From a bacterium (GTDB lineage: Bacteria; Zhuqueibacterota; Zhuqueibacteria; Residuimicrobiales; Oceaniaggregativiventaceae): 64,000 nt of DNA. Positions 1 to 64,000 of the stretch are shown here, piece after piece. How positions within the stretch are numbered: the stretch's first letter is position 1; every line of letters begins with the position of its first letter. Where the stretch lies: NCBI GenBank assembly GCA_029565675.1, contig JAKQNP010000007.1:1-64000 (forward strand), read 5' to 3'. The position numbers and the translations under genes were made by a program. The notes beneath the pieces were generated by a model, which did not search any database, was not told the origin of the DNA, and was given only the letters and a program-made list of their open reading frames with translations.

Positions 1-142
1 AGAGATGGTGATGCCGGGTGACAATATTCGAGTCAACGGGGCGTTGATCACCGAGATAGCGATGGAAGAGGGTCTGCGGTTTGCGATTCGCGAGGGCGGA
101 CGCACGGTAGGCGCAGGCGTGGTGACAAAAATCATCGAATAA
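1..142 (+). CDS. tuf: Elongation factor Tu, C-terminal fragment (gene starts before the window)
   Basis: Only the last 46 codons are present, read from base 2 to the TAA at 140-142. The peptide starts [16 protein letters not shown] and ends [15 protein letters not shown], the characteristic end of domain III of EF-Tu, the GTPase that brings aminoacyl-tRNA to the ribosome. It lies 18 bases before rpsJ, the classic str-to-S10 junction, so tuf and the S10 operon are probably co-transcribed. Truncation is due to the window edge, not to mutation. Confidence 0.97.
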
Positions 143-160
143 TGCAAAGGGTGGTTACAC

Positions 161-469
161 ATGGCGGGTCAAAAGATTCGGATCAAGCTGAAAGCTTACG
201 ACCATCGTTTGATCGATAAATCGACGGAAAAAATCATAAAAACGGCAAAACAGACAGGGGCGATGATTGCCGGCCCGATTCCGCTGCCGACGAGGCGTTC
301 GGTTTATACCGTTCTGCGGTCGCCGCACGTGGACAAAAAGTCGCGTGAGCAGTTTGAAACGCGGATTCACAAGCGGCTGATCGATATTCACAATTCATCA
401 CCCAAAACCGTCGATGCGTTGATGAAGCTCGAATTGCCGGCAGGAGTCGACGTAGAGATCAAGGTCTGA
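161..469 (+). CDS. rpsJ: 30S ribosomal protein S10
   Basis: 102 aa, the usual length for S10. It begins [19 protein letters not shown] and carries the conserved PIPLPT and [14 protein letters not shown] stretches. S10 is a head protein of the small subunit and, in known systems, also binds NusB/NusG in transcription antitermination. The ATG at 161 follows a GGGTGG ribosome-binding site. First gene of the S10 block; rplC follows after 59 bases. Confidence 0.98.
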
Positions 470-528
470 GCACAAGCCGCGGCGAGCCGACTCGTCACGA
501 AAAGAAAGCAAAATAAAACGGAATCAGA

Positions 529-1152
529 ATGGTAGGATTAATTGCAAAAAAACTGGGAATGACCCGCTTTTTCGATGAGAAAACGGGTAATTCGGTTGCC
601 GTCACGGTTTTGGAAGCCGGCCCATGTGTGGTTACGCAGGTAAAGACTGAGGAAATAGACGGTTATACCGCAGTTCAATTGGGTTTTGGCCAGAAAAAGG
701 AAAAACGAACCAGCAAAGCCATTCTCGGTCATTTGGCAAAGAGCGCGGCAAAACCGCTTTATTTGATGCGCGAGTTCCGCGATTTTGTCAGCGCTGCGCC
801 CCTCAAACTCGGAGATGAGGTTAAAGCCGATGTATTTTCCGTGGGCGACCAGGTCAGCATATCCGGAATCAGCAAAGGCAAAGGTTTTGCCGGCGTGGTC
901 AAACGGCATCATTTCAACGGTGGTCCGGTGACGCACGGGCAGAGCGATCGTTTGCGAGCTCCGGGTTCTCTTGGACAATCTTCATATCCGTCGCGTGTCT
1001 ACAAAGGGTTGCGCATGGCTGGGCGGATGGGTAACGAAAAAGTTACGGTCTCCGGCTTAAAGGTGGTCAAGGTGGACATTGAGAACAACTTGTTGTTGAT
1101 CAAGGGTGCCATCCCCGGAGCTAACCAAGGCTATGTCCTCATAAAAAAGTAA
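529..1152 (+). CDS. rplC: 50S ribosomal protein L3
   Basis: 207 aa. Starts [17 protein letters not shown], the L3 N-terminus, and has the tentacle segment that reaches the peptidyl transferase centre (about residues 120-165: [18 protein letters not shown], then [15 protein letters not shown]). The [10 protein letters not shown] form differs from the NQTPGKVFKG form of proteobacteria and, as I recall, resembles Bacteroidetes-type L3; this is weak taxonomic evidence. The upstream ribosome-binding site is poor (CGGAA). Seven bases separate it from rplD. Confidence 0.98.
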
Positions 1153-1159
1153 TGGTGCT

Positions 1160-1789
1160 ATGGAACTAGAAGTCTATAAAATCGACGGAAATAAAGCCGG
1201 CCGCACGATCGAGGTCGATGAAGCGATTTTTGCCTGTGAGCCGAATCCACATGCGGTTTATCTGGCAGTCAAGGCGCAGCAAACCAATCAGCGCCAAGGG
1301 AATGCTGCGACCAAGACACGCGGAATGGTCTCCGGCGGCGGCAAGAAGCCCTGGAAGCAAAAGGGTCGTGGAACCGCACGGTCTGGTTCATCTCGATCGC
1401 CGATTTGGCGTGGCGGCGGCACGGTACATGGTCCGCAACCACACGAATTTGGGATGAGTGTGCCGAAGAAGGTTAAACGACTGGCCCGCATTTCGGTGTT
1501 GTCGAGCAAAACGCGCGAAGATCTGTTGCGGGTGGTCGAGGATTTTACCGTAGAGACGCGCAAGACCAAGGATTTGGCGTCGATCATGCGCGGTTTTGGT
1601 TTGGAAAACGATAAGACGCTGGTGTTGGTGCCTGAATATGACGGCGATCTGCTGCTGGCCAGCCGCAACATCGGCAATCTGAAAGTCCAGCTGGCGTCAG
1701 ATGCCTCCACCCTTGATTTGTTGGAGAGCAAGACGTTGCTGATCACCGAAAGTGCGCTCAAGAAATTAGAAGGTGTATTGCAATCATGA
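1160..1789 (+). CDS. rplD: 50S ribosomal protein L4
   Basis: 209 aa. The conserved extended loop lining the exit tunnel is clear: KPWKQKGRGTARSGSSRSP followed by a WRGGG turn. L4 binds 23S rRNA and in enterobacteria represses its own operon; nothing in the leader here shows that control. Its TGA overlaps the rplW start by four bases (ATGA at 1786-1789), pointing to translational coupling. Confidence 0.98.
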   Translation: MELEVYKIDGNKAGRTIEVDEAIFACEPNPHAVYLAVKAQQTNQRQGNAATKTRGMVSGGGKKPWKQKGRGTARSGSSRSPIWRGGGTVHGPQPHEFGMSVPKKVKRLARISVLSSKTREDLLRVVEDFTVETRKTKDLASIMRGFGLENDKTLVLVPEYDGDLLLASRNIGNLKVQLASDASTLDLLESKTLLITESALKKLEGVLQS

Positions 1790-2091
1790 AAAACGAACGC
1801 CGAGTTCTCGTGAGGCCTTTGCTCACAGAGAAGATGCTCAAACTGCAAGAGACACAGGGCAAATACGCCTTTGTCGTCAGCAAAAGCGCAAACAAGATTG
1901 AGATCAAGCGCGCAGTCGAACAAAAGTTCGATGTTTCGGTCGATGCGGTTTCGACGATCAATGTGCATGGCAAGCGCAAGCAGCTTAATACCCGACGGGG
2001 TATCACCCACGGACGGCGTGCCAGTTGGAAAAAAGCGATTGTAACGCTGCGCGAGGGCGACAGCATCGACTTTTTTGCCGGAACGAAATAA
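1786..2091 (+). CDS. rplW: 50S ribosomal protein L23
   Basis: 101 aa, beginning with the family signature RRVLVRPLLTEKMLKL and ending with a VTLREGDSIDFF segment. L23 sits at the tunnel exit and is the docking site for trigger factor and SRP. The start overlaps the rplD stop by four bases. Length is normal for bacteria. Confidence 0.98.
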   Translation: MKNERRVLVRPLLTEKMLKLQETQGKYAFVVSKSANKIEIKRAVEQKFDVSVDAVSTINVHGKRKQLNTRRGITHGRRASWKKAIVTLREGDSIDFFAGTK

Positions 2092-2119
2092 GAGTACCGA
2101 GCCCTAGGAGAGTTCATCG

Positions 2120-2941
2120 ATGGCAGTGAAAACATTCAAGCCTGTCACCCCGGGACAGCGCTTCAAGAGCGTCAGCAGTTTTGAAGAATTGACCGAACCA
2201 CAAGAAGTGCGTTCGCTGTTGGCGCCGCTTAAAAAAACCGGTGGTCGCAACAATCGCGGGCGAGTGACCGCTCGTCGTCGTGGCGGCGGCCACAAGCGTC
2301 AATATCGACTGATCGATTTTCGGCGCGACAAGGACAATATCCCGGCAAAAGTGGTGTCTATTCAATATGACCCCAATCGTACCGCCAATATCGCCTTGCT
2401 CAACTATGCGGACGGCGAAAAGCGCTATATTCTTGCGCCGTCAGGAGTAAAGAAAGGCGATACCTTGCAGTCGGGCGAAAACGCCGAAATACGCGAAGGC
2501 AATGCCATGCCGTTGGCCAGGATTCCGCTCGGCACTGTTGTGCACAATGTCGAACTCAAGATCGGCCGTGGCGGCCAGTTGGCGCGCAGCGCCGGAAGCT
2601 ATGCACAGCTGACTGCCAAAGAGGGCGAATATGCTTTGCTCAAACTTCCCTCTGGCGAGGTTCGCATGGTTTTGCAGCGCTGCAAAGCCACCATTGGTCA
2701 GGTAGGCAACACCGACCACGAGAACATCTCAATCGGAAAAGCCGGACGTTCGCGCTGGCTCGGGCGTCGACCCAAGGTCCGCGGTGTGGCGATGAACCCG
2801 GTCGATCATCCGATGGGCGGTGGTGAAGGCAAGAGTTCAGGCGGCCGTCATCCCTGTACTCCGTGGGGAAAGCCGACCAAGGGTTACAAAACCCGCAAAA
2901 GGAAACCATCAGATTCTGTGATTGTAAAACGAAGAAAATAA
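2120..2941 (+). CDS. rplB: 50S ribosomal protein L2
   Basis: 273 aa. The C-terminal region shows [17 protein letters not shown], whose histidine is the residue linked to peptidyl transferase activity, followed by a basic tail ([13 protein letters not shown]). L2 bridges the subunits and is needed for assembly. An AGGAG site lies about eight bases before the ATG. Confidence 0.98.
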
Positions 2942-2954
2942 TGGGATAAGACCA

Positions 2955-3236
2955 ATGGCAAGATCCATAAAAAAAGGTCCGTATATCAGCGAAAAGCTGG
3001 TCGAAAGGATTGAGCAGCTGAACAAGAACAACGAGAAGCGGGTCATCAAAACCTGGTCTCGCCGTTCGACCATACCGCCTGAATTTGTCGGCCACACCCT
3101 CGCGGTTCACAACGGGAACAAATTTATCCCTGTTTATGTGACCGAGAATATGGTTGGCCACAAATTGGGCGAATTTTCTCCGACGCGCACTTTTCGTGGA
3201 CACGCGGATAAAAAGAGCGAAAAAGCTAAAGTTTGA
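2955..3236 (+). CDS. rpsS: 30S ribosomal protein S19
   Basis: 93 aa, starting [15 protein letters not shown] and containing [19 protein letters not shown], both diagnostic of S19. It forms a head complex with S13 near the A-site tRNA. Normal length; lies between rplB and rplV as expected. Confidence 0.98.
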
Positions 3237-3259
3237 TCAAATCGTTTTGGAGATCGATA

Positions 3260-3610
3260 ATGGAAGCAAGGGCAGTTGCCAGATTTATCCGGGTTTCACC
3301 CTTTAAAATGCGCAGAATCGCCAATTTGGTGCGGGGGAAAGTGGTGAGCGATGCCTTGAACACCCTGCATTTCAGCGATATCGGATCATCCGAGCCTCTG
3401 GAAAAAGCTGTGCATTCGGCAGTTGCGAATTTCATGAACAACGAAAAAGCCGGCAAGGTGTCGCCAGAGGATCTGGTTTTAAAGGAATTGCGTATTGATG
3501 GTGCATCGATGTTGAAGCGTTTTCGCGCCGGTTCTTTAGGGCGGGCGACGCCGGTTCGCAAGCGCTCATGCCATATCACTGTTGTGGTCACGGACGAGAA
3601 AACAAACTGA
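3260..3610 (+). CDS. rplV: 50S ribosomal protein L22
   Basis: 116 aa from the ATG at 3260, which has a TGGAG site seven bases upstream and gives the normal N-terminus MEARAVARFIRVSPFKMRR. An in-frame upstream codon at 3233 would add nine non-homologous residues overlapping rpsS, so I reject it. The C-terminal hairpin (RAGSLGRATPVRKRSCHI) is the part that lines the exit tunnel near the macrolide site. Confidence 0.97.
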   Translation: MEARAVARFIRVSPFKMRRIANLVRGKVVSDALNTLHFSDIGSSEPLEKAVHSAVANFMNNEKAGKVSPEDLVLKELRIDGASMLKRFRAGSLGRATPVRKRSCHITVVVTDEKTN

Positions 3611-3633
3611 TTATCAATCGATAGGAGTAACCT

Positions 3634-4260
3634 TTGGGACAGAAAACGAATCCAGTCGGATTTCGCTTGGGAGTGATTCGGACGTGGGATTCAAATTGGT
3701 TTGATCAGAAGAATTTTCCCAGCAAGTTGTCCGAAGACTTGATGTTGCGCAAGTATGTTATGCGTCGATTGGCGCGCGCCAGTGTATCCAAGATCGAGAT
3801 CGAGCGAACCGCCAAGCAGATCACTCTGGCCATCCATACCGCGAAGCCGGGGATTGTCATCGGTCGCAAGGGTACAGAAGTCGACAAGTTGCGCGAAGAG
3901 CTGCAGCGTTTGACTGGCACCGATGTGCAGATCAACATCAACGAGATCAAGCGTCCCGAGCTGGATGCGGCCTTGGTAGCCGAAAATATTGCCAGCCAGC
4001 TGGTCGGCAAGGTCAGCTACAAGCGGGCGATGAAAAAAGCCATCATGTCTGCGATGCGTATGGGAGCTGAAGGAGTTCGTATTGCGGTAGCGGGTCGTTT
4101 GGGCGGGGCTGAAATGGCGCGTCGAGATCAATACAAAGAAGGCCGGATTCCCCTGCATACCTTGCGAGCCGACATCGATTATGCGACAGCAACGGCGCAG
4201 ACGACTTACGGCTCCATCGGTGTCAAGGTATGGATCTGCAAAGGCGAAGTGATCGAATAA
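3634..4260 (+). CDS. rpsC: 30S ribosomal protein S3
   Basis: 208 aa beginning with a TTG start ([13 protein letters not shown]) after a GGAG site. The KH RNA-binding motif [16 protein letters not shown] is at about residues 72-87, and the C-terminal half has [19 protein letters not shown]3 forms part of the mRNA entry site and helicase. It is one of several ribosomal genes here that use TTG. Confidence 0.98.
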
Positions 4261-4285
4261 GACAATGTAGTGGAGTGCATAACCC

Positions 4286-4708
4286 ATGTTAATGCCGAAA
4301 CGAGTTAAATTTCGCAAACAGCAGCGCGGCCGCATGACCGGCAACGCCACCCGCGGGAATCGTGTTTCCTTTGGGGAATACGGTTTGATGGCGGCAGAGC
4401 CGCATTGGATTACAGCGCGGCAGATTGAAGCCGCTCGTATCGCGATGACGCGCCACATCCGGCGCGGCGGGAAGATCTGGATTCGCATTTTTCCGGACAA
4501 ACCGGTGACCAAAAAGCCTGCTGAAACGCGAATGGGTAAAGGCAAAGGTGCGCCGGAATACTGGGTCGCAGTTGTCAAACCCGGCCGCATCATGTTCGAG
4601 ATTGAGGGTGTAACAGAGGATGTCGCCAAGGAGGCGCTGCGCCTGGCTGCGCACAAGTTGCCGATTAAATGCAAATTCGTAAATGCCTCTGAAGTGGGAG
4701 AAAGTTGA
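4286..4708 (+). CDS. rplP: 50S ribosomal protein L16
   Basis: 140 aa. Begins [17 protein letters not shown] and has the [20 protein letters not shown] block typical of L16, which helps position tRNA in the A site. The second methionine (4292) is an alternative start, but the longer form matches the family. The stop lies just before rpmC. Confidence 0.98.
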
Positions 4709-4710
4709 CA

Positions 4711-4911
4711 ATGAAAATGGATGAGATCCGACAACTTCCGGTTGATGAGCTCAAGATTCGACTTGAAGATCTGTATGATGAGCACGAGAATTTGCAGATA
4801 CAGCATTCGACCCATCAGCTGGATAATCCCATGCGAATTTTACATATCCGCAAAGACATCGCCCGTATACACACGGTGCTGCGGGAATACGAATTGGGAA
4901 TTCGCAAATAA
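4711..4911 (+). CDS. rpmC: 50S ribosomal protein L29
   Basis: 66 aa from the ATG at 4711. A TTG at 4705, overlapping the rplP stop, would add two residues and sits nearer the GGGAG site, so the exact start is open. Starts [20 protein letters not shown] and ends with [19 protein letters not shown], matching the two-helix L29 fold at the tunnel exit. Confidence 0.95.
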
Positions 4912-4942
4912 ATTAACGCAAAAGAGTCCATGGAGAGAACCA

Positions 4943-5197
4943 GTGGAACGAGCAACAAGAAAAGTCATTACCGGGGTTGTTGCGAGCGACAAGATGGATA
5001 AGAGCCGCACCGTTAAGGTCGAGCGCTCTATCAAGCATCCCCTGTATCGCAAATATGTAAAAAAGACCTCCAAGTTTATGGCACATGATGAGACGAACGA
5101 AAGTCATATCGGCGATACGGTGCGGATCATGGAGACGCGACCACTCAGCGCGCGCAAACGTTGGCGTGTGATTGAAATTGTCCAGCGGGCAGAATAA
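4943..5197 (+). CDS. rpsQ: 30S ribosomal protein S17
   Basis: 84 aa with a GTG start at 4943 preceded by a GGAGAG site. The sequence [20 protein letters not shown] and the later [18 protein letters not shown] are the S17 OB-fold signatures. A longer in-frame reading from 4721 runs through rpmC and is not real. S17 binds 16S rRNA early in assembly. Confidence 0.97.
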
Positions 5198-5223
5198 CCG
5201 AACTTTTAACACGAGAAGCAACA

Positions 5224-5592
5224 ATGATACAGGAATACACTCGCTTAAACGTAGCGGATAATACCGGCGCCAAAAAAGTCATGTGTATCCGCATTATGGG
5301 CGGCTCAAGACGGCGCTACGCCACTGTCGGCGACATCATCATAGTCTCTGTGAAACAAGCCATACCGAACAGCCCGATCAAAAAGGGTGACAAGAGCAAA
5401 GCGGTTGTCGTGCGAACCAAGAAAGAGAAGCGCCGGAAAGACGGTTCGTATATTCGTTTTGACGAGAACGCGGCGGTGTTGATCAACGAGGCGATGGAGC
5501 CCAAGGGAACGCGTATTTTTGGCCCGGTAGCGCGCGAGTTGCGCGAGAAACAGTTCATGAAGATTGTTTCGTTAGCGCCAGAAGTCATCTAA
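5224..5592 (+). CDS. rplN: 50S ribosomal protein L14
   Basis: 122 aa, exactly the family length. Starts [20 protein letters not shown] and has [20 protein letters not shown], both L14 hallmarks. L14 lies at the subunit interface and contacts 16S helix 14. Confidence 0.98.
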
Positions 5593-5630
5593 ACGGTTTG
5601 TGAACCACAAACGCAAGATTGGGTTATCTC

Positions 5631-5957
5631 ATGCGCATCAAAAAGAATGATCAAGTCGTCGTCTTGTCCGGAAATTACAAAGGGAAAAAAGGCAAGGTGT
5701 TAAAGGTTTTCCCGGAGGCCAACCGGATTATCGTCGAAGGCGTGAACTTTATCAAGCGGCATACCCGGCCTTCGCAGCAGAATCCGCAGGGTGGCATTGT
5801 CGAAAAAGAAGCGCCGATTCATGTTTCCAATGTGATGGTTGTCTGCCCCAAGACCGGAGTTGCATCGCGAGTCGGGCACAAGTCTGTACATGACGACAAG
5901 TTGAAAAAGGACGTTCGCGTCAGAATCGCGAAAAAAAGCGGTGAAATGCTTCCATAA
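5631..5957 (+). CDS. rplX: 50S ribosomal protein L24
   Basis: 108 aa from the ATG at 5631 ([20 protein letters not shown]), a KOW-domain protein that initiates 50S assembly. There is no clear Shine-Dalgarno sequence; an in-frame TTG at 5619 is also unsupported by one. I chose 5631 because homologues start MRIKK or similar. The middle segment [18 protein letters not shown] is typical. Confidence 0.95.
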
Positions 5958-5977
5958 TCAAGGATTTGGTAAAGATC

Positions 5978-6541
5978 ATGGCAAAAAAAGAGTATACGCC
6001 TCGATTGCGCGACTTTTACAAGCAGGAAGTCATCGGCCAGCTGCAGAAGCAATTTCAGTACAAGAATGTGATGCAGGTGCCCCGGCTGGAGAAGATCGTG
6101 CTCAATATCGGCGTGGGTGAGGCCACGGAAAACGCAAAGAATCTGGACGGTGCGGTCGAGGATCTGACCAAGATCGCCGGACAAAAGCCCGTTATTCGCA
6201 AGGCAAAAAAGTCGATTTCAAACTTTAAGTTGCGCGCCGGCATGCCGATCGGCTGCAGCGTTACCTTGCGCGGTGAGCGAATGTACGAGTTTCTCGATCG
6301 GTTGATATCGGTGGCCATTCCGCGGGTGCGCGATTTTCGCGGTTTGCCGATTCGTTTTGATGGCCGCGGCAACTTTAATTTCTCAATGCGTGAACAGATT
6401 GTTTTTCCAGAGATCGACTATGATAAGGTCGACAAGATACGTGGGGTCAATATTACCCTGGTGACGACGGCCAGAAATGATGAAGAGGCCTATGAGTTGC
6501 TGAGCGCCTTTGGCGTGCCCTTTATCAAGAAAAACAAGTAA
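5978..6541 (+). CDS. rplE: 50S ribosomal protein L5
   Basis: 187 aa from ATG 5978, starting [18 protein letters not shown]. The conserved segments [29 protein letters not shown] and [14 protein letters not shown] are all present. L5 binds 5S rRNA and contacts P-site tRNA. A TTG four codons upstream is possible but would place the AAGGA site too close. Confidence 0.97.
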
Positions 6542-6568
6542 CACCACGATAAAACAAAGAGGATTAAA

Positions 6569-6754
6569 TTGGCCAGAAAGTCATTGATCGTCAAATCAAA
6601 AAGAGAACCAAAATTCAAGGTTCGCAAGTATAACCGCTGCTCTCGCTGTGGTCGCCCGCGAGGCTATTATCGCAAATTCGGCCTTTGCCGTCTTTGCTTT
6701 CGGGAATTGGCTCTGCAAGGCCATATACCCGGAGTGACCAAATCCAGTTGGTAA
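6569..6754 (+). CDS. rpsN: 30S ribosomal protein S14, zinc-binding short form
   Basis: 61 aa with a TTG start after an AGAGGA site. This is the short C+ (type Z) S14, with four zinc-ligand cysteines C24, C27, C40 and C43 ([20 protein letters not shown]). Length matches type Z proteins rather than the 90-100 aa zinc-free form. Confidence 0.97.
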
Positions 6755-6805
6755 ATCAATTAACCAGTCGTATTTTCCGCTACAGGTTTGTTAGGGAGAA
6801 AATAG

Positions 6806-7204
6806 ATGTCTAAAACCGATCCCATTGCGGACTATTTGACAAGAATTCGAAACGCAACTCGGGCCAAACACCGCAAGGTCGATATTCCGGCGTCGAATCT
6901 GAAGAAACAGATCACTCGGATTCTGCAGGACGAAAACTATATTCAAAACTTTGTCCTCATCGAGGACGACAAACAGTCCCTTATTCGTATTTACCTCAAA
7001 TACGATCAAGAGGAAAAGAGTGTCATTTCTGGCATAAAGAGAATCAGCAAACCCGGTTTGCGTATCTACGTGGGCAAGAACAAGATCCCGCGGGTTTACA
7101 ACAATCTGGGTGTTTCGATTCTGACCACTTCCCAGGGTTTGATGACTGGCCAGGAAGCTCGGCGTCGCGGTGTGGGTGGCGAAATCCTGTGTCATATTTG
7201 GTAA
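6806..7204 (+). CDS. rpsH: 30S ribosomal protein S8
   Basis: 132 aa. Begins MSKTDPIADYLTRIRNATRA and ends TGQEARRRGVGGEILCHIW, both diagnostic of S8. S8 binds 16S helix 21 and in E. coli represses the spc operon; no obvious mimic site was found here. Ribosome-binding site AGGGAG upstream. Confidence 0.98.
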   Translation: MSKTDPIADYLTRIRNATRAKHRKVDIPASNLKKQITRILQDENYIQNFVLIEDDKQSLIRIYLKYDQEEKSVISGIKRISKPGLRIYVGKNKIPRVYNNLGVSILTTSQGLMTGQEARRRGVGGEILCHIW

Positions 7205-7228
7205 CCGCACACTTGAGAGGAGTCTACA

Positions 7229-7765
7229 GTGTCACGTGTTGGAAAAGCACCCATTCATCTTCCTGAAGGGGTCGAAGTCAAGATAGCCAACTCTGTGGTC
7301 ACGGTCAAAGGACCGAAGGGCGAGTTGTCGTTGCCGATTAATTCAGAAATGATCTTGGACATTGACGGCAATACGGTAACGGTCAAGCGACCGACCGAGA
7401 GCAAAGCGCATCGCAGCATGCACGGTCTGACGCGCACCTTGATCGACAACTGCGTAAAGGGTGTGACCACCGGGTTTGAGAAAAAATTGGAAATCGTCGG
7501 TGTGGGTTTTCGCGCCGAAGTGAAGCCCAAGGGTTTAATGCTCAGCATCGGTTACTCGCATCCCATTTTTTTCGTGCCGCCAGCGGGAATCGAGATCACA
7601 GCGGGCAAAGACAACATCATCACGGTTCGCGGGATCGATCGTCAGTTGGTGGGCCAGGTGGCAGCGAAAATCCGTTCTCAGCGCAAACCCGAACCGTACA
7701 AGGGCAAAGGCTTGCGTTACGTCGGTGAAGTGGTGAGAAGAAAAGCCGGCAAGACTGCGGCCTAA
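7229..7765 (+). CDS. rplF: 50S ribosomal protein L6
   Basis: 178 aa from a GTG start (MSRVGKAPIHLPEGVEVKI) with GAGAGGAG upstream. Two L6 repeats are visible; the C-terminal signature is RKPEPYKGKGLRYVGEVV. L6 lies at the base of the L7/L12 stalk near the sarcin-ricin loop. Confidence 0.98.
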   Translation: MSRVGKAPIHLPEGVEVKIANSVVTVKGPKGELSLPINSEMILDIDGNTVTVKRPTESKAHRSMHGLTRTLIDNCVKGVTTGFEKKLEIVGVGFRAEVKPKGLMLSIGYSHPIFFVPPAGIEITAGKDNIITVRGIDRQLVGQVAAKIRSQRKPEPYKGKGLRYVGEVVRRKAGKTAA

Positions 7766-7792
7766 CCTAAACCTCAAAGAGTAGAGTTTGCT

Positions 7793-8167
7793 ATGTCAGT
7801 CAATCATAATACCAAACAAGCGGCGCGGGAGAAGCGGCATCGTCACATCCGCAAGCAGATCAGCGGAACGAATGATCGTCCAAGGCTGATCGTCTACCGC
7901 AGCAGCAAACACATCTATGCGCAAATAGTCGATGATTCCAAACAGGTTACCTTGCTCGGCGTGTCGACGCGATCCAAAGCACTGCAATCTGAACTTGCAG
8001 CTGCCAAAGGCAAGGTTGAACGCGCACGGCTGGTCGGCAAGCATCTGGCAGCAACGGCCAAGGACAAGAAAATCGAACGCATCATTTTCGATCGCGGCGG
8101 TTATTTGTATCATGGTCGAGTCAAAGCGCTGGCCGAAGGCGCCCGTGAAGGCGGATTGGAGTTCTAG
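7793..8167 (+). CDS. rplR: 50S ribosomal protein L18
   Basis: 124 aa. Contains RLIVYRSSKHIYAQIVDD and the C-terminal FDRGGYLYHGRVKALAEGAR motif. Binds 5S rRNA together with L5 in the central protuberance. Normal length and operon position. Confidence 0.98.
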   Translation: MSVNHNTKQAAREKRHRHIRKQISGTNDRPRLIVYRSSKHIYAQIVDDSKQVTLLGVSTRSKALQSELAAAKGKVERARLVGKHLAATAKDKKIERIIFDRGGYLYHGRVKALAEGAREGGLEF

Positions 8168-8210
8168 AAGCTAACGGTTCGTGTCAACCCCAAGCATGAG
8201 GATGAGTAAC

Positions 8211-8753
8211 TTGGAGAAACGAATTAATCCCAATGAATTAGAGTTGAAAGAAAAGGTCGTCCATGTCAACCGAGTCGCAAAGGTGGTCAAGGGTGGACGG
8301 CGTTTCAGCTTTAATGCGATCGTGGTCGTCGGCGACGGCAAAGGCCATGTCGGTGTGGGTCTGGGCAAGGCGAACGAAGTGACCGATTCGATTTCCAAAG
8401 GAACGGAAGCGGCGAAGAAGAACATCATTGAAGTACCGCTGCTCAACGGCACCCTGCCGCATGAAATCGAAGGCAAATTCGGAGCTGGTCGGGTTTACAT
8501 AAAACCTGCGTCACCGGGTACAGGGGTTATCGCGGGCGGGCCGGTACGCGCCATTATGGAGGCCTTGGGAGTGACCGATGTGCTGACCAAGTCGCGCGGT
8601 TCGGCAAATCCGCACAACATGATCAAGGCGACCATGATGGCGTTGGAGAATATGATGAGTGTCGAACAGATCGCCCGCAAGCGCAGCATGCCGATCATGC
8701 GGGTTTTTAATACCGATCCCAAACAAAACAAGCCGGAACAAGAAGCGAATTAG
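8211..8753 (+). CDS. rpsE: 30S ribosomal protein S5
   Basis: 180 aa from a TTG at 8211, which has GAGG at 8198-8201 nine bases upstream. In-frame GTG 8181 and ATG 8202 exist, but the first lacks a ribosome-binding site and the second sits directly on the GAGG. The N-terminal S5 domain ([19 protein letters not shown]) and the C-terminal fold ([18 protein letters not shown]) are clear. S5 acts in decoding fidelity and mRNA unwinding. Start choice is moderate, identity certain. Confidence 0.95.
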
Positions 8754-8763
8754 GTAAGGTGCA

Positions 8764-8964
8764 ATGACAGCGAAAAAGAAAGTCAAAGAGATCAGAATCA
8801 CCCTGATCAAGAGCACGATCGGCTGCCTGGCAAAGCAGAAAGCGACAGCCAAGGCCTTGGGATTTCACAAGATGCATAGCAGCGTCGTCCACGGCGACAC
8901 GCCGGTCATTCGCGGAATGATCAACTGCATATCGCACCTGGTCAAGGTCGAGGACGTAAAATAA
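8764..8964 (+). CDS. rpmD: 50S ribosomal protein L30
   Basis: 66 aa. Contains ITLIKSTIGCLAKQKATAKA, the L30 signature, and ends VIRGMINCISHLVKVEDVK. Presence of L30 is variable among bacteria; here it holds its standard place between rpsE and rplO. Confidence 0.96.
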   Translation: MTAKKKVKEIRITLIKSTIGCLAKQKATAKALGFHKMHSSVVHGDTPVIRGMINCISHLVKVEDVK

Positions 8965-9002
8965 TTACCCAATTGGTTGAATCGAGACAAGCTGAGGCAC
9001 GA

Positions 9003-9437
9003 ATGGATTTATCAAGTTTGACATATGCTCCCGGTTCTACAAAGGACCGCAAACGCGTCGGCCGGGGTGGCTCGCGTGGGAAACAATCCGGCAAAGGACA
9101 CAAGGGGCAAAAATCCCGCTCTGGCGCCAAATTGCGCCCCTGGTTTGAAGGCGGTCAGATGCCGATTCAGCGCCGTCTCCCCAAGCGCGGTTTTTTGAAT
9201 TTTGCCCGCACCGAGTATCAGGTGGTCAACATTGGTGACCTGGCCAAATTGGCCGACGGCATGGAAGTTACGCCTGAAGTGTTGTACGACACCGGTCTGA
9301 TCAGAAAACCGAATCAACCCGTAAAGATTCTGGGTGACGGCGAGTTGAAGAAGAAACTCATCGTCACGGCGCACCGCTTTAGCGAAACCGCAAAGGCCAA
9401 AATCGAGAAAGCAGGCGGGAGGGCCACCACCCTATGA
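9003..9437 (+). CDS. rplO: 50S ribosomal protein L15
   Basis: 144 aa from ATG 9003, preceded by GAGG at 8994-8997. Starts MDLSSLTYAPGSTKDRKRVG with the glycine-rich RGGSRGKQSGKGHKGQKSR segment that threads into 23S rRNA. An upstream TTG at 8973 would add ten non-homologous residues. Its last codons overlap secY by four bases. Confidence 0.97.
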   Translation: MDLSSLTYAPGSTKDRKRVGRGGSRGKQSGKGHKGQKSRSGAKLRPWFEGGQMPIQRRLPKRGFLNFARTEYQVVNIGDLAKLADGMEVTPEVLYDTGLIRKPNQPVKILGDGELKKKLIVTAHRFSETAKAKIEKAGGRATTL

Positions 9438-10765
9438 TGTCGAGCGTCCAAAGCATTTTCAAGATTCCCGAGCTCAAGCGGAAAATCTTGTTCACCGCCA
9501 TCATTTTAATCGTCTATCGAATCGGCGGCCATGTGCCTGTTCCTGGAATCAATGCTCAGGCACTGTTGAATTTTTTCGAGTCGCAGCAGCGCGGCTTGTT
9601 GGGTTTGTATGATCTTTTTGCCGGCGGCGCTTTCAGCCGTGCAACGGTTTTTGCCCTCGGCATTATGCCCTACATTTCCGCCTCAATCATTATTCAACTT
9701 CTCGGTGCAGTTTTTCCCTATTTTCAAAAACTGCAAAAAGAAGGCGAACAAGGTCGCAAAAAGATTACCCAGCTTACCCGTTACGGAACAGTGCTGATCT
9801 CCGCCTTGCAAGGGTATGGCGTGAGCGTTTTTCTCGAACGAATCGGCATGACCGCCACTGGCGAGCTGGTCGTACCTGCTCCGGGATACGGTTTTCGCCT
9901 GCTCACAGTTTTGACTTTGACTTGCGGCACCGTGTTGATCATGTGGCTTGGCGAGCAGATCACCGAACGCGGTATAGGCAATGGTATTTCGCTGATCATC
10001 TTTATCGGTATCATTGCGCGTTTTCCGAATTCGGTTTTCAATGAAATCCAGCAAGTCATTCACGGCAATCGCACGCTGATCGTCGAACTGGTGTTGTGGG
10101 CGCTGTTCGTTGGAACCATTGCGGGCAGCATTTTGCTGACCCAGGGCATGCGCAAGATACCGGTTCAGTATGCCAAACGGGTGATCGGCCGTAAAGTTTA
10201 TGGCGGCCAATCGACTCATATCCCTCTGCGGGTCAATACCGCAGGCGTGATGCCGATCATTTTTGCCCAATCGATTCTTTTCATTCCGCAGACGATCGTG
10301 CAGTTTTTCCCGAACAGCGATTTCATGCAATCGATCAATCTGCTCTTCGATTACCAGTCGTGGGTCTATTGGATTGTTTACGGTTTGATGATCGTTTTCT
10401 TTACCTATTTTTACACCGCCATCGCCTTTAATCCTGTCGATGTGGCGGACAATATGAAAAAATACGGCGGATTTATTCCGGGCGTGCGTCCGGGTAAAAA
10501 AACCGCAGAGTATATCGATAACATTTTGACGCGCATCACCTTGCCAGGATCAATCTTTCTGGCAGTTATTGCGGTGTTTCCGTCTTTTATCACCAAGTTT
10601 ACCAACGTTTCATACGATTTTGCCAGTTTTTACGGTGGCACATCGCTGCTGATTGTTGTCGGGGTGGCACTCGACACGCTGCAGCAGATCGAGTCGCATC
10701 TTTTGATGCGCCATTATGACGGCTTCATGAAGAGCGGCAAGATTCGCGGGCGGAGAAGATTCTAA
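9434..10765 (+). CDS. secY: Protein translocase subunit SecY
   Basis: 443 aa, the pore-forming subunit of the Sec translocon. The ten hydrophobic segments expected are present, starting at about residue 17 (ILFTAIILIVYRIGGHVPVPG). Conserved cytoplasmic loop text includes AKRVIGRKVYGGQSTHIPLR and, before TM9-10, GGFIPGVRPGKKTAEYID. Translation is coupled to rplO by an ATGA overlap. The spc-operon location is standard. Confidence 0.98.
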   Translation: MMSSVQSIFKIPELKRKILFTAIILIVYRIGGHVPVPGINAQALLNFFESQQRGLLGLYDLFAGGAFSRATVFALGIMPYISASIIIQLLGAVFPYFQKLQKEGEQGRKKITQLTRYGTVLISALQGYGVSVFLERIGMTATGELVVPAPGYGFRLLTVLTLTCGTVLIMWLGEQITERGIGNGISLIIFIGIIARFPNSVFNEIQQVIHGNRTLIVELVLWALFVGTIAGSILLTQGMRKIPVQYAKRVIGRKVYGGQSTHIPLRVNTAGVMPIIFAQSILFIPQTIVQFFPNSDFMQSINLLFDYQSWVYWIVYGLMIVFFTYFYTAIAFNPVDVADNMKKYGGFIPGVRPGKKTAEYIDNILTRITLPGSIFLAVIAVFPSFITKFTNVSYDFASFYGGTSLLIVVGVALDTLQQIESHLLMRHYDGFMKSGKIRGRRRF

Positions 10766-10781
10766 AGAGATCGGGAAGCAA

Positions 10782-11438
10782 ATGCGGTTGATTTTTCTTG
10801 GAGCTCCGGGATCCGGCAAAGGAACACAAGCAGCAATGCTGGCTCAGAGCTATGGCATCCCACAGATATCGACCGGCGATATTCTCCGCAAGGCGGTCAA
10901 AGAAGGAACAGCTTTGGGCGAGAAGGCCAAGGCGATCATGGCAAAGGGCGAACTGGTGCCGGATGAGATCATTCTGGAGTTGATTCGGCAGCGTTTGGCC
11001 GAGGCGGATTGCAAGAAAGGTTATATTCTCGACGGTTTTCCGCGCACCCTGCAACAAGCCGAAGGACTGGAGCGGTTTTTGGGCGCTAAATCGATTCAGG
11101 CTGCCATTCTGATCGATGTACAGCCCGAGACTCTAATCAGCCGCATTACCAGCAGGCGCGTGTGTGTCGACTGTGGTGAAACGTACAATCTCTTCACCGA
11201 TCCACCGCCTGCCGACAGCCGTTGTCGGCGCTGCGGCGGCCAGGTCATTCAGCGCCAGGACGACAGCGAAGCAACGGTGCGCAATCGCCTGCAAGTGTAT
11301 GAAGAAAAGACTGCGCCGTTGATCGATTTTTATCGTCAGCAGCGGGTTTTGTTTCGCGTCGACGGCGAGGCTTCGGTGGACCAGGTTTACCAACAGATCG
11401 TCTCTGTGGTGCAACAGATGGCTGGTGAAATTCGATGA
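10782..11438 (+). CDS. adk: Adenylate kinase, long form with Cys4 lid
   Basis: 218 aa, catalyses AMP + ATP to 2 ADP. P-loop GAPGSGKGT at residues 7-15, AMP-binding TGDILR near 32, and DGFPRTLQQA near 85. The LID domain has four cysteines, C128, C131, C148 and C151, in the pattern of structural zinc binding. Its end overlaps map by ATGA. Adk downstream of secY is the common bacterial arrangement. Confidence 0.97.
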   Translation: MRLIFLGAPGSGKGTQAAMLAQSYGIPQISTGDILRKAVKEGTALGEKAKAIMAKGELVPDEIILELIRQRLAEADCKKGYILDGFPRTLQQAEGLERFLGAKSIQAAILIDVQPETLISRITSRRVCVDCGETYNLFTDPPPADSRCRRCGGQVIQRQDDSEATVRNRLQVYEEKTAPLIDFYRQQRVLFRVDGEASVDQVYQQIVSVVQQMAGEIR

Positions 11439-12184
11439 TCGCCATTCGCACAGCTGCCGAGATCGAAAAGATTGCCCATAGTGCGCTTCTGGTCAGCGAA
11501 GCGCTGGATCTGGCTGGATCCGTAATCAAGCCCGGAATGACCACCCGCGAGATCGATGCTGTGGTTGATGATCTCATCTGTTCTCGAGGAGCTCGGCCCG
11601 CTTTCAAGGGCTTCAACGGCTATCCGGCGGCCAGCTGTATTTCGATCGATGAAGAGGTTGTGCACGGCATTCCAGGCGACAAGGTGATTCGGGAAGGGCA
11701 AATCGTCAGCGTCGATATCGGCGTCGAATGGGAAGGATACTATGGCGATGCGGCCCGCACATTTTCGGTAGGCGCAGTTTCCGCAGAAAAGCAAAGGTTA
11801 ATGGATGTCACACTCACCGCGTTGCTTGAAGGTGTGGATCAGGCGCGGGAGGGGAATCGGTTGTACGACATCGGATATGCCATTCAAAATAAAGTGGAAG
11901 AAGCAGGATTCTCAGTGGTTCGTGATCTGGTAGGACATGGGATCGGCCAATCCCTGCACGAACCGCCGCAAATTCCGAATTATGGTCACCCTCATCGAGG
12001 GGCCAGGCTTTGCAGCGGTATGGTTTTCGCTATCGAACCGATGGTCAACATGGGCACATGGGAAGTGGAAACATTGGAAGACGGTTGGACCGTAATTACG
12101 GCTGACCGATTGCCGTCTGCTCATTTTGAACACACAATCGTGATCACCGAAGGCGATCCAATCATTCTAAGCAAGGGGAATTGA
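11435..12184 (+). CDS. map: Methionine aminopeptidase, type I
   Basis: 249 aa. Removes the initiator Met from nascent proteins. Metal ligands are visible in [19 protein letters not shown] (two Asp), [10 protein letters not shown] (His), AIEPMVNMG (Glu) and the C-terminal Glu near [10 protein letters not shown]. No N-terminal zinc-finger extension, so type Ia-like. Coupled to adk by a four-base overlap. Confidence 0.97.
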
Positions 12185-12191
12185 TCTGTCT

Positions 12192-12410
12192 ATGCCCAAA
12201 GAAACGTCGATAAAAATTGATGGAACGATTCTGGAAACGTTGCCGAACGCCACGTTTCGCGTCGAATTGGAAAACGGTCATAAGGTTTTGGCGCATATTT
12301 CTGGTAAAATGCGGATGCATTTCATCAAGATTTTACCTGGTGATAAAGTTACCGTCGATCTCTCACCGTATGATTTAACGCGTGGCCGGATAACTTATCG
12401 CTATAAATAA
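12192..12410 (+). CDS. infA: Translation initiation factor IF-1
   Basis: 72 aa, single OB-fold (S1-like) domain: [20 protein letters not shown], then [20 protein letters not shown]. Occupies the A site during initiation. It follows map by seven bases. Length equals the E. coli protein. Confidence 0.98.
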
Positions 12411-12425
12411 CTCAGGAGTTGGATT

Positions 12426-12542
12426 ATGAAGGTGCGTTCTTCAGTCAAAAGGATATGTGAACATTGCAAGATTATTCGGCGCAAGGGCACGCTCCGAGTC
12501 ATTTGCAAGAAGAACCCGCGTCACAAGCAACGGCAAGGATAA
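12426..12542 (+). CDS. rpmJ: 50S ribosomal protein L36 (38 aa)
   Basis: A 38-codon gene: [20 protein letters not shown] continuing to [10 protein letters not shown]. The zinc-ribbon ligands C11, C14, C27 and H33 are all present. A CAGGAG site sits just before the ATG. Because of its size it is easily missed; position between infA and rpsM is the standard one. Confidence 0.97.
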
Positions 12543-12570
12543 CTGAACATAAACTGTAAAGGAGTTAACA

Positions 12571-12945
12571 TTGGCTCGTATTGCTGGTGTTGATTTGCCG
12601 CGCGACAAACGCATCGAGATCGCGTTGACTTATATTCATGGAATCGGTCTGGCCTCCTCACAGGCGATTTTAAAGAAAGCCGGGATCTCGCCCGACAAAC
12701 GGGTTCGCGACATGGGGCCGGACGATGTGGCCAAAGTACGGGATGTCATCGCCGATCATAAGGTTGAGGGTGCCTTGCGGACCGAAGTCACAATGAACAT
12801 CAAACGGTTGATGGATATCGGCTGCTATCGCGGCTTGCGCCATCGCCGTGGTTTGCCGGCCCACGGTCAGCGCACCCATACCAATGCTCGCACTCGTCGT
12901 GGCCGCCGCAAAGCGACGGTTGGCATTCGCAAAAAAACCGTATAA
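12571..12945 (+). CDS. rpsM: 30S ribosomal protein S13
   Basis: 124 aa with a TTG start after AAAGGAG ([19 protein letters not shown]). Contains [20 protein letters not shown] and a basic C-terminal tail ([16 protein letters not shown]) that contacts P-site tRNA. Length normal. Confidence 0.98.
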
Positions 12946-12973
12946 TGTAGATAAATTTTAGCGAGGTGGTTCA

Positions 12974-13363
12974 TTGGCTGCTAATCGAAGAAAAACCGCG
13001 AAAAGAAAAGAAAAGGTCGAGGCGAACGGTGTTGCCCACATCAAGGCAACCTTTAACAACACCAATGTCACGTTGACGGATGTCTATGGTAACGTGATTT
13101 CCTGGGCTTCGGCCGGGCGGGTTGGCTTCAAAGGATCGCGTAAAAGTACGCCTTACGCTGCACAGATGGCGGCTGAGTCGGCGGCAAAGGAAGCCAAGGA
13201 ATTGGGTTTGCAACGGGTCGAAGTGGTGGTCAGCGGTCCCGGGAGCGGCCGTGAAGCGGCAGTGCGTTCCCTGCAGGTTGCTGGATTGGAAATCACTGCC
13301 ATTCGCGATGTCACACCAATCCCACACAACGGTTGTCGGCCGCCAAAGAAGCGGCGCGTCTAA
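12974..13363 (+). CDS. rpsK: 30S ribosomal protein S11
   Basis: 129 aa with a TTG start after GCGAGGTGG. Conserved text: [18 protein letters not shown], then [18 protein letters not shown] at the C-terminus. S11 is a platform protein near the mRNA exit site. Followed by a 63-base gap with a hairpin before rpsD. Confidence 0.98.
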
Positions 13364-13383
13364 TCGATAGAAAACGTGGTTTT

Positions 13384-13401
13384 GCCGGTTTCACGACCGG
13401 C
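13384..13401 (+). promoter_or_regulatory. Short hairpin upstream of rpsD
   Basis: GCCGGT (13384-13389) pairs with ACCGGC (13396-13401) around a six-base loop, 26 bases before the rpsD start and outside its AGGAGG site. S4 is the autogenous regulator of the alpha operon in several bacteria, so a hairpin here could be a control element, but nothing else supports that. Confidence 0.3.
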
Positions 13402-13426
13402 CGATAGATGAGGAGGTTTATTTCAT

Positions 13427-14056
13427 ATGGCAAGATATTCCGGCCCGGTATGCAAGCTGTGTCGCCGCGAGGGGATGAAACTTTTTCTCAAAGGTGCAAA
13501 GTGCACCAGCAACAAATGTCCCTTTGAGAAAAAGGGCTATGCTCCCGGCCAACATGGACGTTCACGAAGAATAAAGATGTCCGAATATTCGATCCAATTG
13601 CGCGAGAAGCAAAAAGTCAAACGCATGTATGGATTGCTGGAAAATCAGTTTCGCCTGACCTTCGAGAGAGCGGAACGCAGCAAGGGCATCACAGGTGAAA
13701 ACCTGTTAAAAATCCTCGAGATGCGTCTGGACAACACAGTCTATCGTCTGGGTTTGGCTCCGTCGCGCGACGCCGCTCGCCAAATGGTTTGTCATCGCCA
13801 TTTTGTTGTCAATGGCCGTCCGGTGGACATTCCATCGTTCCAGGTCAAATCAAATGATGTGATACGCGTACGCGACAAAAGCCGTCAGATGGTCATGATC
13901 CACAACGCCATGAAGCGGGTACGCGACGGCAAGATGGTTCCTTGGCTGGAACTGGACAAGGCGCAGATGCAAGGGACAGTCCTGAGTGTTCCAAACCGAC
14001 AAGATATTCCGGTCAATGTGAACGAAAACTTGATCGTCGAGCTCTATTCAAAATAA
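13427..14056 (+). CDS. rpsD: 30S ribosomal protein S4, zinc-binding form
   Basis: 209 aa. The N-terminus [20 protein letters not shown] has cysteines C9, C12, C26 and C31, the C+ zinc-binding form of S4. The S4 RNA-binding domain follows at about residues 100-160 ([20 protein letters not shown]). Strong AGGAGG site. S4 nucleates 16S rRNA assembly. Confidence 0.98.
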
Positions 14057-14110
14057 CGGGTTGAACAATTCAGCTCAGAATAGAGAAACTCATTATCAAT
14101 GGAGTCATCA

Positions 14111-15097
14111 ATGGCATTACCAAGTTTTCAGATGCCGGAAAGCATCGAACTCGATGAGTCGACATATTCGAATATCTATGGGAAATTTATTGTACAGCCT
14201 CTGGAACGCGGATTTGGTACGACGATCGGCAATGCTCTGCGGCGGGTGCTACTTTCCTCGATTCCAGGTGCAGCCATCACCATGTTTCGCATCGATGGTA
14301 TTGTGCACGAATTTACCACCATCCCGGGTGTTCAGGAAGATGTGACTGAAATCGTGCTCAATCTGAAGCAGGTTCGCTTCAAATTGATTGACAAGAAACC
14401 CGATAAAATCGTCATCGATCTGAAAGGGCCGAAACAGTTTACGGCTGCAGATATTCAGGCAACTTCGCACGCTTTTGAGGTGCTGAATCCTGATTTGCCG
14501 ATCGCCACTCTGAACGAAAAAGCAGAGCTGCGCATGGAATTGCGCATCGGCCGAGGCCGGGGTTATGTGCCGGCTGAGGAAAACAAGATGCCTGATTTGC
14601 CGCTCGGCACCATACCGATCGATTCAATTTTCACCCCGGTTACCCGTGTTTCTTACCATGTGGAAAATACGCGGGTCGGGCAAAAGACCGATTTTGATAA
14701 ATTGATTCTCGAGATCGAAACCGACGGCAGTTTGACACCTGACGATGCTCTGAGCCATGCCGGCAAAATTCTCCGGGATCACATCCAATTGTTCATCAAT
14801 TTTGACATCGACACCGAAGAAGAAGAACCGACTGAAATCGATGAAGAGTCAATCCGCATCCGCAAACTGCTCTTGATGAGTGTGGATGAGTTGGAGCTTT
14901 CGGTTCGTTCGCACAATTGCCTGGCAGCTGCCGATATCAAAACCATCGGTGATCTGGTTCGTCGCGATGAGCAAGAAATGCTCAAATTTCGCAACTTTGG
15001 CCGCAAGTCGCTGCAGGAGCTGAACAAAATTCTGGAAGAAAAAGGCCTGCACTTTGGTATGGATGTCGATCGCTATCTTAAAAAATCGGATGAATAA
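14111..15097 (+). CDS. rpoA: RNA polymerase alpha subunit
   Basis: 328 aa from ATG 14111, which has GGAG six bases upstream; an ATG at 14099 overlaps that site and is less likely. N-terminal dimerisation and assembly domain with ERGFGTTIGNALRRVLLSS, a linker rich in Glu/Asp (TEEEEPTEIDEESIRI), and the C-terminal helix-hairpin-helix domain (RSHNCLAAADIKTIGDLV, NFGRKSLQELN) that contacts UP elements and activators. Confidence 0.97.
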   Translation: MALPSFQMPESIELDESTYSNIYGKFIVQPLERGFGTTIGNALRRVLLSSIPGAAITMFRIDGIVHEFTTIPGVQEDVTEIVLNLKQVRFKLIDKKPDKIVIDLKGPKQFTAADIQATSHAFEVLNPDLPIATLNEKAELRMELRIGRGRGYVPAEENKMPDLPLGTIPIDSIFTPVTRVSYHVENTRVGQKTDFDKLILEIETDGSLTPDDALSHAGKILRDHIQLFINFDIDTEEEEPTEIDEESIRIRKLLLMSVDELELSVRSHNCLAAADIKTIGDLVRRDEQEMLKFRNFGRKSLQELNKILEEKGLHFGMDVDRYLKKSDE

Positions 15098-15129
15098 CGG
15101 GTCAATCTTTTGCAATAGAGGATGTTGTA

Positions 15130-15603
15130 ATGAGACATTTAAAATCAGGCAGGAAATTGGGTCGTACCGCTTCGCACCGCAAGGCCCTTTTGGATAATCT
15201 GGCGACCGAGGTTTTTCGCCACAAAAGCATCATCACCACGACGCCGAAGGCAAAAGAGGCGCGTTCGTCAATCGAACGATTGATCACTTTTGCGAAAAAG
15301 GGCGATTTGGCTGCTCGCCGTCAGGTCATGCGGACAGTGAACGACAAAACCGTTGTCAAGGAGTTGTTCGAATCAATCGCCCCTAAATTTGTTGAGCGAA
15401 ACGGCGGTTATACGCGTATCGTCAAACTCGGTTTTCGCAACGGCGATAATGCTCCTCTGGCGATCCTGGAATTGGTCGGATTTGAAGGGGTTAAAGCCGA
15501 GCGCATGGAAAAGCAACGCCAGGAACGCGAAGAGCGCAAAAAACGGACAAAGAAAGAGGCTGAAGAAGCAGCCAAAGACGAAACTCCAGATTCAGAAGAA
15601 TAG
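15130..15603 (+). CDS. rplQ: 50S ribosomal protein L17
   Basis: 157 aa; L17 core to about residue 118 (MRHLKSGRKLGRTASHRKAL). The last 35 or so residues are a charged Lys/Glu-rich tail (ERKKRTKKEAEEAAKDE), longer than the E. coli protein; such tails occur in other phyla. Last gene of the superoperon, followed by an intrinsic terminator. Confidence 0.97.
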   Translation: MRHLKSGRKLGRTASHRKALLDNLATEVFRHKSIITTTPKAKEARSSIERLITFAKKGDLAARRQVMRTVNDKTVVKELFESIAPKFVERNGGYTRIVKLGFRNGDNAPLAILELVGFEGVKAERMEKQRQEREERKKRTKKEAEEAAKDETPDSEE

Positions 15604-15625
15604 CACCTGCGAGTCAATTCACAGC

Positions 15626-15657
15626 GGGCAATCTTGTGACAGATTGCCCTTTTTTTT
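15626..15657 (+). terminator. Rho-independent terminator of the ribosomal superoperon
   Basis: Perfect nine-base stem GGGCAATCT / AGATTGCCC (15626-15634 with 15641-15649), six-base loop, then eight T. It lies 22 bases after the rplQ stop, a convincing end to the ribosomal transcript. Confidence 0.93.
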
Positions 15658-15744
15658 AACCCTGTCATGCAAAGGCGGAACTTTTAAAAGGGTTTCAGGT
15701 AAAAAGAACAGGATTGGAGAATGATTTTTAAACTGGAAAACCAC

Positions 15745-16947
15745 ATGCGATTTCTTGTTCTTTTTCTGGTCATCGTTCTTATTTTCGGCCGTTGCACCAC
15801 TGAACGCGCTTTGCCGACTGGTTATGATCAACTGCAACGGCAATACAAGGGCGAGGTGGTCGTCACGACTCTCTTGCCGACCGAAACAGCGCACTATTGG
15901 CAGATACCTGCGGTGGGCAATGCGCAGATGATTCTTATCGGCCGGGAAGATGATGTCAGATGCTATCCGATTCTGCGTTTTTATCCGGGTACCGCCCTTG
16001 ACAGCACCGACAACATCCTGTCAGCAGAGTTGGTGTTAAACCAACGTTTTCTGAAAGGCGAATCGGCTGATTCTTTGGTAGCCCTCGGCTATCGGTTGAC
16101 CGACCCGTCCTGGAAAGAATCCACTGTTAAATGGGAGAGTGTCTCCTCGCACATCGATAGCGACGAGCCGATTGCCCGAGTGGTCTTTCCTCCAGTGGAT
16201 AGCGCTGAAGTGCGCGCCCAAATTCCAGTCGACCTTGTCAAAGAGTGGGTGGGAAGCGTTACTCCCAACGGAATGATTCTCACCTTTGCGGAAGCGCCGA
16301 TCCTGGTCGGATTCAGCGCCACTGAATCTTCTGCGACTGCAGCCTATTTGCAAATTCTCACCAAAGACAGCAACAACCAGGTGGATACCGTGCAGGTGGT
16401 GGTCAGCCATGACGCCACTGTGATTGATTCTGAACGAAACGATCAGCCGCTTACCAAAGAACGCAATCCGGAAATCCTGCGCATCAGCAATCTGAGCGGG
16501 TTTCGCACCCTGTTGCGGTTCGATCTTTCCGCTATTCCTGTCGAGGCAACGATTCATCAAGCCTACTTGACTTTGCCTTTTGCAGCCAGCGGCAGCGAAA
16601 CCGAAGACTATGGGATGGGATTGGTTTTCAGGACTGTTCTCGAGGATTCCGGCTGGACCCTTGCTTCTCTCAAAGTTGACAGCACCGCGAGTGCACCGAT
16701 TGCGGTGGCGCTATCCAGTCTCGGTTCTGTGTCGTTCTCCGCGAACACCACCATCAGCACAATGAGTTCCATCATCCAGGCTTTGATATTCAATCGTTTG
16801 GAAAATTATGGATTTTTGGTCGAGTCGAGCACTTATGGCCTCGATGCCGCCAGACTGGCGATTGTGAACAATCCAAGCGACAGCACCCAGGTCCCGTGGT
16901 TGCGTGTGACCTATTCACGGCCGGCCACCGCCAAATTTCTCAACTAG
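15745..16947 (+). CDS. Lipoprotein with two DNRLRE-like modules
   Basis: 400 aa from ATG 15745, which gives a lipoprotein signal peptide MRFLVLFLVIVLIFGRC with the candidate lipidated Cys at 17 (lipobox IFGRC is atypical). Two similar halves follow: about residues 60-200 (PILRFYPGT, AELVLNQRF) and 245-395 (TLLRFDLSAIPVEATIHQAY). These match the pattern of DNRLRE / CBM96-like beta modules found in surface proteins of many FCB bacteria. No catalytic motif is visible. Probably exported and membrane-anchored; function unknown. It starts a three-gene envelope group. Confidence 0.7.
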   Translation: MRFLVLFLVIVLIFGRCTTERALPTGYDQLQRQYKGEVVVTTLLPTETAHYWQIPAVGNAQMILIGREDDVRCYPILRFYPGTALDSTDNILSAELVLNQRFLKGESADSLVALGYRLTDPSWKESTVKWESVSSHIDSDEPIARVVFPPVDSAEVRAQIPVDLVKEWVGSVTPNGMILTFAEAPILVGFSATESSATAAYLQILTKDSNNQVDTVQVVVSHDATVIDSERNDQPLTKERNPEILRISNLSGFRTLLRFDLSAIPVEATIHQAYLTLPFAASGSETEDYGMGLVFRTVLEDSGWTLASLKVDSTASAPIAVALSSLGSVSFSANTTISTMSSIIQALIFNRLENYGFLVESSTYGLDAARLAIVNNPSDSTQVPWLRVTYSRPATAKFLN

Positions 16948-17022
16948 TCGAAAAGCCAACATTCGTTGCTTCTTCGAATGTCAGCAAATCGAACAACAAT
17001 GACCAAGGCGTTAGGTTTTGCG

Positions 17023-18207
17023 ATGAAAAAAGTTGCGTTGCTTTTTTTGCTCATTCCTGTTGTGTCGGCGGCGGATTCGTTTTATTCTGCCCAAGCTTTA
17101 GGCATGGTCAGCAATTTCTCCACAAGCCGATCTTCCGGAATGGGCGGTGCGTCGATGGCTGTGCGAGAACGCATGTCGCTGTCTGCTCTGAATCCGGCTT
17201 CCATTCATATCGATGGATTGACCACCATTTCGGCAGACTATCAGTATGAGTCAGTCGATGCCAAAAGCGCCGCTTCTACAGTCAATACCCGCGACGGACG
17301 TCCGTCTGGATTCAAGTTTGTATTGCCGATAAAATATCAGCTGAATTTGATCACCAGCCTCACGCCGATTTTGAGTTCAAAATATACATTGGCCATCGAC
17401 GGCAATCTGTCAGATACCGCTTATCAGCGCAAAGTGATCGGCTATGGCGGTCTCTCTTCGGGCAACCTGGGACTGGTGTACCATTTCAATAAGGATTTAA
17501 GCCTCGCTGGTCTGGTCAATTTGTATTTTGGCACCTACAACGAAGATTGGAAAACCGATTTTACCTCCAGTTATTATGTTGATGGCACAGATGAAATGAC
17601 CAGCCATTTCCGCGGCATTGGTGGTGAACTCAGCGTCTATTATCAACCCTTGACCAATTTTTCTCTGGGCGCTCTCTATCGCCATGGTGCGGATTTGCAT
17701 GTTGAAACCAAAACCACCCTGGATGACTATTACGACACGCCGGTTGTTTCGCTAACAACCGAATACCCCGGTGCCCAGGGAGCTGGATTTGCCTGGCGAA
17801 TCAAGAAAGTCGTGGTGGCTGCCGATTATTTTCAGCAACAGTGGCAGAATTATCGCGTCCGCGGTATGGAAGGCGAAAAAATGAATCGCTACTGGCGATT
17901 CGGCGGCGGGCTCGAGTACAATGACACACAGGCGATCTATGCCTCCTATCCCCGCCGCATGTTTTTTCGCCTGGGCGCCTATCATGCCCAGCTGCCGATC
18001 AAAACCGCAACCGGAGAAACGATAGATGAAAGCTTTGTTTCGTTCGGTGTTGGTTTGCCCTTTCATGCCAATCGCGGTCGAATCGATATGGCGTTTGAGC
18101 TCGGTCGCCGAGGCGATTTGCAGGCTGGACTCTATGAGGAAACGATTGCCCGCCTTTCTTTCTCCATCGGCGCCAATGAATTGTGGTTTCATCGGCCAAC
18201 GCGTTGA
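17023..18207 (+). CDS. PorV/PorQ-like outer membrane beta-barrel protein
   Basis: 394 aa from ATG 17023; signal peptide MKKVALLFLLIPVVSAAD. Just after it comes SSGMGGASMAVRERMSLSALN, the N-terminal plug-like text of PorV/PorQ and FadL-like proteins of FCB bacteria. The rest alternates aromatic and polar residues in beta strands (LVNLYFGTYNEDW, ALYRHGADLHVETK). PorV works in type IX secretion, and a T9SS-type tail occurs at 33611, but PorQ-like relatives have other roles, so exact function is open. Start chosen because upstream residues are not hydrophobic. Confidence 0.7.
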   Translation: MKKVALLFLLIPVVSAADSFYSAQALGMVSNFSTSRSSGMGGASMAVRERMSLSALNPASIHIDGLTTISADYQYESVDAKSAASTVNTRDGRPSGFKFVLPIKYQLNLITSLTPILSSKYTLAIDGNLSDTAYQRKVIGYGGLSSGNLGLVYHFNKDLSLAGLVNLYFGTYNEDWKTDFTSSYYVDGTDEMTSHFRGIGGELSVYYQPLTNFSLGALYRHGADLHVETKTTLDDYYDTPVVSLTTEYPGAQGAGFAWRIKKVVVAADYFQQQWQNYRVRGMEGEKMNRYWRFGGGLEYNDTQAIYASYPRRMFFRLGAYHAQLPIKTATGETIDESFVSFGVGLPFHANRGRIDMAFELGRRGDLQAGLYEETIARLSFSIGANELWFHRPTR

Positions 18208-18601
18208 TCCAGATGTGCGCAGTCAGCCGAGCTGCTGCACTGCCCCGACTGGATCATTCAACAGCCACAGTTCTCCTCTTCAGTGTGCCGAATTTGGCCT
18301 TCCCAAAAATCTGTTGCATTTTACTCAACTTTTAATTAAAATTTGAGAACCTTTTGATGATTGCGTTTATCCCTTTTTAAGCCGTTTGGCTGGCAGGGGT
18401 GGTGTATTTTGCTTTTTGAGGCTTGAGTGATTTTCTGCACAACTGTCACGACGATAGGACAGCATACTGGATGTGCAGCCAAAAGGTTTAGGCAATGACC
18501 GGGTGTTCGGCGAAGGTCTGCCGCATCGCTGGCAAAGTGAGCATCCGCGAAGAAGACAAGTGATATTAACAATGCCAGATTTATAACAGGAGGATGGTTC
18601 A
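18208..18601 (+). other. 394-base gap: promoter-like element and structured leader
   Basis: No gene found. A 7-base inverted repeat (GATCCAG 18208 / CTGGATC 18249-18255) follows the barrel gene but lacks a T run. After an AT-rich promoter-like stretch (see 18314-18342) comes a nested hairpin: CTGCACA 18435-18441 with TGTGCAG 18472-18478, enclosing CTGTC 18443-18447 with GACAG 18458-18462. The TPR gene starts at the end. Confidence 0.5.
18314..18342 (+). promoter_or_regulatory. Candidate sigma70-type promoter of the TPR lipoprotein gene
   Basis: TTGCAT (18314-18319), 17-base spacer, TAAAAT (18337-18342). The -10 is close to consensus, the -35 only half. It would leave a leader of roughly 250 bases holding the nested hairpin. 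Confidence 0.4.
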
Positions 18602-19870
18602 GTGGCTGGAAAAAAGATTGTGGCAGGAATGATCATTCTGATCATCGGCTCATTTTTTATCGGGATGGGGCTCATGTCGGGCTGCGCCACTACAGAAACA
18701 CCAAAGGTGCAGATCAGCCCGGAACGGCAAAAAGCGATGCAGGACTCTTTGCGCCAGATATGGGATCGACAGCTTAATCTGGCCTGGAGCTTGGGATATG
18801 AAAATTATAAAAACAAGATGTACAAGGATGCAATTCCTCACTTGTGGAAAGTGACCGAATTGGACACCATTCAACGCTTTCCTCTGGTTTATAATTTTCT
18901 GGGCGACAGTTATTACAAATTGAATGTACCGGACAGTGCGGAAATCGCCTATCGCATGGGAGTCGATTTGTACCCGGACAAGGCCTATTATCACCGCAAT
19001 TATGGCTATCTGATGACGGCTAAAGGCGAGAACGAGCTGGCGATCGAGCAATATCTAAAGGCCATCGAACTGGAAGAGGATCCCAAGGCAGATGATTACC
19101 GGGTTCTGGGCAATCTTTTGGTTACCGCCAATCGAATCAACGAAGCAATTGATATTTATGGCAAGCTTGTGCAGTTGGATCCGGCAGATATAGAAGCGCA
19201 GAAGGTCTATGCACAGATTTTGCAATCGACCGGTGACATCGAAGCTTTTATCGTTGCACAGGAAGATGCCCTGACCAACGAGCCTGACAATTCGCGCTTG
19301 CTGTTCAGTCTGGGTGAAACCTATTTCAAACGCGGAGAATATGAAAAGGCGATCGACAAATTTAAGCGATTGATTGCCATTCGGCCGGATGATGCCTTTG
19401 CGATGGAATATCTCGGCAGTGCCCAACAGAATATCGGCAGGTATCGGGATGCCATTGCAACCTATGAAAAAGCTATCCAGCTCAAAGCGGATAATGTCAA
19501 GGTCATTTGCGAAATGGCGACCTGTTATCGGGAGTTGAAACAATTGAGCAAGGCTCGTTCGGTTGCCCGCAATGCCCTGCAGATCAAGCCAGGCTATGGT
19601 TTGGCTCATATTGTAATCGGCGAAATCTATGAATCGGCTGTCGATGAGTGCATCAATTCGCGCGGCAATCGCAAGATTACGTTCGATGATAAATTGATCT
19701 ATCGGCTTGCCTACGAATCCTATCAACGCGCAGCCGGCGATCAGCAGTTTGCCGATCTTGCCCGACGCAAAATGGAATATATTCGGCCCGATACCCCGAC
19801 CAAGGAAGATGAATTTATGCATGCAGGCGTAAATAAATCCGATCTCGACTGTTATAAATGGATTTATTGA
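18602..19870 (+). CDS. TPR-repeat lipoprotein
   Basis: 422 aa from a GTG start with GGAGGA upstream. N-terminal lipoprotein signal: hydrophobic stretch to LMSGC with lipidated Cys 28. From about residue 55 to 370 it is a chain of tetratricopeptide repeats (for example AIEQYLKAIELEEDPKADDY, AIDKFKRLIAIRPDDAFAME, AIATYEKAIQLKADN). TPR lipoproteins scaffold envelope complexes; the partner is unknown. It ends with a charged segment without repeats. Followed by a hairpin terminator. Confidence 0.85.
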   Translation: MAGKKIVAGMIILIIGSFFIGMGLMSGCATTETPKVQISPERQKAMQDSLRQIWDRQLNLAWSLGYENYKNKMYKDAIPHLWKVTELDTIQRFPLVYNFLGDSYYKLNVPDSAEIAYRMGVDLYPDKAYYHRNYGYLMTAKGENELAIEQYLKAIELEEDPKADDYRVLGNLLVTANRINEAIDIYGKLVQLDPADIEAQKVYAQILQSTGDIEAFIVAQEDALTNEPDNSRLLFSLGETYFKRGEYEKAIDKFKRLIAIRPDDAFAMEYLGSAQQNIGRYRDAIATYEKAIQLKADNVKVICEMATCYRELKQLSKARSVARNALQIKPGYGLAHIVIGEIYESAVDECINSRGNRKITFDDKLIYRLAYESYQRAAGDQQFADLARRKMEYIRPDTPTKEDEFMHAGVNKSDLDCYKWIY

Positions 19871-19890
19871 GGTTTTTGAATCGAGGAGCG

Positions 19891-19929
19891 ATGGCAGGCC
19901 CTAAAAGCCTGCCATTGTCCGTTTGTTTG
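19891..19929 (+). terminator. Probable intrinsic terminator after the TPR gene
   Basis: Perfect stem ATGGCAGGC / GCCTGCCAT (19891-19899 with 19907-19915), seven-base loop, followed by an interrupted T-rich stretch (GTTTGTTTG). Position 20 bases after the stop fits. Confidence 0.55.
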
Positions 19930-20166
19930 ACCGGGATCAACTCATCAATGCATTACTGGGTGATTCGTTTCGGACTTGTGGCAAATTGTTGCATTTCCAT
20001 AGGGCCGAAGGGGTTGCTGCATCCTGGTGAAGCCGGTAACTCGATATCTTAAACCAGCGGACCCTCCCTTCAATCCCAGCCAAAATTTCGATTTGTTTAA
20101 GCCTCACAGACTATTCTCAGTGTAATCGGCCTGTGGATAGGTTATTTTAAAACGGTGGACGATGCA

Positions 20167-21459
20167 ATGGACGCCTTAAAGAAAATAGATCCAGCCGTAT
20201 ATGCCGCCATCCAATACGAATGGCATCGGCAAAATGATAAACTGGAGCTGATTGCTTCAGAAAACATTACCAGCCTAGCGGTGTTGCAAGCGACCGGCCA
20301 GTTGATGACCAACAAATATGCTGAAGGTTATCCGGCAAAGCGCTATTATGGCGGTTGCGAATATGTCGACATGGTGGAAAACCTTGCTCGCGATCGAGCA
20401 AAACTGCTTTTTAAAGCCGAACATGCGAACGTGCAACCGCACTCGGGTTCACAGGCCAACATCGCCGCCTATTTTTCATTGGTCGGCTACGGGGACAAAG
20501 TGATGGGCATGGACCTTGCCCATGGTGGACATCTGACGCATGGCAGTCCGGTCAATTTTTCCGGTCAATTCTTCAAAATGATCTCCTACGGCGTAGACCG
20601 CAGCGGCAGGATCGACATGAACCAGGTGGAGCAACTGGCGCGCAAAGAAAAACCGCAATTGATTATTGTTGGAGCCAGTGCTTATTCGCGCGAAATCGAT
20701 TATGCAGCTTTTCGCCAGATCGCCGATCAGGTCAATGCCAAGATTTTAGCCGATATAGCCCATCCAGCCGGTCTTATTGCAGCAGGATTGATCTCCAGTC
20801 CCATACCCCATTGCCATGTGGTCACTTCAACCAGCCATAAAACGCTTCGCGGACCGCGGGGAGGGTTGATCCTGGTTGGCCGCGACATGGACAACGATCG
20901 CGATCTCCGGACTGCCAAAGGCCGTCTAAAAAAACTGTCCGAACTCGTCGACGCCAATGTGTTTCCCGGTTTCCAGGGCGGACCTCTGATGCATGTCATC
21001 GCCGCCAAAGCGGTTGCCTTTCAGGAAGCTTTGCAGCCTTCCTTTATCAGCTACCAGAAACAAGTCATCCGCAATGCCAAAACCCTGGCACAAGCTCTGA
21101 TTGAGCTGGGTTTTAGCATCGTTTCGGGCGGAACAGACACTCATTTGATGCTCGTGGATTTGCACAACAAGTCGATCAGCGGTCGCGATGCCGAGCACGC
21201 GTTGGAAGCATCAGGGATAACAGTCAACAAGAATATGGTGCCTTTTGACGACAAGAGCCCATTCGTGACCAGCGGGATTCGTATCGGTACACCGGCATTG
21301 ACTACCCGGGGGATGAAAGAGGCCGAAATGGTTGAAATCGCCGGGATGATCGATCAGGTGCTGCAAGCACCCGAAGACGAGAAGATCCATGCAAAAGTCG
21401 CCGGTCAAGCCAAAGAATTGTGCAAACGATTTCCTCTCTATGGTGATTTGAGGCAATAA
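20167..21459 (+). CDS. glyA: Serine hydroxymethyltransferase
   Basis: 430 aa from ATG 20167 (an in-frame GTG at 20155 is an alternative). PLP enzyme making glycine and methylene-THF from serine. Seen: [30 protein letters not shown], and the cofactor-lysine segment [14 protein letters not shown] with the Schiff-base lysine at about residue 225. Length is slightly above the E. coli enzyme. The roughly 280-base gap before it has a TATCTTAAA at 20045 but no matching -35. nrdR follows after 60 bases. Confidence 0.97.
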
Positions 21460-21519
21460 CGGGACTGGCGAAAGGGTTTCTGAAATCGTTACAAAAATAC
21501 GGTTCAATAGGCCAACAAA

Positions 21520-21969
21520 ATGAGATGTCCTTTTTGCAGTTATCATGACACGAAGGTGATCGATTCTCGCACTCGCGACGGCGGTCGGTCCATTCGGCGG
21601 CGGCGCGAATGCTTGAAATGCTGTCGTCGTTTCACCACCCGAGAAGAACTCGACCATATTCCTCTCTGGGTGGTTAAAAGAGACGGCAGGCGCGATGAGT
21701 TTGACCGGCAGAAATTGATCAAAGGCATTCAGTACGCCTGCACCAAACGGGCGATTTCACTGGCCTTGATCGAAGGTATTGTTTCCAAGATCGAATATCA
21801 TCTGCGCGATCAAGGCATCGAAGAAATCGACTCACAGCAGATCGGCGAGATGGTGATGAAGGAATTGCGCGAGATCGATGAAGTGGCATATGTGCGTTTT
21901 GCTTCGGTTTATCGCAATTTCAAGACCAAGGAAGAATTTTTACAGCAAGTCAAGCAGTTGAAAGAATAA
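21520..21969 (+). CDS. nrdR: Transcriptional repressor NrdR
   Basis: 149 aa. N-terminal zinc ribbon with C3, C6, C31 and C34 (MRCPFCSYHDTKVIDSR), followed by an ATP-cone domain at about residues 50-140 (WVVKRDGRRDEFDRQKLIKG). NrdR represses ribonucleotide reductase genes in response to ATP/dATP. Pairing with glyA is common in bacteria. No nrd gene is in this window. Confidence 0.97.
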   Translation: MRCPFCSYHDTKVIDSRTRDGGRSIRRRRECLKCCRRFTTREELDHIPLWVVKRDGRRDEFDRQKLIKGIQYACTKRAISLALIEGIVSKIEYHLRDQGIEEIDSQQIGEMVMKELREIDEVAYVRFASVYRNFKTKEEFLQQVKQLKE

Positions 21970-21997
21970 ATCTGCATCTGCGGCAAAGGAGCAAGGT

Positions 21998-23335
21998 TTG
22001 GGATTCCTGCACAAGAAAACATTCAATGGCGGGGTTCATCCTCCGGAACAAAAAGGGGCAACAGCAAAAAAAGCAATTGAGACGCTGCCGATTCCGCCAG
22101 AAGTGGTGATTCCTCTTCAGCAACATATCGGCGCCCCGGCAAAGCCGCTGGTCGAACCTGGAACAGCGGTGCAGGTTGGTGATCTGATTGCTGAAGCTGG
22201 TGGTTTTGTTTCATTGCCGGTACATGCTTCGATATCCGGCACCGTAAGTGCGGTTGAAGAGAGGCCTCATCCTCTGGGTGGACAAGTGTTATCGGTGGTG
22301 ATTCAAGGCGACGGTCAGGATCAGTGGAATCCATCAATCGGTTATGATGCAAATTATCTCGATCTGACGGTAAAGGAGACGGTTGAGCGGATTCAGCAGG
22401 CCGGCGTCGCCGGAATGGGAGGGGCAACCTTTCCTACGCATGTCAAATTGTCACCACCGGCAGACAAGCCGATCGATACCTTGATCATCAACGGGGCAGA
22501 ATGTGAGCCCTACTTGACTTCCGATCATCGCCTGCTGCTGGAAGAGCCACAAAAAATATTATTGGGGATTCAAATCCTCGCCAAAGTCTTGTCGGCAAAA
22601 AAGGTGGCTATCGGCATCGAGGACAACAAAGCGGATGCAATCAAAGTGATGCGCGGCTTGATCAGCAAACTGAAATTGCCGTTCTCGGTTCATGCCCTGC
22701 CGGTCAAATACCCCCAAGGAGCTGAAAAACAGCTGATCAAGGCAGTCGTCAATCGGACTGTCCCAGCCGGTTCTCTGCCAATGACTGTCGGTTGCGTGGT
22801 GCAAAATGTGGCCACGGCTGCTGCCATCCATGACGCAGTAGCTTTTCGGCGGCCAGTGGTGCAAAGGGTAGTAACGGTGAGCGGCAACGCTGTGCAGACC
22901 GCGAAAAACTGTGTGGTTCGCCTCGGCACCTCTTACCGCTTTATTTTGCAGGAATGTGGCGGCGTCAACGGATCTCTCGGCAAGGTGATCATGGGAGGAC
23001 CGATGATGGGTTTTGCGCAGAGTTCGCTTGATTTGCCGGTGATCAAAGGGACATCCGGCTTGTTGTTCCTGGACGCCAGACAAGCCCGGCGGAATCAGGA
23101 GACGGTTTGTATCTCTTGTGCGCGCTGCATTGATGTTTGTCCGATGCGGCTGATGCCCAAGATGTTAGGGGCCTGGGTGCGCCACAAACGCATCGATGAA
23201 GCGATCGACTATCATATTCTCGACTGCATGGAATGTGGATCATGTGCTTTTGTCTGCCCGGCGCATATCGATTTGCTCCATTTGATTCGCTATGGCAAAA
23301 GTGAGGCGATCAAGAAAAGGAAGAAAGCCAGCTGA
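21998..23335 (+). CDS. rnfC: Rnf electron transport complex subunit C
   Basis: 445 aa with a TTG start after AAGGAG. The peripheral NADH-binding subunit: N-terminal barrel (TFNGGVHPPEQK), NADH/FMN-binding fold (GVAGMGGATFPTHVKL, NGAECEPYLTSDHR), SLBB-like region, and two [4Fe-4S] sites, C371/C374/C377/C381 and C410/C413/C416/C420. Lacks the long Ala/Lys-rich tail of gammaproteobacterial RnfC. First gene of an rnfCDGEA run; rnfB is missing. Confidence 0.95.
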   Translation: MGFLHKKTFNGGVHPPEQKGATAKKAIETLPIPPEVVIPLQQHIGAPAKPLVEPGTAVQVGDLIAEAGGFVSLPVHASISGTVSAVEERPHPLGGQVLSVVIQGDGQDQWNPSIGYDANYLDLTVKETVERIQQAGVAGMGGATFPTHVKLSPPADKPIDTLIINGAECEPYLTSDHRLLLEEPQKILLGIQILAKVLSAKKVAIGIEDNKADAIKVMRGLISKLKLPFSVHALPVKYPQGAEKQLIKAVVNRTVPAGSLPMTVGCVVQNVATAAAIHDAVAFRRPVVQRVVTVSGNAVQTAKNCVVRLGTSYRFILQECGGVNGSLGKVIMGGPMMGFAQSSLDLPVIKGTSGLLFLDARQARRNQETVCISCARCIDVCPMRLMPKMLGAWVRHKRIDEAIDYHILDCMECGSCAFVCPAHIDLLHLIRYGKSEAIKKRKKAS

Positions 23336-23389
23336 ATTCCGCAAGTGCAGTGCCAATGACTGGTAAATCCTAAACGAGAGCTGTTTTCC

Positions 23390-24433
23390 ATGGATGATCA
23401 ATTCTACGTTTCAAGTTCTCCGCACATTTCCGATCGCGAATCGGTGACGAAAATCATGACTGCAGTGGCTTTATCCCTGCTTCCCGCAAGTCTGGGTGCG
23501 ATCTATTTTTTTGGCTTGCGGACCCTGTGGATCATGTTGGTCAGCATTGCTGCGGCAGTGTTGACAGAAGCGGTGGTTCAGAAGGCCATGAAGAAGCCGA
23601 TAACCATCAGCGACGGCAGCGCTCTGGTCACTGGTTTGCTGTTGGCGTTCAATATGTCGGCGCAAGTTCCGCTCTGGATTCCGGCTGTGGGTGCGGTGTT
23701 TGCCATCGCAGTGGGGAAACAGGTTTTTGGCGGCCTCGGTTTTAATCCGATGAACCCGGCTTTGCTCGGACGCGCTTTTTTGCTTGCTTCCTGGCCTTCG
23801 CATATGCTGTCTTTTGATCGCTGCATTCCACGCGGCAGTCTCTATCAGTCGGTGTCCGGAATTGATGTTATGACTTCAGCCACCCCGTTGAACGTTTTTA
23901 AACAGGCCCGCGAAATCTTGGCGCATCCCGAACTTTACCCCGATTCCTTTGCGCAAGCCGACAAAACCATACACAAACTCTACGATTCGATTGATTCGCT
24001 CTTTATCGGCCGTATCGGCGGTTGCCTGGGCGAAACTTCAGCGCTGTTGCTTCTGATCGGTGCGGCGTTCTTGCTCTACAAACGCTATATCGGCTGGAAA
24101 ATTCCGTTCAGCTATATCGGCACGGTCGCTCTTTTAAGCTGGATTTTCGGGGGTACAGATGGTCTTTTCAGCGGCAATGTTTTGTTTCATATCTTTAGCG
24201 GCGGTTTGATACTCGGCGCATTTTATATGGCTACGGATATGGTTACCTCACCGGTTACCTATCGCGGCCGTATTTTGTTCGGCGTTGGCTGCGGTGCCAT
24301 CACGGTTTTAATCCGTCTGGTCGGCGGTTATCCCGAAGGTGTTTCCTATTCCATCTTATTGATGAATTTGCTGGTTCCATTGCTCGACCGTTATACCCGG
24401 CCAACAGTCTTCGGAGGAGCAAAAAAATCATGA
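23390..24433 (+). CDS. rnfD: Rnf electron transport complex subunit D
   Basis: 347 aa integral membrane subunit with many hydrophobic segments (SLLPASLGAIYFFGLRTLWI). The covalent FMN attachment motif is TSATPL, residues 162-167, with Thr165 the expected flavin site. Contains NPMNPALLGRAF, a family hallmark. Ends overlapping rnfG by four bases. Works in ferredoxin:NAD+ oxidoreduction coupled to ion pumping. Confidence 0.95.
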   Translation: MDDQFYVSSSPHISDRESVTKIMTAVALSLLPASLGAIYFFGLRTLWIMLVSIAAAVLTEAVVQKAMKKPITISDGSALVTGLLLAFNMSAQVPLWIPAVGAVFAIAVGKQVFGGLGFNPMNPALLGRAFLLASWPSHMLSFDRCIPRGSLYQSVSGIDVMTSATPLNVFKQAREILAHPELYPDSFAQADKTIHKLYDSIDSLFIGRIGGCLGETSALLLLIGAAFLLYKRYIGWKIPFSYIGTVALLSWIFGGTDGLFSGNVLFHIFSGGLILGAFYMATDMVTSPVTYRGRILFGVGCGAITVLIRLVGGYPEGVSYSILLMNLLVPLLDRYTRPTVFGGAKKS

Positions 24434-25038
24434 AAGAAGTTGCCAAACTCGGTTTTGTGCTGACCCTGGTTACAGTTTTGGCTGCCGCCGGATTGGCCAT
24501 GGTTTATTCGATAACCAAGCCGCGGATCGATGCACAGGGAGCGATGGAAACCGAGAGTGCATTGATCGAGGCACTGCCGCAAATCGATCCTGCATCGATC
24601 GAAGCGGTGCGCGATGGCGACGAAATCCGCTACTATCGCGCTCTGGACAGCGATTCGCAATACCTCGCCTTTGCCTATATCGCCAACGGCAGCGGCTATT
24701 CCAGTGTGATCAAGACTATGGTGGGAGTGGATAAAGATGGCACGCTGATAGGGTTGAAAGTGCTCTCCCAGACCGAGACTCCGGGATTGGGAACCAAAGT
24801 CGAAGAGATCAAATATGGTGAAGCCGATCCATGGTTTTTGCGCCAATTTCTGGGCAAAAAAGCCGACGGTGTTGCAGTCAAAGCCGACGGCGGCGAAATC
24901 GTCAGCATCACCGGCGCAACCATCTCTTCGCGCGCTTTGACCAAGTCGGTGGCTAATGGTTATACAAGCTTGCTTAAACGACTCGAGGCCGATTCGGCGA
25001 TGGCGAGTACCAGTGCTGAACCGGATGGCAGCGAATGA
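24430..25038 (+). CDS. rnfG: Rnf electron transport complex subunit G
   Basis: 202 aa. One N-terminal membrane helix (about residues 8-28) then a periplasmic FMN-binding domain. The flavinylation motif is SITGATIS with TGAT at residues 161-164. ETPGLGTKVEEI is also characteristic. Start coupled to rnfD by ATGA. The FMN would be added by an ApbE-type transferase, not seen in this window. Confidence 0.95.
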   Translation: MKEVAKLGFVLTLVTVLAAAGLAMVYSITKPRIDAQGAMETESALIEALPQIDPASIEAVRDGDEIRYYRALDSDSQYLAFAYIANGSGYSSVIKTMVGVDKDGTLIGLKVLSQTETPGLGTKVEEIKYGEADPWFLRQFLGKKADGVAVKADGGEIVSITGATISSRALTKSVANGYTSLLKRLEADSAMASTSAEPDGSE

Positions 25039-25058
25039 ACGGCAATCGGTAAAATTTA

Positions 25059-25082
25059 GGGCACTGCTGGTGCCCGATTTTT
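25059..25082 (+). terminator. Terminator-like hairpin inside the rnf operon
   Basis: GGGCAC (25059-25064) pairs with GTGCCC (25070-25075), five-base loop, then GA and five T. It lies in the 94-base gap between rnfG and rnfE. It could lower expression of the distal genes or stabilise mRNA ends; only six base pairs, so moderate. Confidence 0.5.
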
Positions 25083-25132
25083 CACCCAGATGATCTGTTG
25101 ATTGTCTGCACGGTTTTTTCATGGAGGCGGTA

Positions 25133-25732
25133 ATGTCGGCATGGAAGGAATTCAGCAAAGGATTCTATAAACAAAATCCAGTTTTCAAGCAGGCTCTGGG
25201 GTTATGTCCCACCTTGGCGGTCAGCAGTTCAGTAAAAAATGGGCTGGGTATGGGACTGGCTGCAACTTTTGTTTTGATCTGTTCGAATGCCCTGATTTCC
25301 TTGATCCGCAAGAGCGTACCGAATCGAATTCGCATCCCGATCTATATCGTGGTTATTGCCACTTTCGTCACAATTGTCGACTTGTCGATGGCTGGATTTG
25401 TGCCTGATTTGCACAAGTCATTGGGCATCTTTGTTCCTTTGATTGTGGTCAACTGCATCATACTCGGCAGAGCAGAGGCGTTTGCCGGCAAAAACAATGT
25501 TGGATTGGCTTTTCTCGACGGCGTCGGCATGGGACTGGGCTTTACCTTGGCGCTGTGCTTGATTGGCTCCATCCGCGAGATCGTTGGCAGTGGCAGTTTG
25601 CTCGGTATTCCGGTTCTGAGTGCGTCTTATGAGCCGGTTTTGATGATGATATTGCCGCCGGGTGCTTTCTTGACCATTGGTTTCGTGCTCGGTTTTTTCA
25701 ATTGGATCGAGAACCGCAAAAAAGCAAACTAG
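25133..25732 (+). CDS. rnfE: Rnf electron transport complex subunit E
   Basis: 199 aa from ATG 25133, with GGAGG five bases upstream (the ATG at 25121 overlaps that site). About six membrane segments; contains NPVFKQALGLCPTLAVSSSV and FVPLIVVNCIILGRAEAFA, typical of RnfE/NqrD. Homologous to rnfA downstream; the pair forms the [2Fe-2S]-containing membrane core with inverted topology. Confidence 0.95.
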   Translation: MSAWKEFSKGFYKQNPVFKQALGLCPTLAVSSSVKNGLGMGLAATFVLICSNALISLIRKSVPNRIRIPIYIVVIATFVTIVDLSMAGFVPDLHKSLGIFVPLIVVNCIILGRAEAFAGKNNVGLAFLDGVGMGLGFTLALCLIGSIREIVGSGSLLGIPVLSASYEPVLMMILPPGAFLTIGFVLGFFNWIENRKKAN

Positions 25733-25771
25733 ACGCACAATGCGTGGTGCAGATTTGCTGAGAGGCTGATT

Positions 25772-26407
25772 ATGGAATTCCAGAATTTGATGATTATCGC
25801 GCTGGGAGCAATTTTTATCAACAATTTTATCTTTTCCCGCTTCCTCGGTATTTGTCCTTATATCGGCGTTTCAAAACAACTCGATTCGGCCATCGGGATG
25901 GGCATGGCGGTTGTTTTTGTTATGACCTTGGCTTCAGCGGTCACCTGGTTGGTCGATCACTATTTGCTTTCTCCGCTTCCGATCAATGTTTTTTATCGCC
26001 TTCTTACCCTGCAACAACCACCGGATTTGGTTTTCTTGCGAACGATCGCCTTTATTCTGGTCATCGCGGCATTGGTGCAATTTGTTGAGATGGTTGTGCA
26101 AAAAATCAGCCCATCTCTCTACAATGCGCTGGGCATTTACTTGCCGCTGATCACCACCAACTGTGCCATCCTCGGTGTAGCCATACTCAATGTCGATACC
26201 CAATACTCTTTTATCGAGAGCATCGTGCACGGTTTTTCTGCCGGCGTGGGTTTCACCCTGGCCTTGATCCTCATGGCAGGAATTCGCGAACGGCTGGAAC
26301 TGGCCGAGATTCCAAAATCTTTACAGGGCATTCCAATCGCTTTTATCATGGCCGGCCTCATGGCGATGGCATTTCTCGGATTTTCCGGACTTAAGATTGG
26401 GATGTGA
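25772..26407 (+). CDS. rnfA: Rnf electron transport complex subunit A
   Basis: 211 aa, about six membrane segments. Contains NFIFSRFLGICPYIGVSKQL and IYLPLITTNCAILGVAIL, the paired Cys-bearing loops of RnfA/NqrE. Last rnf gene here; in most operons rnfB would be next or before rnfC, but tatC follows after seven bases. Confidence 0.95.
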   Translation: MEFQNLMIIALGAIFINNFIFSRFLGICPYIGVSKQLDSAIGMGMAVVFVMTLASAVTWLVDHYLLSPLPINVFYRLLTLQQPPDLVFLRTIAFILVIAALVQFVEMVVQKISPSLYNALGIYLPLITTNCAILGVAILNVDTQYSFIESIVHGFSAGVGFTLALILMAGIRERLELAEIPKSLQGIPIAFIMAGLMAMAFLGFSGLKIGM

Positions 26408-26414
26408 TTAACTT

Positions 26415-27269
26415 TTGAAGAATCAAAAACCAAATACTCCCGATATGACGCCTGCAGCCGATGATCTCGGGAATACCCACCGCACAGATCAGGAACGATC
26501 CGCACCGTCAGAGTCTCAAGATAGCGCCGATTCGTTGCGTCACCGCCGCCAGGAAAAGGTCATGCCTTTTCTCGATCATCTGGAAGAGTTGCGCGGAACC
26601 ATACTCAGATGCTTGATCGCGGTTGTGGTTGCGTCGGTGGTTAGCTATTTTTTCTCCGAACAAGTCGTCACCTTTTTGCGCCGTCCCGCACCAGCTGATC
26701 TGCAATTGATCTATCTATCACCGACCGAGGGCTTTATGATCTATATCAAGGTTGCCCTCTTTACCGGCCTGGTAGTGGTATTGCCTTATGTCGCCTACGA
26801 GTTCTGGAGGTTCATTGTGCCGGGCTTGTTGGAGCGCGAAAAGAAATTGGTCTTGCCCATTGTTTTTTTTACTGTCGTCTGCTTTGTCTTCGGCGCAGCT
26901 TTCGGTTACCTGCTCGTCATTCCATTCGGCTTGCAGTTTTTATTGGGATTTCAAACCGATTTCCTCACTGCCAATTTGACGATCGGTAAATATCTCGGAT
27001 TTGTTGTCACACTGCTGTTGGTTTTTGGGGTTGTTTTCGAACTGCCGGTATTGGCTTTTTTGCTGTCCAAGCTTGGTATTCTGACGCCACAATTCCTGCG
27101 CAACAAATGGCGCTATGGTGTTGTCATCATCTTTATTCTCGCCGCTGTTCTGACACCGCCCGATGTTTTTACCCAACTGATGTTGGCCGGCCCGCTGCTG
27201 TTGCTGTATCAAATCAGCATCTGGGTGTCTGCAGCTGTATACCGCGCCAAGCCGAAAAACGATGAATAA
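26415..27269 (+). CDS. tatC: Sec-independent protein translocase subunit TatC
   Basis: 284 aa with a TTG start. A roughly 45-residue polar N-terminal extension precedes the canonical MPFLDHLEELRGTILRCLIA. Six membrane helices follow, with SPTEGFMIYIKVALFTGLVV and WRFIVPGLLEREKK. TatC is the receptor for twin-arginine signal peptides. TatA/B are not nearby. An alternative start at the internal Met before PFLDHLEE cannot be excluded. Confidence 0.95.
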   Translation: MKNQKPNTPDMTPAADDLGNTHRTDQERSAPSESQDSADSLRHRRQEKVMPFLDHLEELRGTILRCLIAVVVASVVSYFFSEQVVTFLRRPAPADLQLIYLSPTEGFMIYIKVALFTGLVVVLPYVAYEFWRFIVPGLLEREKKLVLPIVFFTVVCFVFGAAFGYLLVIPFGLQFLLGFQTDFLTANLTIGKYLGFVVTLLLVFGVVFELPVLAFLLSKLGILTPQFLRNKWRYGVVIIFILAAVLTPPDVFTQLMLAGPLLLLYQISIWVSAAVYRAKPKNDE

Positions 27270-27337
27270 CCCATTGTCTTCATCCTTCCCGCCCTGTTCG
27301 GCCAGGGGGAAATGCGAGATGTTTTAGAAAGATACTC

Positions 27338-28207
27338 ATGGATATTGCAGCAGCAACGATCGATCTACATGTCCACTCCAATTACTCGGATGGTTTTTTA
27401 TCTCCCGCTGAGATAGTCCGCGCCGCCAGCCAACTTCAACTTTATGCGGTTGCTATCAGTGATCACGATAACATACTTGGCTACACCGAAGCGATGAAGG
27501 AAGGGCAACAACATCCTATCCACGTGGTTCCGGCTGTCGAACTCAGTTGCCTCTGGCAAGGTCAGGAAATTCATCTTTTAGGCTATCTTTTTGATCCGAA
27601 CAATCAAGCCTTGGTCAGCCACTGCCAGCAAGTCTGCGATCAACGGGAGCAACGCGCGCATAAAATCCTAAAGCTGCTGAAAAAGCAGGGGGTTTCGATC
27701 GGCATCGAATTGGTCAAACAGTTTTCAGGCCCGGGGTGTATCGGCCGACCGCACATCGCCCAGGTGTTGATCGATGAGGGATATGTTTTTTCATTTCAGG
27801 AAGCCTTTGAAAAATATTTGGGAGAAAATCGGTCGGCATTTGTTGAGGAGCAGTATATCGAGATCGGGCCGGCCATTCGCTTGCTCAAAGATGCCGGTGG
27901 TTTGGCGGTTTTGGCACATCCGGGTATTTATCAATGGAATGAATTGCTGCCGTATTGCATAAAGCTCGAACTCGATGGTGTGGAAGTCATGCATCCGCGA
28001 CACGATTTCACGCTGCAAAATATTTTGACCCAGATCGCTGAATCCAAAAACCTGGTGCGGACCGGCGGTTCGGATTTTCATGGGCGCAAATATTATGAAC
28101 CAACCCTGGGCACGATGCCGGTTCCAGCAATTTGGTATACGGCGATGCTCGATAGGGTGCAGTCATTTCATGATTCTGTTCATGCAGAAGGAGAAAAGAT
28201 TTTTTGA
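27338..28207 (+). CDS. PHP-domain phosphoesterase (TrpH / RNase AM-like)
   Basis: 289 aa. PHP metal motifs: DLHVHSNYSDG (His11, His13), AISDHDN near residue 46, a middle His/Glu set (AVELSCLWQGQEIHLLGY), and GGSDFHG near the end. This matches the YciV/TrpH family, nucleoside 3',5'-bisphosphate phosphatase or 5'-3' RNase. Insert around residues 100-190 as usual for the family. Overlaps the next gene by four bases. Confidence 0.85.
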   Translation: MDIAAATIDLHVHSNYSDGFLSPAEIVRAASQLQLYAVAISDHDNILGYTEAMKEGQQHPIHVVPAVELSCLWQGQEIHLLGYLFDPNNQALVSHCQQVCDQREQRAHKILKLLKKQGVSIGIELVKQFSGPGCIGRPHIAQVLIDEGYVFSFQEAFEKYLGENRSAFVEEQYIEIGPAIRLLKDAGGLAVLAHPGIYQWNELLPYCIKLELDGVEVMHPRHDFTLQNILTQIAESKNLVRTGGSDFHGRKYYEPTLGTMPVPAIWYTAMLDRVQSFHDSVHAEGEKIF

Positions 28208-30024
28208 GCGAACGAATTCGAATCACCTTTTTGCCGGGAAGGCATACCGGTTTGTTTCCTCCCAACACCAACCTTTGGCATGCTGCCCAGGAATTGGCAG
28301 TAGAGGAAATTGAAGCCTATTGCGGCGGGAATGGCACCTGTGGCAAATGTCGAGTGCGCATTGAAGAAGGTGAATTCCCCATAACCGAAGCTGATCGCAA
28401 AGCGTTCAGCGACGATGAATTGATTGAAGGCTATCGCCTAGCCTGTCAAGCAATTGCATCACAAGATTGCCTGATCTGGACGAGCCGAGCCGATGAAAAA
28501 GATCAAACCGCTATTCTGACGGAGGGTCTTCACCAGGAGTTCGAGATCGATCCGGTCGTGAAAAAAACAGCAACTCATGTGCAGCCGCCTGAGCTGGATG
28601 AGAATCCCTTTGATCTGCAAAAAACCTTGGCCGCGGCGGGCTTACAATCGGTGCAGTTGACACTGCCGGCGATTCAAAACCTGCCGGAAACGCTGCGCCA
28701 ACACGATTTTTCGGTCACCAGTGTCGTCGCCAACGGTGTGTTGCTCGATTTTGAGGGCGGCGATACGCGCGGACAGGGATATGGTATTGCAGTCGATCTG
28801 GGCACCACCACTGTGGTCGCCAAGCTGCTCGATTATTCCGGAACGGTGCATGCCGTGGCTTCGCGTCTCAATCGCCAACGGGCTTATGGTGAGGATGTGA
28901 TCTCGCGCATCGGTCACGCCAGCAATCCCGAGGGATTAAAGACCCTGCAAAAAGCAGTGATCGATCTGCTCAACGATATGATCGCCGAGCTGCTGGAGAC
29001 TGTCAAAGGAAAAAGGGAACAGATCTACGAAATGGTCATCGCCGGCAATACGGTGATGGAGCATTTGTTCCTGGGCATTCAGCCCAAATATCTTGCGGAA
29101 ATGCCCTATGTGCCGGTATTTCAGCGACCTCCGCTGGTGCGGGCGGTCGAACTCGGGCTGAATATTCATCCAAACGGCTGGATCTATTGTTTTCCGCTTC
29201 TCGGCCGCTATGTTGGCGGTGATACGACCGCTGTTGTTCTCAGCCTTTTATCGCGGCCAAAGCAGGAGACGTGGTTGGTTGTCGACATCGGCACCAACGG
29301 TGAAATCGTGCTCAGCCGCCGGGGGGAACTTAGTTGTTGTTCAACGGCTGCTGGGCCGGCATTTGAAGGGGCACAGATACGCTTTGGAATGCGTGCTTCC
29401 CAGGGAGCCATCGAACGGGTCTTTTTTACCGACGGGGATTTGCAGGTCCATACAATCGGAAATCAGTCCGCCAAGGGAATCTGCGGCTCGGGATTGATCG
29501 ATGCAGTAGGCACTTTTCTCCAGGCAGGAATCCTTGACCGCACCGGACGGTTGCTGGAGGATAAAGACATGGATTCCAAGCTGACTGCGGCGTTGGGCAG
29601 CCGCCTGCGAGGTCAAGACAACGATCGACGGGTCTATTTGACGCCAGCCGGAAAATCCGAGGTTTTTCTCAACCAGCGCGACATCCGCGAAATACAACTG
29701 GCCAAGGGCGCGATTGCCACCGGCATCGAAGTTTTGCTCGCCAATGCCGGTTTGCAGCTCGACGATCTGGATGCGCTCTATGTGGCCGGGGCTTTTGGGC
29801 AATACATTCGAGTGGACATGGCTTTGGAAATCGGCTTGCTGCCGAGAATCTCGCCTGATCGCATCCACTTTATCGGCAATGCCGCTTATACGGGCGCTGA
29901 AATGGCCCTTTTATCGCAAACGCAAAGGCGCTTGGCTGAACAGATACCGGATCAGATTCGCTATGTGGAGATATCGGCTGATCCCGAGTTTCAGATGCGT
30001 TATGCTGAACAGATGTTTTTTTAA
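28204..30024 (+). CDS. 2Fe-2S ferredoxin plus ASKHA (DUF4445) protein, RACo-like
   Basis: 606 aa with a TTG start overlapping the previous stop. Residues 1-90 form a plant-type [2Fe-2S] ferredoxin: C40, C46, C49 and C81. From about 190 an ASKHA ATPase-like domain begins (GYGIAVDLGTTTVVAKLLDY) with a second phosphate loop (VVDIGTNGEIVLS) and CGSGLIDAV. This is the architecture of reductive activators of corrinoid proteins (RACo/RamA-like). No corrinoid protein or methyltransferase is in the window, so the substrate is unknown. Confidence 0.85.
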   Translation: MSERIRITFLPGRHTGLFPPNTNLWHAAQELAVEEIEAYCGGNGTCGKCRVRIEEGEFPITEADRKAFSDDELIEGYRLACQAIASQDCLIWTSRADEKDQTAILTEGLHQEFEIDPVVKKTATHVQPPELDENPFDLQKTLAAAGLQSVQLTLPAIQNLPETLRQHDFSVTSVVANGVLLDFEGGDTRGQGYGIAVDLGTTTVVAKLLDYSGTVHAVASRLNRQRAYGEDVISRIGHASNPEGLKTLQKAVIDLLNDMIAELLETVKGKREQIYEMVIAGNTVMEHLFLGIQPKYLAEMPYVPVFQRPPLVRAVELGLNIHPNGWIYCFPLLGRYVGGDTTAVVLSLLSRPKQETWLVVDIGTNGEIVLSRRGELSCCSTAAGPAFEGAQIRFGMRASQGAIERVFFTDGDLQVHTIGNQSAKGICGSGLIDAVGTFLQAGILDRTGRLLEDKDMDSKLTAALGSRLRGQDNDRRVYLTPAGKSEVFLNQRDIREIQLAKGAIATGIEVLLANAGLQLDDLDALYVAGAFGQYIRVDMALEIGLLPRISPDRIHFIGNAAYTGAEMALLSQTQRRLAEQIPDQIRYVEISADPEFQMRYAEQMFF

Positions 30025-30102
30025 ACAGACACGGCATCTTGTTTTTGCTGTGCTGACAAACCGACAAGGTTATCATCCAGCAGCCCATACAGGGAGGTGG
30101 AG

Positions 30103-31284
30103 ATGGTTGGTGAAAAGATCGAACAAGCCGCTAAGATTTTGCAGGAAAAGAATATTGATCTCTGGTTGACGTTTGCGCGCGAGACGTCTTCCAATCCTGA
30201 TCCTGTTTTGGATTTAATCCTCGGTGCCCATTGCACCTGGCCATCGGCGATTATTCTCTTCGCCTCGGGTGAAAAGATCGCGATCGTCGGCAGCCTGGAT
30301 ATGCAAAACATCCGTGATCACGCTCCCTATCAAGTCATCGGCTACCGCGATTCAATCCGCGATGAGCTTTTAGGCATTTTGCACAAACACGATCCCAAAA
30401 CCATTGCCGTCAATTATTCCACCAACGACGTGATGGCGGACGGATTGACTCACGGCATGTATTTGATGTTGACGGAATATCTCGCTGCCACCCCTTATAT
30501 CGATCGGCTGTGTTCCAGCGAAGCGATCATCGCTGCTTTGCGCGGCCGCAAGAGTACAGGCGAGATAGAGCGCATTCGGGCTGCCATCAAGGAAACGCTG
30601 CAAATTTTTGACCTCGTTGCCGAAAAAGTTCGCTGCGGGATGTCGGAAAAAGAGGTCGCTTCTCTTATGGTCGAGGCGATGCAAGCGCGTGGACTTGCAC
30701 CGGCCTGGGACCCCGACCATTGTCCGGCGGTCTTTACGGGTCCGGATACCGCCGGGGCACATGCCGGTCCAACTGACCGGCCAATCCAACCCGGGCACAT
30801 CATGAATATCGATTTCGGCGTCCGCAAGGACGGCTATGTTTCCGACTTGCAGCGAACTTTTTATTTCCTTCGTCCTGATGAAGTTCAGGCGCCGGAAGCC
30901 GTTCAACACGGATTCAACGTCATCCGTGATGCCATTCAGATGGCTGCAGCTGCACTCAAACCTGGAGTGGAAGGATGGATGATCGATCAGGTTGCGCGTG
31001 ACTATATCGTCAGCCAGGGCTATGAGGAATATCCGCATGCCTTGGGTCACCAGGTTGGCCGCAGCGCTCATGACGGTTCGGCCCTCCTTTGCCCGCGTTG
31101 GGAGAGATACAAAAATCTGCCTTTTTTGCCGGTTGAAGCGGGACAGGTCTACACTCTGGAGCCGCGATTGAACGTCAAGGGCGCGGGCATTGCCACCATC
31201 GAAGAGATTGTCGTGGTGCACGAGTCAGGCTGTAAATTCTTGTCCGAACCGCAGAAAGAATTGATCACCATAAAATCCGCCTGA
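30103..31284 (+). CDS. M24 family metallopeptidase (Xaa-Pro aminopeptidase-like)
   Basis: 393 aa from ATG 30103, five bases after GGGAGG. N-terminal creatinase-like domain to about residue 150, then a pita-bread catalytic domain. Five metal ligands can be placed: Asp in MNIDFG, Asp in VSDLQRTF, His in HALGHQVGR, Glu in YTLEPR and Glu in ATIEE. Likely a cytoplasmic aminopeptidase or dipeptidase; no signal peptide. Substrate not predictable. Confidence 0.88.
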   Translation: MVGEKIEQAAKILQEKNIDLWLTFARETSSNPDPVLDLILGAHCTWPSAIILFASGEKIAIVGSLDMQNIRDHAPYQVIGYRDSIRDELLGILHKHDPKTIAVNYSTNDVMADGLTHGMYLMLTEYLAATPYIDRLCSSEAIIAALRGRKSTGEIERIRAAIKETLQIFDLVAEKVRCGMSEKEVASLMVEAMQARGLAPAWDPDHCPAVFTGPDTAGAHAGPTDRPIQPGHIMNIDFGVRKDGYVSDLQRTFYFLRPDEVQAPEAVQHGFNVIRDAIQMAAAALKPGVEGWMIDQVARDYIVSQGYEEYPHALGHQVGRSAHDGSALLCPRWERYKNLPFLPVEAGQVYTLEPRLNVKGAGIATIEEIVVVHESGCKFLSEPQKELITIKSA

Positions 31285-31376
31285 TCCTGCAAATATCGGT
31301 CTGCAAACTCGTGTTAGAGCCTGTATGTTTCCGTGTATAAAGGACGAACCTTTACGGAAGCAGCACAGGAGCATGC

Positions 31377-33584
31377 ATGAAATTCTTTACCCAAGTTTTG
31401 CGACTTGCCTTGGCAGCAATTCTGCTGTTTTGCCCTCTGCTTTTTGCCCAGCAGGAAAAGGATAGAGAAATTAAAACTGCGGTGCACGAAGAACCTGCAG
31501 ACCAGAAGATCGCTGCCGTTGGCGCAACCACTTCTATCCCTCAAAAAATCGACTATCAGGGATATCTGGCCGACGCAGGAGGATTTCCCGTTGTCGGCTC
31601 GATCGATGTCGTTTTCAGCCTTTGGGATGCAGCCAGTGACGGCAACAAGCTATGGGAAGCAACCCGCACATTGGAGGTTAACAAAGGCTATTTCAACTGC
31701 GAACTGGGTACGGAAAATCCCTTTCCGCCAAATTTGTTTTCCGGAGCAGAACGTTATCTGCAGTTGACCATTAACGGCGAAAATTTATCCCCTCGAAAAT
31801 CCCTCGCCAGTGTTCCTTTTGCTTTTCAAAGCGACAATACTGACCGCTTGCAAGGCCATTCTGCCGGCAGCTTTTACCTTCGCACCCAAGCCGATGACCA
31901 CAGCCTCAACCGCATCGATGCCTTCAGTCTGGGCGGCTATCTTGCAACGGCTTTTGCCACCCGCGAGCAGAACGATGCGCGTTATCTGCGCCACGGAGAA
32001 GCCAATTCGATAAGCAGCAATATGATAGAGGATGGCACGATTCAGATTCAGGATATCGGCTTTCAGCTGGGACAGGGCACAATAACCGGGATTAATGCGC
32101 TCTCCGGCTTGAGCGGCGGTGGAACGACAGGAACCGTTGGACTATCGTTGCATGAAGATTATCTGACCGGTCAGGCGTTTGATTCGCGATTTGTACGCAA
32201 GGGTGAGATCGGTGCGATTACCGCTGCGATGATCGGGAACAGTCAAATTACCGGCGAACAGGTAAAAAACGGCACTCTAGGCGAAGAGGATTTCAATTTT
32301 GCAGTCGGCAAAATCACGCAAGTCGTCGCGGGTTTAGGGTTGCAGGGCGGCGGTACGAGTGGCAACATTCTGATCAGCTTGGATCCTGATCTAAAAAACG
32401 GCACGGCGTTTAATTCCATTTTTGTCAACACCAATGAATCGAATTCCATTTCCGGCGAGATGGTCATCGACGGGACCCTGACCAGCGCTGATATCAAGGA
32501 CGGAACGATTCAAGCGGTGGATCTGGCGACTGCCGTCGGCGATATTACCGCCGTCAATGCCGGAACAGGAATGCTGGGAGGAGGAACAAGCGGTGCTGTG
32601 ACGTTGCAGATTGCCCCTGAATATGAAAGCGGCACCCACTACGACAGCCGGTTCGTGCGGCAAGGCCAGGTCGATGCGATAACCAGCAATATGGTCAAGG
32701 ATTATTCCTTGCAGCCCACCGATCTGGGATTTGCGGTAGGCGATGTTACAGGCATTATAGCCCAACGAGGCTTGCTGGGTGGCGGTCCATCCGGAGATAT
32801 TACCCTGATGCTCGCCGATGATCATTTTAGCGGCCGAGCTTTTGACAACCGTTTTGTCAATGAAAATCAGCTCGATGCCATCAATACCAATATGATCCAG
32901 CCAGGCGCTGTCAGCAGCAACAAAATTGCCCCTGCTGCTCTGACAGCCGACCATTTCCCGGCCTCTCTTGCCTATGTGCGCAGTCAGCGCTCCAAGGCGG
33001 TTTTGGCCGTGCAGAATCAGGACTCTGCTCCGAGTTCGATTGGCCTGTTCGGCAACGGGCCGATCGGGGTGGCCGGAAGCGGCGACATCGCCGTTAAAGG
33101 CGAAGGATTGCTCTACGGCGTGCAGGCGATTTGCAGCAATGCCGGCGGATATGCCTTAAAAGTCGAAGGCCGGGCGACTTGCAGCACCGGCGGTTGGGCC
33201 GATTTGGCCGAGTTTCTCTACGGCAGTGAAATTTTGGAAAGCGGCGATGTCGTGGTGATCGATGAACAGAGCGAAAATGCGCTTCGAAGATGCCGTCAAC
33301 CCTACGACACCCGTGTTGCCGGAATAATCTCCACCAATCCGACCCTGACGGTCGGTCATCTGGCGAATGCCGACAATGGCTATCCGCTCGCCCTTACCGG
33401 CGTGGTGCCTTGCAAAGTCACTGCCCACTCGGCGCCTATCCGACCAGGCGATCTGTTGACGACCTCAGATGTGCCTGGCCATGCCATGAAAGCAGTAAAT
33501 CCGCCCTATGGCACAATCATCGGAAAGGCACTCGAAGCGCTTGCATCGGGCACCGGTGTGATCAACGTTTTGGTTAAAATTTGA
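31377..33584 (+). CDS. Secreted repeat protein resembling phage tail fibres
   Basis: 735 aa. Signal peptide MKFFTQVLRLALAAILLFCP up to FAQ. Residues about 55-160 form a domain common in FCB secreted proteins (IDYQGYLADAGGFPVVGSID; KGYFNCELGT). From 236 four tandem repeats follow, each opening ITxxxAxxGLxGGGTSG-like and holding FDSRFVR or FDNRFVN. Residues about 610-735 (ADLAEFLYGSEILESGDVVV, CKVTAHSAPIRPGDLLTTSD) resemble C-terminal domains of tail-fibre / appendage proteins. Probably an extracellular fibrous protein. Function unknown. Confidence 0.75.
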   Translation: MKFFTQVLRLALAAILLFCPLLFAQQEKDREIKTAVHEEPADQKIAAVGATTSIPQKIDYQGYLADAGGFPVVGSIDVVFSLWDAASDGNKLWEATRTLEVNKGYFNCELGTENPFPPNLFSGAERYLQLTINGENLSPRKSLASVPFAFQSDNTDRLQGHSAGSFYLRTQADDHSLNRIDAFSLGGYLATAFATREQNDARYLRHGEANSISSNMIEDGTIQIQDIGFQLGQGTITGINALSGLSGGGTTGTVGLSLHEDYLTGQAFDSRFVRKGEIGAITAAMIGNSQITGEQVKNGTLGEEDFNFAVGKITQVVAGLGLQGGGTSGNILISLDPDLKNGTAFNSIFVNTNESNSISGEMVIDGTLTSADIKDGTIQAVDLATAVGDITAVNAGTGMLGGGTSGAVTLQIAPEYESGTHYDSRFVRQGQVDAITSNMVKDYSLQPTDLGFAVGDVTGIIAQRGLLGGGPSGDITLMLADDHFSGRAFDNRFVNENQLDAINTNMIQPGAVSSNKIAPAALTADHFPASLAYVRSQRSKAVLAVQNQDSAPSSIGLFGNGPIGVAGSGDIAVKGEGLLYGVQAICSNAGGYALKVEGRATCSTGGWADLAEFLYGSEILESGDVVVIDEQSENALRRCRQPYDTRVAGIISTNPTLTVGHLANADNGYPLALTGVVPCKVTAHSAPIRPGDLLTTSDVPGHAMKAVNPPYGTIIGKALEALASGTGVINVLVKI
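32082..32943 (+). repeat. Four tandem protein repeats inside the tail-fibre-like gene
   Basis: Units start at 32082, 32313, 32544 and 32745. The first two are exactly 231 bases (77 codons), the third 201 (67 codons), the fourth about 199. Each has a GGG(T/P)(S/T)G turn about ten residues in and an (F/Y)(D/N)SxFV-type motif about 30 residues in. A partial fifth unit precedes them (about 31960-32081, ARYLRHGEANSISSNMIEDG). Conservation is at protein rather than DNA level. Confidence 0.8.
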
Positions 33585-33610
33585 CCGCCAACCACACCAG
33601 AGGCCACACC

Positions 33611-34147
33611 ATGAAGCAGACCACATTTACCGGCTTGATTCTTTTGTTCGGCTTGGTTTGTCTGATCGTTGCGCGCCAAGCCGTTGCGCAGAGCTACCAG
33701 CTCTCGAGACAACAGCTGCAATCGGTGAGCGGAACAGCGGAAACGCCGAATTATCGCCTTCGACACGGATTCGGCGTATCTGATATGGGCAGCATGCGCA
33801 GCGATCGGTTTAAAGTTGGATTGGCAACCCGCGTGCAACAGATTGCCAATGACCAACCTGTCATACCCTCGCGGTTCGTTTTACAGCAGAACTATCCCAA
33901 TCCTTTTAATCAGAGCACTGCGTTCGTTTATGATCTGCCTCATGCGGTTCAACTGCGTCTGGTGCTCTACTCGATTCTCGGACAACAAGTCCGCATCTTG
34001 TACGATGGCGACCATTCTGCAGGAAGATTTTTATTTCTCTTTGACGGAACCGACAGCGAAGGTTCACCATTGTCAAGCGGACTCTACCTGCTGCAAATGA
34101 TTGCTGGCGGCTACAACCAAACGATCAAATTGTCCATTGTCCGCTAG
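33611..34147 (+). CDS. Small secreted protein with T9SS type A / FlgD-like C-terminal tail
   Basis: 178 aa from ATG 33611, which opens a signal peptide (MKQTTFTGLILLFGLVCLIV, then AVAQ). The C-terminal 80 residues have QQNYPNPFNQSTAF, LYSILGQQVRILYDG and SGLYLLQMIAGG, the pattern of type IX secretion sorting domains and related FlgD-like Ig tails. The 70-residue middle part (SGTAETPNYRLRHGFGVSD) recurs in FCB surface proteins. It follows the tail-fibre-like gene by 26 bases and may be exported with it. Confidence 0.75.
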   Translation: MKQTTFTGLILLFGLVCLIVARQAVAQSYQLSRQQLQSVSGTAETPNYRLRHGFGVSDMGSMRSDRFKVGLATRVQQIANDQPVIPSRFVLQQNYPNPFNQSTAFVYDLPHAVQLRLVLYSILGQQVRILYDGDHSAGRFLFLFDGTDSEGSPLSSGLYLLQMIAGGYNQTIKLSIVR

Positions 34148-34262
34148 CAGATAAAAACATTTTTTAGTCGCCGGCTGCTTGCCTTGCTGATGGCTGCGAC
34201 CGCAGTGTGGCCACAACCAGCCCCGGCACCACCTGTTTGGATAAAAAAATAGGGCGCGATGA

Positions 34263-34907
34263 TTGATCCTCGAAACTCTGGTCAGTGGTCTTTTTCAAGA
34301 GAATATCTATTTGTTGGGTTGTGTGAAAACTCGTCGGGCTGTACTCATCGATCCGGGTGATAATGCGGCAGTCCGTGGACTGATCAAGTGGATCGGCGAT
34401 CACGATTTTGCGCTCGACTACATTTTGTTGACTCACGGACATATCGATCACATCGGCGGAGTTGCCGACTTGCAGCGGCGTTTTTCTGCTGTGGTTTGTT
34501 TGCACAGAAGTGATGAAATATTGCTCCAGGGCAGTGCTGCCCAGGCCCGGATGTTTGACCTGCCGGCGCCGACGATGTTCGCTGTCGATCGCTGGATCAG
34601 CCATGGGGATCGATTGACTGTCGGTGAGATCGAACTTGAGGTTATCGAAACGCCGGGCCATACGCCCGGAAGTGTTTGTTTCTATTTGCCGGATCGCGAT
34701 ACGCTTTTTTCCGGCGACACTCTTTTTTGGGGATCGGTCGGTCGAACCGACCTGTCCGGTGGGAGCACCACGAATCTGCTGACCTCGATTCACCAACGAT
34801 TGCTCACCTTGCCGCCGCAAACAGTTGTATATTCAGGGCATGGTCCGGTCACCACGATTGCGCGTGAAAAAGAGAGCAATCCCTTCCTCAACGATGCAGT
34901 AATTTAG
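34263..34907 (+). CDS. Metallo-beta-lactamase-fold hydrolase (glyoxalase II-like)
   Basis: 214 aa from a TTG start. Zinc motif THGHIDHIGG with H58, H60, D62 and H63; second His in TPGHTPGSVCF; Asp in FSGDTLF; last His in YSGHGPVTT. Closest in layout to the YcbL / glyoxalase II-like group of hydroxyacylglutathione hydrolases. Substrate uncertain. Cytoplasmic. Confidence 0.85.
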   Translation: MILETLVSGLFQENIYLLGCVKTRRAVLIDPGDNAAVRGLIKWIGDHDFALDYILLTHGHIDHIGGVADLQRRFSAVVCLHRSDEILLQGSAAQARMFDLPAPTMFAVDRWISHGDRLTVGEIELEVIETPGHTPGSVCFYLPDRDTLFSGDTLFWGSVGRTDLSGGSTTNLLTSIHQRLLTLPPQTVVYSGHGPVTTIAREKESNPFLNDAVI

Positions 34908-35215
34908 CTGCGGATTTGGCTTTTTGCATAATTTTCTTATATGCTCTCGATTGCTGCCGAAGAAAATCAGCTTTTAAGTTCTATTTACATATTTTTACTA
35001 ACTTTTACAGCAGAAAAACTCCTTGCAACTTTTGCGAAAAATGGCTAATTTTTGGTGCTGATTTTTCACTCACCGGATTTCCAGATTGCATGTACGCGCC
35101 TATTCCTGAATTTTCCATTTTTTACGCTGAATGGTCATAACCATGGTCCAGCTGGAGACTCTGGTTTTTGCGTTTTGGACAGCAATCTGGTTTCCTGTTG
35201 CCGTCAGGAGGCATT
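34908..35215 (+). other. 308-base AT-rich gap before the ferredoxin oxidoreductase operon
   Basis: No credible gene. A weak promoter-like pair TTGCAA (35023-35028) and TAATTT (35046-35051) with a 17-base spacer lies about 165 bases before the ferredoxin gene. The CAGGAGG site of that gene is at 35205-35211. I see no clear terminator for the preceding hydrolase gene. Confidence 0.35.
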
Positions 35216-35473
35216 ATGGATCTTGAGAAGGGGTTGGAATCTGCCAGGGTTGTGATTCGGGAGGATGAATGCAAAGGGTGTGGGCTTTGCATCAATATCT
35301 GTCCGGAAAAAGTGTTGTTTGAGCAAAAACACCTCAATCGAATGGGATATCATCCAGCGGGATATCTCGGCACCGGCTGTATCGGGTGTGGATTTTGTTT
35401 CTACCAATGTCCTGAACCGGGCGCAATCACGGTTTATAAAAAGGGATACGTCGGGGAGGAGGTGGAGCGATAG
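35216..35473 (+). CDS. korD: 2-oxoacid:ferredoxin oxidoreductase, delta (ferredoxin) subunit
   Basis: 85 aa from ATG 35216, five bases after CAGGAGG. Two [4Fe-4S] motifs: C19/C22/C25/C29 and C55/C58/C61/C65, each ending in Cys-Pro. This is the ferredoxin-like delta subunit of 2-oxoacid oxidoreductases. The stop codon directly abuts the ATG of the alpha subunit, so the three genes form one operon. Confidence 0.92.
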
Positions 35474-36523
35474 ATGGCGAAGCAGCTTATAAAAGGCAAT
35501 GAAGCGATTGTCAAAGGAGCGGTTCTCGCAGGGTGCCGTTATTTTTTTGGCTATCCCATCACCCCAGCTTCGGAAATCGCTGAAGCAGCCGCCTATTATA
35601 TGCCGCAGGTCGGCGGAACGTTTTTGCAGGCAGAGAGCGAGATCGCATCGATCAACATGGTCTATGGTGCTGCGTCTGGAGGCATCAGGGTAATGACTGC
35701 GTCTTCAAGTCCGGGCATCAGTTTGAAGATGGAAGGGATCTCGTATGCAGCCGGCTCTGAGCTGCCCCTGGTTTTAGTCGATATCATGCGGGGCGGTCCG
35801 GGATTGGGGAATATTGCTCCGGAACAGTCGGATTACAACCAGATCGTCAAGGGCGGTGGTCACGGCAATTACAAGCTTTTGGTTTTGGCACCTGCCAGCG
35901 CCCAGGAAATGTGTGATTTTACCATGCTGGCTTTCGATTTGGCGGATCGCTATCGCAATCCAGTCTGTGTGTTGGCAGACGGTTTTATCGGCCAAATGAT
36001 GGAACCCGTCGATTTTCCGCCGCCGGTCGAAAAACTCGCAGACAAGCCCTGGGCGTTGCATTGCGATGCCGATGATGAAAAACGGTTGATCAGTTCTATA
36101 GAGCTTGAGCCTGAACGCCTGGAAGCACACAACCGCAAGTTGCAAGCCAAGTATGCAGAAATTGAAAAGGCCGAGATTCGTTGTGAAACCTACAAGACCG
36201 ACGACGCCGAGTTGGTGGTGATTGGATATGGCGTGATCTCGCGCATTCTGCAGTCTGTGGTCGATCGGCTTCGGCAGGACGGCTATCGGATCGGTATGTT
36301 GCGGCCGATCACTTTGTGGCCTTTTCCCAGGCCACAAATCGAAAAACTTCTTGACCATGTGCAAAAGATACTGGTGGTTGAATTGTCCAACGGGCAAATG
36401 GTCGACGATGTTCGCCTCACTGTAAAAGATCGTATTCCAATCCATTTCTATAACCGAATGGGTGGAGTGGTGCCCTCTCCGGAAGAAATCATCGAGCAGG
36501 TGATCAAACTTTTTGAGGCATAA
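35474..36523 (+). CDS. korA: 2-oxoacid:ferredoxin oxidoreductase, alpha subunit
   Basis: 349 aa. Contains [20 protein letters not shown], the start of the alpha-subunit pyrimidine-binding domain, and [20 protein letters not shown]. The C-terminal domain ([20 protein letters not shown]) is the transketolase-like domain II. Family sequences of this type are named KorA or VorB, so the substrate may be 2-oxoglutarate or branched-chain 2-oxoacids. Converts 2-oxoacid + CoA to acyl-CoA + CO2 with reduction of ferredoxin. Confidence 0.9.
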
Positions 36524-36526
36524 ACC

Positions 36527-37972
36527 ATGGCAGAAAAAGTGTTGAAAAGAGCGGACAGCTTTTATCCCATATTTGAGCGCAAGGGCGGGCCAACCCCGGA
36601 TGTGACCCATTATTGTCCGGGATGTGGGCATGGCGTTTTGCATAAATTGATCGCTGAAACCATCGACGATTTTGGTATCCGCGACCGCACGATCTTGATC
36701 AGCCCGGTTGGCTGCAGTGTTTTTGCATACTATTACTTTCGCACCGGCAATATTCAATCGGCACATGGCCGCGCTCCGGCAGTCGCCACGGGCATAAAAA
36801 GAGTTTTTCCGCAGAGTATCGTCATCAGCTATCAAGGCGACGGTGATTTGGCTGCCATTGGCACGAACAACATCCTGCAGGCAGCCAACCGCGGGGAAAA
36901 AATAACAGTCTTTTTTGTAAACAACGCCATCTATGGGATGACAGGCGGTCAGATGGCGCCGACGACCTTGATCGGTCAAAAGACCACCACTTCGCCGATG
37001 GGGCGTAAACCAGGCAATGAGGGATTTCCGATTCGGATGAGCGAGCTGATCGCCACTTTACACGCACCGATCTATGTGGAACGGGTGGCGCTGACCGATG
37101 CCAAGAACAGCACCCGGGTGCGAAAGGCTGTGCGCAAGGCTTTGCAGAACCAGATCGACAACAAGGGGTTTTCCTTTGTCGAGGTGTTGTCGGTTTGTCC
37201 ATCCGGGTGGAAAATGACCCCTGTGCAGGCGAAAGAATGGTTGACGCAAGAGATGATCAAGGCTTTTCCTTTGGGCGTTTACAAAGACATCAGCGACGAG
37301 ATCGAAGCGCAGCCGGCAAAAGGCAATGTTTTTTCGGTGCAAGGTCTACGGGAACAGCTGAATTTGCCAGAAGAGAAAGTCGCCCCTGCAACACCGGTTA
37401 ACAAAACAGCGACGCCGGAAAAATACCGCAATCCGCGTCTCAAAATGGCTGGTTTTGGCGGTCAGGGTATTCTGATGTTGGGCCTGGGAATCGCCCAGGC
37501 CGGTATGGACGCCGGCTACGAGGTGTCGTGGATTCCGTCTTATGGGCCGGAGATGCGCGGCGGCACAGCCAATTGCCATGTCAACTTGTCTACTGAACGG
37601 ATCGGTTCGCCGCTGGTGACTCGGCCGACTGTCTTGATTGCGATGAATTTGCCGTCACTGGAAAAATTTGTCGATGAGGTGGTTCCCGGTGGTCTGATCA
37701 TTACCGACGCTTCTTTGGTCACCCAACCGCCGGCACGCAAAGATCTCGAACATCTCTCTATTCCAGCCACCCAAATTGCTGATGAACTGGGCAACACACG
37801 GGTTGCCAATATGGTCATTCTCGGAGCTTATATCGCCTATACTCAAATTCTCGATCAAGAGACGGTTTTTGCCTCACTGCCCCACTTTATCAAGCAGAAA
37901 TCGCTGATCGGGCTGAACATTCAGGCGATTAAAAAAGGAATTGAATCTATCTCCAGCCAGATTAAAAATTAG
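36527..37972 (+). CDS. korB: 2-oxoacid:ferredoxin oxidoreductase, fused beta-gamma subunit
   Basis: 481 aa. Residues 1 to about 285 are the TPP-binding beta subunit: Fe-S cysteines C30, C33, C63 and C224, and the TPP/Mg motif GDGDLAAIGTNN from residue 104. A linker rich in Pro/Ala/Thr (about 285-305) leads to the gamma subunit: GFGGQGILMLGLGIAQAG near 309 and SYGPEMRGGTANCHV. Beta and gamma are separate genes in most relatives, so this is a natural fusion. No internal stop or frameshift. Confidence 0.9.
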   Translation: MAEKVLKRADSFYPIFERKGGPTPDVTHYCPGCGHGVLHKLIAETIDDFGIRDRTILISPVGCSVFAYYYFRTGNIQSAHGRAPAVATGIKRVFPQSIVISYQGDGDLAAIGTNNILQAANRGEKITVFFVNNAIYGMTGGQMAPTTLIGQKTTTSPMGRKPGNEGFPIRMSELIATLHAPIYVERVALTDAKNSTRVRKAVRKALQNQIDNKGFSFVEVLSVCPSGWKMTPVQAKEWLTQEMIKAFPLGVYKDISDEIEAQPAKGNVFSVQGLREQLNLPEEKVAPATPVNKTATPEKYRNPRLKMAGFGGQGILMLGLGIAQAGMDAGYEVSWIPSYGPEMRGGTANCHVNLSTERIGSPLVTRPTVLIAMNLPSLEKFVDEVVPGGLIITDASLVTQPPARKDLEHLSIPATQIADELGNTRVANMVILGAYIAYTQILDQETVFASLPHFIKQKSLIGLNIQAIKKGIESISSQIKN

Positions 37973-38025
37973 GCCGTGCTGGGTACCGGCATGTGTTCAG
38001 TTGTTATCGAGCCTTAATGATTTTA

Positions 38026-38077
38026 CCAACGCCCTGCCAGAAACCCTGACCTGGTGGGGCGTTTGGCTATCGTTTTT
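38026..38077 (+). terminator. Possible terminator after the oxidoreductase operon
   Basis: CCAACGCCC (38026-38034) pairs with GGGCGTTTGG (38057-38066) with one bulged T; an inner CCAG/CTGG also pairs. Five T follow after six bases (38073-38077), so the T run is displaced and the call is weak. Confidence 0.4.
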
Positions 38078-38185
38078 CTGCTCTTGCGGCATCCAGGCAA
38101 AGCCTGCCGCCAAGACAGCGCGATTTTTATACCGACTTGGCGATCCGCTGACGAATGTGGCGGCGGATACGATGGAGTGCGTTTA

Positions 38186-40777
38186 TTGAAACAAAAATCA
38201 ATCGATGCCACGAAACTGCGACAACTTTTATATCTTGAGCTTCTACCCTATGTAAACAAGCCTGGACAATACGTTGGCAACGAGATCAACCTGATTCGCA
38301 AAGATCTGCAAAGCGTGCAGGTGCGTCTCGCTCTGGCGTTTCCTGATTTCTACGAGGTCGGGATGTCTTACATGGGGTTTCAGATCTTGTACCACGTGGC
38401 CAACCAGCGAAAAGAGATCTATGCCGAGCGTATTTATGCGCCAATGCCGGATATGGAAGAGCGCATGCGCAGTGTAGGGGTGCCGCTGTTTTCGCTGGAA
38501 ACCTATTCACCGGCAGTCGATTTCGATGTGGTCGGATTTACCTTGCAGTATGAAATGCACTATACGACCATACTGAACATGTTGGATCTGGCCGGAATTC
38601 CTCTGCGGTCAGCGGAGCGCACAGGTTTGCCACTGGTTATCGCCGGCGGTCCATCGGCCTTCAATCCCGAACCGATGGCTGATTTTTTCGATGCAGTGGT
38701 TATTGGCGATGGCGAGCTGCTCCTGCTCGAAATCGCCGATCGTGTGGCTGCGGCAAAAAAAGGCGGGCAGAGCCGTCAGGAACTGTTGCGGCAGTTGGCG
38801 CAACTGCCGGGAGTCTATGTACCGCAATTCTATCAAACGGCGACCGATGCCGGCGGAAGATTCCGGGCCATCAAACCGCTTTGCAAGGAAGCAGGTAAAA
38901 CCACCAGCGCTCGCATCGAAGAGAGACTGTTGCCGCAAAACTATCCGCAAAAGCCTTTGACCCCCATCATTCGAACTGCTCATGACCGTGTTGCCCTCGA
39001 AATCGCTCGAGGATGTTCGCGCGGTTGCCGATTCTGCAACGCTGGTATGATCTATCGCCCGGTGCGCGAACGCAGTGTGCAGGAAATTGTCGAGCAAGCA
39101 GTGGGCAACATAACAGCGACCGGATATGACGAGGTTTCCCTGCTGTCGCTTTCCACTTCCGACTATCGCGAGTTGCCGGGACTGATGCGCGGATTGCGTC
39201 AGGCTTTTGCTGAGGATCAAATCAACCTTTCATTTCCCTCGCTTCGTCCGGAGCGGTTCACACCTGAGGTCGCTCATTTTGCCAAGGACGTTCGCAAGTC
39301 GGGATTGACGTTGGCGCCAGAAGCCGGCAGCCAACGGTTGCGAAATGTCATCAACAAAACGACCCGGGATGAAGACCTCATTCAGGCTGTGGATCTCGCT
39401 TTTCGCGAGGGATGGAAGTTGATCAAACTCTATTTTATGATCGGCCATCCGACCGAGGAGGAAGCCGATCTGTTCGCAATGGTGGGGTTGATTCAAAAAG
39501 TGTCTGATCTGGCGCGTCTGCATGGAGGTAGGCAAATCAATATTTCCATCTCGCCTTTTATTCCCAAACCCTTCACACCTTTTCAATGGGTTCGTCAGGA
39601 CCTGCCAGAAGAAACAGCGGCCAAATTGCGTTTGCTGAAAAGTCATCTTCATCAGCGCAACACCAAATTGTCCTGGCGCGAGCCCGATTTGGCTGCTATC
39701 GAAGGCGTGTTGGCGCGTGGAGACCGCCGGCTGAGCCGAGTGATCCAGACTGCCTTTGAATTGGGCGCCAAATTCGAAGGCTGGTCGGAAAATTTTAACT
39801 TTTCGTTCTGGCAAGATGCACTTGATCGATCAGGACTGTCGCTGACAGAACTGTTGGGAGCACGCGAACAAGATGATCCACTGCCCTGGGACCACATCGA
39901 AAAGGGGATACCAAAAGCTTTTTTGTGGAAAGAATACCAGAACGCCATGGCCGGCATTGTCACTGAGGATTGCCGCATCGGGCAGTGCAACAGCTGCGGG
40001 CTGATGAGCTGTGAGGTGTGCCAGGAATTGCTGTCCGGCCAGCATCCCGACACAACAGCCTCAACTTTGGAGAGCAAAACAAAATTAAGCCCAGGTGCCC
40101 ATCAGGAAGAACCGCGAATAATCCGCATCAAGTATCGACGCGATGCGGAGATGCGCTATTACTCTCACCTCGATGTGATCCGTTTGTTGGAACGGGCTCT
40201 GCGGCGGGCGGATGTTCCAGTGGTTTTTACCGCAGGTTATAATCCACATCCCAAGATCTCTTATGGACCGTCGCTTGCTACAGGCCATATCAGCGAGGCA
40301 GAATATTTCGATTTGCACACTTGTGCAACACGGGAAATGGTGGTTGATTCACTGACCGAACAGTTGCCGTTTGGTATGGAAATCATCGACAGCCGTACTC
40401 TTTTCCAAAAAAGCAGGTCGCTGTCGGAACTGATCAACCGGGCGGATTATGAGATCCGTCTGCCGGACGGGATCGATAAGGATCGTTTGCAACAGAGCGT
40501 TGAGCAGTTTTTGCAGAATGCAACAGTGGAAATCGAACGCCGCCGCAAAGGCAAAAAGACAACTCGGAATCTTCGCGCCTTTGTCCAGTATATGAAATTG
40601 GAGGGTTCACGGCTGTTTGTCCAAGTTCGCTATCTCCAAAGTGCAACCATACGCATTGACGAGCTGCTCGATGCGCTCTTGCCTGATGAGAGCATTTTGC
40701 TCAAAAAAGCAGTCATTAAACGCCAGGAGCTGTGGATTCAGTTTGGTGAGCTTTTGCGAACACCTTTACAAGTATGA
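38186..40777 (+). CDS. B12-binding-type radical SAM protein fused to DUF2344 (TIGR03960 + TIGR03936)
   Basis: 863 aa from TTG 38186, which has GGAG eight bases upstream; GTG 38177 is an alternative. Residues about 40-250 are a Rossmann-like region (LALAFPDFYEVGMSYMGFQI, PLVIAGGPSAFNPEPM). The radical SAM cluster motif is C277, C281, C284 (GCSRGCRFCNAG). A Cys-rich stretch follows near 595-615 (CRIGQCNSCGLMSCEVC). The last 220 residues match DUF2344 (MRYYSHLDVIRLLERALRRA, GYNPHPKISYGPSLATG). Conserved neighbour of rng-rplU-rpmA in many phyla, which hints at ribosome or RNA modification. Substrate unknown. Confidence 0.87.
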   Translation: MKQKSIDATKLRQLLYLELLPYVNKPGQYVGNEINLIRKDLQSVQVRLALAFPDFYEVGMSYMGFQILYHVANQRKEIYAERIYAPMPDMEERMRSVGVPLFSLETYSPAVDFDVVGFTLQYEMHYTTILNMLDLAGIPLRSAERTGLPLVIAGGPSAFNPEPMADFFDAVVIGDGELLLLEIADRVAAAKKGGQSRQELLRQLAQLPGVYVPQFYQTATDAGGRFRAIKPLCKEAGKTTSARIEERLLPQNYPQKPLTPIIRTAHDRVALEIARGCSRGCRFCNAGMIYRPVRERSVQEIVEQAVGNITATGYDEVSLLSLSTSDYRELPGLMRGLRQAFAEDQINLSFPSLRPERFTPEVAHFAKDVRKSGLTLAPEAGSQRLRNVINKTTRDEDLIQAVDLAFREGWKLIKLYFMIGHPTEEEADLFAMVGLIQKVSDLARLHGGRQINISISPFIPKPFTPFQWVRQDLPEETAAKLRLLKSHLHQRNTKLSWREPDLAAIEGVLARGDRRLSRVIQTAFELGAKFEGWSENFNFSFWQDALDRSGLSLTELLGAREQDDPLPWDHIEKGIPKAFLWKEYQNAMAGIVTEDCRIGQCNSCGLMSCEVCQELLSGQHPDTTASTLESKTKLSPGAHQEEPRIIRIKYRRDAEMRYYSHLDVIRLLERALRRADVPVVFTAGYNPHPKISYGPSLATGHISEAEYFDLHTCATREMVVDSLTEQLPFGMEIIDSRTLFQKSRSLSELINRADYEIRLPDGIDKDRLQQSVEQFLQNATVEIERRRKGKKTTRNLRAFVQYMKLEGSRLFVQVRYLQSATIRIDELLDALLPDESILLKKAVIKRQELWIQFGELLRTPLQV

Positions 40778-40810
40778 AAACTAAAACCATGAAATGAATA
40801 GAGAAAGTCT

Positions 40811-42334
40811 ATGGATAAAAAAATCATTATCAATGTATCAATCGGCGAGACGCGGATCGCGATTCTCGAGGATCAAAAATTGGTCGAATTGTTTTTCGAA
40901 CGGCCAGAAAATGAACGTACGCTGAGCAATATCCATTTTGGTCGAGTGGCCAAAGTGGTCAAAGGCATGCAGGCGGCGTTCATCAATATCGGCCAAAAGC
41001 AGGACGCCTTCCTGCATTTTTCTGATATCGGCGATAACTTTGCTCAGTTCAACTCTTTATTGGGACTTGAAGAGGCAGGTGGGCACCGAAACAGTTCTTC
41101 GTTCAGTGATCCGCATTTAAAACAAGGACAGCCGATTCTTGTACAGGTGACCAAAGAGCCGATCGCCAGCAAGGGTGCACGAGTGACGACCAACCTGACT
41201 CTGCCTGGCCGCTATCTGGTGTTGTTGCCATTCGCCCAGACAATCGGAGTGTCGCGCAAGATCACCAATCGCCGCGAACGGCGGCGACTGAAGGAACTGG
41301 GTGCAAAAATGGTACAGAGCGGTTTTGGTTTGGTTATCCGCACGATTTCCGAGCACAAAGAAGAGAAGGACCTCAAATCAGATTATGAGAACCTGATCAA
41401 ATCATGGAATGAGATGGTGCGGCAGATTGAAAAGGAAACTCCACCGTCGCTGGTTTTCAAAGATGTTGGGATGCTTTCGAGTGTGGTGCGCGATCTGTTT
41501 ACCGCCGATATCACCCAGATGGTCGTCGATTCGAGCAAAATGCATCGGCAAATTGTCCGCTACCTCAAGGATGTATCGCCGCAGATGGTCGACCGGGTGG
41601 AATTGTATCGCAAGAAAGAGCCGATATTCGACGCCTACAACATTGAGAACGAGATCAGCAAAAGCCTGGCGCGCAAGGTGTGGCTGAAGAGCGGAGGATA
41701 TATCTTTTTCGATCACACCGAAGCTTTGACCGCGATTGATGTGAACAGCGGCAGATTCATGGGACGGCGCAGCCATGACGCCAACAGTCTGAAGATCAAT
41801 CTCGAAGCGGCAAAGGAAATCGCCCGTCTGCTGCGCCTGCGGGATATCGGCGGCATTATCATTATCGATTTTATCGATATGATTGAAGAGAAAAACCGCA
41901 AAAAACTGCAACAAGATTTCGAACACGAGCTCAAAGCGGACCGGGCCCAATATAGCGTGGCACCTTTGAGCCAGTTCGGCATCATCGAAATGACCCGCGA
42001 GCGGGTGCGACCCAATCTGCTCTTTACCATCAGCGAGGCTTGCCCGGCATGCATGGGGACCGGACGCATCATTTCCAATTCGACAGTGGCTGCGCGAATC
42101 GAACGCTGGATAAAACGCTATCGCAGCGAAAAAGGCGACCGCGCTCTGCAGCTTGTGGTCCATCCGGAGCTGGCCAAGTTTCTTACAGCCGGATTCAACA
42201 ACCGTTTGCGCAAAATATCCTGGAAATACTGGACCCGGGTAAAGGTGGTCACCGATGACAGCATAAGCATGGATGACTTTCGGGTGCTCGACCGCGATGG
42301 TCAGGAAGATTTAACTATGCAATTTATGCCTTGA
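40811..42334 (+). CDS. rng: Ribonuclease G / E family
   Basis: 507 aa, the short RNase G form without the RNase E scaffold. S1-type domain near residues 40-120 ([20 protein letters not shown]), catalytic metal Asp residues in AIDVNSGRFMGRR and IIIIDFIDM, and the zinc-link cysteines in CPACMGTGRI. Endonuclease for rRNA maturation (16S 5' end) and mRNA turnover. Its stop codon overlaps the -35 of the rplU promoter. Confidence 0.95.
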   Translation: MDKKIIINVSIGETRIAILEDQKLVELFFERPENERTLSNIHFGRVAKVVKGMQAAFINIGQKQDAFLHFSDIGDNFAQFNSLLGLEEAGGHRNSSSFSDPHLKQGQPILVQVTKEPIASKGARVTTNLTLPGRYLVLLPFAQTIGVSRKITNRRERRRLKELGAKMVQSGFGLVIRTISEHKEEKDLKSDYENLIKSWNEMVRQIEKETPPSLVFKDVGMLSSVVRDLFTADITQMVVDSSKMHRQIVRYLKDVSPQMVDRVELYRKKEPIFDAYNIENEISKSLARKVWLKSGGYIFFDHTEALTAIDVNSGRFMGRRSHDANSLKINLEAAKEIARLLRLRDIGGIIIIDFIDMIEEKNRKKLQQDFEHELKADRAQYSVAPLSQFGIIEMTRERVRPNLLFTISEACPACMGTGRIISNSTVAARIERWIKRYRSEKGDRALQLVVHPELAKFLTAGFNNRLRKISWKYWTRVKVVTDDSISMDDFRVLDRDGQEDLTMQFMP

Positions 42335-42359
42335 CATTTTAACGCGATTTTATTATCTT
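42331..42359 (+). promoter_or_regulatory. Strong sigma70-type promoter for rplU-rpmA
   Basis: TTGACA (42331-42336, perfect consensus), 17-base spacer, TATCTT (42354-42359). It overlaps the end of rng. Predicted transcription start is near 42366. Confidence 0.8.
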
Positions 42360-42365
42360 TATCGG

Positions 42366-42520
42366 CTAAGTTATGAATTCGTGTGTCAATAGGTGCAGGA
42401 TTCCACGGTTGCACAAGAAAGAGCAATCACGGAGCACTTTAGCAGAAAGCGCGAATTCAGTTCTACAGCTGATCAAACGAAATCGGATCAATTTAAAATA
42501 GACTAACAGGAGAGCGGTCT
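42366..42520 (+). promoter_or_regulatory. Structured 5' leader of rplU-rpmA
   Basis: Between promoter and rplU lie about 155 bases with a closing helix TGAATTCGTG / CGCGAATTCA (42374-42383 with 42450-42459, one G-T pair) enclosing GTGCA / TGCAC (42393-42397 with 42410-42414). Such leaders often bind a ribosomal protein for autoregulation; that role is inferred. AGGAG precedes the ATG. Confidence 0.55.
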
Positions 42521-42522
42521 GC

Positions 42523-42834
42523 ATGTACGCCATAGTGGATATCGCCGGTCAACAATTTCGCATCGCCAAAGACGATGTCATTCAGACACAACATGTAGCT
42601 GGCGAAGTCGGCTCAAGCTTGGAATTTGATAAAGTTCTGCTTTTGGCCTCTGACAAAAAGACCCAGGTCGGGATACCTTATATCGACGGGGCCAAAGTTC
42701 AGGCGACCATTATCGAACATGGCAAAGAGGATACGATTATCGTTTTCAAGAAAAATCGGCGCAAAGGCTATGAAGTTAAAAATGGCCATCGTCAGCCGTA
42801 TACCAAGTTGCGTATCGACGCCATTTCGGCCTAA
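42523..42834 (+). CDS. rplU: 50S ribosomal protein L21
   Basis: 103 aa, starting MYAIVDIAGQQFRIAKDDVI and ending HRQPYTKLRIDAISA, the family pattern. Binds 23S rRNA domain with L20. Pairs with rpmA as in nearly all bacteria. CAGGAGAG lies upstream. Confidence 0.98.
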   Translation: MYAIVDIAGQQFRIAKDDVIQTQHVAGEVGSSLEFDKVLLLASDKKTQVGIPYIDGAKVQATIIEHGKEDTIIVFKKNRRKGYEVKNGHRQPYTKLRIDAISA

Positions 42835-42857
42835 GTTATTGTTCAGGAGGATGATCC

Positions 42858-43115
42858 ATGGCTCATAAAAAAGGTGTTGGCAGTTCCCGAAACGGCCGCG
42901 ATAGCAACCCAAAGATGCTCGGCGTCAAACGTTTTGACGGCGAATTGGTCTCTGCGGGCAGCATTTTGGTCCGTCAGCGCGGCACCCGGATCCATCCGGG
43001 AAGCAATGTGGGAATCGGCAGCGATGACACTTTGTTTGCCAAGATCAGCGGCAGAGTGAAATTCGCGACGCGTGGAAAAGATAAAAAGTTTGTCCAGGTG
43101 ATGGCGATCGATTGA
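42858..43115 (+). CDS. rpmA: 50S ribosomal protein L27
   Basis: 85 aa: [40 protein letters not shown]. The N-terminus begins AHKK directly after Met, so there is no cleaved Firmicutes-type extension; this tail reaches the peptidyl transferase centre. Preceded by CAGGAGG. Confidence 0.98.
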
Positions 43116-43143
43116 ACGGATCGCCACGTTGGTTGATTTTTAT

Positions 43144-43178
43144 GCACGATCCCTGCCAGGGGATCGTGCTTTTTTTTG
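43144..43178 (+). terminator. Rho-independent terminator of rplU-rpmA
   Basis: Perfect ten-base stem GCACGATCCC / GGGATCGTGC (43144-43153 with 43160-43169), six-base loop, then a run of nine T interrupted only by the end of the stem. Confidence 0.94.
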
Positions 43179-43570
43179 GCCATTGCGCGCCCCAAAGAGC
43201 GGCAACTCCATTCTGTTGGTTGCCTAAACCCTGTCTGCAGCACAATCTGTTCTTCCGGGCTGTGTGAAATTGCAAGTTCCGCGCCGATCAAGACAACTTC
43301 ACCATCATCCAACCACACAGCTGTTCGCCGACCGGATTCCTGTGATCCAAGCAAGTAGATGAACAATAAAATTCTCTGCTCAAGATTCAATGTCAACTGA
43401 ATTAAAAGAACAGGCAGCTTTTTATTGCCACTGTGAAAATTGCGATTGTCACTTTTATTTTTTTACAAATTGATTTTCAGTTATATCCGTTGCTTCGCGT
43501 CGAATCCGGGTGCAACAAATCAGCCGTGAATTTTATCACATCAAAAATTATGCCACTATTTTATTTTAAC

Positions 43571-43599
43571 TTGACTCTTAAAAAGTGATGGGTTATATT
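43571..43599 (+). promoter_or_regulatory. Strong sigma70-type promoter of the gatC-kdsB-pyrG operon
   Basis: TTGACT (43571-43576), 17-base spacer, TATATT (43594-43599), five of six consensus bases in each box. Predicted start near 43606 leaves a short leader before gatC. Confidence 0.8.
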
Positions 43600-43681
43600 C
43601 AGATCTTAATGCCGATCAAAAGGTTATCTGATGTCAGATCCGGCAGATACTCTCTCGGATGTTGAGAAATGGGAGCCGGTT

Positions 43682-43970
43682 ATGATTACCGTACATGACG
43701 TCGAACAGATTGCCCGTCTGGCCAAACTCGAATTTACCGATGAAGAAAAACATCGGTTTATAAAATCTTTCAATGAGATCTTGTCTTATGTTGAGCTGTT
43801 GAACGAGCTCGATCTCGATGGAATCGAGCCGACGACCCATGTGGTACCGTTGCAGAATGTGTTGCGCGAGGACTGCCTCGAATTTTCATTGCCGCGGGAA
43901 AAGGTCATGCAAAATGCCCCTGAACAAAAGGAAGGCTTGTTCAGGGTTCCGAAGGTGATTGGGGCATCTG

Positions 43971-43978
<8 letters not shown>
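43682..43978 (+). CDS. gatC: Asp/Glu-tRNA amidotransferase subunit C
   Basis: 98 aa from ATG 43682, six bases after GGGAG. An in-frame ATG at 43631 with AAAAGG upstream would add 17 residues; the shorter form matches family length. Seen: VEQIARLAKLEFTDEEKHRF and ELDLDGIEPTTHVVPLQNVL, with Arg-Glu-Asp at the end of the core. GatC stabilises the GatAB complex that converts Glu-tRNA(Gln) or Asp-tRNA(Asn). gatA and gatB are not here. Overlaps kdsB by eight bases. Confidence 0.93.
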
Positions 43979-47212
<3,234 letters not shown>

Positions 47213-47302
47213 GATGCGGGCGGACTGTCGCGGTCGCAAGAGCCGGGTACGACGAGGTTTGTCAGGCTGTGAAGTTTTTGATCGAACGGATATGGTTTAA
47301 TT

Positions 47303-48331
47303 ATGAAAAAAAAGAATGCACCGTTGAACGCAGGCGACAGGGTAAGCGAACCATCCATTCTGTTCGAAGCAAAACGGGTTTTGCAGATCGAGAGCAATGC
47401 GGTGGCCGGGTTGCTCGAGCGGTTGAACGATTCCTTTATCCGTGCGGTTGAATTGATCTATGCCTGCCGCGGGCGGGTGATCGTTTCCGGAATCGGTAAA
47501 TCGGGTATTGTCGGGCAAAAGATCGCGGCTACTCTGACCAGCACCGGCACCTCAGCTATTTTTCTTCATCCAGCCGAAGCTGTGCACGGCGATCTGGGGA
47601 TGGTGTTGAAAGATGATTTGGTGATCTGTATTTCCAAAAGCGGCAACACCGATGAATTGTCCCGTCTGTTGCCGGTATTTAAAAAGATCGGCGTACCGAT
47701 TATCACCCTGACTGGCAACATGCGGTCCGCTCTCGCAGCCAAAAGCGATGTCGTTCTCGATGTGAGCGTCGATGAAGAGGCATGCCCTAACGATTTGGCG
47801 CCTACAGCCAGCACAACTGCTGCCATGGCTCTCGGCGATGCTCTGGCAGTTGCTTTGCTGAAAAAGCGCAATTTTAGCACCGCTGATTTTGCCCGGTTGC
47901 ATCCAGGTGGAACTTTGGGCCGGATGCTGCTGACGGTCGATGATATCATGTTTTCCGGCGACCATGTGCCGATCGTGTCGCTGCGCGCCAATTTGCGCGA
48001 GGTGATTCTGGAGATCACTCATAAGCGATTTGGCGGCACCTGTGTAATCAATCCGGACGGCACCCTGGCGGGTATTATCACAGACGGCGATTTGCGCCGG
48101 TTGTGGCAACAACCTGAATCGCAGCAAAAACTGCAGGCACAGGATATCATGAGCCGGTCACCCAAAACAATCCTCTCCGGAAGTTTGGCGCGCGAGGCGA
48201 TGCGGATGATGGAAAACCACAACATTTTGCAATTGGTGGTGATCGACAACGGGAATAAACCTATCGGCATGCTCCATATCCATGACTTGTTGGAAGCCGG
48301 TGCCGGCCACCTGTTGCGCAACGGCCAGTAA
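47303..48331 (+). CDS. kdsD: Arabinose-5-phosphate isomerase (KpsF/GutQ family)
   Basis: 342 aa. N-terminal SIS domain about residues 40-185 (GRVIVSGIGKSGIVGQKIAA, CISKSGNTDELSRLLPVFKK) and two CBS domains at about 215-335 (VNDIMFSG-like region near residue 210; SRSPKTILSGSLAREAMRMM). Makes the arabinose-5-phosphate used by kdsA. Short gap of 90 bases before it, without a clear promoter. Confidence 0.95.
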   Translation: MKKKNAPLNAGDRVSEPSILFEAKRVLQIESNAVAGLLERLNDSFIRAVELIYACRGRVIVSGIGKSGIVGQKIAATLTSTGTSAIFLHPAEAVHGDLGMVLKDDLVICISKSGNTDELSRLLPVFKKIGVPIITLTGNMRSALAAKSDVVLDVSVDEEACPNDLAPTASTTAAMALGDALAVALLKKRNFSTADFARLHPGGTLGRMLLTVDDIMFSGDHVPIVSLRANLREVILEITHKRFGGTCVINPDGTLAGIITDGDLRRLWQQPESQQKLQAQDIMSRSPKTILSGSLAREAMRMMENHNILQLVVIDNGNKPIGMLHIHDLLEAGAGHLLRNGQ

Positions 48332-48342
48332 ATTGATCTGTC

Positions 48343-49026
48343 ATGATGCTATCAGGATTGCAAATATTCGCTCGATCGACTGTCATGAGGGCGTTTTGCA
48401 CGGCGGTGATGGCGATCGCAATAGGCGCGGCACTCATCTCCTGCAGCCGATCTGAACAAGACGGGTACAGCGACAACGAGGATACGCCCAACCAGCCGAT
48501 ACCGAGCGAAGAGGGATGGAATTCGACGGTGCGAGCCAGCCGCCGCGGTCGTGTTGAGGCAGTGGTGCGTTACGGTCATATGTCGCGATTTAGCGATCAA
48601 AAAACATTGCACTTCGACGAGGGAATCCGGGTCGATTTTTATAATTCGCAGGGCAACGTCTCTTCGCGCCTTTCCGCGCGGGCCGGTGAAATGAACGAGC
48701 AGGACAGCTGGGTCAAAGCGATTGGCAATGTCGTGGTCGAATCGGATACCGGCGTAACCCTGTTCACTGAGGAGTTGTTCTATGACCAATCGCGGGCAAT
48801 GATTACATCCGAAACAGATGTTGTGATCGCCACCGCGGAGGGGGATACCCTGTATGGAGAGGGTTTGGAATCGGATCCGCAGATGATCCATTATCGGATC
48901 ATCAAACCGCGAGCTCGGGCTCATACCGGTCTGGATCTGGCTCCCGAAAAATGGACAAGCTCTCCGGCAACAATAGACACTGTATCTGTCCAATCCGAGG
49001 ACAGCAGCGCGGGGATGAAGCCGTGA
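48343..49026 (+). CDS. lptC: LPS export protein LptC (lipoprotein form)
   Basis: 227 aa. N-terminus has a hydrophobic segment ending ALISCS; Cys34 could be lipidated, unlike the single-helix anchor of E. coli LptC. ATG 48385 would give a tighter lipoprotein signal. Residues about 85-215 show LptC beta-jellyroll text (GIRVDFYNSQGNVSSRLSAR, DTLYGEGLESDPQ). It would pass LPS from LptBFG to LptA. Overlaps lptA by four bases. Confidence 0.87.
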   Translation: MMLSGLQIFARSTVMRAFCTAVMAIAIGAALISCSRSEQDGYSDNEDTPNQPIPSEEGWNSTVRASRRGRVEAVVRYGHMSRFSDQKTLHFDEGIRVDFYNSQGNVSSRLSARAGEMNEQDSWVKAIGNVVVESDTGVTLFTEELFYDQSRAMITSETDVVIATAEGDTLYGEGLESDPQMIHYRIIKPRARAHTGLDLAPEKWTSSPATIDTVSVQSEDSSAGMKP

Positions 49027-50213
49027 CAGCCGGCAAGCGATCAAACAGGTGCACGAACAGAAGCGCCCTAAGCTGCTGGTTCGGCCTGACTTTTTTGTTG
49101 GTGTTCGGGCTCAGAGCTGAGAACATCCCCGAACCGTTGCAGCTGATCCATGCTGATCTTTTGCGCGGTGAGATGATGCAAAACGAACCGGTGCGTCTAT
49201 TGGAAGGCAATGTCTATTTCAGTCAGGGAACAGCGCAGATGCGCTGTGAGCGGGCGGTTCATTATGTGCAGAGCGAGCGCGTGACCTTTGCAGGCCAGGT
49301 GCAGATCGTCACAGACGATTTGGCTTTGGCGGCCGACGAGATCGACTATTTCTCCCGGTTGCGCCGCTACATCGCAGTCGGTCACGTTATTCTCGAAGAC
49401 TCGATCCGCACCATGAGCAGCCGAAAGTTGACTTTTCAAGAGGATACTCAAACCGCTTACGCAGATGAGCATTTCAAGCTGGTGGATCATTCGGAATCTA
49501 TGGTATTGACCGGTGATTCTGGTGAATATCAGCGCCGGATCGGCTATGTCAAGGTGAACGGCAATCTTGTTTTTACGCGAGTCGATACCGTTGGCAAGGA
49601 TACTTTGGTCATTTATGGGTCACGAGGCGAGATGTTTGATGAAGGCGCAAAGGTGATCATCAAGGACAGTGTCCGGGTGCGGCAGCGCGATTTGTTGGCG
49701 TCCTGTGACGAACTGGTTTACAGCGATACGGCGCATACGATTGCTCTGAGCGGAGATCCGCGTGCAGCCCGGGAGTATGAAGTGGTCAACGGGGATTTCA
49801 TTCGATTGCATTTGCAGGGCAATGAGGTCTGGAAAATCGACGTCGATGAGCAGGCACGAGTTTCTTCCACTATCGATTCGCTCGACCTCACCCATCTTTT
49901 GATGGGCAAGAAGGTAGAGATTTTTTTACAGGACCAGCATGTTGATTCTGTGCATATCAAAGGCCAGTCTACCAGTTACTATTATCTGGTCGATGACGGT
50001 GCTGTACAGGGTTTGAATCGGACCATCGGTGACCAATTGACGTTTATTCTGGCAGATGACCAAATCGAACGGGTGGTGATTACCAGCGATCCGGGCATTT
50101 CCGAAGGAGTTTTTTATCCCATCGACGGCCATTCAATCCGCAAGGTCGAAAACGACATGGATGCCATCCTAGGGACCATCAAGCGACCGCATGCAAAAAG
50201 GAATGTCCGATGA
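49023..50213 (+). CDS. lptA: LptA / OstA-like LPS transport protein
   Basis: 396 aa from GTG 49023 (GTGA overlap with lptC), GGGATGA upstream. Signal peptide-like segment LSCWFGLTFLLVFGLRAENI. Then a repeated beta-jellyroll pattern, e.g. LLEGNVYFSQGTAQMRCERA, FAGQVQIVTDDLALAADEID, ALSGDPRAAREYEV. At nearly 400 aa it is about twice E. coli LptA and may contain two or more OstA units; such long forms occur in FCB bacteria. Overlaps lptB by four bases. Confidence 0.87.
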   Translation: MTAGKRSNRCTNRSALSCWFGLTFLLVFGLRAENIPEPLQLIHADLLRGEMMQNEPVRLLEGNVYFSQGTAQMRCERAVHYVQSERVTFAGQVQIVTDDLALAADEIDYFSRLRRYIAVGHVILEDSIRTMSSRKLTFQEDTQTAYADEHFKLVDHSESMVLTGDSGEYQRRIGYVKVNGNLVFTRVDTVGKDTLVIYGSRGEMFDEGAKVIIKDSVRVRQRDLLASCDELVYSDTAHTIALSGDPRAAREYEVVNGDFIRLHLQGNEVWKIDVDEQARVSSTIDSLDLTHLLMGKKVEIFLQDQHVDSVHIKGQSTSYYYLVDDGAVQGLNRTIGDQLTFILADDQIERVVITSDPGISEGVFYPIDGHSIRKVENDMDAILGTIKRPHAKRNVR

Positions 50214-50950
50214 GCGCAGAGAGTTCTACACTGCATTGTCAGCAGCTGGTTAAAAAATATGGCAAGCGAATTGTGGTCAACAGTGTCAGTCTGGAGATTC
50301 GTCAAGGCGAAATCGTCGGGCTGCTTGGTCCGAATGGTGCGGGCAAAACGACGACATTCTATATGATCACCGGCATGGTTCGTCCGAACAGCGGCAAGAT
50401 TTCCCTCGACAATCAGGAAATCACCAAGCTGCCGATGTACCGGCGCGCGCGTCTGGGGATCGGATATTTGTCACAGGAAGCCTCGGTTTTCCGCCGGTTG
50501 AGTGTCGAGGAGAATATCCTGGCTATTCTGGAGACCTTGCCTTTGAGCAAAAAAGAGCGGATACAGCGCACCGCCGAGTTGCTGGATGAACTCGGTGTGC
50601 GACATGTGGCCAAGAGCAAGGGCTATATGTTATCGGGCGGTGAGCGGCGTCGGGTGGAAATATGCCGTTCTTTGGTCACTCAACCCAAGTTTATCCTGCT
50701 CGATGAACCTTTTGCCGGTGTGGATCCCATCGCCGTCGAGGATATTCAAAAGATTGTTGCCGATCTGCGGAAAAAGGGCATCGGAGTTTTGATCACGGAC
50801 CACAATGTTCATGAAACGCTTTCGATAACCGATCGTGCTTATCTGATGTTTGACGGCCAGGTGCTCAAATCGGGTACTGCAGAATTCCTTGCGAATGATG
50901 CAGAGGCGCGCAAGCTCTATCTGGGCGAGCAATTTAAACTCAATCGCTGA
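50210..50950 (+). CDS. lptB: LPS export ABC transporter ATPase LptB
   Basis: 246 aa. Walker A GPNGAGKTT at residues 40-48, signature MLSGGERRRVEICRSL, Walker B FILLDEPFAGVDP. These match LptB, which powers LPS extraction. The permeases lptF/lptG are not in the window. Last gene of the Kdo/Lpt group, next to rpoN as in many Gram-negatives. Confidence 0.96.
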   Translation: MSAESSTLHCQQLVKKYGKRIVVNSVSLEIRQGEIVGLLGPNGAGKTTTFYMITGMVRPNSGKISLDNQEITKLPMYRRARLGIGYLSQEASVFRRLSVEENILAILETLPLSKKERIQRTAELLDELGVRHVAKSKGYMLSGGERRRVEICRSLVTQPKFILLDEPFAGVDPIAVEDIQKIVADLRKKGIGVLITDHNVHETLSITDRAYLMFDGQVLKSGTAEFLANDAEARKLYLGEQFKLNR

Positions 50951-50978
50951 GTCGGTTTGGCTGCCAGGCCTGTCGCAC

Positions 50979-51006
50979 TTGACGGAAAACGCTGCTGAGG
51001 TATAAA
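50979..51006 (+). promoter_or_regulatory. Possible promoter upstream of rpoN
   Basis: TTGACG (50979-50984), 16-base spacer, TATAAA (51001-51006): good boxes. The predicted start near 51013 would fall inside the GGGAGAG ribosome-binding site, so the transcript would be nearly leaderless. It may be fortuitous. Confidence 0.4.
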
Positions 51007-51020
51007 GGGAGAGTTAATCA

Positions 51021-52430
51021 ATGGTTCAGATTTCACAACGACTCACGATGCAGATGAGGCAGTCGCCGCAACAGGTACTGCTATCTTCCTTGCTGCAATT
51101 GCCGACCATGAGTCTTGAGCAGCGTATCCGTCTCGAGTTGGAAACCAACCCTTTGCTCGAGTTGGAAAACGAGCTGGATGAAGATCAGGTGCTGGAAGAA
51201 GAGCAGGAGGAGCGATTCGACGAGTCTGAAGAGCTCAAGGCGGCTGATGAGAGAAAGGAAGAGATCGATTGGGATGAAATCCTCAACGATGAAGAGCATT
51301 TTGAGCCGCGCATTCCGAAGGAAAAGAATCCAGATCTGTTTGAACGGCCAGAGGTTGCTGAAGAGACATTGACCGATTACCTGATGAGTCAGCTGCACAT
51401 GGCGCAGCTGGATCCGCACGATGTTCTTATCGGCGAATATTTGATCTGGAACATCAACAGCGTCGGCTATTTGGCAGGTGATCTGGAAACGATTGCCGAA
51501 AATCTGCAGGAAGAAATCGATCATGTGGAACGAGTTCTGGAGGTTATTCAACATTTCGATCCGGCCGGAATCGGCGCGCGCAATTTGCAGGAATGTTTGT
51601 TGATCCAACTGATGGAAGAAAAGCCGGTTTATGAGTTGGCTGTCGAAATTTTGCGCGATCACTTTGAAGACTTTAAGAACAAGCGCTATGAAAAACTGGC
51701 CAAGCAACTGGATGTCGATATGATCGACATTAAAGATGCAATCGACCATATTACTCAGCTCAATCCCAAACCAGGAGAAGGGTACAGCGTTTACAGCAAC
51801 AACTTTATCATTCCTGATCTCGAAGTCAGATACAAAGAGGGCGAATTCAAAATTTCTATGAACGACTGGAATGTCCCGCAGTTGCGCATCAACAACGAGT
51901 ATCGCAAAATGATGTTGGATCGCAAGCACACGAGCAAGGAGACGCGGGATTACATCAAACAGCGTCTGGAATCGGCGCGCTGGTTGATCAATTCGATTCA
52001 TCAGCGTCGTGCGACCATTTTGCGAGTCATGGAGACCATTTTGGATAAACAGCGCGATTTTTTTGAAAAAGGGCCGGAATATCTCAAACCGATGATTCTC
52101 AAAGACATTGCAGATGAGATCAACATGGATATCTCTACTGTAAGCAGGGTCACCAACGGCAAATATGTACAGACCGAGTGGGGAGTCTTTGAACTCAAAT
52201 ATTTTTTCAGCGAGAAAATCCACAGCGATGAAGGTGAGGACGTTTCCAATAAAATGATCAAGGGATTGATCAAAGATATCATCAGCAAAGAGCCGGCGAA
52301 TCGGCCTTACAATGATCAAAAGATAGGCGAGATGCTCAAATCTCAGGGCTTTAATGTCGCCCGCCGCACCGTCGCAAAATATCGCGAGCAGATGCAAATC
52401 CCGGTTTCCCGTTTGCGAAGGAGAATCTGA
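51021..52430 (+). CDS. rpoN: RNA polymerase sigma-54 factor
   Basis: 469 aa. Region I is Gln/Leu-rich (MRQSPQQVLLSSLLQLPTMS), region II very acidic (residues about 50-95), then the core-binding domain (FDPAGIGARNLQECLLIQLM) and the helix-turn-helix. The RpoN box is ARRTVAKYREQMQIPVSRLR at the C-terminus. Directs transcription from -24/-12 promoters with activator ATPases, none of which is here. Confidence 0.97.
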   Translation: MVQISQRLTMQMRQSPQQVLLSSLLQLPTMSLEQRIRLELETNPLLELENELDEDQVLEEEQEERFDESEELKAADERKEEIDWDEILNDEEHFEPRIPKEKNPDLFERPEVAEETLTDYLMSQLHMAQLDPHDVLIGEYLIWNINSVGYLAGDLETIAENLQEEIDHVERVLEVIQHFDPAGIGARNLQECLLIQLMEEKPVYELAVEILRDHFEDFKNKRYEKLAKQLDVDMIDIKDAIDHITQLNPKPGEGYSVYSNNFIIPDLEVRYKEGEFKISMNDWNVPQLRINNEYRKMMLDRKHTSKETRDYIKQRLESARWLINSIHQRRATILRVMETILDKQRDFFEKGPEYLKPMILKDIADEINMDISTVSRVTNGKYVQTEWGVFELKYFFSEKIHSDEGEDVSNKMIKGLIKDIISKEPANRPYNDQKIGEMLKSQGFNVARRTVAKYREQMQIPVSRLRRRI

Positions 52431-52432
52431 AA

Positions 52433-52987
52433 ATGCGCCGTTACAACGAAACTCTGAGAATAGATGCGACCACGGTATTGGGAGTGATCCACAAGGGGCA
52501 AGCGGTCATTGCCAGCGATGGCCAGGTCACCTATGGCGATACGATCCTCAAAGCACGGGCACGCAAAGTGCACAAGCTCTATCACGACAGTGTTTTGGCA
52601 GGGTTTGCCGGATCAGCTGCTGACGCTTTCACCCTGTTCGAACGTTTTGAAGAGAAATTGGAGCGATTCAACGGTGGCATGGGAAGGGCTGCTGTTGATA
52701 TGGCGAAAGATTGGCGCACGGATCGCTATCTGCGGCGTCTTGATGCCCATCTGGCCGTTCTCAACAAGGAGAAAATATTTATTCTTTCCGGCAATGGTGA
52801 TATCATCGAACCTGATGACAATATCATCGCCATCGGTTCAGGTGGGCCCTATGCCCTGGCTGCTGCCCGGGCTTTAATAAAACATTCCAAATTGAATGCA
52901 ATCGAAATTGTCAAAGAAACCATGGCGATTACCGCCTCGATTTGTATCTACACCAACTCACATCTGACGATTGAAACTCTGCAGTGA
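52433..52987 (+). CDS. hslV: ATP-dependent protease subunit HslV
   Basis: 184 aa. After a short propeptide MRRYNETLRIDA the mature N-terminal Thr13 begins TTVLGVIHKG, the N-terminal nucleophile fold of the HslUV (ClpQY) protease. ASDGQVTYGDTILKARARKV and GSGGPYALAAARAL are conserved. Gap to rpoN is two bases. hslU follows. Confidence 0.95.
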   Translation: MRRYNETLRIDATTVLGVIHKGQAVIASDGQVTYGDTILKARARKVHKLYHDSVLAGFAGSAADAFTLFERFEEKLERFNGGMGRAAVDMAKDWRTDRYLRRLDAHLAVLNKEKIFILSGNGDIIEPDDNIIAIGSGGPYALAAARALIKHSKLNAIEIVKETMAITASICIYTNSHLTIETLQ

Positions 52988-53075
52988 AATTCCCGCCGAA
53001 TTTTCAATCAAAGAAGGCCGGTGCTGCAGACAGTTTTTTATGCCGATGCGGAGAACGGCCAACAGTCTGGAGTGA

Positions 53076-54431
53076 ATGACGTCCATGAAAACCAGTCCCA
53101 GGGAAATTGTTGACCAGCTCGATCAATATATTATCGGTCAGGAAGCGGCCAAACGTGCTGTGGCCATCGCCCTGTGCAATCGTTGGCGGCGGCAACTCGT
53201 GTCGGATGAGCTGCGTGAAGAGATTATGCCCAACAACATCATCCTGATCGGTCCAACAGGTGTGGGTAAAACAGAGATGGCTCGCCGATTGGCCAAGTTG
53301 GCGCATGCGCCGTTTATGAAGGTTGAAGCTTCCAAGTTTACTGAAGTGGGGTATGTCGGCCGCGATGTCGAATCCATTATTCGTGATCTGGTCGATATCA
53401 GTGTCGATATGGTTCGCAGCGAACAAATCGAGCAGGTTCAGAATCGGGCTGAGGAATTGGGCAGGAACCGTCTGCTAGACATTCTTTTGCCCCCCGCCGC
53501 GACAGGCGAAAGCGAGCACGCTGCCAAAAGCCGAGAATCGCTGCAGCGGTATGAACGATCGCGGGACAAATTGACCACCCAATTGCTCGAGGGCAAGCTC
53601 GATGATCGTGAGGTGGAAATCGAAGTGCAGAGCGATCTTCCGTCGATGATGCAGATTATCTCACCGATCGGAGTGGAGGAGATGGGGCTCAATATCCAGG
53701 ATTTATTGGGCCCTATGATGCCAAGAAAAAACAAAAAACGCCGCATGCATATCAATGAGGCGCTGATCTATCTGACGCAGGAAGAGACACAAAAACTGAT
53801 CGATATGGAAGATGTGATCCGCGAAGGAATCAGCCGCGTGGAACAAGCCGGGATCTGTTTTATCGATGAAATCGATAAAATTGCCGGGGAAGAAAATGGT
53901 GCAGGCCTTGATATTTCGCGCCAGGGCGTGCAGCGCGATCTTTTGCCGATTGTCGAAGGCACCACGGTGCTCACCAAATACGGCATGGTGCAGACCGATC
54001 ATATACTCTTTATCGCCTCGGGCGCTTTTTCGGTGTCCAAACCATCGGATTTGATTCCTGAATTGCAAGGCCGGTTCCCGATTCGGGTTGAAATGGACAG
54101 TCTGACCGCTGAAGATTTTGTCCGTATTCTCACTGAGCCGCGCAACGCCTTGATCAAGCAATACAAAGCTCTGATCGCCACCGAAGGGGTCGAGATCGAT
54201 TTTACCCGCGGCGCGATCGCCGAGATCGCTGCCATCGCTTCAGAGGTCAACAATACGGCCGAGGATATCGGTGCCCGGCGACTGCACACCATTATGACCA
54301 TTTTGCTCGAGGAAGAAATGTTCAATTTGGCCGAGCTCGAGTTCAAAAAAATCCACATCACCAAAACGTTGGTGCGTGCGAGATTGAAAGAGATCATCGC
54401 CGATGAAGATCTCAGCCGCTACGTTCTCTGA
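53076..54431 (+). CDS. hslU: HslU unfoldase ATPase
   Basis: 451 aa. [20 protein letters not shown] at the start; Walker A GPTGVGKT at residues 59-66; Walker [14 protein letters not shown]; the I-domain lies between (about 110-250). C-terminal end FSRY-like terminus is here LSRYVL. ATG 53085 is an alternative start. Partner of HslV. Confidence 0.96.
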
Positions 54432-54667
54432 GGTTAGGGCTCAAACGATCAGCCTGAGCTGCAAAGACTATTCATCACGGATTGCGCGGATCCATGCTTT
54501 TGGTTTGTATTTCCTTCGCCTCCACAAAGTTCTTGTGAGCCATCAGCAGTGTTCTGTCGACAGACGGGGCACCGCTAATCGGCCAAAAAGCTGTACAAAA
54601 ACACATCATACAAAGGGCAATAGACCGGCGGCGTGAAATCTGCAGAATTGCCGCGCAGGAGGGAATC
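54432..54667 (+). other. 236-base gap between hslU and argF
   Basis: I found no gene, RNA or clear terminator here. A GCTCA/TGAGC pair near 54438-54456 could form a weak hairpin. A GGAGG site for argF ends the gap. Confidence 0.4.
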
Positions 54668-55579
54668 GTGAAAAGAGATTTTACCGCAATTACCGACTTT
54701 AGTGCTGAGGAAATCCATGCGATTTTTGCACTTGCCCGCGAACTCAAGGCAAAAACCAAGCGCCGGGAAGAGCACCATTTGCTCAAAGGCAAGACGCTGG
54801 GGATGATTTTTCAAAAGCCGTCCAACCGCACACGGGTTTCTTTTGAGGTGGGAATGTTTCAATTGGGCGGCCATGCGCTTTATTTAGGGCCATCAGAAAT
54901 CGGGCTTGGCAAGCGCGAATCCACTGCTGATGTCGCGCGCGTTCTATCTCGTTATGTCGACGGCATCATGGCCAGGGTTTTCGGCCATCAATTTATTCTC
55001 GATTTGGCTGCCTACAGCTCTGTGCCGGTTATCAATGGGCTCTCCGATCGCTTGCATCCATGCCAGATCATGGGGGACATGCTCACCATTATCGAGCACA
55101 AAGGCAAAGCTGAGAATTGGACCATCGCTTATCTAGGCGACGGCAACAACATCACCAATTCCTGGATTAACCTGGCCCGTTTTATTCCCATGCATCTCAA
55201 GATCGGTGTTCCCGAAGGCTATGAACCGGATGCGAAGTTGCTCAGCGAAGCCCGTGCCGCAGGGACGAGCGAGATCGAGCTGCTCCATGATCCGGTTGCC
55301 GCGGCGAAAAATGCGGATGTTTTATATACCGATGTGTGGGCGAGCATGGGCCAGGAAGATGAAGCGGAAGCGCGCAAAAAGGTTTTTCGTTCCTTCGCAA
55401 TCAACCGGCAGTTGCTCAGACATGCGCATCCGGATTGCATCGTGATGCACTGTTTGCCGGCTCATCGCGGCGATGAGATCAGCGATGATGTGATTGATAG
55501 CCTGCAATCGGTGGTCTTTGATGAAGCGGAAAATCGGCTGCATATTCAAAAAGCGATAATGGTTAAACTGATGGAATAG
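54668..55579 (+). CDS. argF: Ornithine carbamoyltransferase
   Basis: 303 aa from GTG 54668, after CAGGAGG. Carbamoyl phosphate site KPSNRTRVSFE, LHPCQIMGDM, and the ornithine-loop / SMG motif (DVWASMGQEDEAEARK), plus HCLPAHRGDEI near the end. These fit OTCase rather than aspartate carbamoyltransferase. Catalyses citrulline formation in arginine synthesis. No other arg gene is near. Confidence 0.93.
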   Translation: MKRDFTAITDFSAEEIHAIFALARELKAKTKRREEHHLLKGKTLGMIFQKPSNRTRVSFEVGMFQLGGHALYLGPSEIGLGKRESTADVARVLSRYVDGIMARVFGHQFILDLAAYSSVPVINGLSDRLHPCQIMGDMLTIIEHKGKAENWTIAYLGDGNNITNSWINLARFIPMHLKIGVPEGYEPDAKLLSEARAAGTSEIELLHDPVAAAKNADVLYTDVWASMGQEDEAEARKKVFRSFAINRQLLRHAHPDCIVMHCLPAHRGDEISDDVIDSLQSVVFDEAENRLHIQKAIMVKLME

Positions 55580-55588
55580 GGGGCTGCT

Positions 55589-56560
55589 TTGCCACCGGTG
55601 CAGATCGAACGATTCAAAGAAACAGATGCGGCAGAGTGGGATGAATTCGTGCCGCGAACCAATAACGGTACCATTTTTCATACTCGCCGATTTCTTTCCT
55701 ATCACCCGCAAGGACGGTTCGTCGACCACTCGCTTTGGTTCGACGTCGAAGGCAGGCGCTTTGCAGTGCTGCCGGCGGTCGAGTTGAACGTCGATGGTCG
55801 ACGTCTGCTCGTTTCCCATCGTGGTGCTTCTTACGGCAGCATAGTCTACCGCAATCCGCTGGGCATCCGCGATGCCTTTGACTATGTTGCGGCATTGCTC
55901 AAGTATGCGAAAGCAGATGGATTCACTGGGATCGACCTGACCCCACCGCCGCGTTGTTATGTTTCTAAACCCACCGACTATATAGAATTTGCGCTTCTCC
56001 AGAATGGTTTTACCTATCGAAAACGCGAGATTTCCAGCGTGATAACCCTTGATTTTAATCCGGAAGCGGTTCTGGGCACTTTTAGCGAAAGCTCACGCCG
56101 GGCTGTGCGCAAAGCCATCAAGTCGGGGGTAAAGATCCAGGAATCAGATGATTTTGCAGCGTTTTATCGGATTCTCGAGCGCAATCTGCGCTTGCGCCAC
56201 AATGTCAAACCTACCCACACTTTGGATGAGTTGTTCAGGTTGCGGGAGCTTTTTCCCGACAAGATCAGGCTGTTTGCCGCAGACTATCGCGGGCAAATGA
56301 TTGCCGGAGTCGTGCTGTTTGAGTGCAATCCACAAGCGGTCTTGGCCTTTTACATCAGCCATGACAACGATTTTCAACAGGTACGTGCGGTCAATCTGTT
56401 GTTTCACGAGATTGTGGCGTGGAGCGTGCGTGAACAATACAAGTTTTTTGACTTTGGCATTTTTACCGTCAACGAGGATCCCAATTGGGGACTTGGGCGG
56501 TTCAAGGAGAGTTTTGGCGCCCAGGGCATATTTCGTGACAGCTTGCAATTGCTCTGGTGA
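55589..56560 (+). CDS. FemAB-like / GNAT-fold peptidyl or acyl transferase
   Basis: 323 aa with a TTG start after an AGGGGG site. Residues about 35-150 and 170-310 look like two GNAT-fold halves (TIFHTRRFLSYHPQ; SESSRRAVRKAIKSGVKIQE; RLFAADYRGQMIAGVVLFE; EQYKFFDFGIFTVNEDPNWG). This is the pattern of the FemAB-like family (PF13480) found in cell-envelope glycan clusters, which transfers amino acids or acyl groups. Substrate unknown. Confidence 0.7.
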   Translation: MPPVQIERFKETDAAEWDEFVPRTNNGTIFHTRRFLSYHPQGRFVDHSLWFDVEGRRFAVLPAVELNVDGRRLLVSHRGASYGSIVYRNPLGIRDAFDYVAALLKYAKADGFTGIDLTPPPRCYVSKPTDYIEFALLQNGFTYRKREISSVITLDFNPEAVLGTFSESSRRAVRKAIKSGVKIQESDDFAAFYRILERNLRLRHNVKPTHTLDELFRLRELFPDKIRLFAADYRGQMIAGVVLFECNPQAVLAFYISHDNDFQQVRAVNLLFHEIVAWSVREQYKFFDFGIFTVNEDPNWGLGRFKESFGAQGIFRDSLQLLW

Positions 56561-56572
56561 TCCGGGCAACAG

Positions 56573-57679
56573 ATGCCGATGAGGTTCAGCCGCAAAATGG
56601 CAAAACGAAACAAACGCATTCTGCATATCGCTCCTGCCAATATCTCCAATGTCCCGGGCACTCTGGTGCTGACGGAAAGGCGAATGGGGTTTGATAGCCG
56701 GCTGGTAACGCTCTATCGCGATCGGCGGCGCTATTTCGAGGATATTTGTCTCGATTTGCCCTTTATTCAATTTCCCGGTGTTCGCTGGGTCAAAACCAAG
56801 GTCTCGGCCCCGGAAAAACTGCAAGTGGACAATGTGTTGCGCATTCCTGAACAGATTCCCCGGCGCTGGCAACCGCATACCTGCAGCGAGGGGACTCTGG
56901 TGTGGCTGCGCGATGCCGTCTGGCGGCCGAAGATCGAACACGCCATTCGAAGCTATCACCTTGACGAATTCGATGTCTACCAGCTGGACGGCGGTCTGGA
57001 CCTCTATCGCCATGCCGGATTTATCCGCCGGATGAAAACGCGGCGCAGAACCGTGATCTGCTGCTATACGGGCAGCGATTTGCGCACACGCGGAGTGATT
57101 CCGGCGATCGATGAGCTTGCAGATGTCAATTGCACCTTTGAGTATGATCATTTGCTGCTGCACCCCCACATTCACCACATTTTTTTTCCTTTTGATGCTG
57201 CTCCGTTTCAGCGCGTTCACCGCTCGCCTAGCCATCCTGTTCGTGTCGGCCATGCGCCGACTCAAAGAGGGGCCAAGGGAAGCGGAGTGATTTTGTCCAT
57301 CCTTGCAGAGTTGGCTAAAACCCTGCCCTTCGAGGTGGTGCTGATCGAAAACCTTACCCACGCCCAAGCCTTGGCGAAAAAAAGCAGCTGTGGTATCTTT
57401 ATCGATCAAATCGGCGACCTCGGATATGGAATCAATTCGCTTGAATCTCTGGCCATGGGAATTGCCACCTGCTCCTGTTTGGCACCTGGTTTTGCCGATG
57501 CCTACCCTGATCATCCCTTTGTGGTGATAGACGCCGGCAATCTGGCTGACCAGATTCGTCGGTTGATCACGGAACCCGAGTGGAGAGAGGAAATGGGCGA
57601 TCGCGGCTATGACTGGGTTCGCCGGGTGCATCGGGCTGATGCAGCGGTTTCGGCGATTCATCGTTTGGCCGGGATCTAG
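56573..57679 (+). CDS. Glycosyltransferase (GT-B fold, family not resolved)
   Basis: 368 aa; alternative start ATG 56597, where homology seems to begin (KRILHIAPANISNVPGTLVL). C-terminal half shows a donor-binding pattern: GYGINSLESLAMGIATCSCL and DQIRRLITEPEWREEMGDRG, like GT1/GT4 enzymes. The short N-terminal segment and the middle are poorly conserved. Its end overlaps an upstream extension of the next frame, which I reject. Confidence 0.65.
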   Translation: MPMRFSRKMAKRNKRILHIAPANISNVPGTLVLTERRMGFDSRLVTLYRDRRRYFEDICLDLPFIQFPGVRWVKTKVSAPEKLQVDNVLRIPEQIPRRWQPHTCSEGTLVWLRDAVWRPKIEHAIRSYHLDEFDVYQLDGGLDLYRHAGFIRRMKTRRRTVICCYTGSDLRTRGVIPAIDELADVNCTFEYDHLLLHPHIHHIFFPFDAAPFQRVHRSPSHPVRVGHAPTQRGAKGSGVILSILAELAKTLPFEVVLIENLTHAQALAKKSSCGIFIDQIGDLGYGINSLESLAMGIATCSCLAPGFADAYPDHPFVVIDAGNLADQIRRLITEPEWREEMGDRGYDWVRRVHRADAAVSAIHRLAGI

Positions 57680-57725
57680 TCGGTATCGCAAACGACCTCC
57701 CAAAACTGATATTGAGATGATTTTT

Positions 57726-58844
57726 ATGCGAATATTGTTTGTCAACAGCATTCAGATGTTTGGCGGTGGTGAGGTCTGGATGCTGCGCACTTTAAGTGCC
57801 TTGCAAAACCGCGGTCATGAAGTCAGTCTGCTTTGCCGACCATCTACCCAGTTGGAAAGAGAGGCCAGGGCTGCCGGCATTTCGGTGCTGACTCTGAAAA
57901 TGCGGGGCGATTTGGATCCCGTGGTGATCTGGAAAACCGCTCGAATTCTGCGCCGCAATAAAATCCAGATCGTTCTGACCAATATGGACAAGGAACTGCG
58001 TTTCGCCGGTCTCGCCGCCCTTTTTGCGCCCGGTTGTGCGGTCATACCGCGCCGTGGTATCGATTATCCGCTTAAAAATCGTCTCCAATATCGACTCAGC
58101 TATGGCTATCTGGCTGATGCGGTGATTGCCAACAGTCAGGCCACCAAACGCGCGCTGCTGCGCCATTCACCGTGGCTTGCCGAAGGCAAGGTGCAGGTGA
58201 TCTACAATGGCATCGATCCTTGCCCTTTTATGGCGCCTCCCGAGCGGGATTTGCGCCAAGAGTGGGGAATCCCCCTGACGCACCGCATCATCGGTTTCGT
58301 CGGTCAACTGGATGAACGCAAAGGGATCGATGAGTTGCTGGTTGCTTTCGCCCATGTCGCCAGCTCGGTCAACCATGTTCATCTCGTTCTCTGTGGCATC
58401 GGTCCTCTCGAAGACAAAATTCGCCAGTTTGCGGCAACAAATGGCCTGACCGATTGTGTGCATTTGGTCGGTTTCCACCGGCAAATCCCGTCGGTCATGC
58501 AGGCGATCGATTGCCTGGTCCTGCCGTCTCACTGGGAGGGATTCGGTATTGTGTTGATTGAAGCCATGGCTGCAGGCAAACCCTGTATCACCACAGCAAT
58601 CAGCAGCATGCCGGAAATCGTCGTTGATCAGACGACGGGACGGATTGTTCCGGTTGGCGATAGCGATGCGTTGGCCGAAGCCATGCAGCAAATAGTACTG
58701 GATCCTGAACTGGCCAGGCGTTTCGGCCGCTGCGGCCGTGAACGCGTACTCGATCTTTTTCAATTGGATACCATGATTGACCGGCTGGAAGAACTTTTTG
58801 CAAACATCTGGAACCATGTCAACAGAAAACCGTTTCAGGAATGA
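57726..58844 (+). CDS. Glycosyltransferase, family GT4
   Basis: 372 aa from ATG 57726 (ATG 57717 also possible). N-terminus MRILFVNSIQMFGGGEVWML is the GT4 Rossmann start; C-terminal donor site includes IGFVGQLDERKGIDELLVAF, PSHWEGFGIVLIEAMAAGKP (E-x7-E motif) and VPVGDSDALAEAMQQI. An upstream frame extension to 57609 overlaps the previous gene. Likely adds a sugar from a nucleotide donor in LPS or glycan assembly. Confidence 0.85.
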   Translation: MRILFVNSIQMFGGGEVWMLRTLSALQNRGHEVSLLCRPSTQLEREARAAGISVLTLKMRGDLDPVVIWKTARILRRNKIQIVLTNMDKELRFAGLAALFAPGCAVIPRRGIDYPLKNRLQYRLSYGYLADAVIANSQATKRALLRHSPWLAEGKVQVIYNGIDPCPFMAPPERDLRQEWGIPLTHRIIGFVGQLDERKGIDELLVAFAHVASSVNHVHLVLCGIGPLEDKIRQFAATNGLTDCVHLVGFHRQIPSVMQAIDCLVLPSHWEGFGIVLIEAMAAGKPCITTAISSMPEIVVDQTTGRIVPVGDSDALAEAMQQIVLDPELARRFGRCGRERVLDLFQLDTMIDRLEELFANIWNHVNRKPFQE

Positions 58845-58898
58845 TTCCAGCCAATCCCAACCCACTGTGACAAAAACAGCACTAAAAAAGTGATCCAA

Positions 58899-60005
58899 AT
58901 GGAACGGCAATTTAAAACTCTTTTTTTGCGCCTGCTGCAAAGCCTGGCACGGGCACCGAAAGCGGCCTTTGCCGACCTGGCCGCCAATCCGCCAAAGCGG
59001 ATTTTGGTCATTCGTCAGCACGACCAACTCGGTGATTTTCTGCTTTCCACACCTGTCTTTCGCGCTCTGCGGGCATTTTATCCGTCTGCGGAAATATCGG
59101 TTGTGGCGAGGCCCTATTCCGCAGCTCTGGCAATGCACAACCGCTATATCGACCAGGTCATTGTCTTTCACGACCAATTTCGGCAATGGAATCTTTCCTA
59201 TGCCAGCCAATTCTGGCGCCAATTGCGCCAGGATTTTGACCTCGCTGTGGTTTTGAACACTGTTTCACATTCGCTTTCCAGTGATCTCATTGCGAGATTT
59301 TCCGGAGCGCGCTTCATTCTTGGCTCTGACCAACCGCGGTTTGTTGGCCTTGAACATAACTTTTTTTACAATCTCATCGCGCCTTATCGGGATCTGCCCC
59401 TGCCCCAAAACGAAAAGAACCTCGATATTGTTCGTGCGATCGGCGCGGATACCGCTGATCATTCGGAACACATGACATTGTTGCAGGAAGAAAGGCAGCA
59501 TGCGGCTGAAAGACTGCAAAAAAGCGGCTGGAACGCTGAACGACCGCTGGTCGCTCTGCACCCTGGTGCCGGCAAAATCCTGAATCGCTGGCCGGCGCAA
59601 TACTTTGCCCAAGTTGCCAATCGCTTGGCAGCAATGTCCAATTGCCAGTTTTTTGTTACCTGGGGGCCAGCTGAGGATGAACTGGCAACCAACCTGATGC
59701 AAAACCTGCAAACCGAGGCAATAAGCTTTCAATGTCGAGACATCCGCGAATTGGCAGCCATACTTTCACATGCAAGTTTATTCATCTGTAATGACACCGG
59801 CGTGATGCACCTCGCTGCCGCGGTCGATACACCCTTAATCGCCATCTTTGGTCCTACACCGCCGGAAGAATGGAAACCGGTCGGTGACCGCTTTGTTTCG
59901 CTTCGCGCACCAGACCATCGCTGCGAATCCGTTGCGGTTGAGGAGGTTGTCTCACAGGCGATGGGCATGCTGAAAATGTACCCTGTGGCAGAGAAAGCCG
60001 GGTGA
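58899..60005 (+). CDS. Heptosyltransferase-like glycosyltransferase (GT9)
   Basis: 368 aa from ATG 58899 (GTG 58890 also possible; no clear ribosome-binding site). PKRILVIRQHDQLGDFLLST is the ADP-heptose:LPS heptosyltransferase start, with VALHPGAGKILNRWPAQYFA and ICNDTGVMHLAAAVDTPLIA. Adds heptose-type sugars to LPS inner core; the acceptor cannot be named. Confidence 0.85.
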   Translation: MERQFKTLFLRLLQSLARAPKAAFADLAANPPKRILVIRQHDQLGDFLLSTPVFRALRAFYPSAEISVVARPYSAALAMHNRYIDQVIVFHDQFRQWNLSYASQFWRQLRQDFDLAVVLNTVSHSLSSDLIARFSGARFILGSDQPRFVGLEHNFFYNLIAPYRDLPLPQNEKNLDIVRAIGADTADHSEHMTLLQEERQHAAERLQKSGWNAERPLVALHPGAGKILNRWPAQYFAQVANRLAAMSNCQFFVTWGPAEDELATNLMQNLQTEAISFQCRDIRELAAILSHASLFICNDTGVMHLAAAVDTPLIAIFGPTPPEEWKPVGDRFVSLRAPDHRCESVAVEEVVSQAMGMLKMYPVAEKAG

Positions 60006-60038
60006 GCAAACTAACCGCTTTGCCAGCCAATAAAACTG

Positions 60039-60066
60039 TTGACCTTTATTTTTAGATTTCTATCTT
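60039..60066 (+). promoter_or_regulatory. Promoter-like element before the structured region
   Basis: TTGACC (60039-60044), 16-base spacer, TATCTT (60061-60066). The -10 is identical to that of the rplU promoter at 42354. Predicted start near 60073. Confidence 0.6.
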
Positions 60067-60072
60067 AAATCA

Positions 60073-60290
60073 CAGACCGAATGAGTGCTGCATGGAAAAA
60101 ATATGTTGCATCTTGGTTAGGCAATACTTATTTTCGCGGCCATAGGGACCTGGATGCGGTGCAAAGCACCGAATGACCAACGAAATCAAAGGCACTGTGA
60201 AGCACAAAAGTGCCAAAAGGACTTTTCCATAACTGCGTAGATTGTTGTAGATGGTAAATGCCGTGATTCGGTCAACACCGAATCACGGGG
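60073..60290 (+). ncRNA. Candidate structured RNA or 5' leader
   Basis: Nested pairings: ATGGAAAA 60092-60099 with TTTTCCAT 60223-60230; inside it TTGGTTA 60113-60119 with TGACCAA 60174-60180 (one G-T), which encloses CGGTGC/GCACCG 60157-60162 with 60166-60171; beside it GGCACT/AGTGCC 60191-60196 with 60209-60214. Then a perfect 12-base-pair hairpin, CCGTGATTCGGT with ACCGAATCACGG (60261-60272, 60277-60288). No T run follows, so it could be a leader of the acidic-protein gene instead of an independent RNA. I recognise no known RNA class. Confidence 0.45.
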
Positions 60291-60366
60291 GTAAGTGTCT
60301 GGGAGGAATTGATCTGCTTATTCCCCAAAGGTTATTTATTCTAACTAGTAACTTTAATAAGGATTT

Positions 60367-60771
60367 ATGGATATGCCAAATTTCATCGATGATAGCGACG
60401 ATCGCGAGGAGCAATTCTCTGCTTCAATGCGAGGCGACAACGACGAGTTTGAGGAGGATGACGTCCCTCTCGATGAAAATGATGAGGACGAATGGGACGA
60501 AGATGCCGATGAAGAAGAGGCTGACTGGGTAGAGGACGAACAAGTGGTCGAAGAGGGTGACGAGGAGGAAGAAGACTCGGAATGGGATGCGTCCTGGGAA
60601 GCGGAAGCGGAAGAGGAAGAGGAAGAAGAAGATGAGGAAGAGGAAGAAGAGGATGATGACGAGGAAGAAGAAGATTGGGAGCTTGACGAAGAGGACGAAG
60701 AGTGGGATGAGTCAGAAGAGGATTGGCTGGAAGGTACTCCAGAGTGGGAAGGTGATGATGACTGGGAGTAG
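60367..60771 (+). CDS. Hyperacidic Trp-rich protein of unknown function
   Basis: 134 aa from ATG 60367 (AAGGA three bases closer than ideal; ATG 60373 also possible). 84 residues are Asp or Glu, there are only two Arg, no Lys or His, and nine Trp. Trp recur within acidic blocks (DEWDE, ADWVED, DSEWDASWE, EDWEL, DEEWDE, EEDWLEG, PEWEG, DDWE). Low complexity, no signal peptide, no known domain. The codon-biased open frame, ribosome-binding site and clear stop support a real gene. The antisense Ser-rich frame is a shadow. Confidence 0.7.
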   Translation: MDMPNFIDDSDDREEQFSASMRGDNDEFEEDDVPLDENDEDEWDEDADEEEADWVEDEQVVEEGDEEEEDSEWDASWEAEAEEEEEEEDEEEEEEDDDEEEEDWELDEEDEEWDESEEDWLEGTPEWEGDDDWE

Positions 60772-60785
60772 CCCGGCCAGAGCGG

Positions 60786-61259
60786 TTGCTTTCTTATTGG
60801 TATCGAATTGATTCCGGGGATTTGTTGAAGAGAGAATATCCAAGATATCCGCGAGTTGCAGCAGGTGCTGTTTGTTTTTATCAGGGAAAGCTTTTGCTGA
60901 TTCAGCGCGGCAACAATCCACAAAAGGGAAGATGGACTTTTCCCGGTGGAGCGGTGCGGGTAGGGGAGAGCTTGGCTGATGCCGCACGGCGCGAAGTGGC
61001 GGAAGAATGCGGCATAGTTTGCAAAATTAATGATTTGATTGACTTAACTGAATACATTGAGCCAGACGAAACCGGCAAGATCCAATATCATTATATCATC
61101 GCTGATTTTTTAGCCGATTATGTGGCGGGAGAATTGCAGGCTGCCAGCGACAGTACAGATGCACGTTGGTTTGAGTTGTCTGAGGTGGCAAATTTGCCGA
61201 CAACTACGGGTCTCAACAAAACGATCGAAAAGGCGCTGCACAAGCGCAAAATGATATGA
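60786..61259 (+). CDS. NUDIX hydrolase
   Basis: 157 aa with a TTG start at 60786 that lacks a clear ribosome-binding site; an internal TTG near 60822 is an alternative. The Nudix box is complete at residues 55-77: G-x5-E-x7-REVAEECG. Text before it (GAVCFYQGKLLLIQRGNNPQ) is the usual sheet. Hydrolyses a nucleoside diphosphate linked to another group; it lacks features that would name a substrate. In a glycan cluster a sugar-nucleotide role is possible. Stop overlaps the next start. Confidence 0.87.
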   Translation: MLSYWYRIDSGDLLKREYPRYPRVAAGAVCFYQGKLLLIQRGNNPQKGRWTFPGGAVRVGESLADAARREVAEECGIVCKINDLIDLTEYIEPDETGKIQYHYIIADFLADYVAGELQAASDSTDARWFELSEVANLPTTTGLNKTIEKALHKRKMI

Positions 61260-62365
61260 ACCCTATGCATTCATCCAAGCCCGGGACAAAGGTTGCCGGG
61301 CTTTTTCATCCGCAGCCGCCAATTCAGGGAGCAGAAAAGATTTTGCTCATCAAGCTGCGCGCGATCGGCGATGTGGTCATGTCAACAGTGGTACTGGACA
61401 ATCTTCGCGCCCATTTTCCTCACGCACAAATCGATTTTCTTACCGAAGCCTTTTGCCGGGATTTGTTGATCGACCATCCGGTTGTTCGCCGAGTGTTTGT
61501 TTTGCCGAAAAAGGACCGGAGCGTTTGGTTGCGGCTGCACCGCTGGAAAGAATCGCTGCACCTGCTGATGGACATCCGACGGGAAAAGTATGATCTGGTC
61601 TTTGACTTTTTTGGCAATCCGCGAAGCGCCTGGTTGACCCTGTTTAGCGGTGCGTCCCATCGCATCGGTTATGATTTTCGCCTGCGCAGTTTGGCTTATA
61701 ATGTCGTGGTTCCCTCACGTGCGGATCAGCTGCATGAGGTGGAATGGCATCTGGATGCTCTGAGTGCGATAGGTGTGCCGATCGTTGCACGCAACCCTCG
61801 TTTGGTCGTTTCATCCGACTGCAAGATCGCCGACCACTTTTGGACGCAAAACCGGCTTGCCGGGAAACGGATTATCGGTTTTAATTTTTCCGGTGGGTGG
61901 CCGGCTAAGCGTTGGCCGTTGGAAAAATTCGCTGAATTGGCGATGCTGTTGCAACGGGATTTTGCCCCGCACTTCGTTTTGATTTGGGGACCGGGCGAAA
62001 AAACGGCGGCTGATCAGCTGCAGAAAATGATCGGTTCCTCTGCCATTGCTCTGCCCCCGACCGACCTAAAGGAGCTGGGCTGTTTTCTACCGAGGCTTGA
62101 TCTGCTGGTGTCCACGGATTCTGGTCCGATGCACATCGCCGCGGCACTGGGCACTCCCTGTGTGGGACTCTTTGGACCCACACGTCCCCAACAACAAGGA
62201 CCCTACGGCGAACCACACGAAGTGGTCTGTCAGAACGAGCTGAGTTGCCTGGGATGCAATCGCACAGATTGTCCGGACATCCGTTGCATGTTACAGCTCG
62301 CCCCGTCAAGGGTTCTGGAAGCAGTGCATCGATGCGTGAAAAAAAACAGGCTTTGGGCATCATGA
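61256..62365 (+). CDS. Heptosyltransferase-like glycosyltransferase (GT9)
   Basis: 369 aa, ATG overlapping the NUDIX stop by four bases. GT9 motifs: KILLIKLRAIGDVVMSTVVL, NFSGGWPAKRWPLEKFAELA and VSTDSGPMHIAAALGTPCVG. Cysteines at the C-terminal end (CLGCNRTDCPDIRC) are common in WaaF/WaaC-like proteins of this phylum range. Probably transfers a heptose in LPS core. Confidence 0.87.
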   Translation: MNPMHSSKPGTKVAGLFHPQPPIQGAEKILLIKLRAIGDVVMSTVVLDNLRAHFPHAQIDFLTEAFCRDLLIDHPVVRRVFVLPKKDRSVWLRLHRWKESLHLLMDIRREKYDLVFDFFGNPRSAWLTLFSGASHRIGYDFRLRSLAYNVVVPSRADQLHEVEWHLDALSAIGVPIVARNPRLVVSSDCKIADHFWTQNRLAGKRIIGFNFSGGWPAKRWPLEKFAELAMLLQRDFAPHFVLIWGPGEKTAADQLQKMIGSSAIALPPTDLKELGCFLPRLDLLVSTDSGPMHIAAALGTPCVGLFGPTRPQQQGPYGEPHEVVCQNELSCLGCNRTDCPDIRCMLQLAPSRVLEAVHRCVKKNRLWAS

Positions 62366-63144
62366 AAAAGCTTTCTGTCATTGTCATCACGAAAAATGAA
62401 GAAGAAAATATCCGGGCTTGCCTTGAGAGTGTTCGTCAAGCCGATGAAATTGTTGTCGTCGACGCAGAGAGCACCGATCGCACACGCGCTATCTGTCACG
62501 AGTTCACCGATAAAATTTACATTCGCGCTTGGGATGGTTTTGCTGCGCAAAAGCAATTTGCGCTTGATCAGGCAACCCATGAGTGGGTGCTCAGCCTCGA
62601 TGCAGATGAACGGGTGCGTCCGGAATTGTGGCAAGAGATCCTGATTCTGCTCAAAGGCGGAACGGATTTCGATGGTTTCCGCATCGCTCGGCGGTCCTAT
62701 TTTATGGGCAAATGGATGCGTTACGGAGGCTGGTATCCCGGATATCAGGTGCGGCTTTTTCGCCGCAACCGAACCGGCCTAAGCTCTGCAAGGGTGCATG
62801 AAGGCTTTTTGGTTGAAGGCCGGATTGGTACCCTGACACAAGACCTCGATCACTTTTCCCATCCTACGCTGTTCCACAGCCTGGAAAAACTCAACCGTTA
62901 CTCAACCCTCGAAGCTCTGGATCGGCTGGATCGCAAGCGAGTGCGGCCAAGCCATTTTATCACCCATCCGCTCTCTGCGTTTTTGCATAAATTTATCGTG
63001 CAACGAGCTTTTTTGGATGGCTTTTATGGCTTTTTGTTGAGTTGGATAAGTGCTCTGGTCAAAATGGCGCTTTATATGAAGATCTGGTATTATCAACAAC
63101 TGCCTGCTGAAACATTGCAGCAGCGGCAAAAGGAGATGGTTTAA
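62362..63144 (+). CDS. Glycosyltransferase GT2, WaaE/KdtX-like (copy 1)
   Basis: 260 aa from ATG 62362, overlapping the previous stop by four bases. GT2 motifs: LSVIVITKNEEENIRACLES, VVVDAESTDRT, and the donor metal DADE in LSLDADERVRPELW. The C-terminal half (GGWYPGYQVRLFRRNRTGLS, KFIVQRAFLDGFYGFLLSWI) matches LPS core enzymes of the WaaE/KdtX group. A frame extension upstream to 62245 is not real. Confidence 0.87.
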   Translation: MKKLSVIVITKNEEENIRACLESVRQADEIVVVDAESTDRTRAICHEFTDKIYIRAWDGFAAQKQFALDQATHEWVLSLDADERVRPELWQEILILLKGGTDFDGFRIARRSYFMGKWMRYGGWYPGYQVRLFRRNRTGLSSARVHEGFLVEGRIGTLTQDLDHFSHPTLFHSLEKLNRYSTLEALDRLDRKRVRPSHFITHPLSAFLHKFIVQRAFLDGFYGFLLSWISALVKMALYMKIWYYQQLPAETLQQRQKEMV

Positions 63145-63911
63145 TGCTCCTTTCGGTCATTGTCATCACCTATAACGAAGAAAAGAATATTGCCGCCTGC
63201 CTGGAAAGTGTCGCCTGGGCGGATGAAATCATCGTGGTCGATTCAAAAAGTCCGGATCGCACAGTCGAGATAGCCAGACAGTACACAGAGCATGTCTATA
63301 GCACGGATTTCATGGGCTATGCCGCCAACAAAAATTTCGCCCTGGCTCATGCCTCCGGGGATTGGGTCTTATGGCTCGATGCTGACGAAAGAGTGACGCC
63401 TGAGTTGGCGCAAGAGATTCGTCACACCCTTGACCAACCGTCTGCTGTGCACGGTTACGAAATCAGCCGCAAGGCTTTTTTCCTGGGCCGCTGGATTCGC
63501 CATTGCGGCTGGTATCCTGGTTATGTTTTGCGTTTGTTTCGCCGAGAATCGGGTCGATTCAATGACCGCAAGGTACACGAGGGATTGGAACTCAGCGGTG
63601 AGCGCAGGCGGCTGCATAATGACTTGCTGCATTTTACCGATATGGACCTGGAACACTATTTCGACAAATTCAACCAGTATACTTCGCTGGCAGCTGAAGA
63701 TTTGGCGGATAAGCAGCGGCATGCGAGGTTGTGGGATCTGCTGCTGCGACCGACCTTTTTGTTTATCAAGATGTATCTGTTCAAACGCGGTTTTCTCGAC
63801 GGCGTGCAAGGATGGATGCTTTGCCTGCTCTCGTCTGCCTATGTTGCTGTCAAATATGCCAAATTATGGGAGCTCAACCATTCGGAATCAGGAGCAATGC
63901 TTCCTCGTTGA
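63144..63911 (+). CDS. Glycosyltransferase GT2, WaaE/KdtX-like (copy 2)
   Basis: 255 aa; the ATG shares its A with the TAA of copy 1. Clear paralogue: LSVIVITYNEEKNIAACLES, VVDSKSPDRT, WLDADERVTPELA and the same GGWYPGYVLRLFRRESGRFN-like block. Divergence in the acceptor half suggests a different acceptor sugar or position. Last gene in the window. Confidence 0.87.
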   Translation: MLLSVIVITYNEEKNIAACLESVAWADEIIVVDSKSPDRTVEIARQYTEHVYSTDFMGYAANKNFALAHASGDWVLWLDADERVTPELAQEIRHTLDQPSAVHGYEISRKAFFLGRWIRHCGWYPGYVLRLFRRESGRFNDRKVHEGLELSGERRRLHNDLLHFTDMDLEHYFDKFNQYTSLAAEDLADKQRHARLWDLLLRPTFLFIKMYLFKRGFLDGVQGWMLCLLSSAYVAVKYAKLWELNHSESGAMLPR

Positions 63912-63916
63912 AATCG

Positions 63917-64000
63917 TTGCGTTGTTGCAAAAAATGATGTATCTTAACTTTCGTAATTGTTGATATCTGTTTTCGGTGCGCAGCACCGGATCTTAAAGAA
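63917..64000 (+). promoter_or_regulatory. Promoter-like element and hairpin at the window end
   Basis: TTGCGT (63917-63922), 17-base spacer, TATCTT (63940-63945). Then a CGGTGC/GCACCG hairpin (63974-63979 with 63983-63988, three-base loop) with the same stem as the one at 60157. Probably the leader of a gene beyond the window. Confidence 0.4.

What the first reader, a model, noticed from the sequence alone, without database searches (positions are those of the whole stretch)
31377..34147. Tail-fibre-like repeat protein paired with a small T9SS-tail protein
The large protein has a signal peptide, an FCB-type domain, four tandem repeats of 77, 77, 67 and about 66 residues, and a C-terminal tail-fibre-like domain. 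Twenty-six bases later a small secreted protein ends with the YPNPFN tail. No phage genes surround them, so this looks like a host surface fibre, possibly an adhesin, rather than prophage debris.
Basis: partly seen in the sequence, partly recalled or inferred. Interest (0 to 1): 0.5.

Follow-up and report, generated by a model that had tools for sequence, protein, structure and literature searches.

The report
Surface fibre with a dedicated partner
A bacterium of the uncultured KSB1 group carries a gene for a phage-like surface fibre beside a gene for a small exported protein, and this fibre-plus-partner pairing recurs in many distant bacteria, so the partner may be the missing part that holds such fibres on cells.

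Summary
The 735-aa protein (31377-33584) has a signal-like N-terminus, a conserved N-domain, a shaft with repeat motifs spaced 77, 77 and 67 residues, and a C-terminal tip; a 178-aa T9SS-tail protein follows 26 bases later. The fibre is a relative of the Bdellovibrio 'mosaic adhesive trimers' (MAT): 11 of 11 orthologues match the MAT N-domain model, though the window's score is under its cut-off. The locus is a conserved housekeeping neighbourhood without phage genes. The tip resembles phage capsid-cement domains and the phi29 gp12 chaperone.

The new part is the partner. Its first 45 or so mature residues are a divergent copy of a short domain, here called GQP. Of 81 GQP domains found in 119 genomes, 68 lie within 8 kb of a MAT N-domain, all on its strand; 5 more adjoin fibre fragments, 5 lie at contig ends, 3 are real exceptions. 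The pairing recurs in other lineages, where GQP carries a T9SS tail, a dockerin or nothing. Best reading: GQP proteins hold MAT fibres at the surface by the N-domain. The linkage is shown; binding is inferred. Some MAT-rich genomes have few or no GQP domains.

The parts
31377..33584 (+). MAT-like fibre gene, 735 aa
   Evidence: ORF; NF053851 match, 11 of 11 orthologues match at E up to 0.1
31377..31448 (+). signal-peptide-like hydrophobic N-terminus (residues 1-24)
   Evidence: sequence; AF2 helix 2-24
31533..31886 (+). MAT N-domain (residues 53-170)
   Evidence: alignment A4; AF2 pLDDT about 76-89 for residues 61-140
32007..32900 (+). repeat shaft, four units (residues 211-508)
   Evidence: motif spacing 77, 77, 67 and shuffles; low-confidence model
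33165..33581 (+). C-terminal tip domain (residues 597-735), phage cement / phi29 gp12 chaperone-like fold
   Evidence: VIA Z 8.8 to 10.1; PF09956 E 0.002 under cut-off
33611..34147 (+). partner gene, 178 aa, GQP-like domain plus T9SS tail
   Evidence: ORF (from the internal ATG); conserved next to the fibre gene in 11 of 11 genomes
33611..33688 (+). signal-peptide-like N-terminus of the partner (residues 1-26)
   Evidence: sequence; AF2 helix 3-25
33701..33817 (+). divergent GQP domain of the partner (residues 31-69)
   Evidence: profile comparison probability 93.6, E 2e-7, 18 control slices at most 4.4; weak by single sequence; AF2 pLDDT under 50
33893..34138 (+). T9SS type A sorting domain (residues 95-176)
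   Evidence: TIGR04183 32.5 bits, 33.1 bits in the genome search; fold like PorU C-terminal domain, Z 9.8

Best explanation
The two genes make one unit. The large protein is a trimeric surface fibre of the MAT kind: Sec signal, N-domain as base, repeat shaft, exchangeable C-terminal tip. The small protein is exported by the type IX secretion system and fixed on the cell surface by its type A tail; its GQP domain, just behind its new N-terminus, holds the fibre by the MAT N-domain, the part by which all these fibres were recognised. The fibre then projects its tip to touch other cells or surfaces. Shown: anatomy of both proteins, conserved pairing, T9SS genes in the genome, relation of the N-domain to MAT fibres. 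Inferred: trimerisation, surface position, GQP binding to the N-domain, adhesion. How the fibre itself crosses the outer membrane is not explained.
For: Pairing in 11 of 11 order-level genomes, 8-45 bases apart in the 9 measured. GQP in 41 of 56 T9SS-tail ORFs within 1 kb of a MAT on its strand against 5 of 37 others, 4 of these 5 within 2 kb of a MAT (40 of 56 and 5 of 37 with models trained on other genomes). Of 81 GQP hits in 119 genomes, 68 within 8 kb of a MAT N-domain, all on its strand; 5 more beside fibre fragments. Repeated outside the phylum: 18 of 23 within 5 kb, 8 of 10 in a one-contig genome. Fibres with S74 ends and others are paired alike, and partners end in a T9SS tail, a dockerin or nothing, so the shared parts are the N-domain and GQP.
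Against: No binding, localisation or complex model. The window's own partner is a divergent copy that the GQP model does not find in the genome search (weak). Of 41 MAT ORFs with 3 kb on both sides, 12 have no GQP within 2 kb. G173 (15 MAT hits) and G123 (6) have no GQP, G084 (10) has one. The distance correlation of GQP with the N-domain (partial r 0.285) is not clearly better than that of the tail (0.191). 3 GQP hits have no fibre near.
Confidence: 0.5

Rival explanations
1. The GQP protein is an assembly or export factor, not an anchor: it meets the fibre in the periplasm, guards it or pilots it through the outer membrane with the T9SS, and may leave it afterwards.
For: None of the 72 MAT ORFs has a T9SS tail of its own, so export of the fibre needs an explanation; the linkage data fit equally well.
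Against: Partners without a T9SS tail occur beside fibres (L129, L131, L133, L138); many partners carry long extra regions, up to 1386 aa frames, which suits a displayed protein better.
Confidence: 0.25
2. Loose clustering: genes for surface proteins lie near each other and GQP has nothing to do with the fibre.
For: T9SS-tail genes are common (130 in this genome), and other T9SS-tail ORFs without GQP also lie near MATs (15 of 56 within 1 kb).
Against: GQP is tied to MAT rather than to T9SS tails in general (41 of 56 against 5 of 37), on one strand in 68 of 68, also where there is no T9SS tail.
Confidence: 0.08
3. Prophage remnant: a phage tail fibre left in the chromosome.
For: Shaft and tip resemble phage fibres: 7 of 11 orthologues match PF09327 at E up to 0.1; tip relatives end fibre-like ORFs on viral contigs L124-L126; one viral contig shares the repeats (L063).
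Against: Intact ORF with 43-67% identity to orthologues, the same non-phage neighbourhood in 11 genomes, a signal-like N-terminus and a bacterial N-domain.
Confidence: 0.02

Closest known systems
Mosaic adhesive trimer (MAT) fibres of Bdellovibrio bacteriovorus (Caulton et al. 2024, PMC10769870; NCBIfam NF053851)
   Same: Related N-domain behind the signal peptide, long shaft, exchangeable C-terminal tips, some ending in S74 (second fibre of this genome).
   Different: Score under the Bdellovibrio model's cut-off; different tip; encoded with a T9SS-tail GQP partner, of which the MAT paper's main text says nothing ('type IX', 'operon', 'neighbouring': 0 occurrences).
phi29 gp12 C-terminal chaperone domain and phage cement proteins (PDB 3suc, 6qyy, 9ocb; PF09956)
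   Same: Fold of the tip: Z 9.6, 10.0 and 8.8; weak sequence match to PF09956. gp12's domain is an intramolecular chaperone absent from the virion (PMC9863714, passage).
   Different: On a bacterial secreted fibre, not on a virion; sequence score under the cut-off; self-cleavage unknown.
T9SS adhesin held by an outer-membrane partner, SprB with SprF (PMC9143113, abstract)
   Same: A surface adhesin and a specific partner for its anchorage.
   Different: There the adhesin carries the (type B) T9SS tail and the partner is a PorP-like barrel; here the proposed anchor carries the type A tail and the fibre has none.
CPR-type pilus protein PamT (NCBIfam NF058579)
   Same: Its N-terminal part matches 11 of 39 GQP domains at E up to 0.1, best 4e-4, and a whole partner in G141 at 1.4e-14.
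   Different: All matches seen are far under its cut-off of 240 bits; the window's partner does not match at E up to 0.1. No paper on PamT was found.

Membership tests
MAT superfamily (broad sense) | homologous N-domain right behind the signal peptide | tested here: met
   NF053851 matched by the window (E 2.2e-6) and by 11 of 11 orthologues at E up to 0.1, best 2.8e-10
MAT superfamily (broad sense) | exchangeable C-terminal tips on a common N-domain | tested here: met
   same genome: cement-like tip here, S74 end in L033 5995-9333 (1.3e-12)
MAT superfamily (broad sense) | trimeric fibre | not testable with these tools
   only single-chain models; full-length model poor
MAT superfamily (broad sense) | display on the cell surface | not testable with these tools
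   needs cells
NCBIfam NF053851 (Bdello_MAT_N subfamily) | score over 60 bits | tested here: not met
   27.6 bits; so it is not filed in this subfamily
T9SS type A cargo (small protein) | TIGR04183 over 23 bits at the C-terminus | tested here: met
   32.5 bits, residues 95-176
T9SS type A cargo (small protein) | T9SS machinery in the genome | tested here: met
   SprA TIGR04189 and PorU NF033707 over cut-off
T9SS type A cargo (small protein) | Sec signal peptide | tested here: inconclusive
   hydrophobic helix 3-25, no predictor at hand
GQP-domain proteins (defined here) | GQP domain behind the signal peptide | tested here: met
   profile-profile probability 93.6, E 2e-7 over 39 of 44 columns; single-sequence score only 12.8 bits
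Phage_cement_2 PF09956 (tip) | score over 24 bits | tested here: not met
   18.9 bits, 3 of 9 orthologous tips match at E up to 10; fold similar
Peptidase_S74 (fibre of the window) | PF13884 match at the C-terminus | tested here: not met
   no Pfam match at E up to 1
phi29 gp12-type self-cleaving chaperone (tip) | autoproteolysis | not testable with these tools
   fold similarity only (3suc Z 9.6)
CPR pilus PamT NF058579 (small protein) | score over 240 bits | tested here: not met
   no match of the window's protein at E up to 0.1

The most novel reading that the evidence does not exclude
The GQP domain is a general docking base of MAT fibres in much of the bacterial domain: an interchangeable surface socket, presented by whatever export or anchoring route the lineage has (type IX secretion tail, dockerin or none), into which MAT fibres with any tip plug by their N-domain. 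For these lineages it would supply the surface element that the Bdellovibrio work left open.
Probability: 0.4. Interest if true: 0.8.

Novelty: new variant of a known kind. Interest (0 to 1): 0.62.

Why it matters
MAT fibres serve prey recognition in Bdellovibrio, and the paper on them says that the surface element bound by the N-domain awaits identification (PMC10769870, Discussion). Here a short domain that no Pfam model matches well (2 chance-like matches among 39 copies) and one NCBIfam model matches weakly tracks the MAT N-domain across lineages with few exceptions. That gives a concrete candidate to test, a handle for finding MAT systems in genomes, and a possible way in which type IX secretion displays proteins that lack its signal. 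It also places genes that look like phage tail fibres in bacterial surface biology.

Tried and rejected
Sequence searches of the PDB with the fibre, its orthologue profile and the tip profile gave no credible relative (best E 0.97, 0.59, 0.77). The full-length AF2 model is poor (mean pLDDT 49), so nothing is said of the shaft fold; the Foldseek list had one match under E 0.001 (8hdt). The GQP part of the partner model is under pLDDT 50, so its fold is open; the best VIA row for the partner is the Vpr peptidase (Z 10.2), with PorU second. A MAFFT alignment of seven partner domains misplaced the window's copy and was replaced by a profile comparison. The distance correlation does not separate GQP from the tail and is not used as proof. 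The Fisher test (44 genomes with both, 15 MAT only, 2 GQP only, p 2e-17) was run with 120 genomes where the search covered 119, and related genomes are not independent. The binomial p of 8e-14 for G140 assumes random placement. Prophage origin was considered and rejected. Self-cleavage of the tip was considered: from memory, the phi29 gp12 cut lies just before the stretch that aligns (3suc 694 to residue 611), which would predict a cut near residue 608; this is a prediction only. The VIA lists show no Bdellovibrio MAT structure; that absence proves nothing. Whether Bdellovibrio has GQP proteins was not tested. Papers: PMC10769870, Results and Discussion read, plus a word search; PMC9143113, abstract and outline; PMC8326128 and PMC9863714, passages; all others, search listings only.

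Full report
What is there. On the + strand the window has a 735-aa ORF (31377-33584) and, 26 bases on, a 178-aa ORF from ATG 33611 to 34147. The large protein has a hydrophobic N-terminus, an N-domain, repeat motifs spaced 77, 77 and 67 residues (far above shuffles) and a C-terminal domain. The small one has a hydrophobic N-terminus, about 45 further residues, a linker and a T9SS type A tail (TIGR04183, 32.5 bits over a cut-off of 23), whose predicted fold matches the PorU C-terminal domain (Z 9.8, rmsd 2.4 over 89) and, equally well, a peptidase domain (8jmw, Z 10.2).

Where it is. In 11 genomes of the same order the fibre and the small gene stand side by side, 8-45 bases apart in the 9 measured. 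All 11 have an MBL-fold gene next; 10 have a ferredoxin gene after it and 9 KorA/KorB-like genes (the contig of G016 ends there; G015 shows no ferredoxin match in the 1.07 kb left on its contig); a peptidase M24 gene is upstream in 8, and missing in G002 although its contig goes on (Pfam names). No phage genes were seen. The search held 21 relatives down to the order (G001-G021), so about half keep the locus; G019 has a cut-off fragment. T9SS is encoded in the genome: SprA 686 bits (897 with its neighbours), PorU 892 bits, 130 tail matches of which only the last listed is under the cut-off.

What the fibre is. Pfam gives no match at E up to 1. NCBIfam gives one: NF053851, the N-domain of the Bdellovibrio mosaic adhesive trimers (2.2e-6, 27.6 bits, cut-off 60; 11 of 11 orthologues match at E up to 0.1, best 2.8e-10). 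Those proteins are trimeric fibres on the predator's surface with exchangeable tips, 13 of 21 ending in S74 chaperone domains (PMC10769870). This genome has a second MAT (contig C31; L033 5995-9333) that ends in S74 (1.3e-12). MAT N-domains occur in 59 of 119 genomes searched.

The tip. The AF2 model is usable only for the N-domain and the tip. The tip's best fold matches are phage parts: a chain of the HFTV1 capsid (8qsy, Z 10.1), the phi29 head-fibre base (6qyy, Z 10.0), phi29 gp12 residues 694-854 (3suc, Z 9.6, rmsd 2.6 over 107, 20% identity) and an Sf11 capsid chain (9ocb, Z 8.8). Sequence agrees weakly: PF09956 Phage cement, E 0.002, under its cut-off, in 3 of 9 tips. The phi29 domain is an intramolecular chaperone absent from the virion (PMC9863714, passage). 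On viral contig L125 a relative of the tip ends a 1048-aa frame beside another that ends like S74 (the S74 reading is by eye), so phages carry both tip kinds too.

The partner domain. In 65 loci fetched around MAT N-domains, 56 T9SS-tail ORFs lie within 1 kb of a MAT on its strand. Of these, 41 carry, behind the signal peptide in those read, a domain of 44-49 residues with consensus IxxxVxxxGGxxxxSxxxxxxxxxGQPxxxGxxxSxxxxxxxGF; their frames run from 175 to 1386 aa. I call it GQP; the name is mine. Of 37 other T9SS-tail ORFs, 5 carry it, 4 of these within 2 kb of a MAT. Models trained only on other genomes, at a looser threshold, give 40 of 56 and 5 of 37. In all, 49 MAT ORFs have a GQP ORF within 2 kb, all 49 on the same strand, 40 downstream and 9 upstream. 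Pfam matches 2 of 39 copies, by unrelated families at E 0.02 and 0.027; NCBIfam matches 11 of 39 weakly to PamT of CPR bacteria.

The window's copy is divergent. By single sequence it scores 12.8 bits, and the genome search does not list it, so the window's own pair is in none of the GQP counts. But the profile of the 12 orthologous partners matches the GQP profile with probability 93.6 and E 2e-7 over 39 of 44 columns, at the same place behind the signal peptide, while 18 control slices reach at most 4.4.

Reciprocal test. A search of the same 119 genomes for GQP found 81 hits in 46 genomes, 44 of which have MAT N-domains. 68 of 81 lie within 8 kb of one, all 68 on its strand. I read the other 13: 5 adjoin cut-off fibre genes (L147, L149, L151, L155 by model; L144 by an S74-like end, by eye), 5 lie within 0.6 kb of a contig end (L146, L148, L150, L153, L154) and 3 are exceptions (L145, L152, L156). 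From the fibre side, of 41 MAT ORFs with at least 3 kb on both sides, 29 have GQP within 2 kb; the 12 others are 4 in G084, 2 in G110, 1 in G090 and 5 within the phylum.

Other lineages. Around G110, which is outside the phylum, 116 genomes gave MAT N-domains in 19 and GQP in 11, all 11 with MATs. Of 23 GQP hits, 18 lie within 5 kb of a MAT on its strand, one at 8.6 kb; 2 (G119) are on contigs without a MAT hit and 2 (G140, weak and partial) are far away. Five of the 23, all within 5 kb, were already in the first set. In G140, one contig of 5.04 Mb with 23 MAT hits, 8 of 10 GQP hits are within 3 kb. There the partner's far end varies: T9SS tails in 5 of the 8, dockerin-like ends in 3 (L129, L131, L133), one of which was tested (PF00404, 3e-11). 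In G142, with no SprA match, it is a 100-aa frame with almost nothing after the domain. A SprA match was found in 8 of these 11 genomes, over the cut-off in 5. A named example outside KSB1 is Ca. Fermentibacteria, L061: partner frame 9427-9996, fibre frame 9995-12016.

How it most likely works. What the paired fibres share is the N-domain, by which they were found; tips differ. What the partners share is GQP; their other ends differ. The simplest reading is that these two parts meet: GQP, displayed on the surface through the tail (type A tails are linked to lipopolysaccharide; PMC9143113, abstract), holds the base of the fibre. An export role fits the linkage equally well, because no MAT ORF has a T9SS tail. 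Neither was tested. Against a general rule, G173 (15 MAT hits, weak), G123 (6) and G084 (10) have no, no and one GQP hit, so other bases must exist. A distance correlation between GQP and N-domain in 41 pairs (r 0.35; partial r 0.285 given the tail; 0.191 for the tail given GQP) shows shared inheritance and does not single out GQP.

Novelty. The MAT paper leaves the surface element of the N-domain open and its main text does not mention type IX secretion. My paper searches cover open PMC papers only, and I saw mainly listings; none showed this pairing, but subscription papers, preprints and supplements were not searched. I rate it a new variant of a known kind: a MAT-like fibre with a conserved, so far unexplained partner.

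Noticed in passing
G000 contig C31:13994-17911 (L033 5995-9912): Second MAT fibre of the same genome, 1113-aa frame ending in an S74 chaperone, followed 4 bases on by a 192-aa frame with a canonical GQP domain and T9SS tail.
   Followed up: yes
L127-L133 (G140): A one-contig genome outside the phylum with 23 MAT N-domain hits; three of its GQP partners end in dockerin-like repeats instead of a T9SS tail.
   Followed up: partly
L137 4907-5668 and 12757-18999 (G141, 0.8 Mb genome): A PamT-like GQP protein lies 8.6 kb from a MAT N-domain in a small, probably CPR, genome (inferred from size and the PamT match); the long MAT frame also reads a Xer-recombinase-like stretch at its start.
   Followed up: partly
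L125 3296-8393 (IMGVR_UViG_3300013094_000458): Viral contig with two neighbouring fibre-like frames, one ending like S74 (by eye), the other in a relative of this tip (38% identity).
   Followed up: no
G173 (15 hits): Genome with 15 weak MAT N-domain hits and no GQP hit: MAT-rich lineages without this partner exist.
   Followed up: no
L082 9581-10981 (G040:C237): A MAT gene with an in-frame TAG inside the N-domain region, followed by a GQP ORF; decayed, misassembled or read through.
   Followed up: no
L043 8792-10849 (G006): Orthologue with about one shaft repeat fewer (658 aa): the shaft length seems to change by whole units (alignment).
   Followed up: no
G000 C62:706554, C62:85057, C36:22171: Three large proteins match the PorU model under its cut-off (240-280 bits) and also have T9SS tails; possibly secreted peptidases of the same clan (inference).
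   Followed up: no
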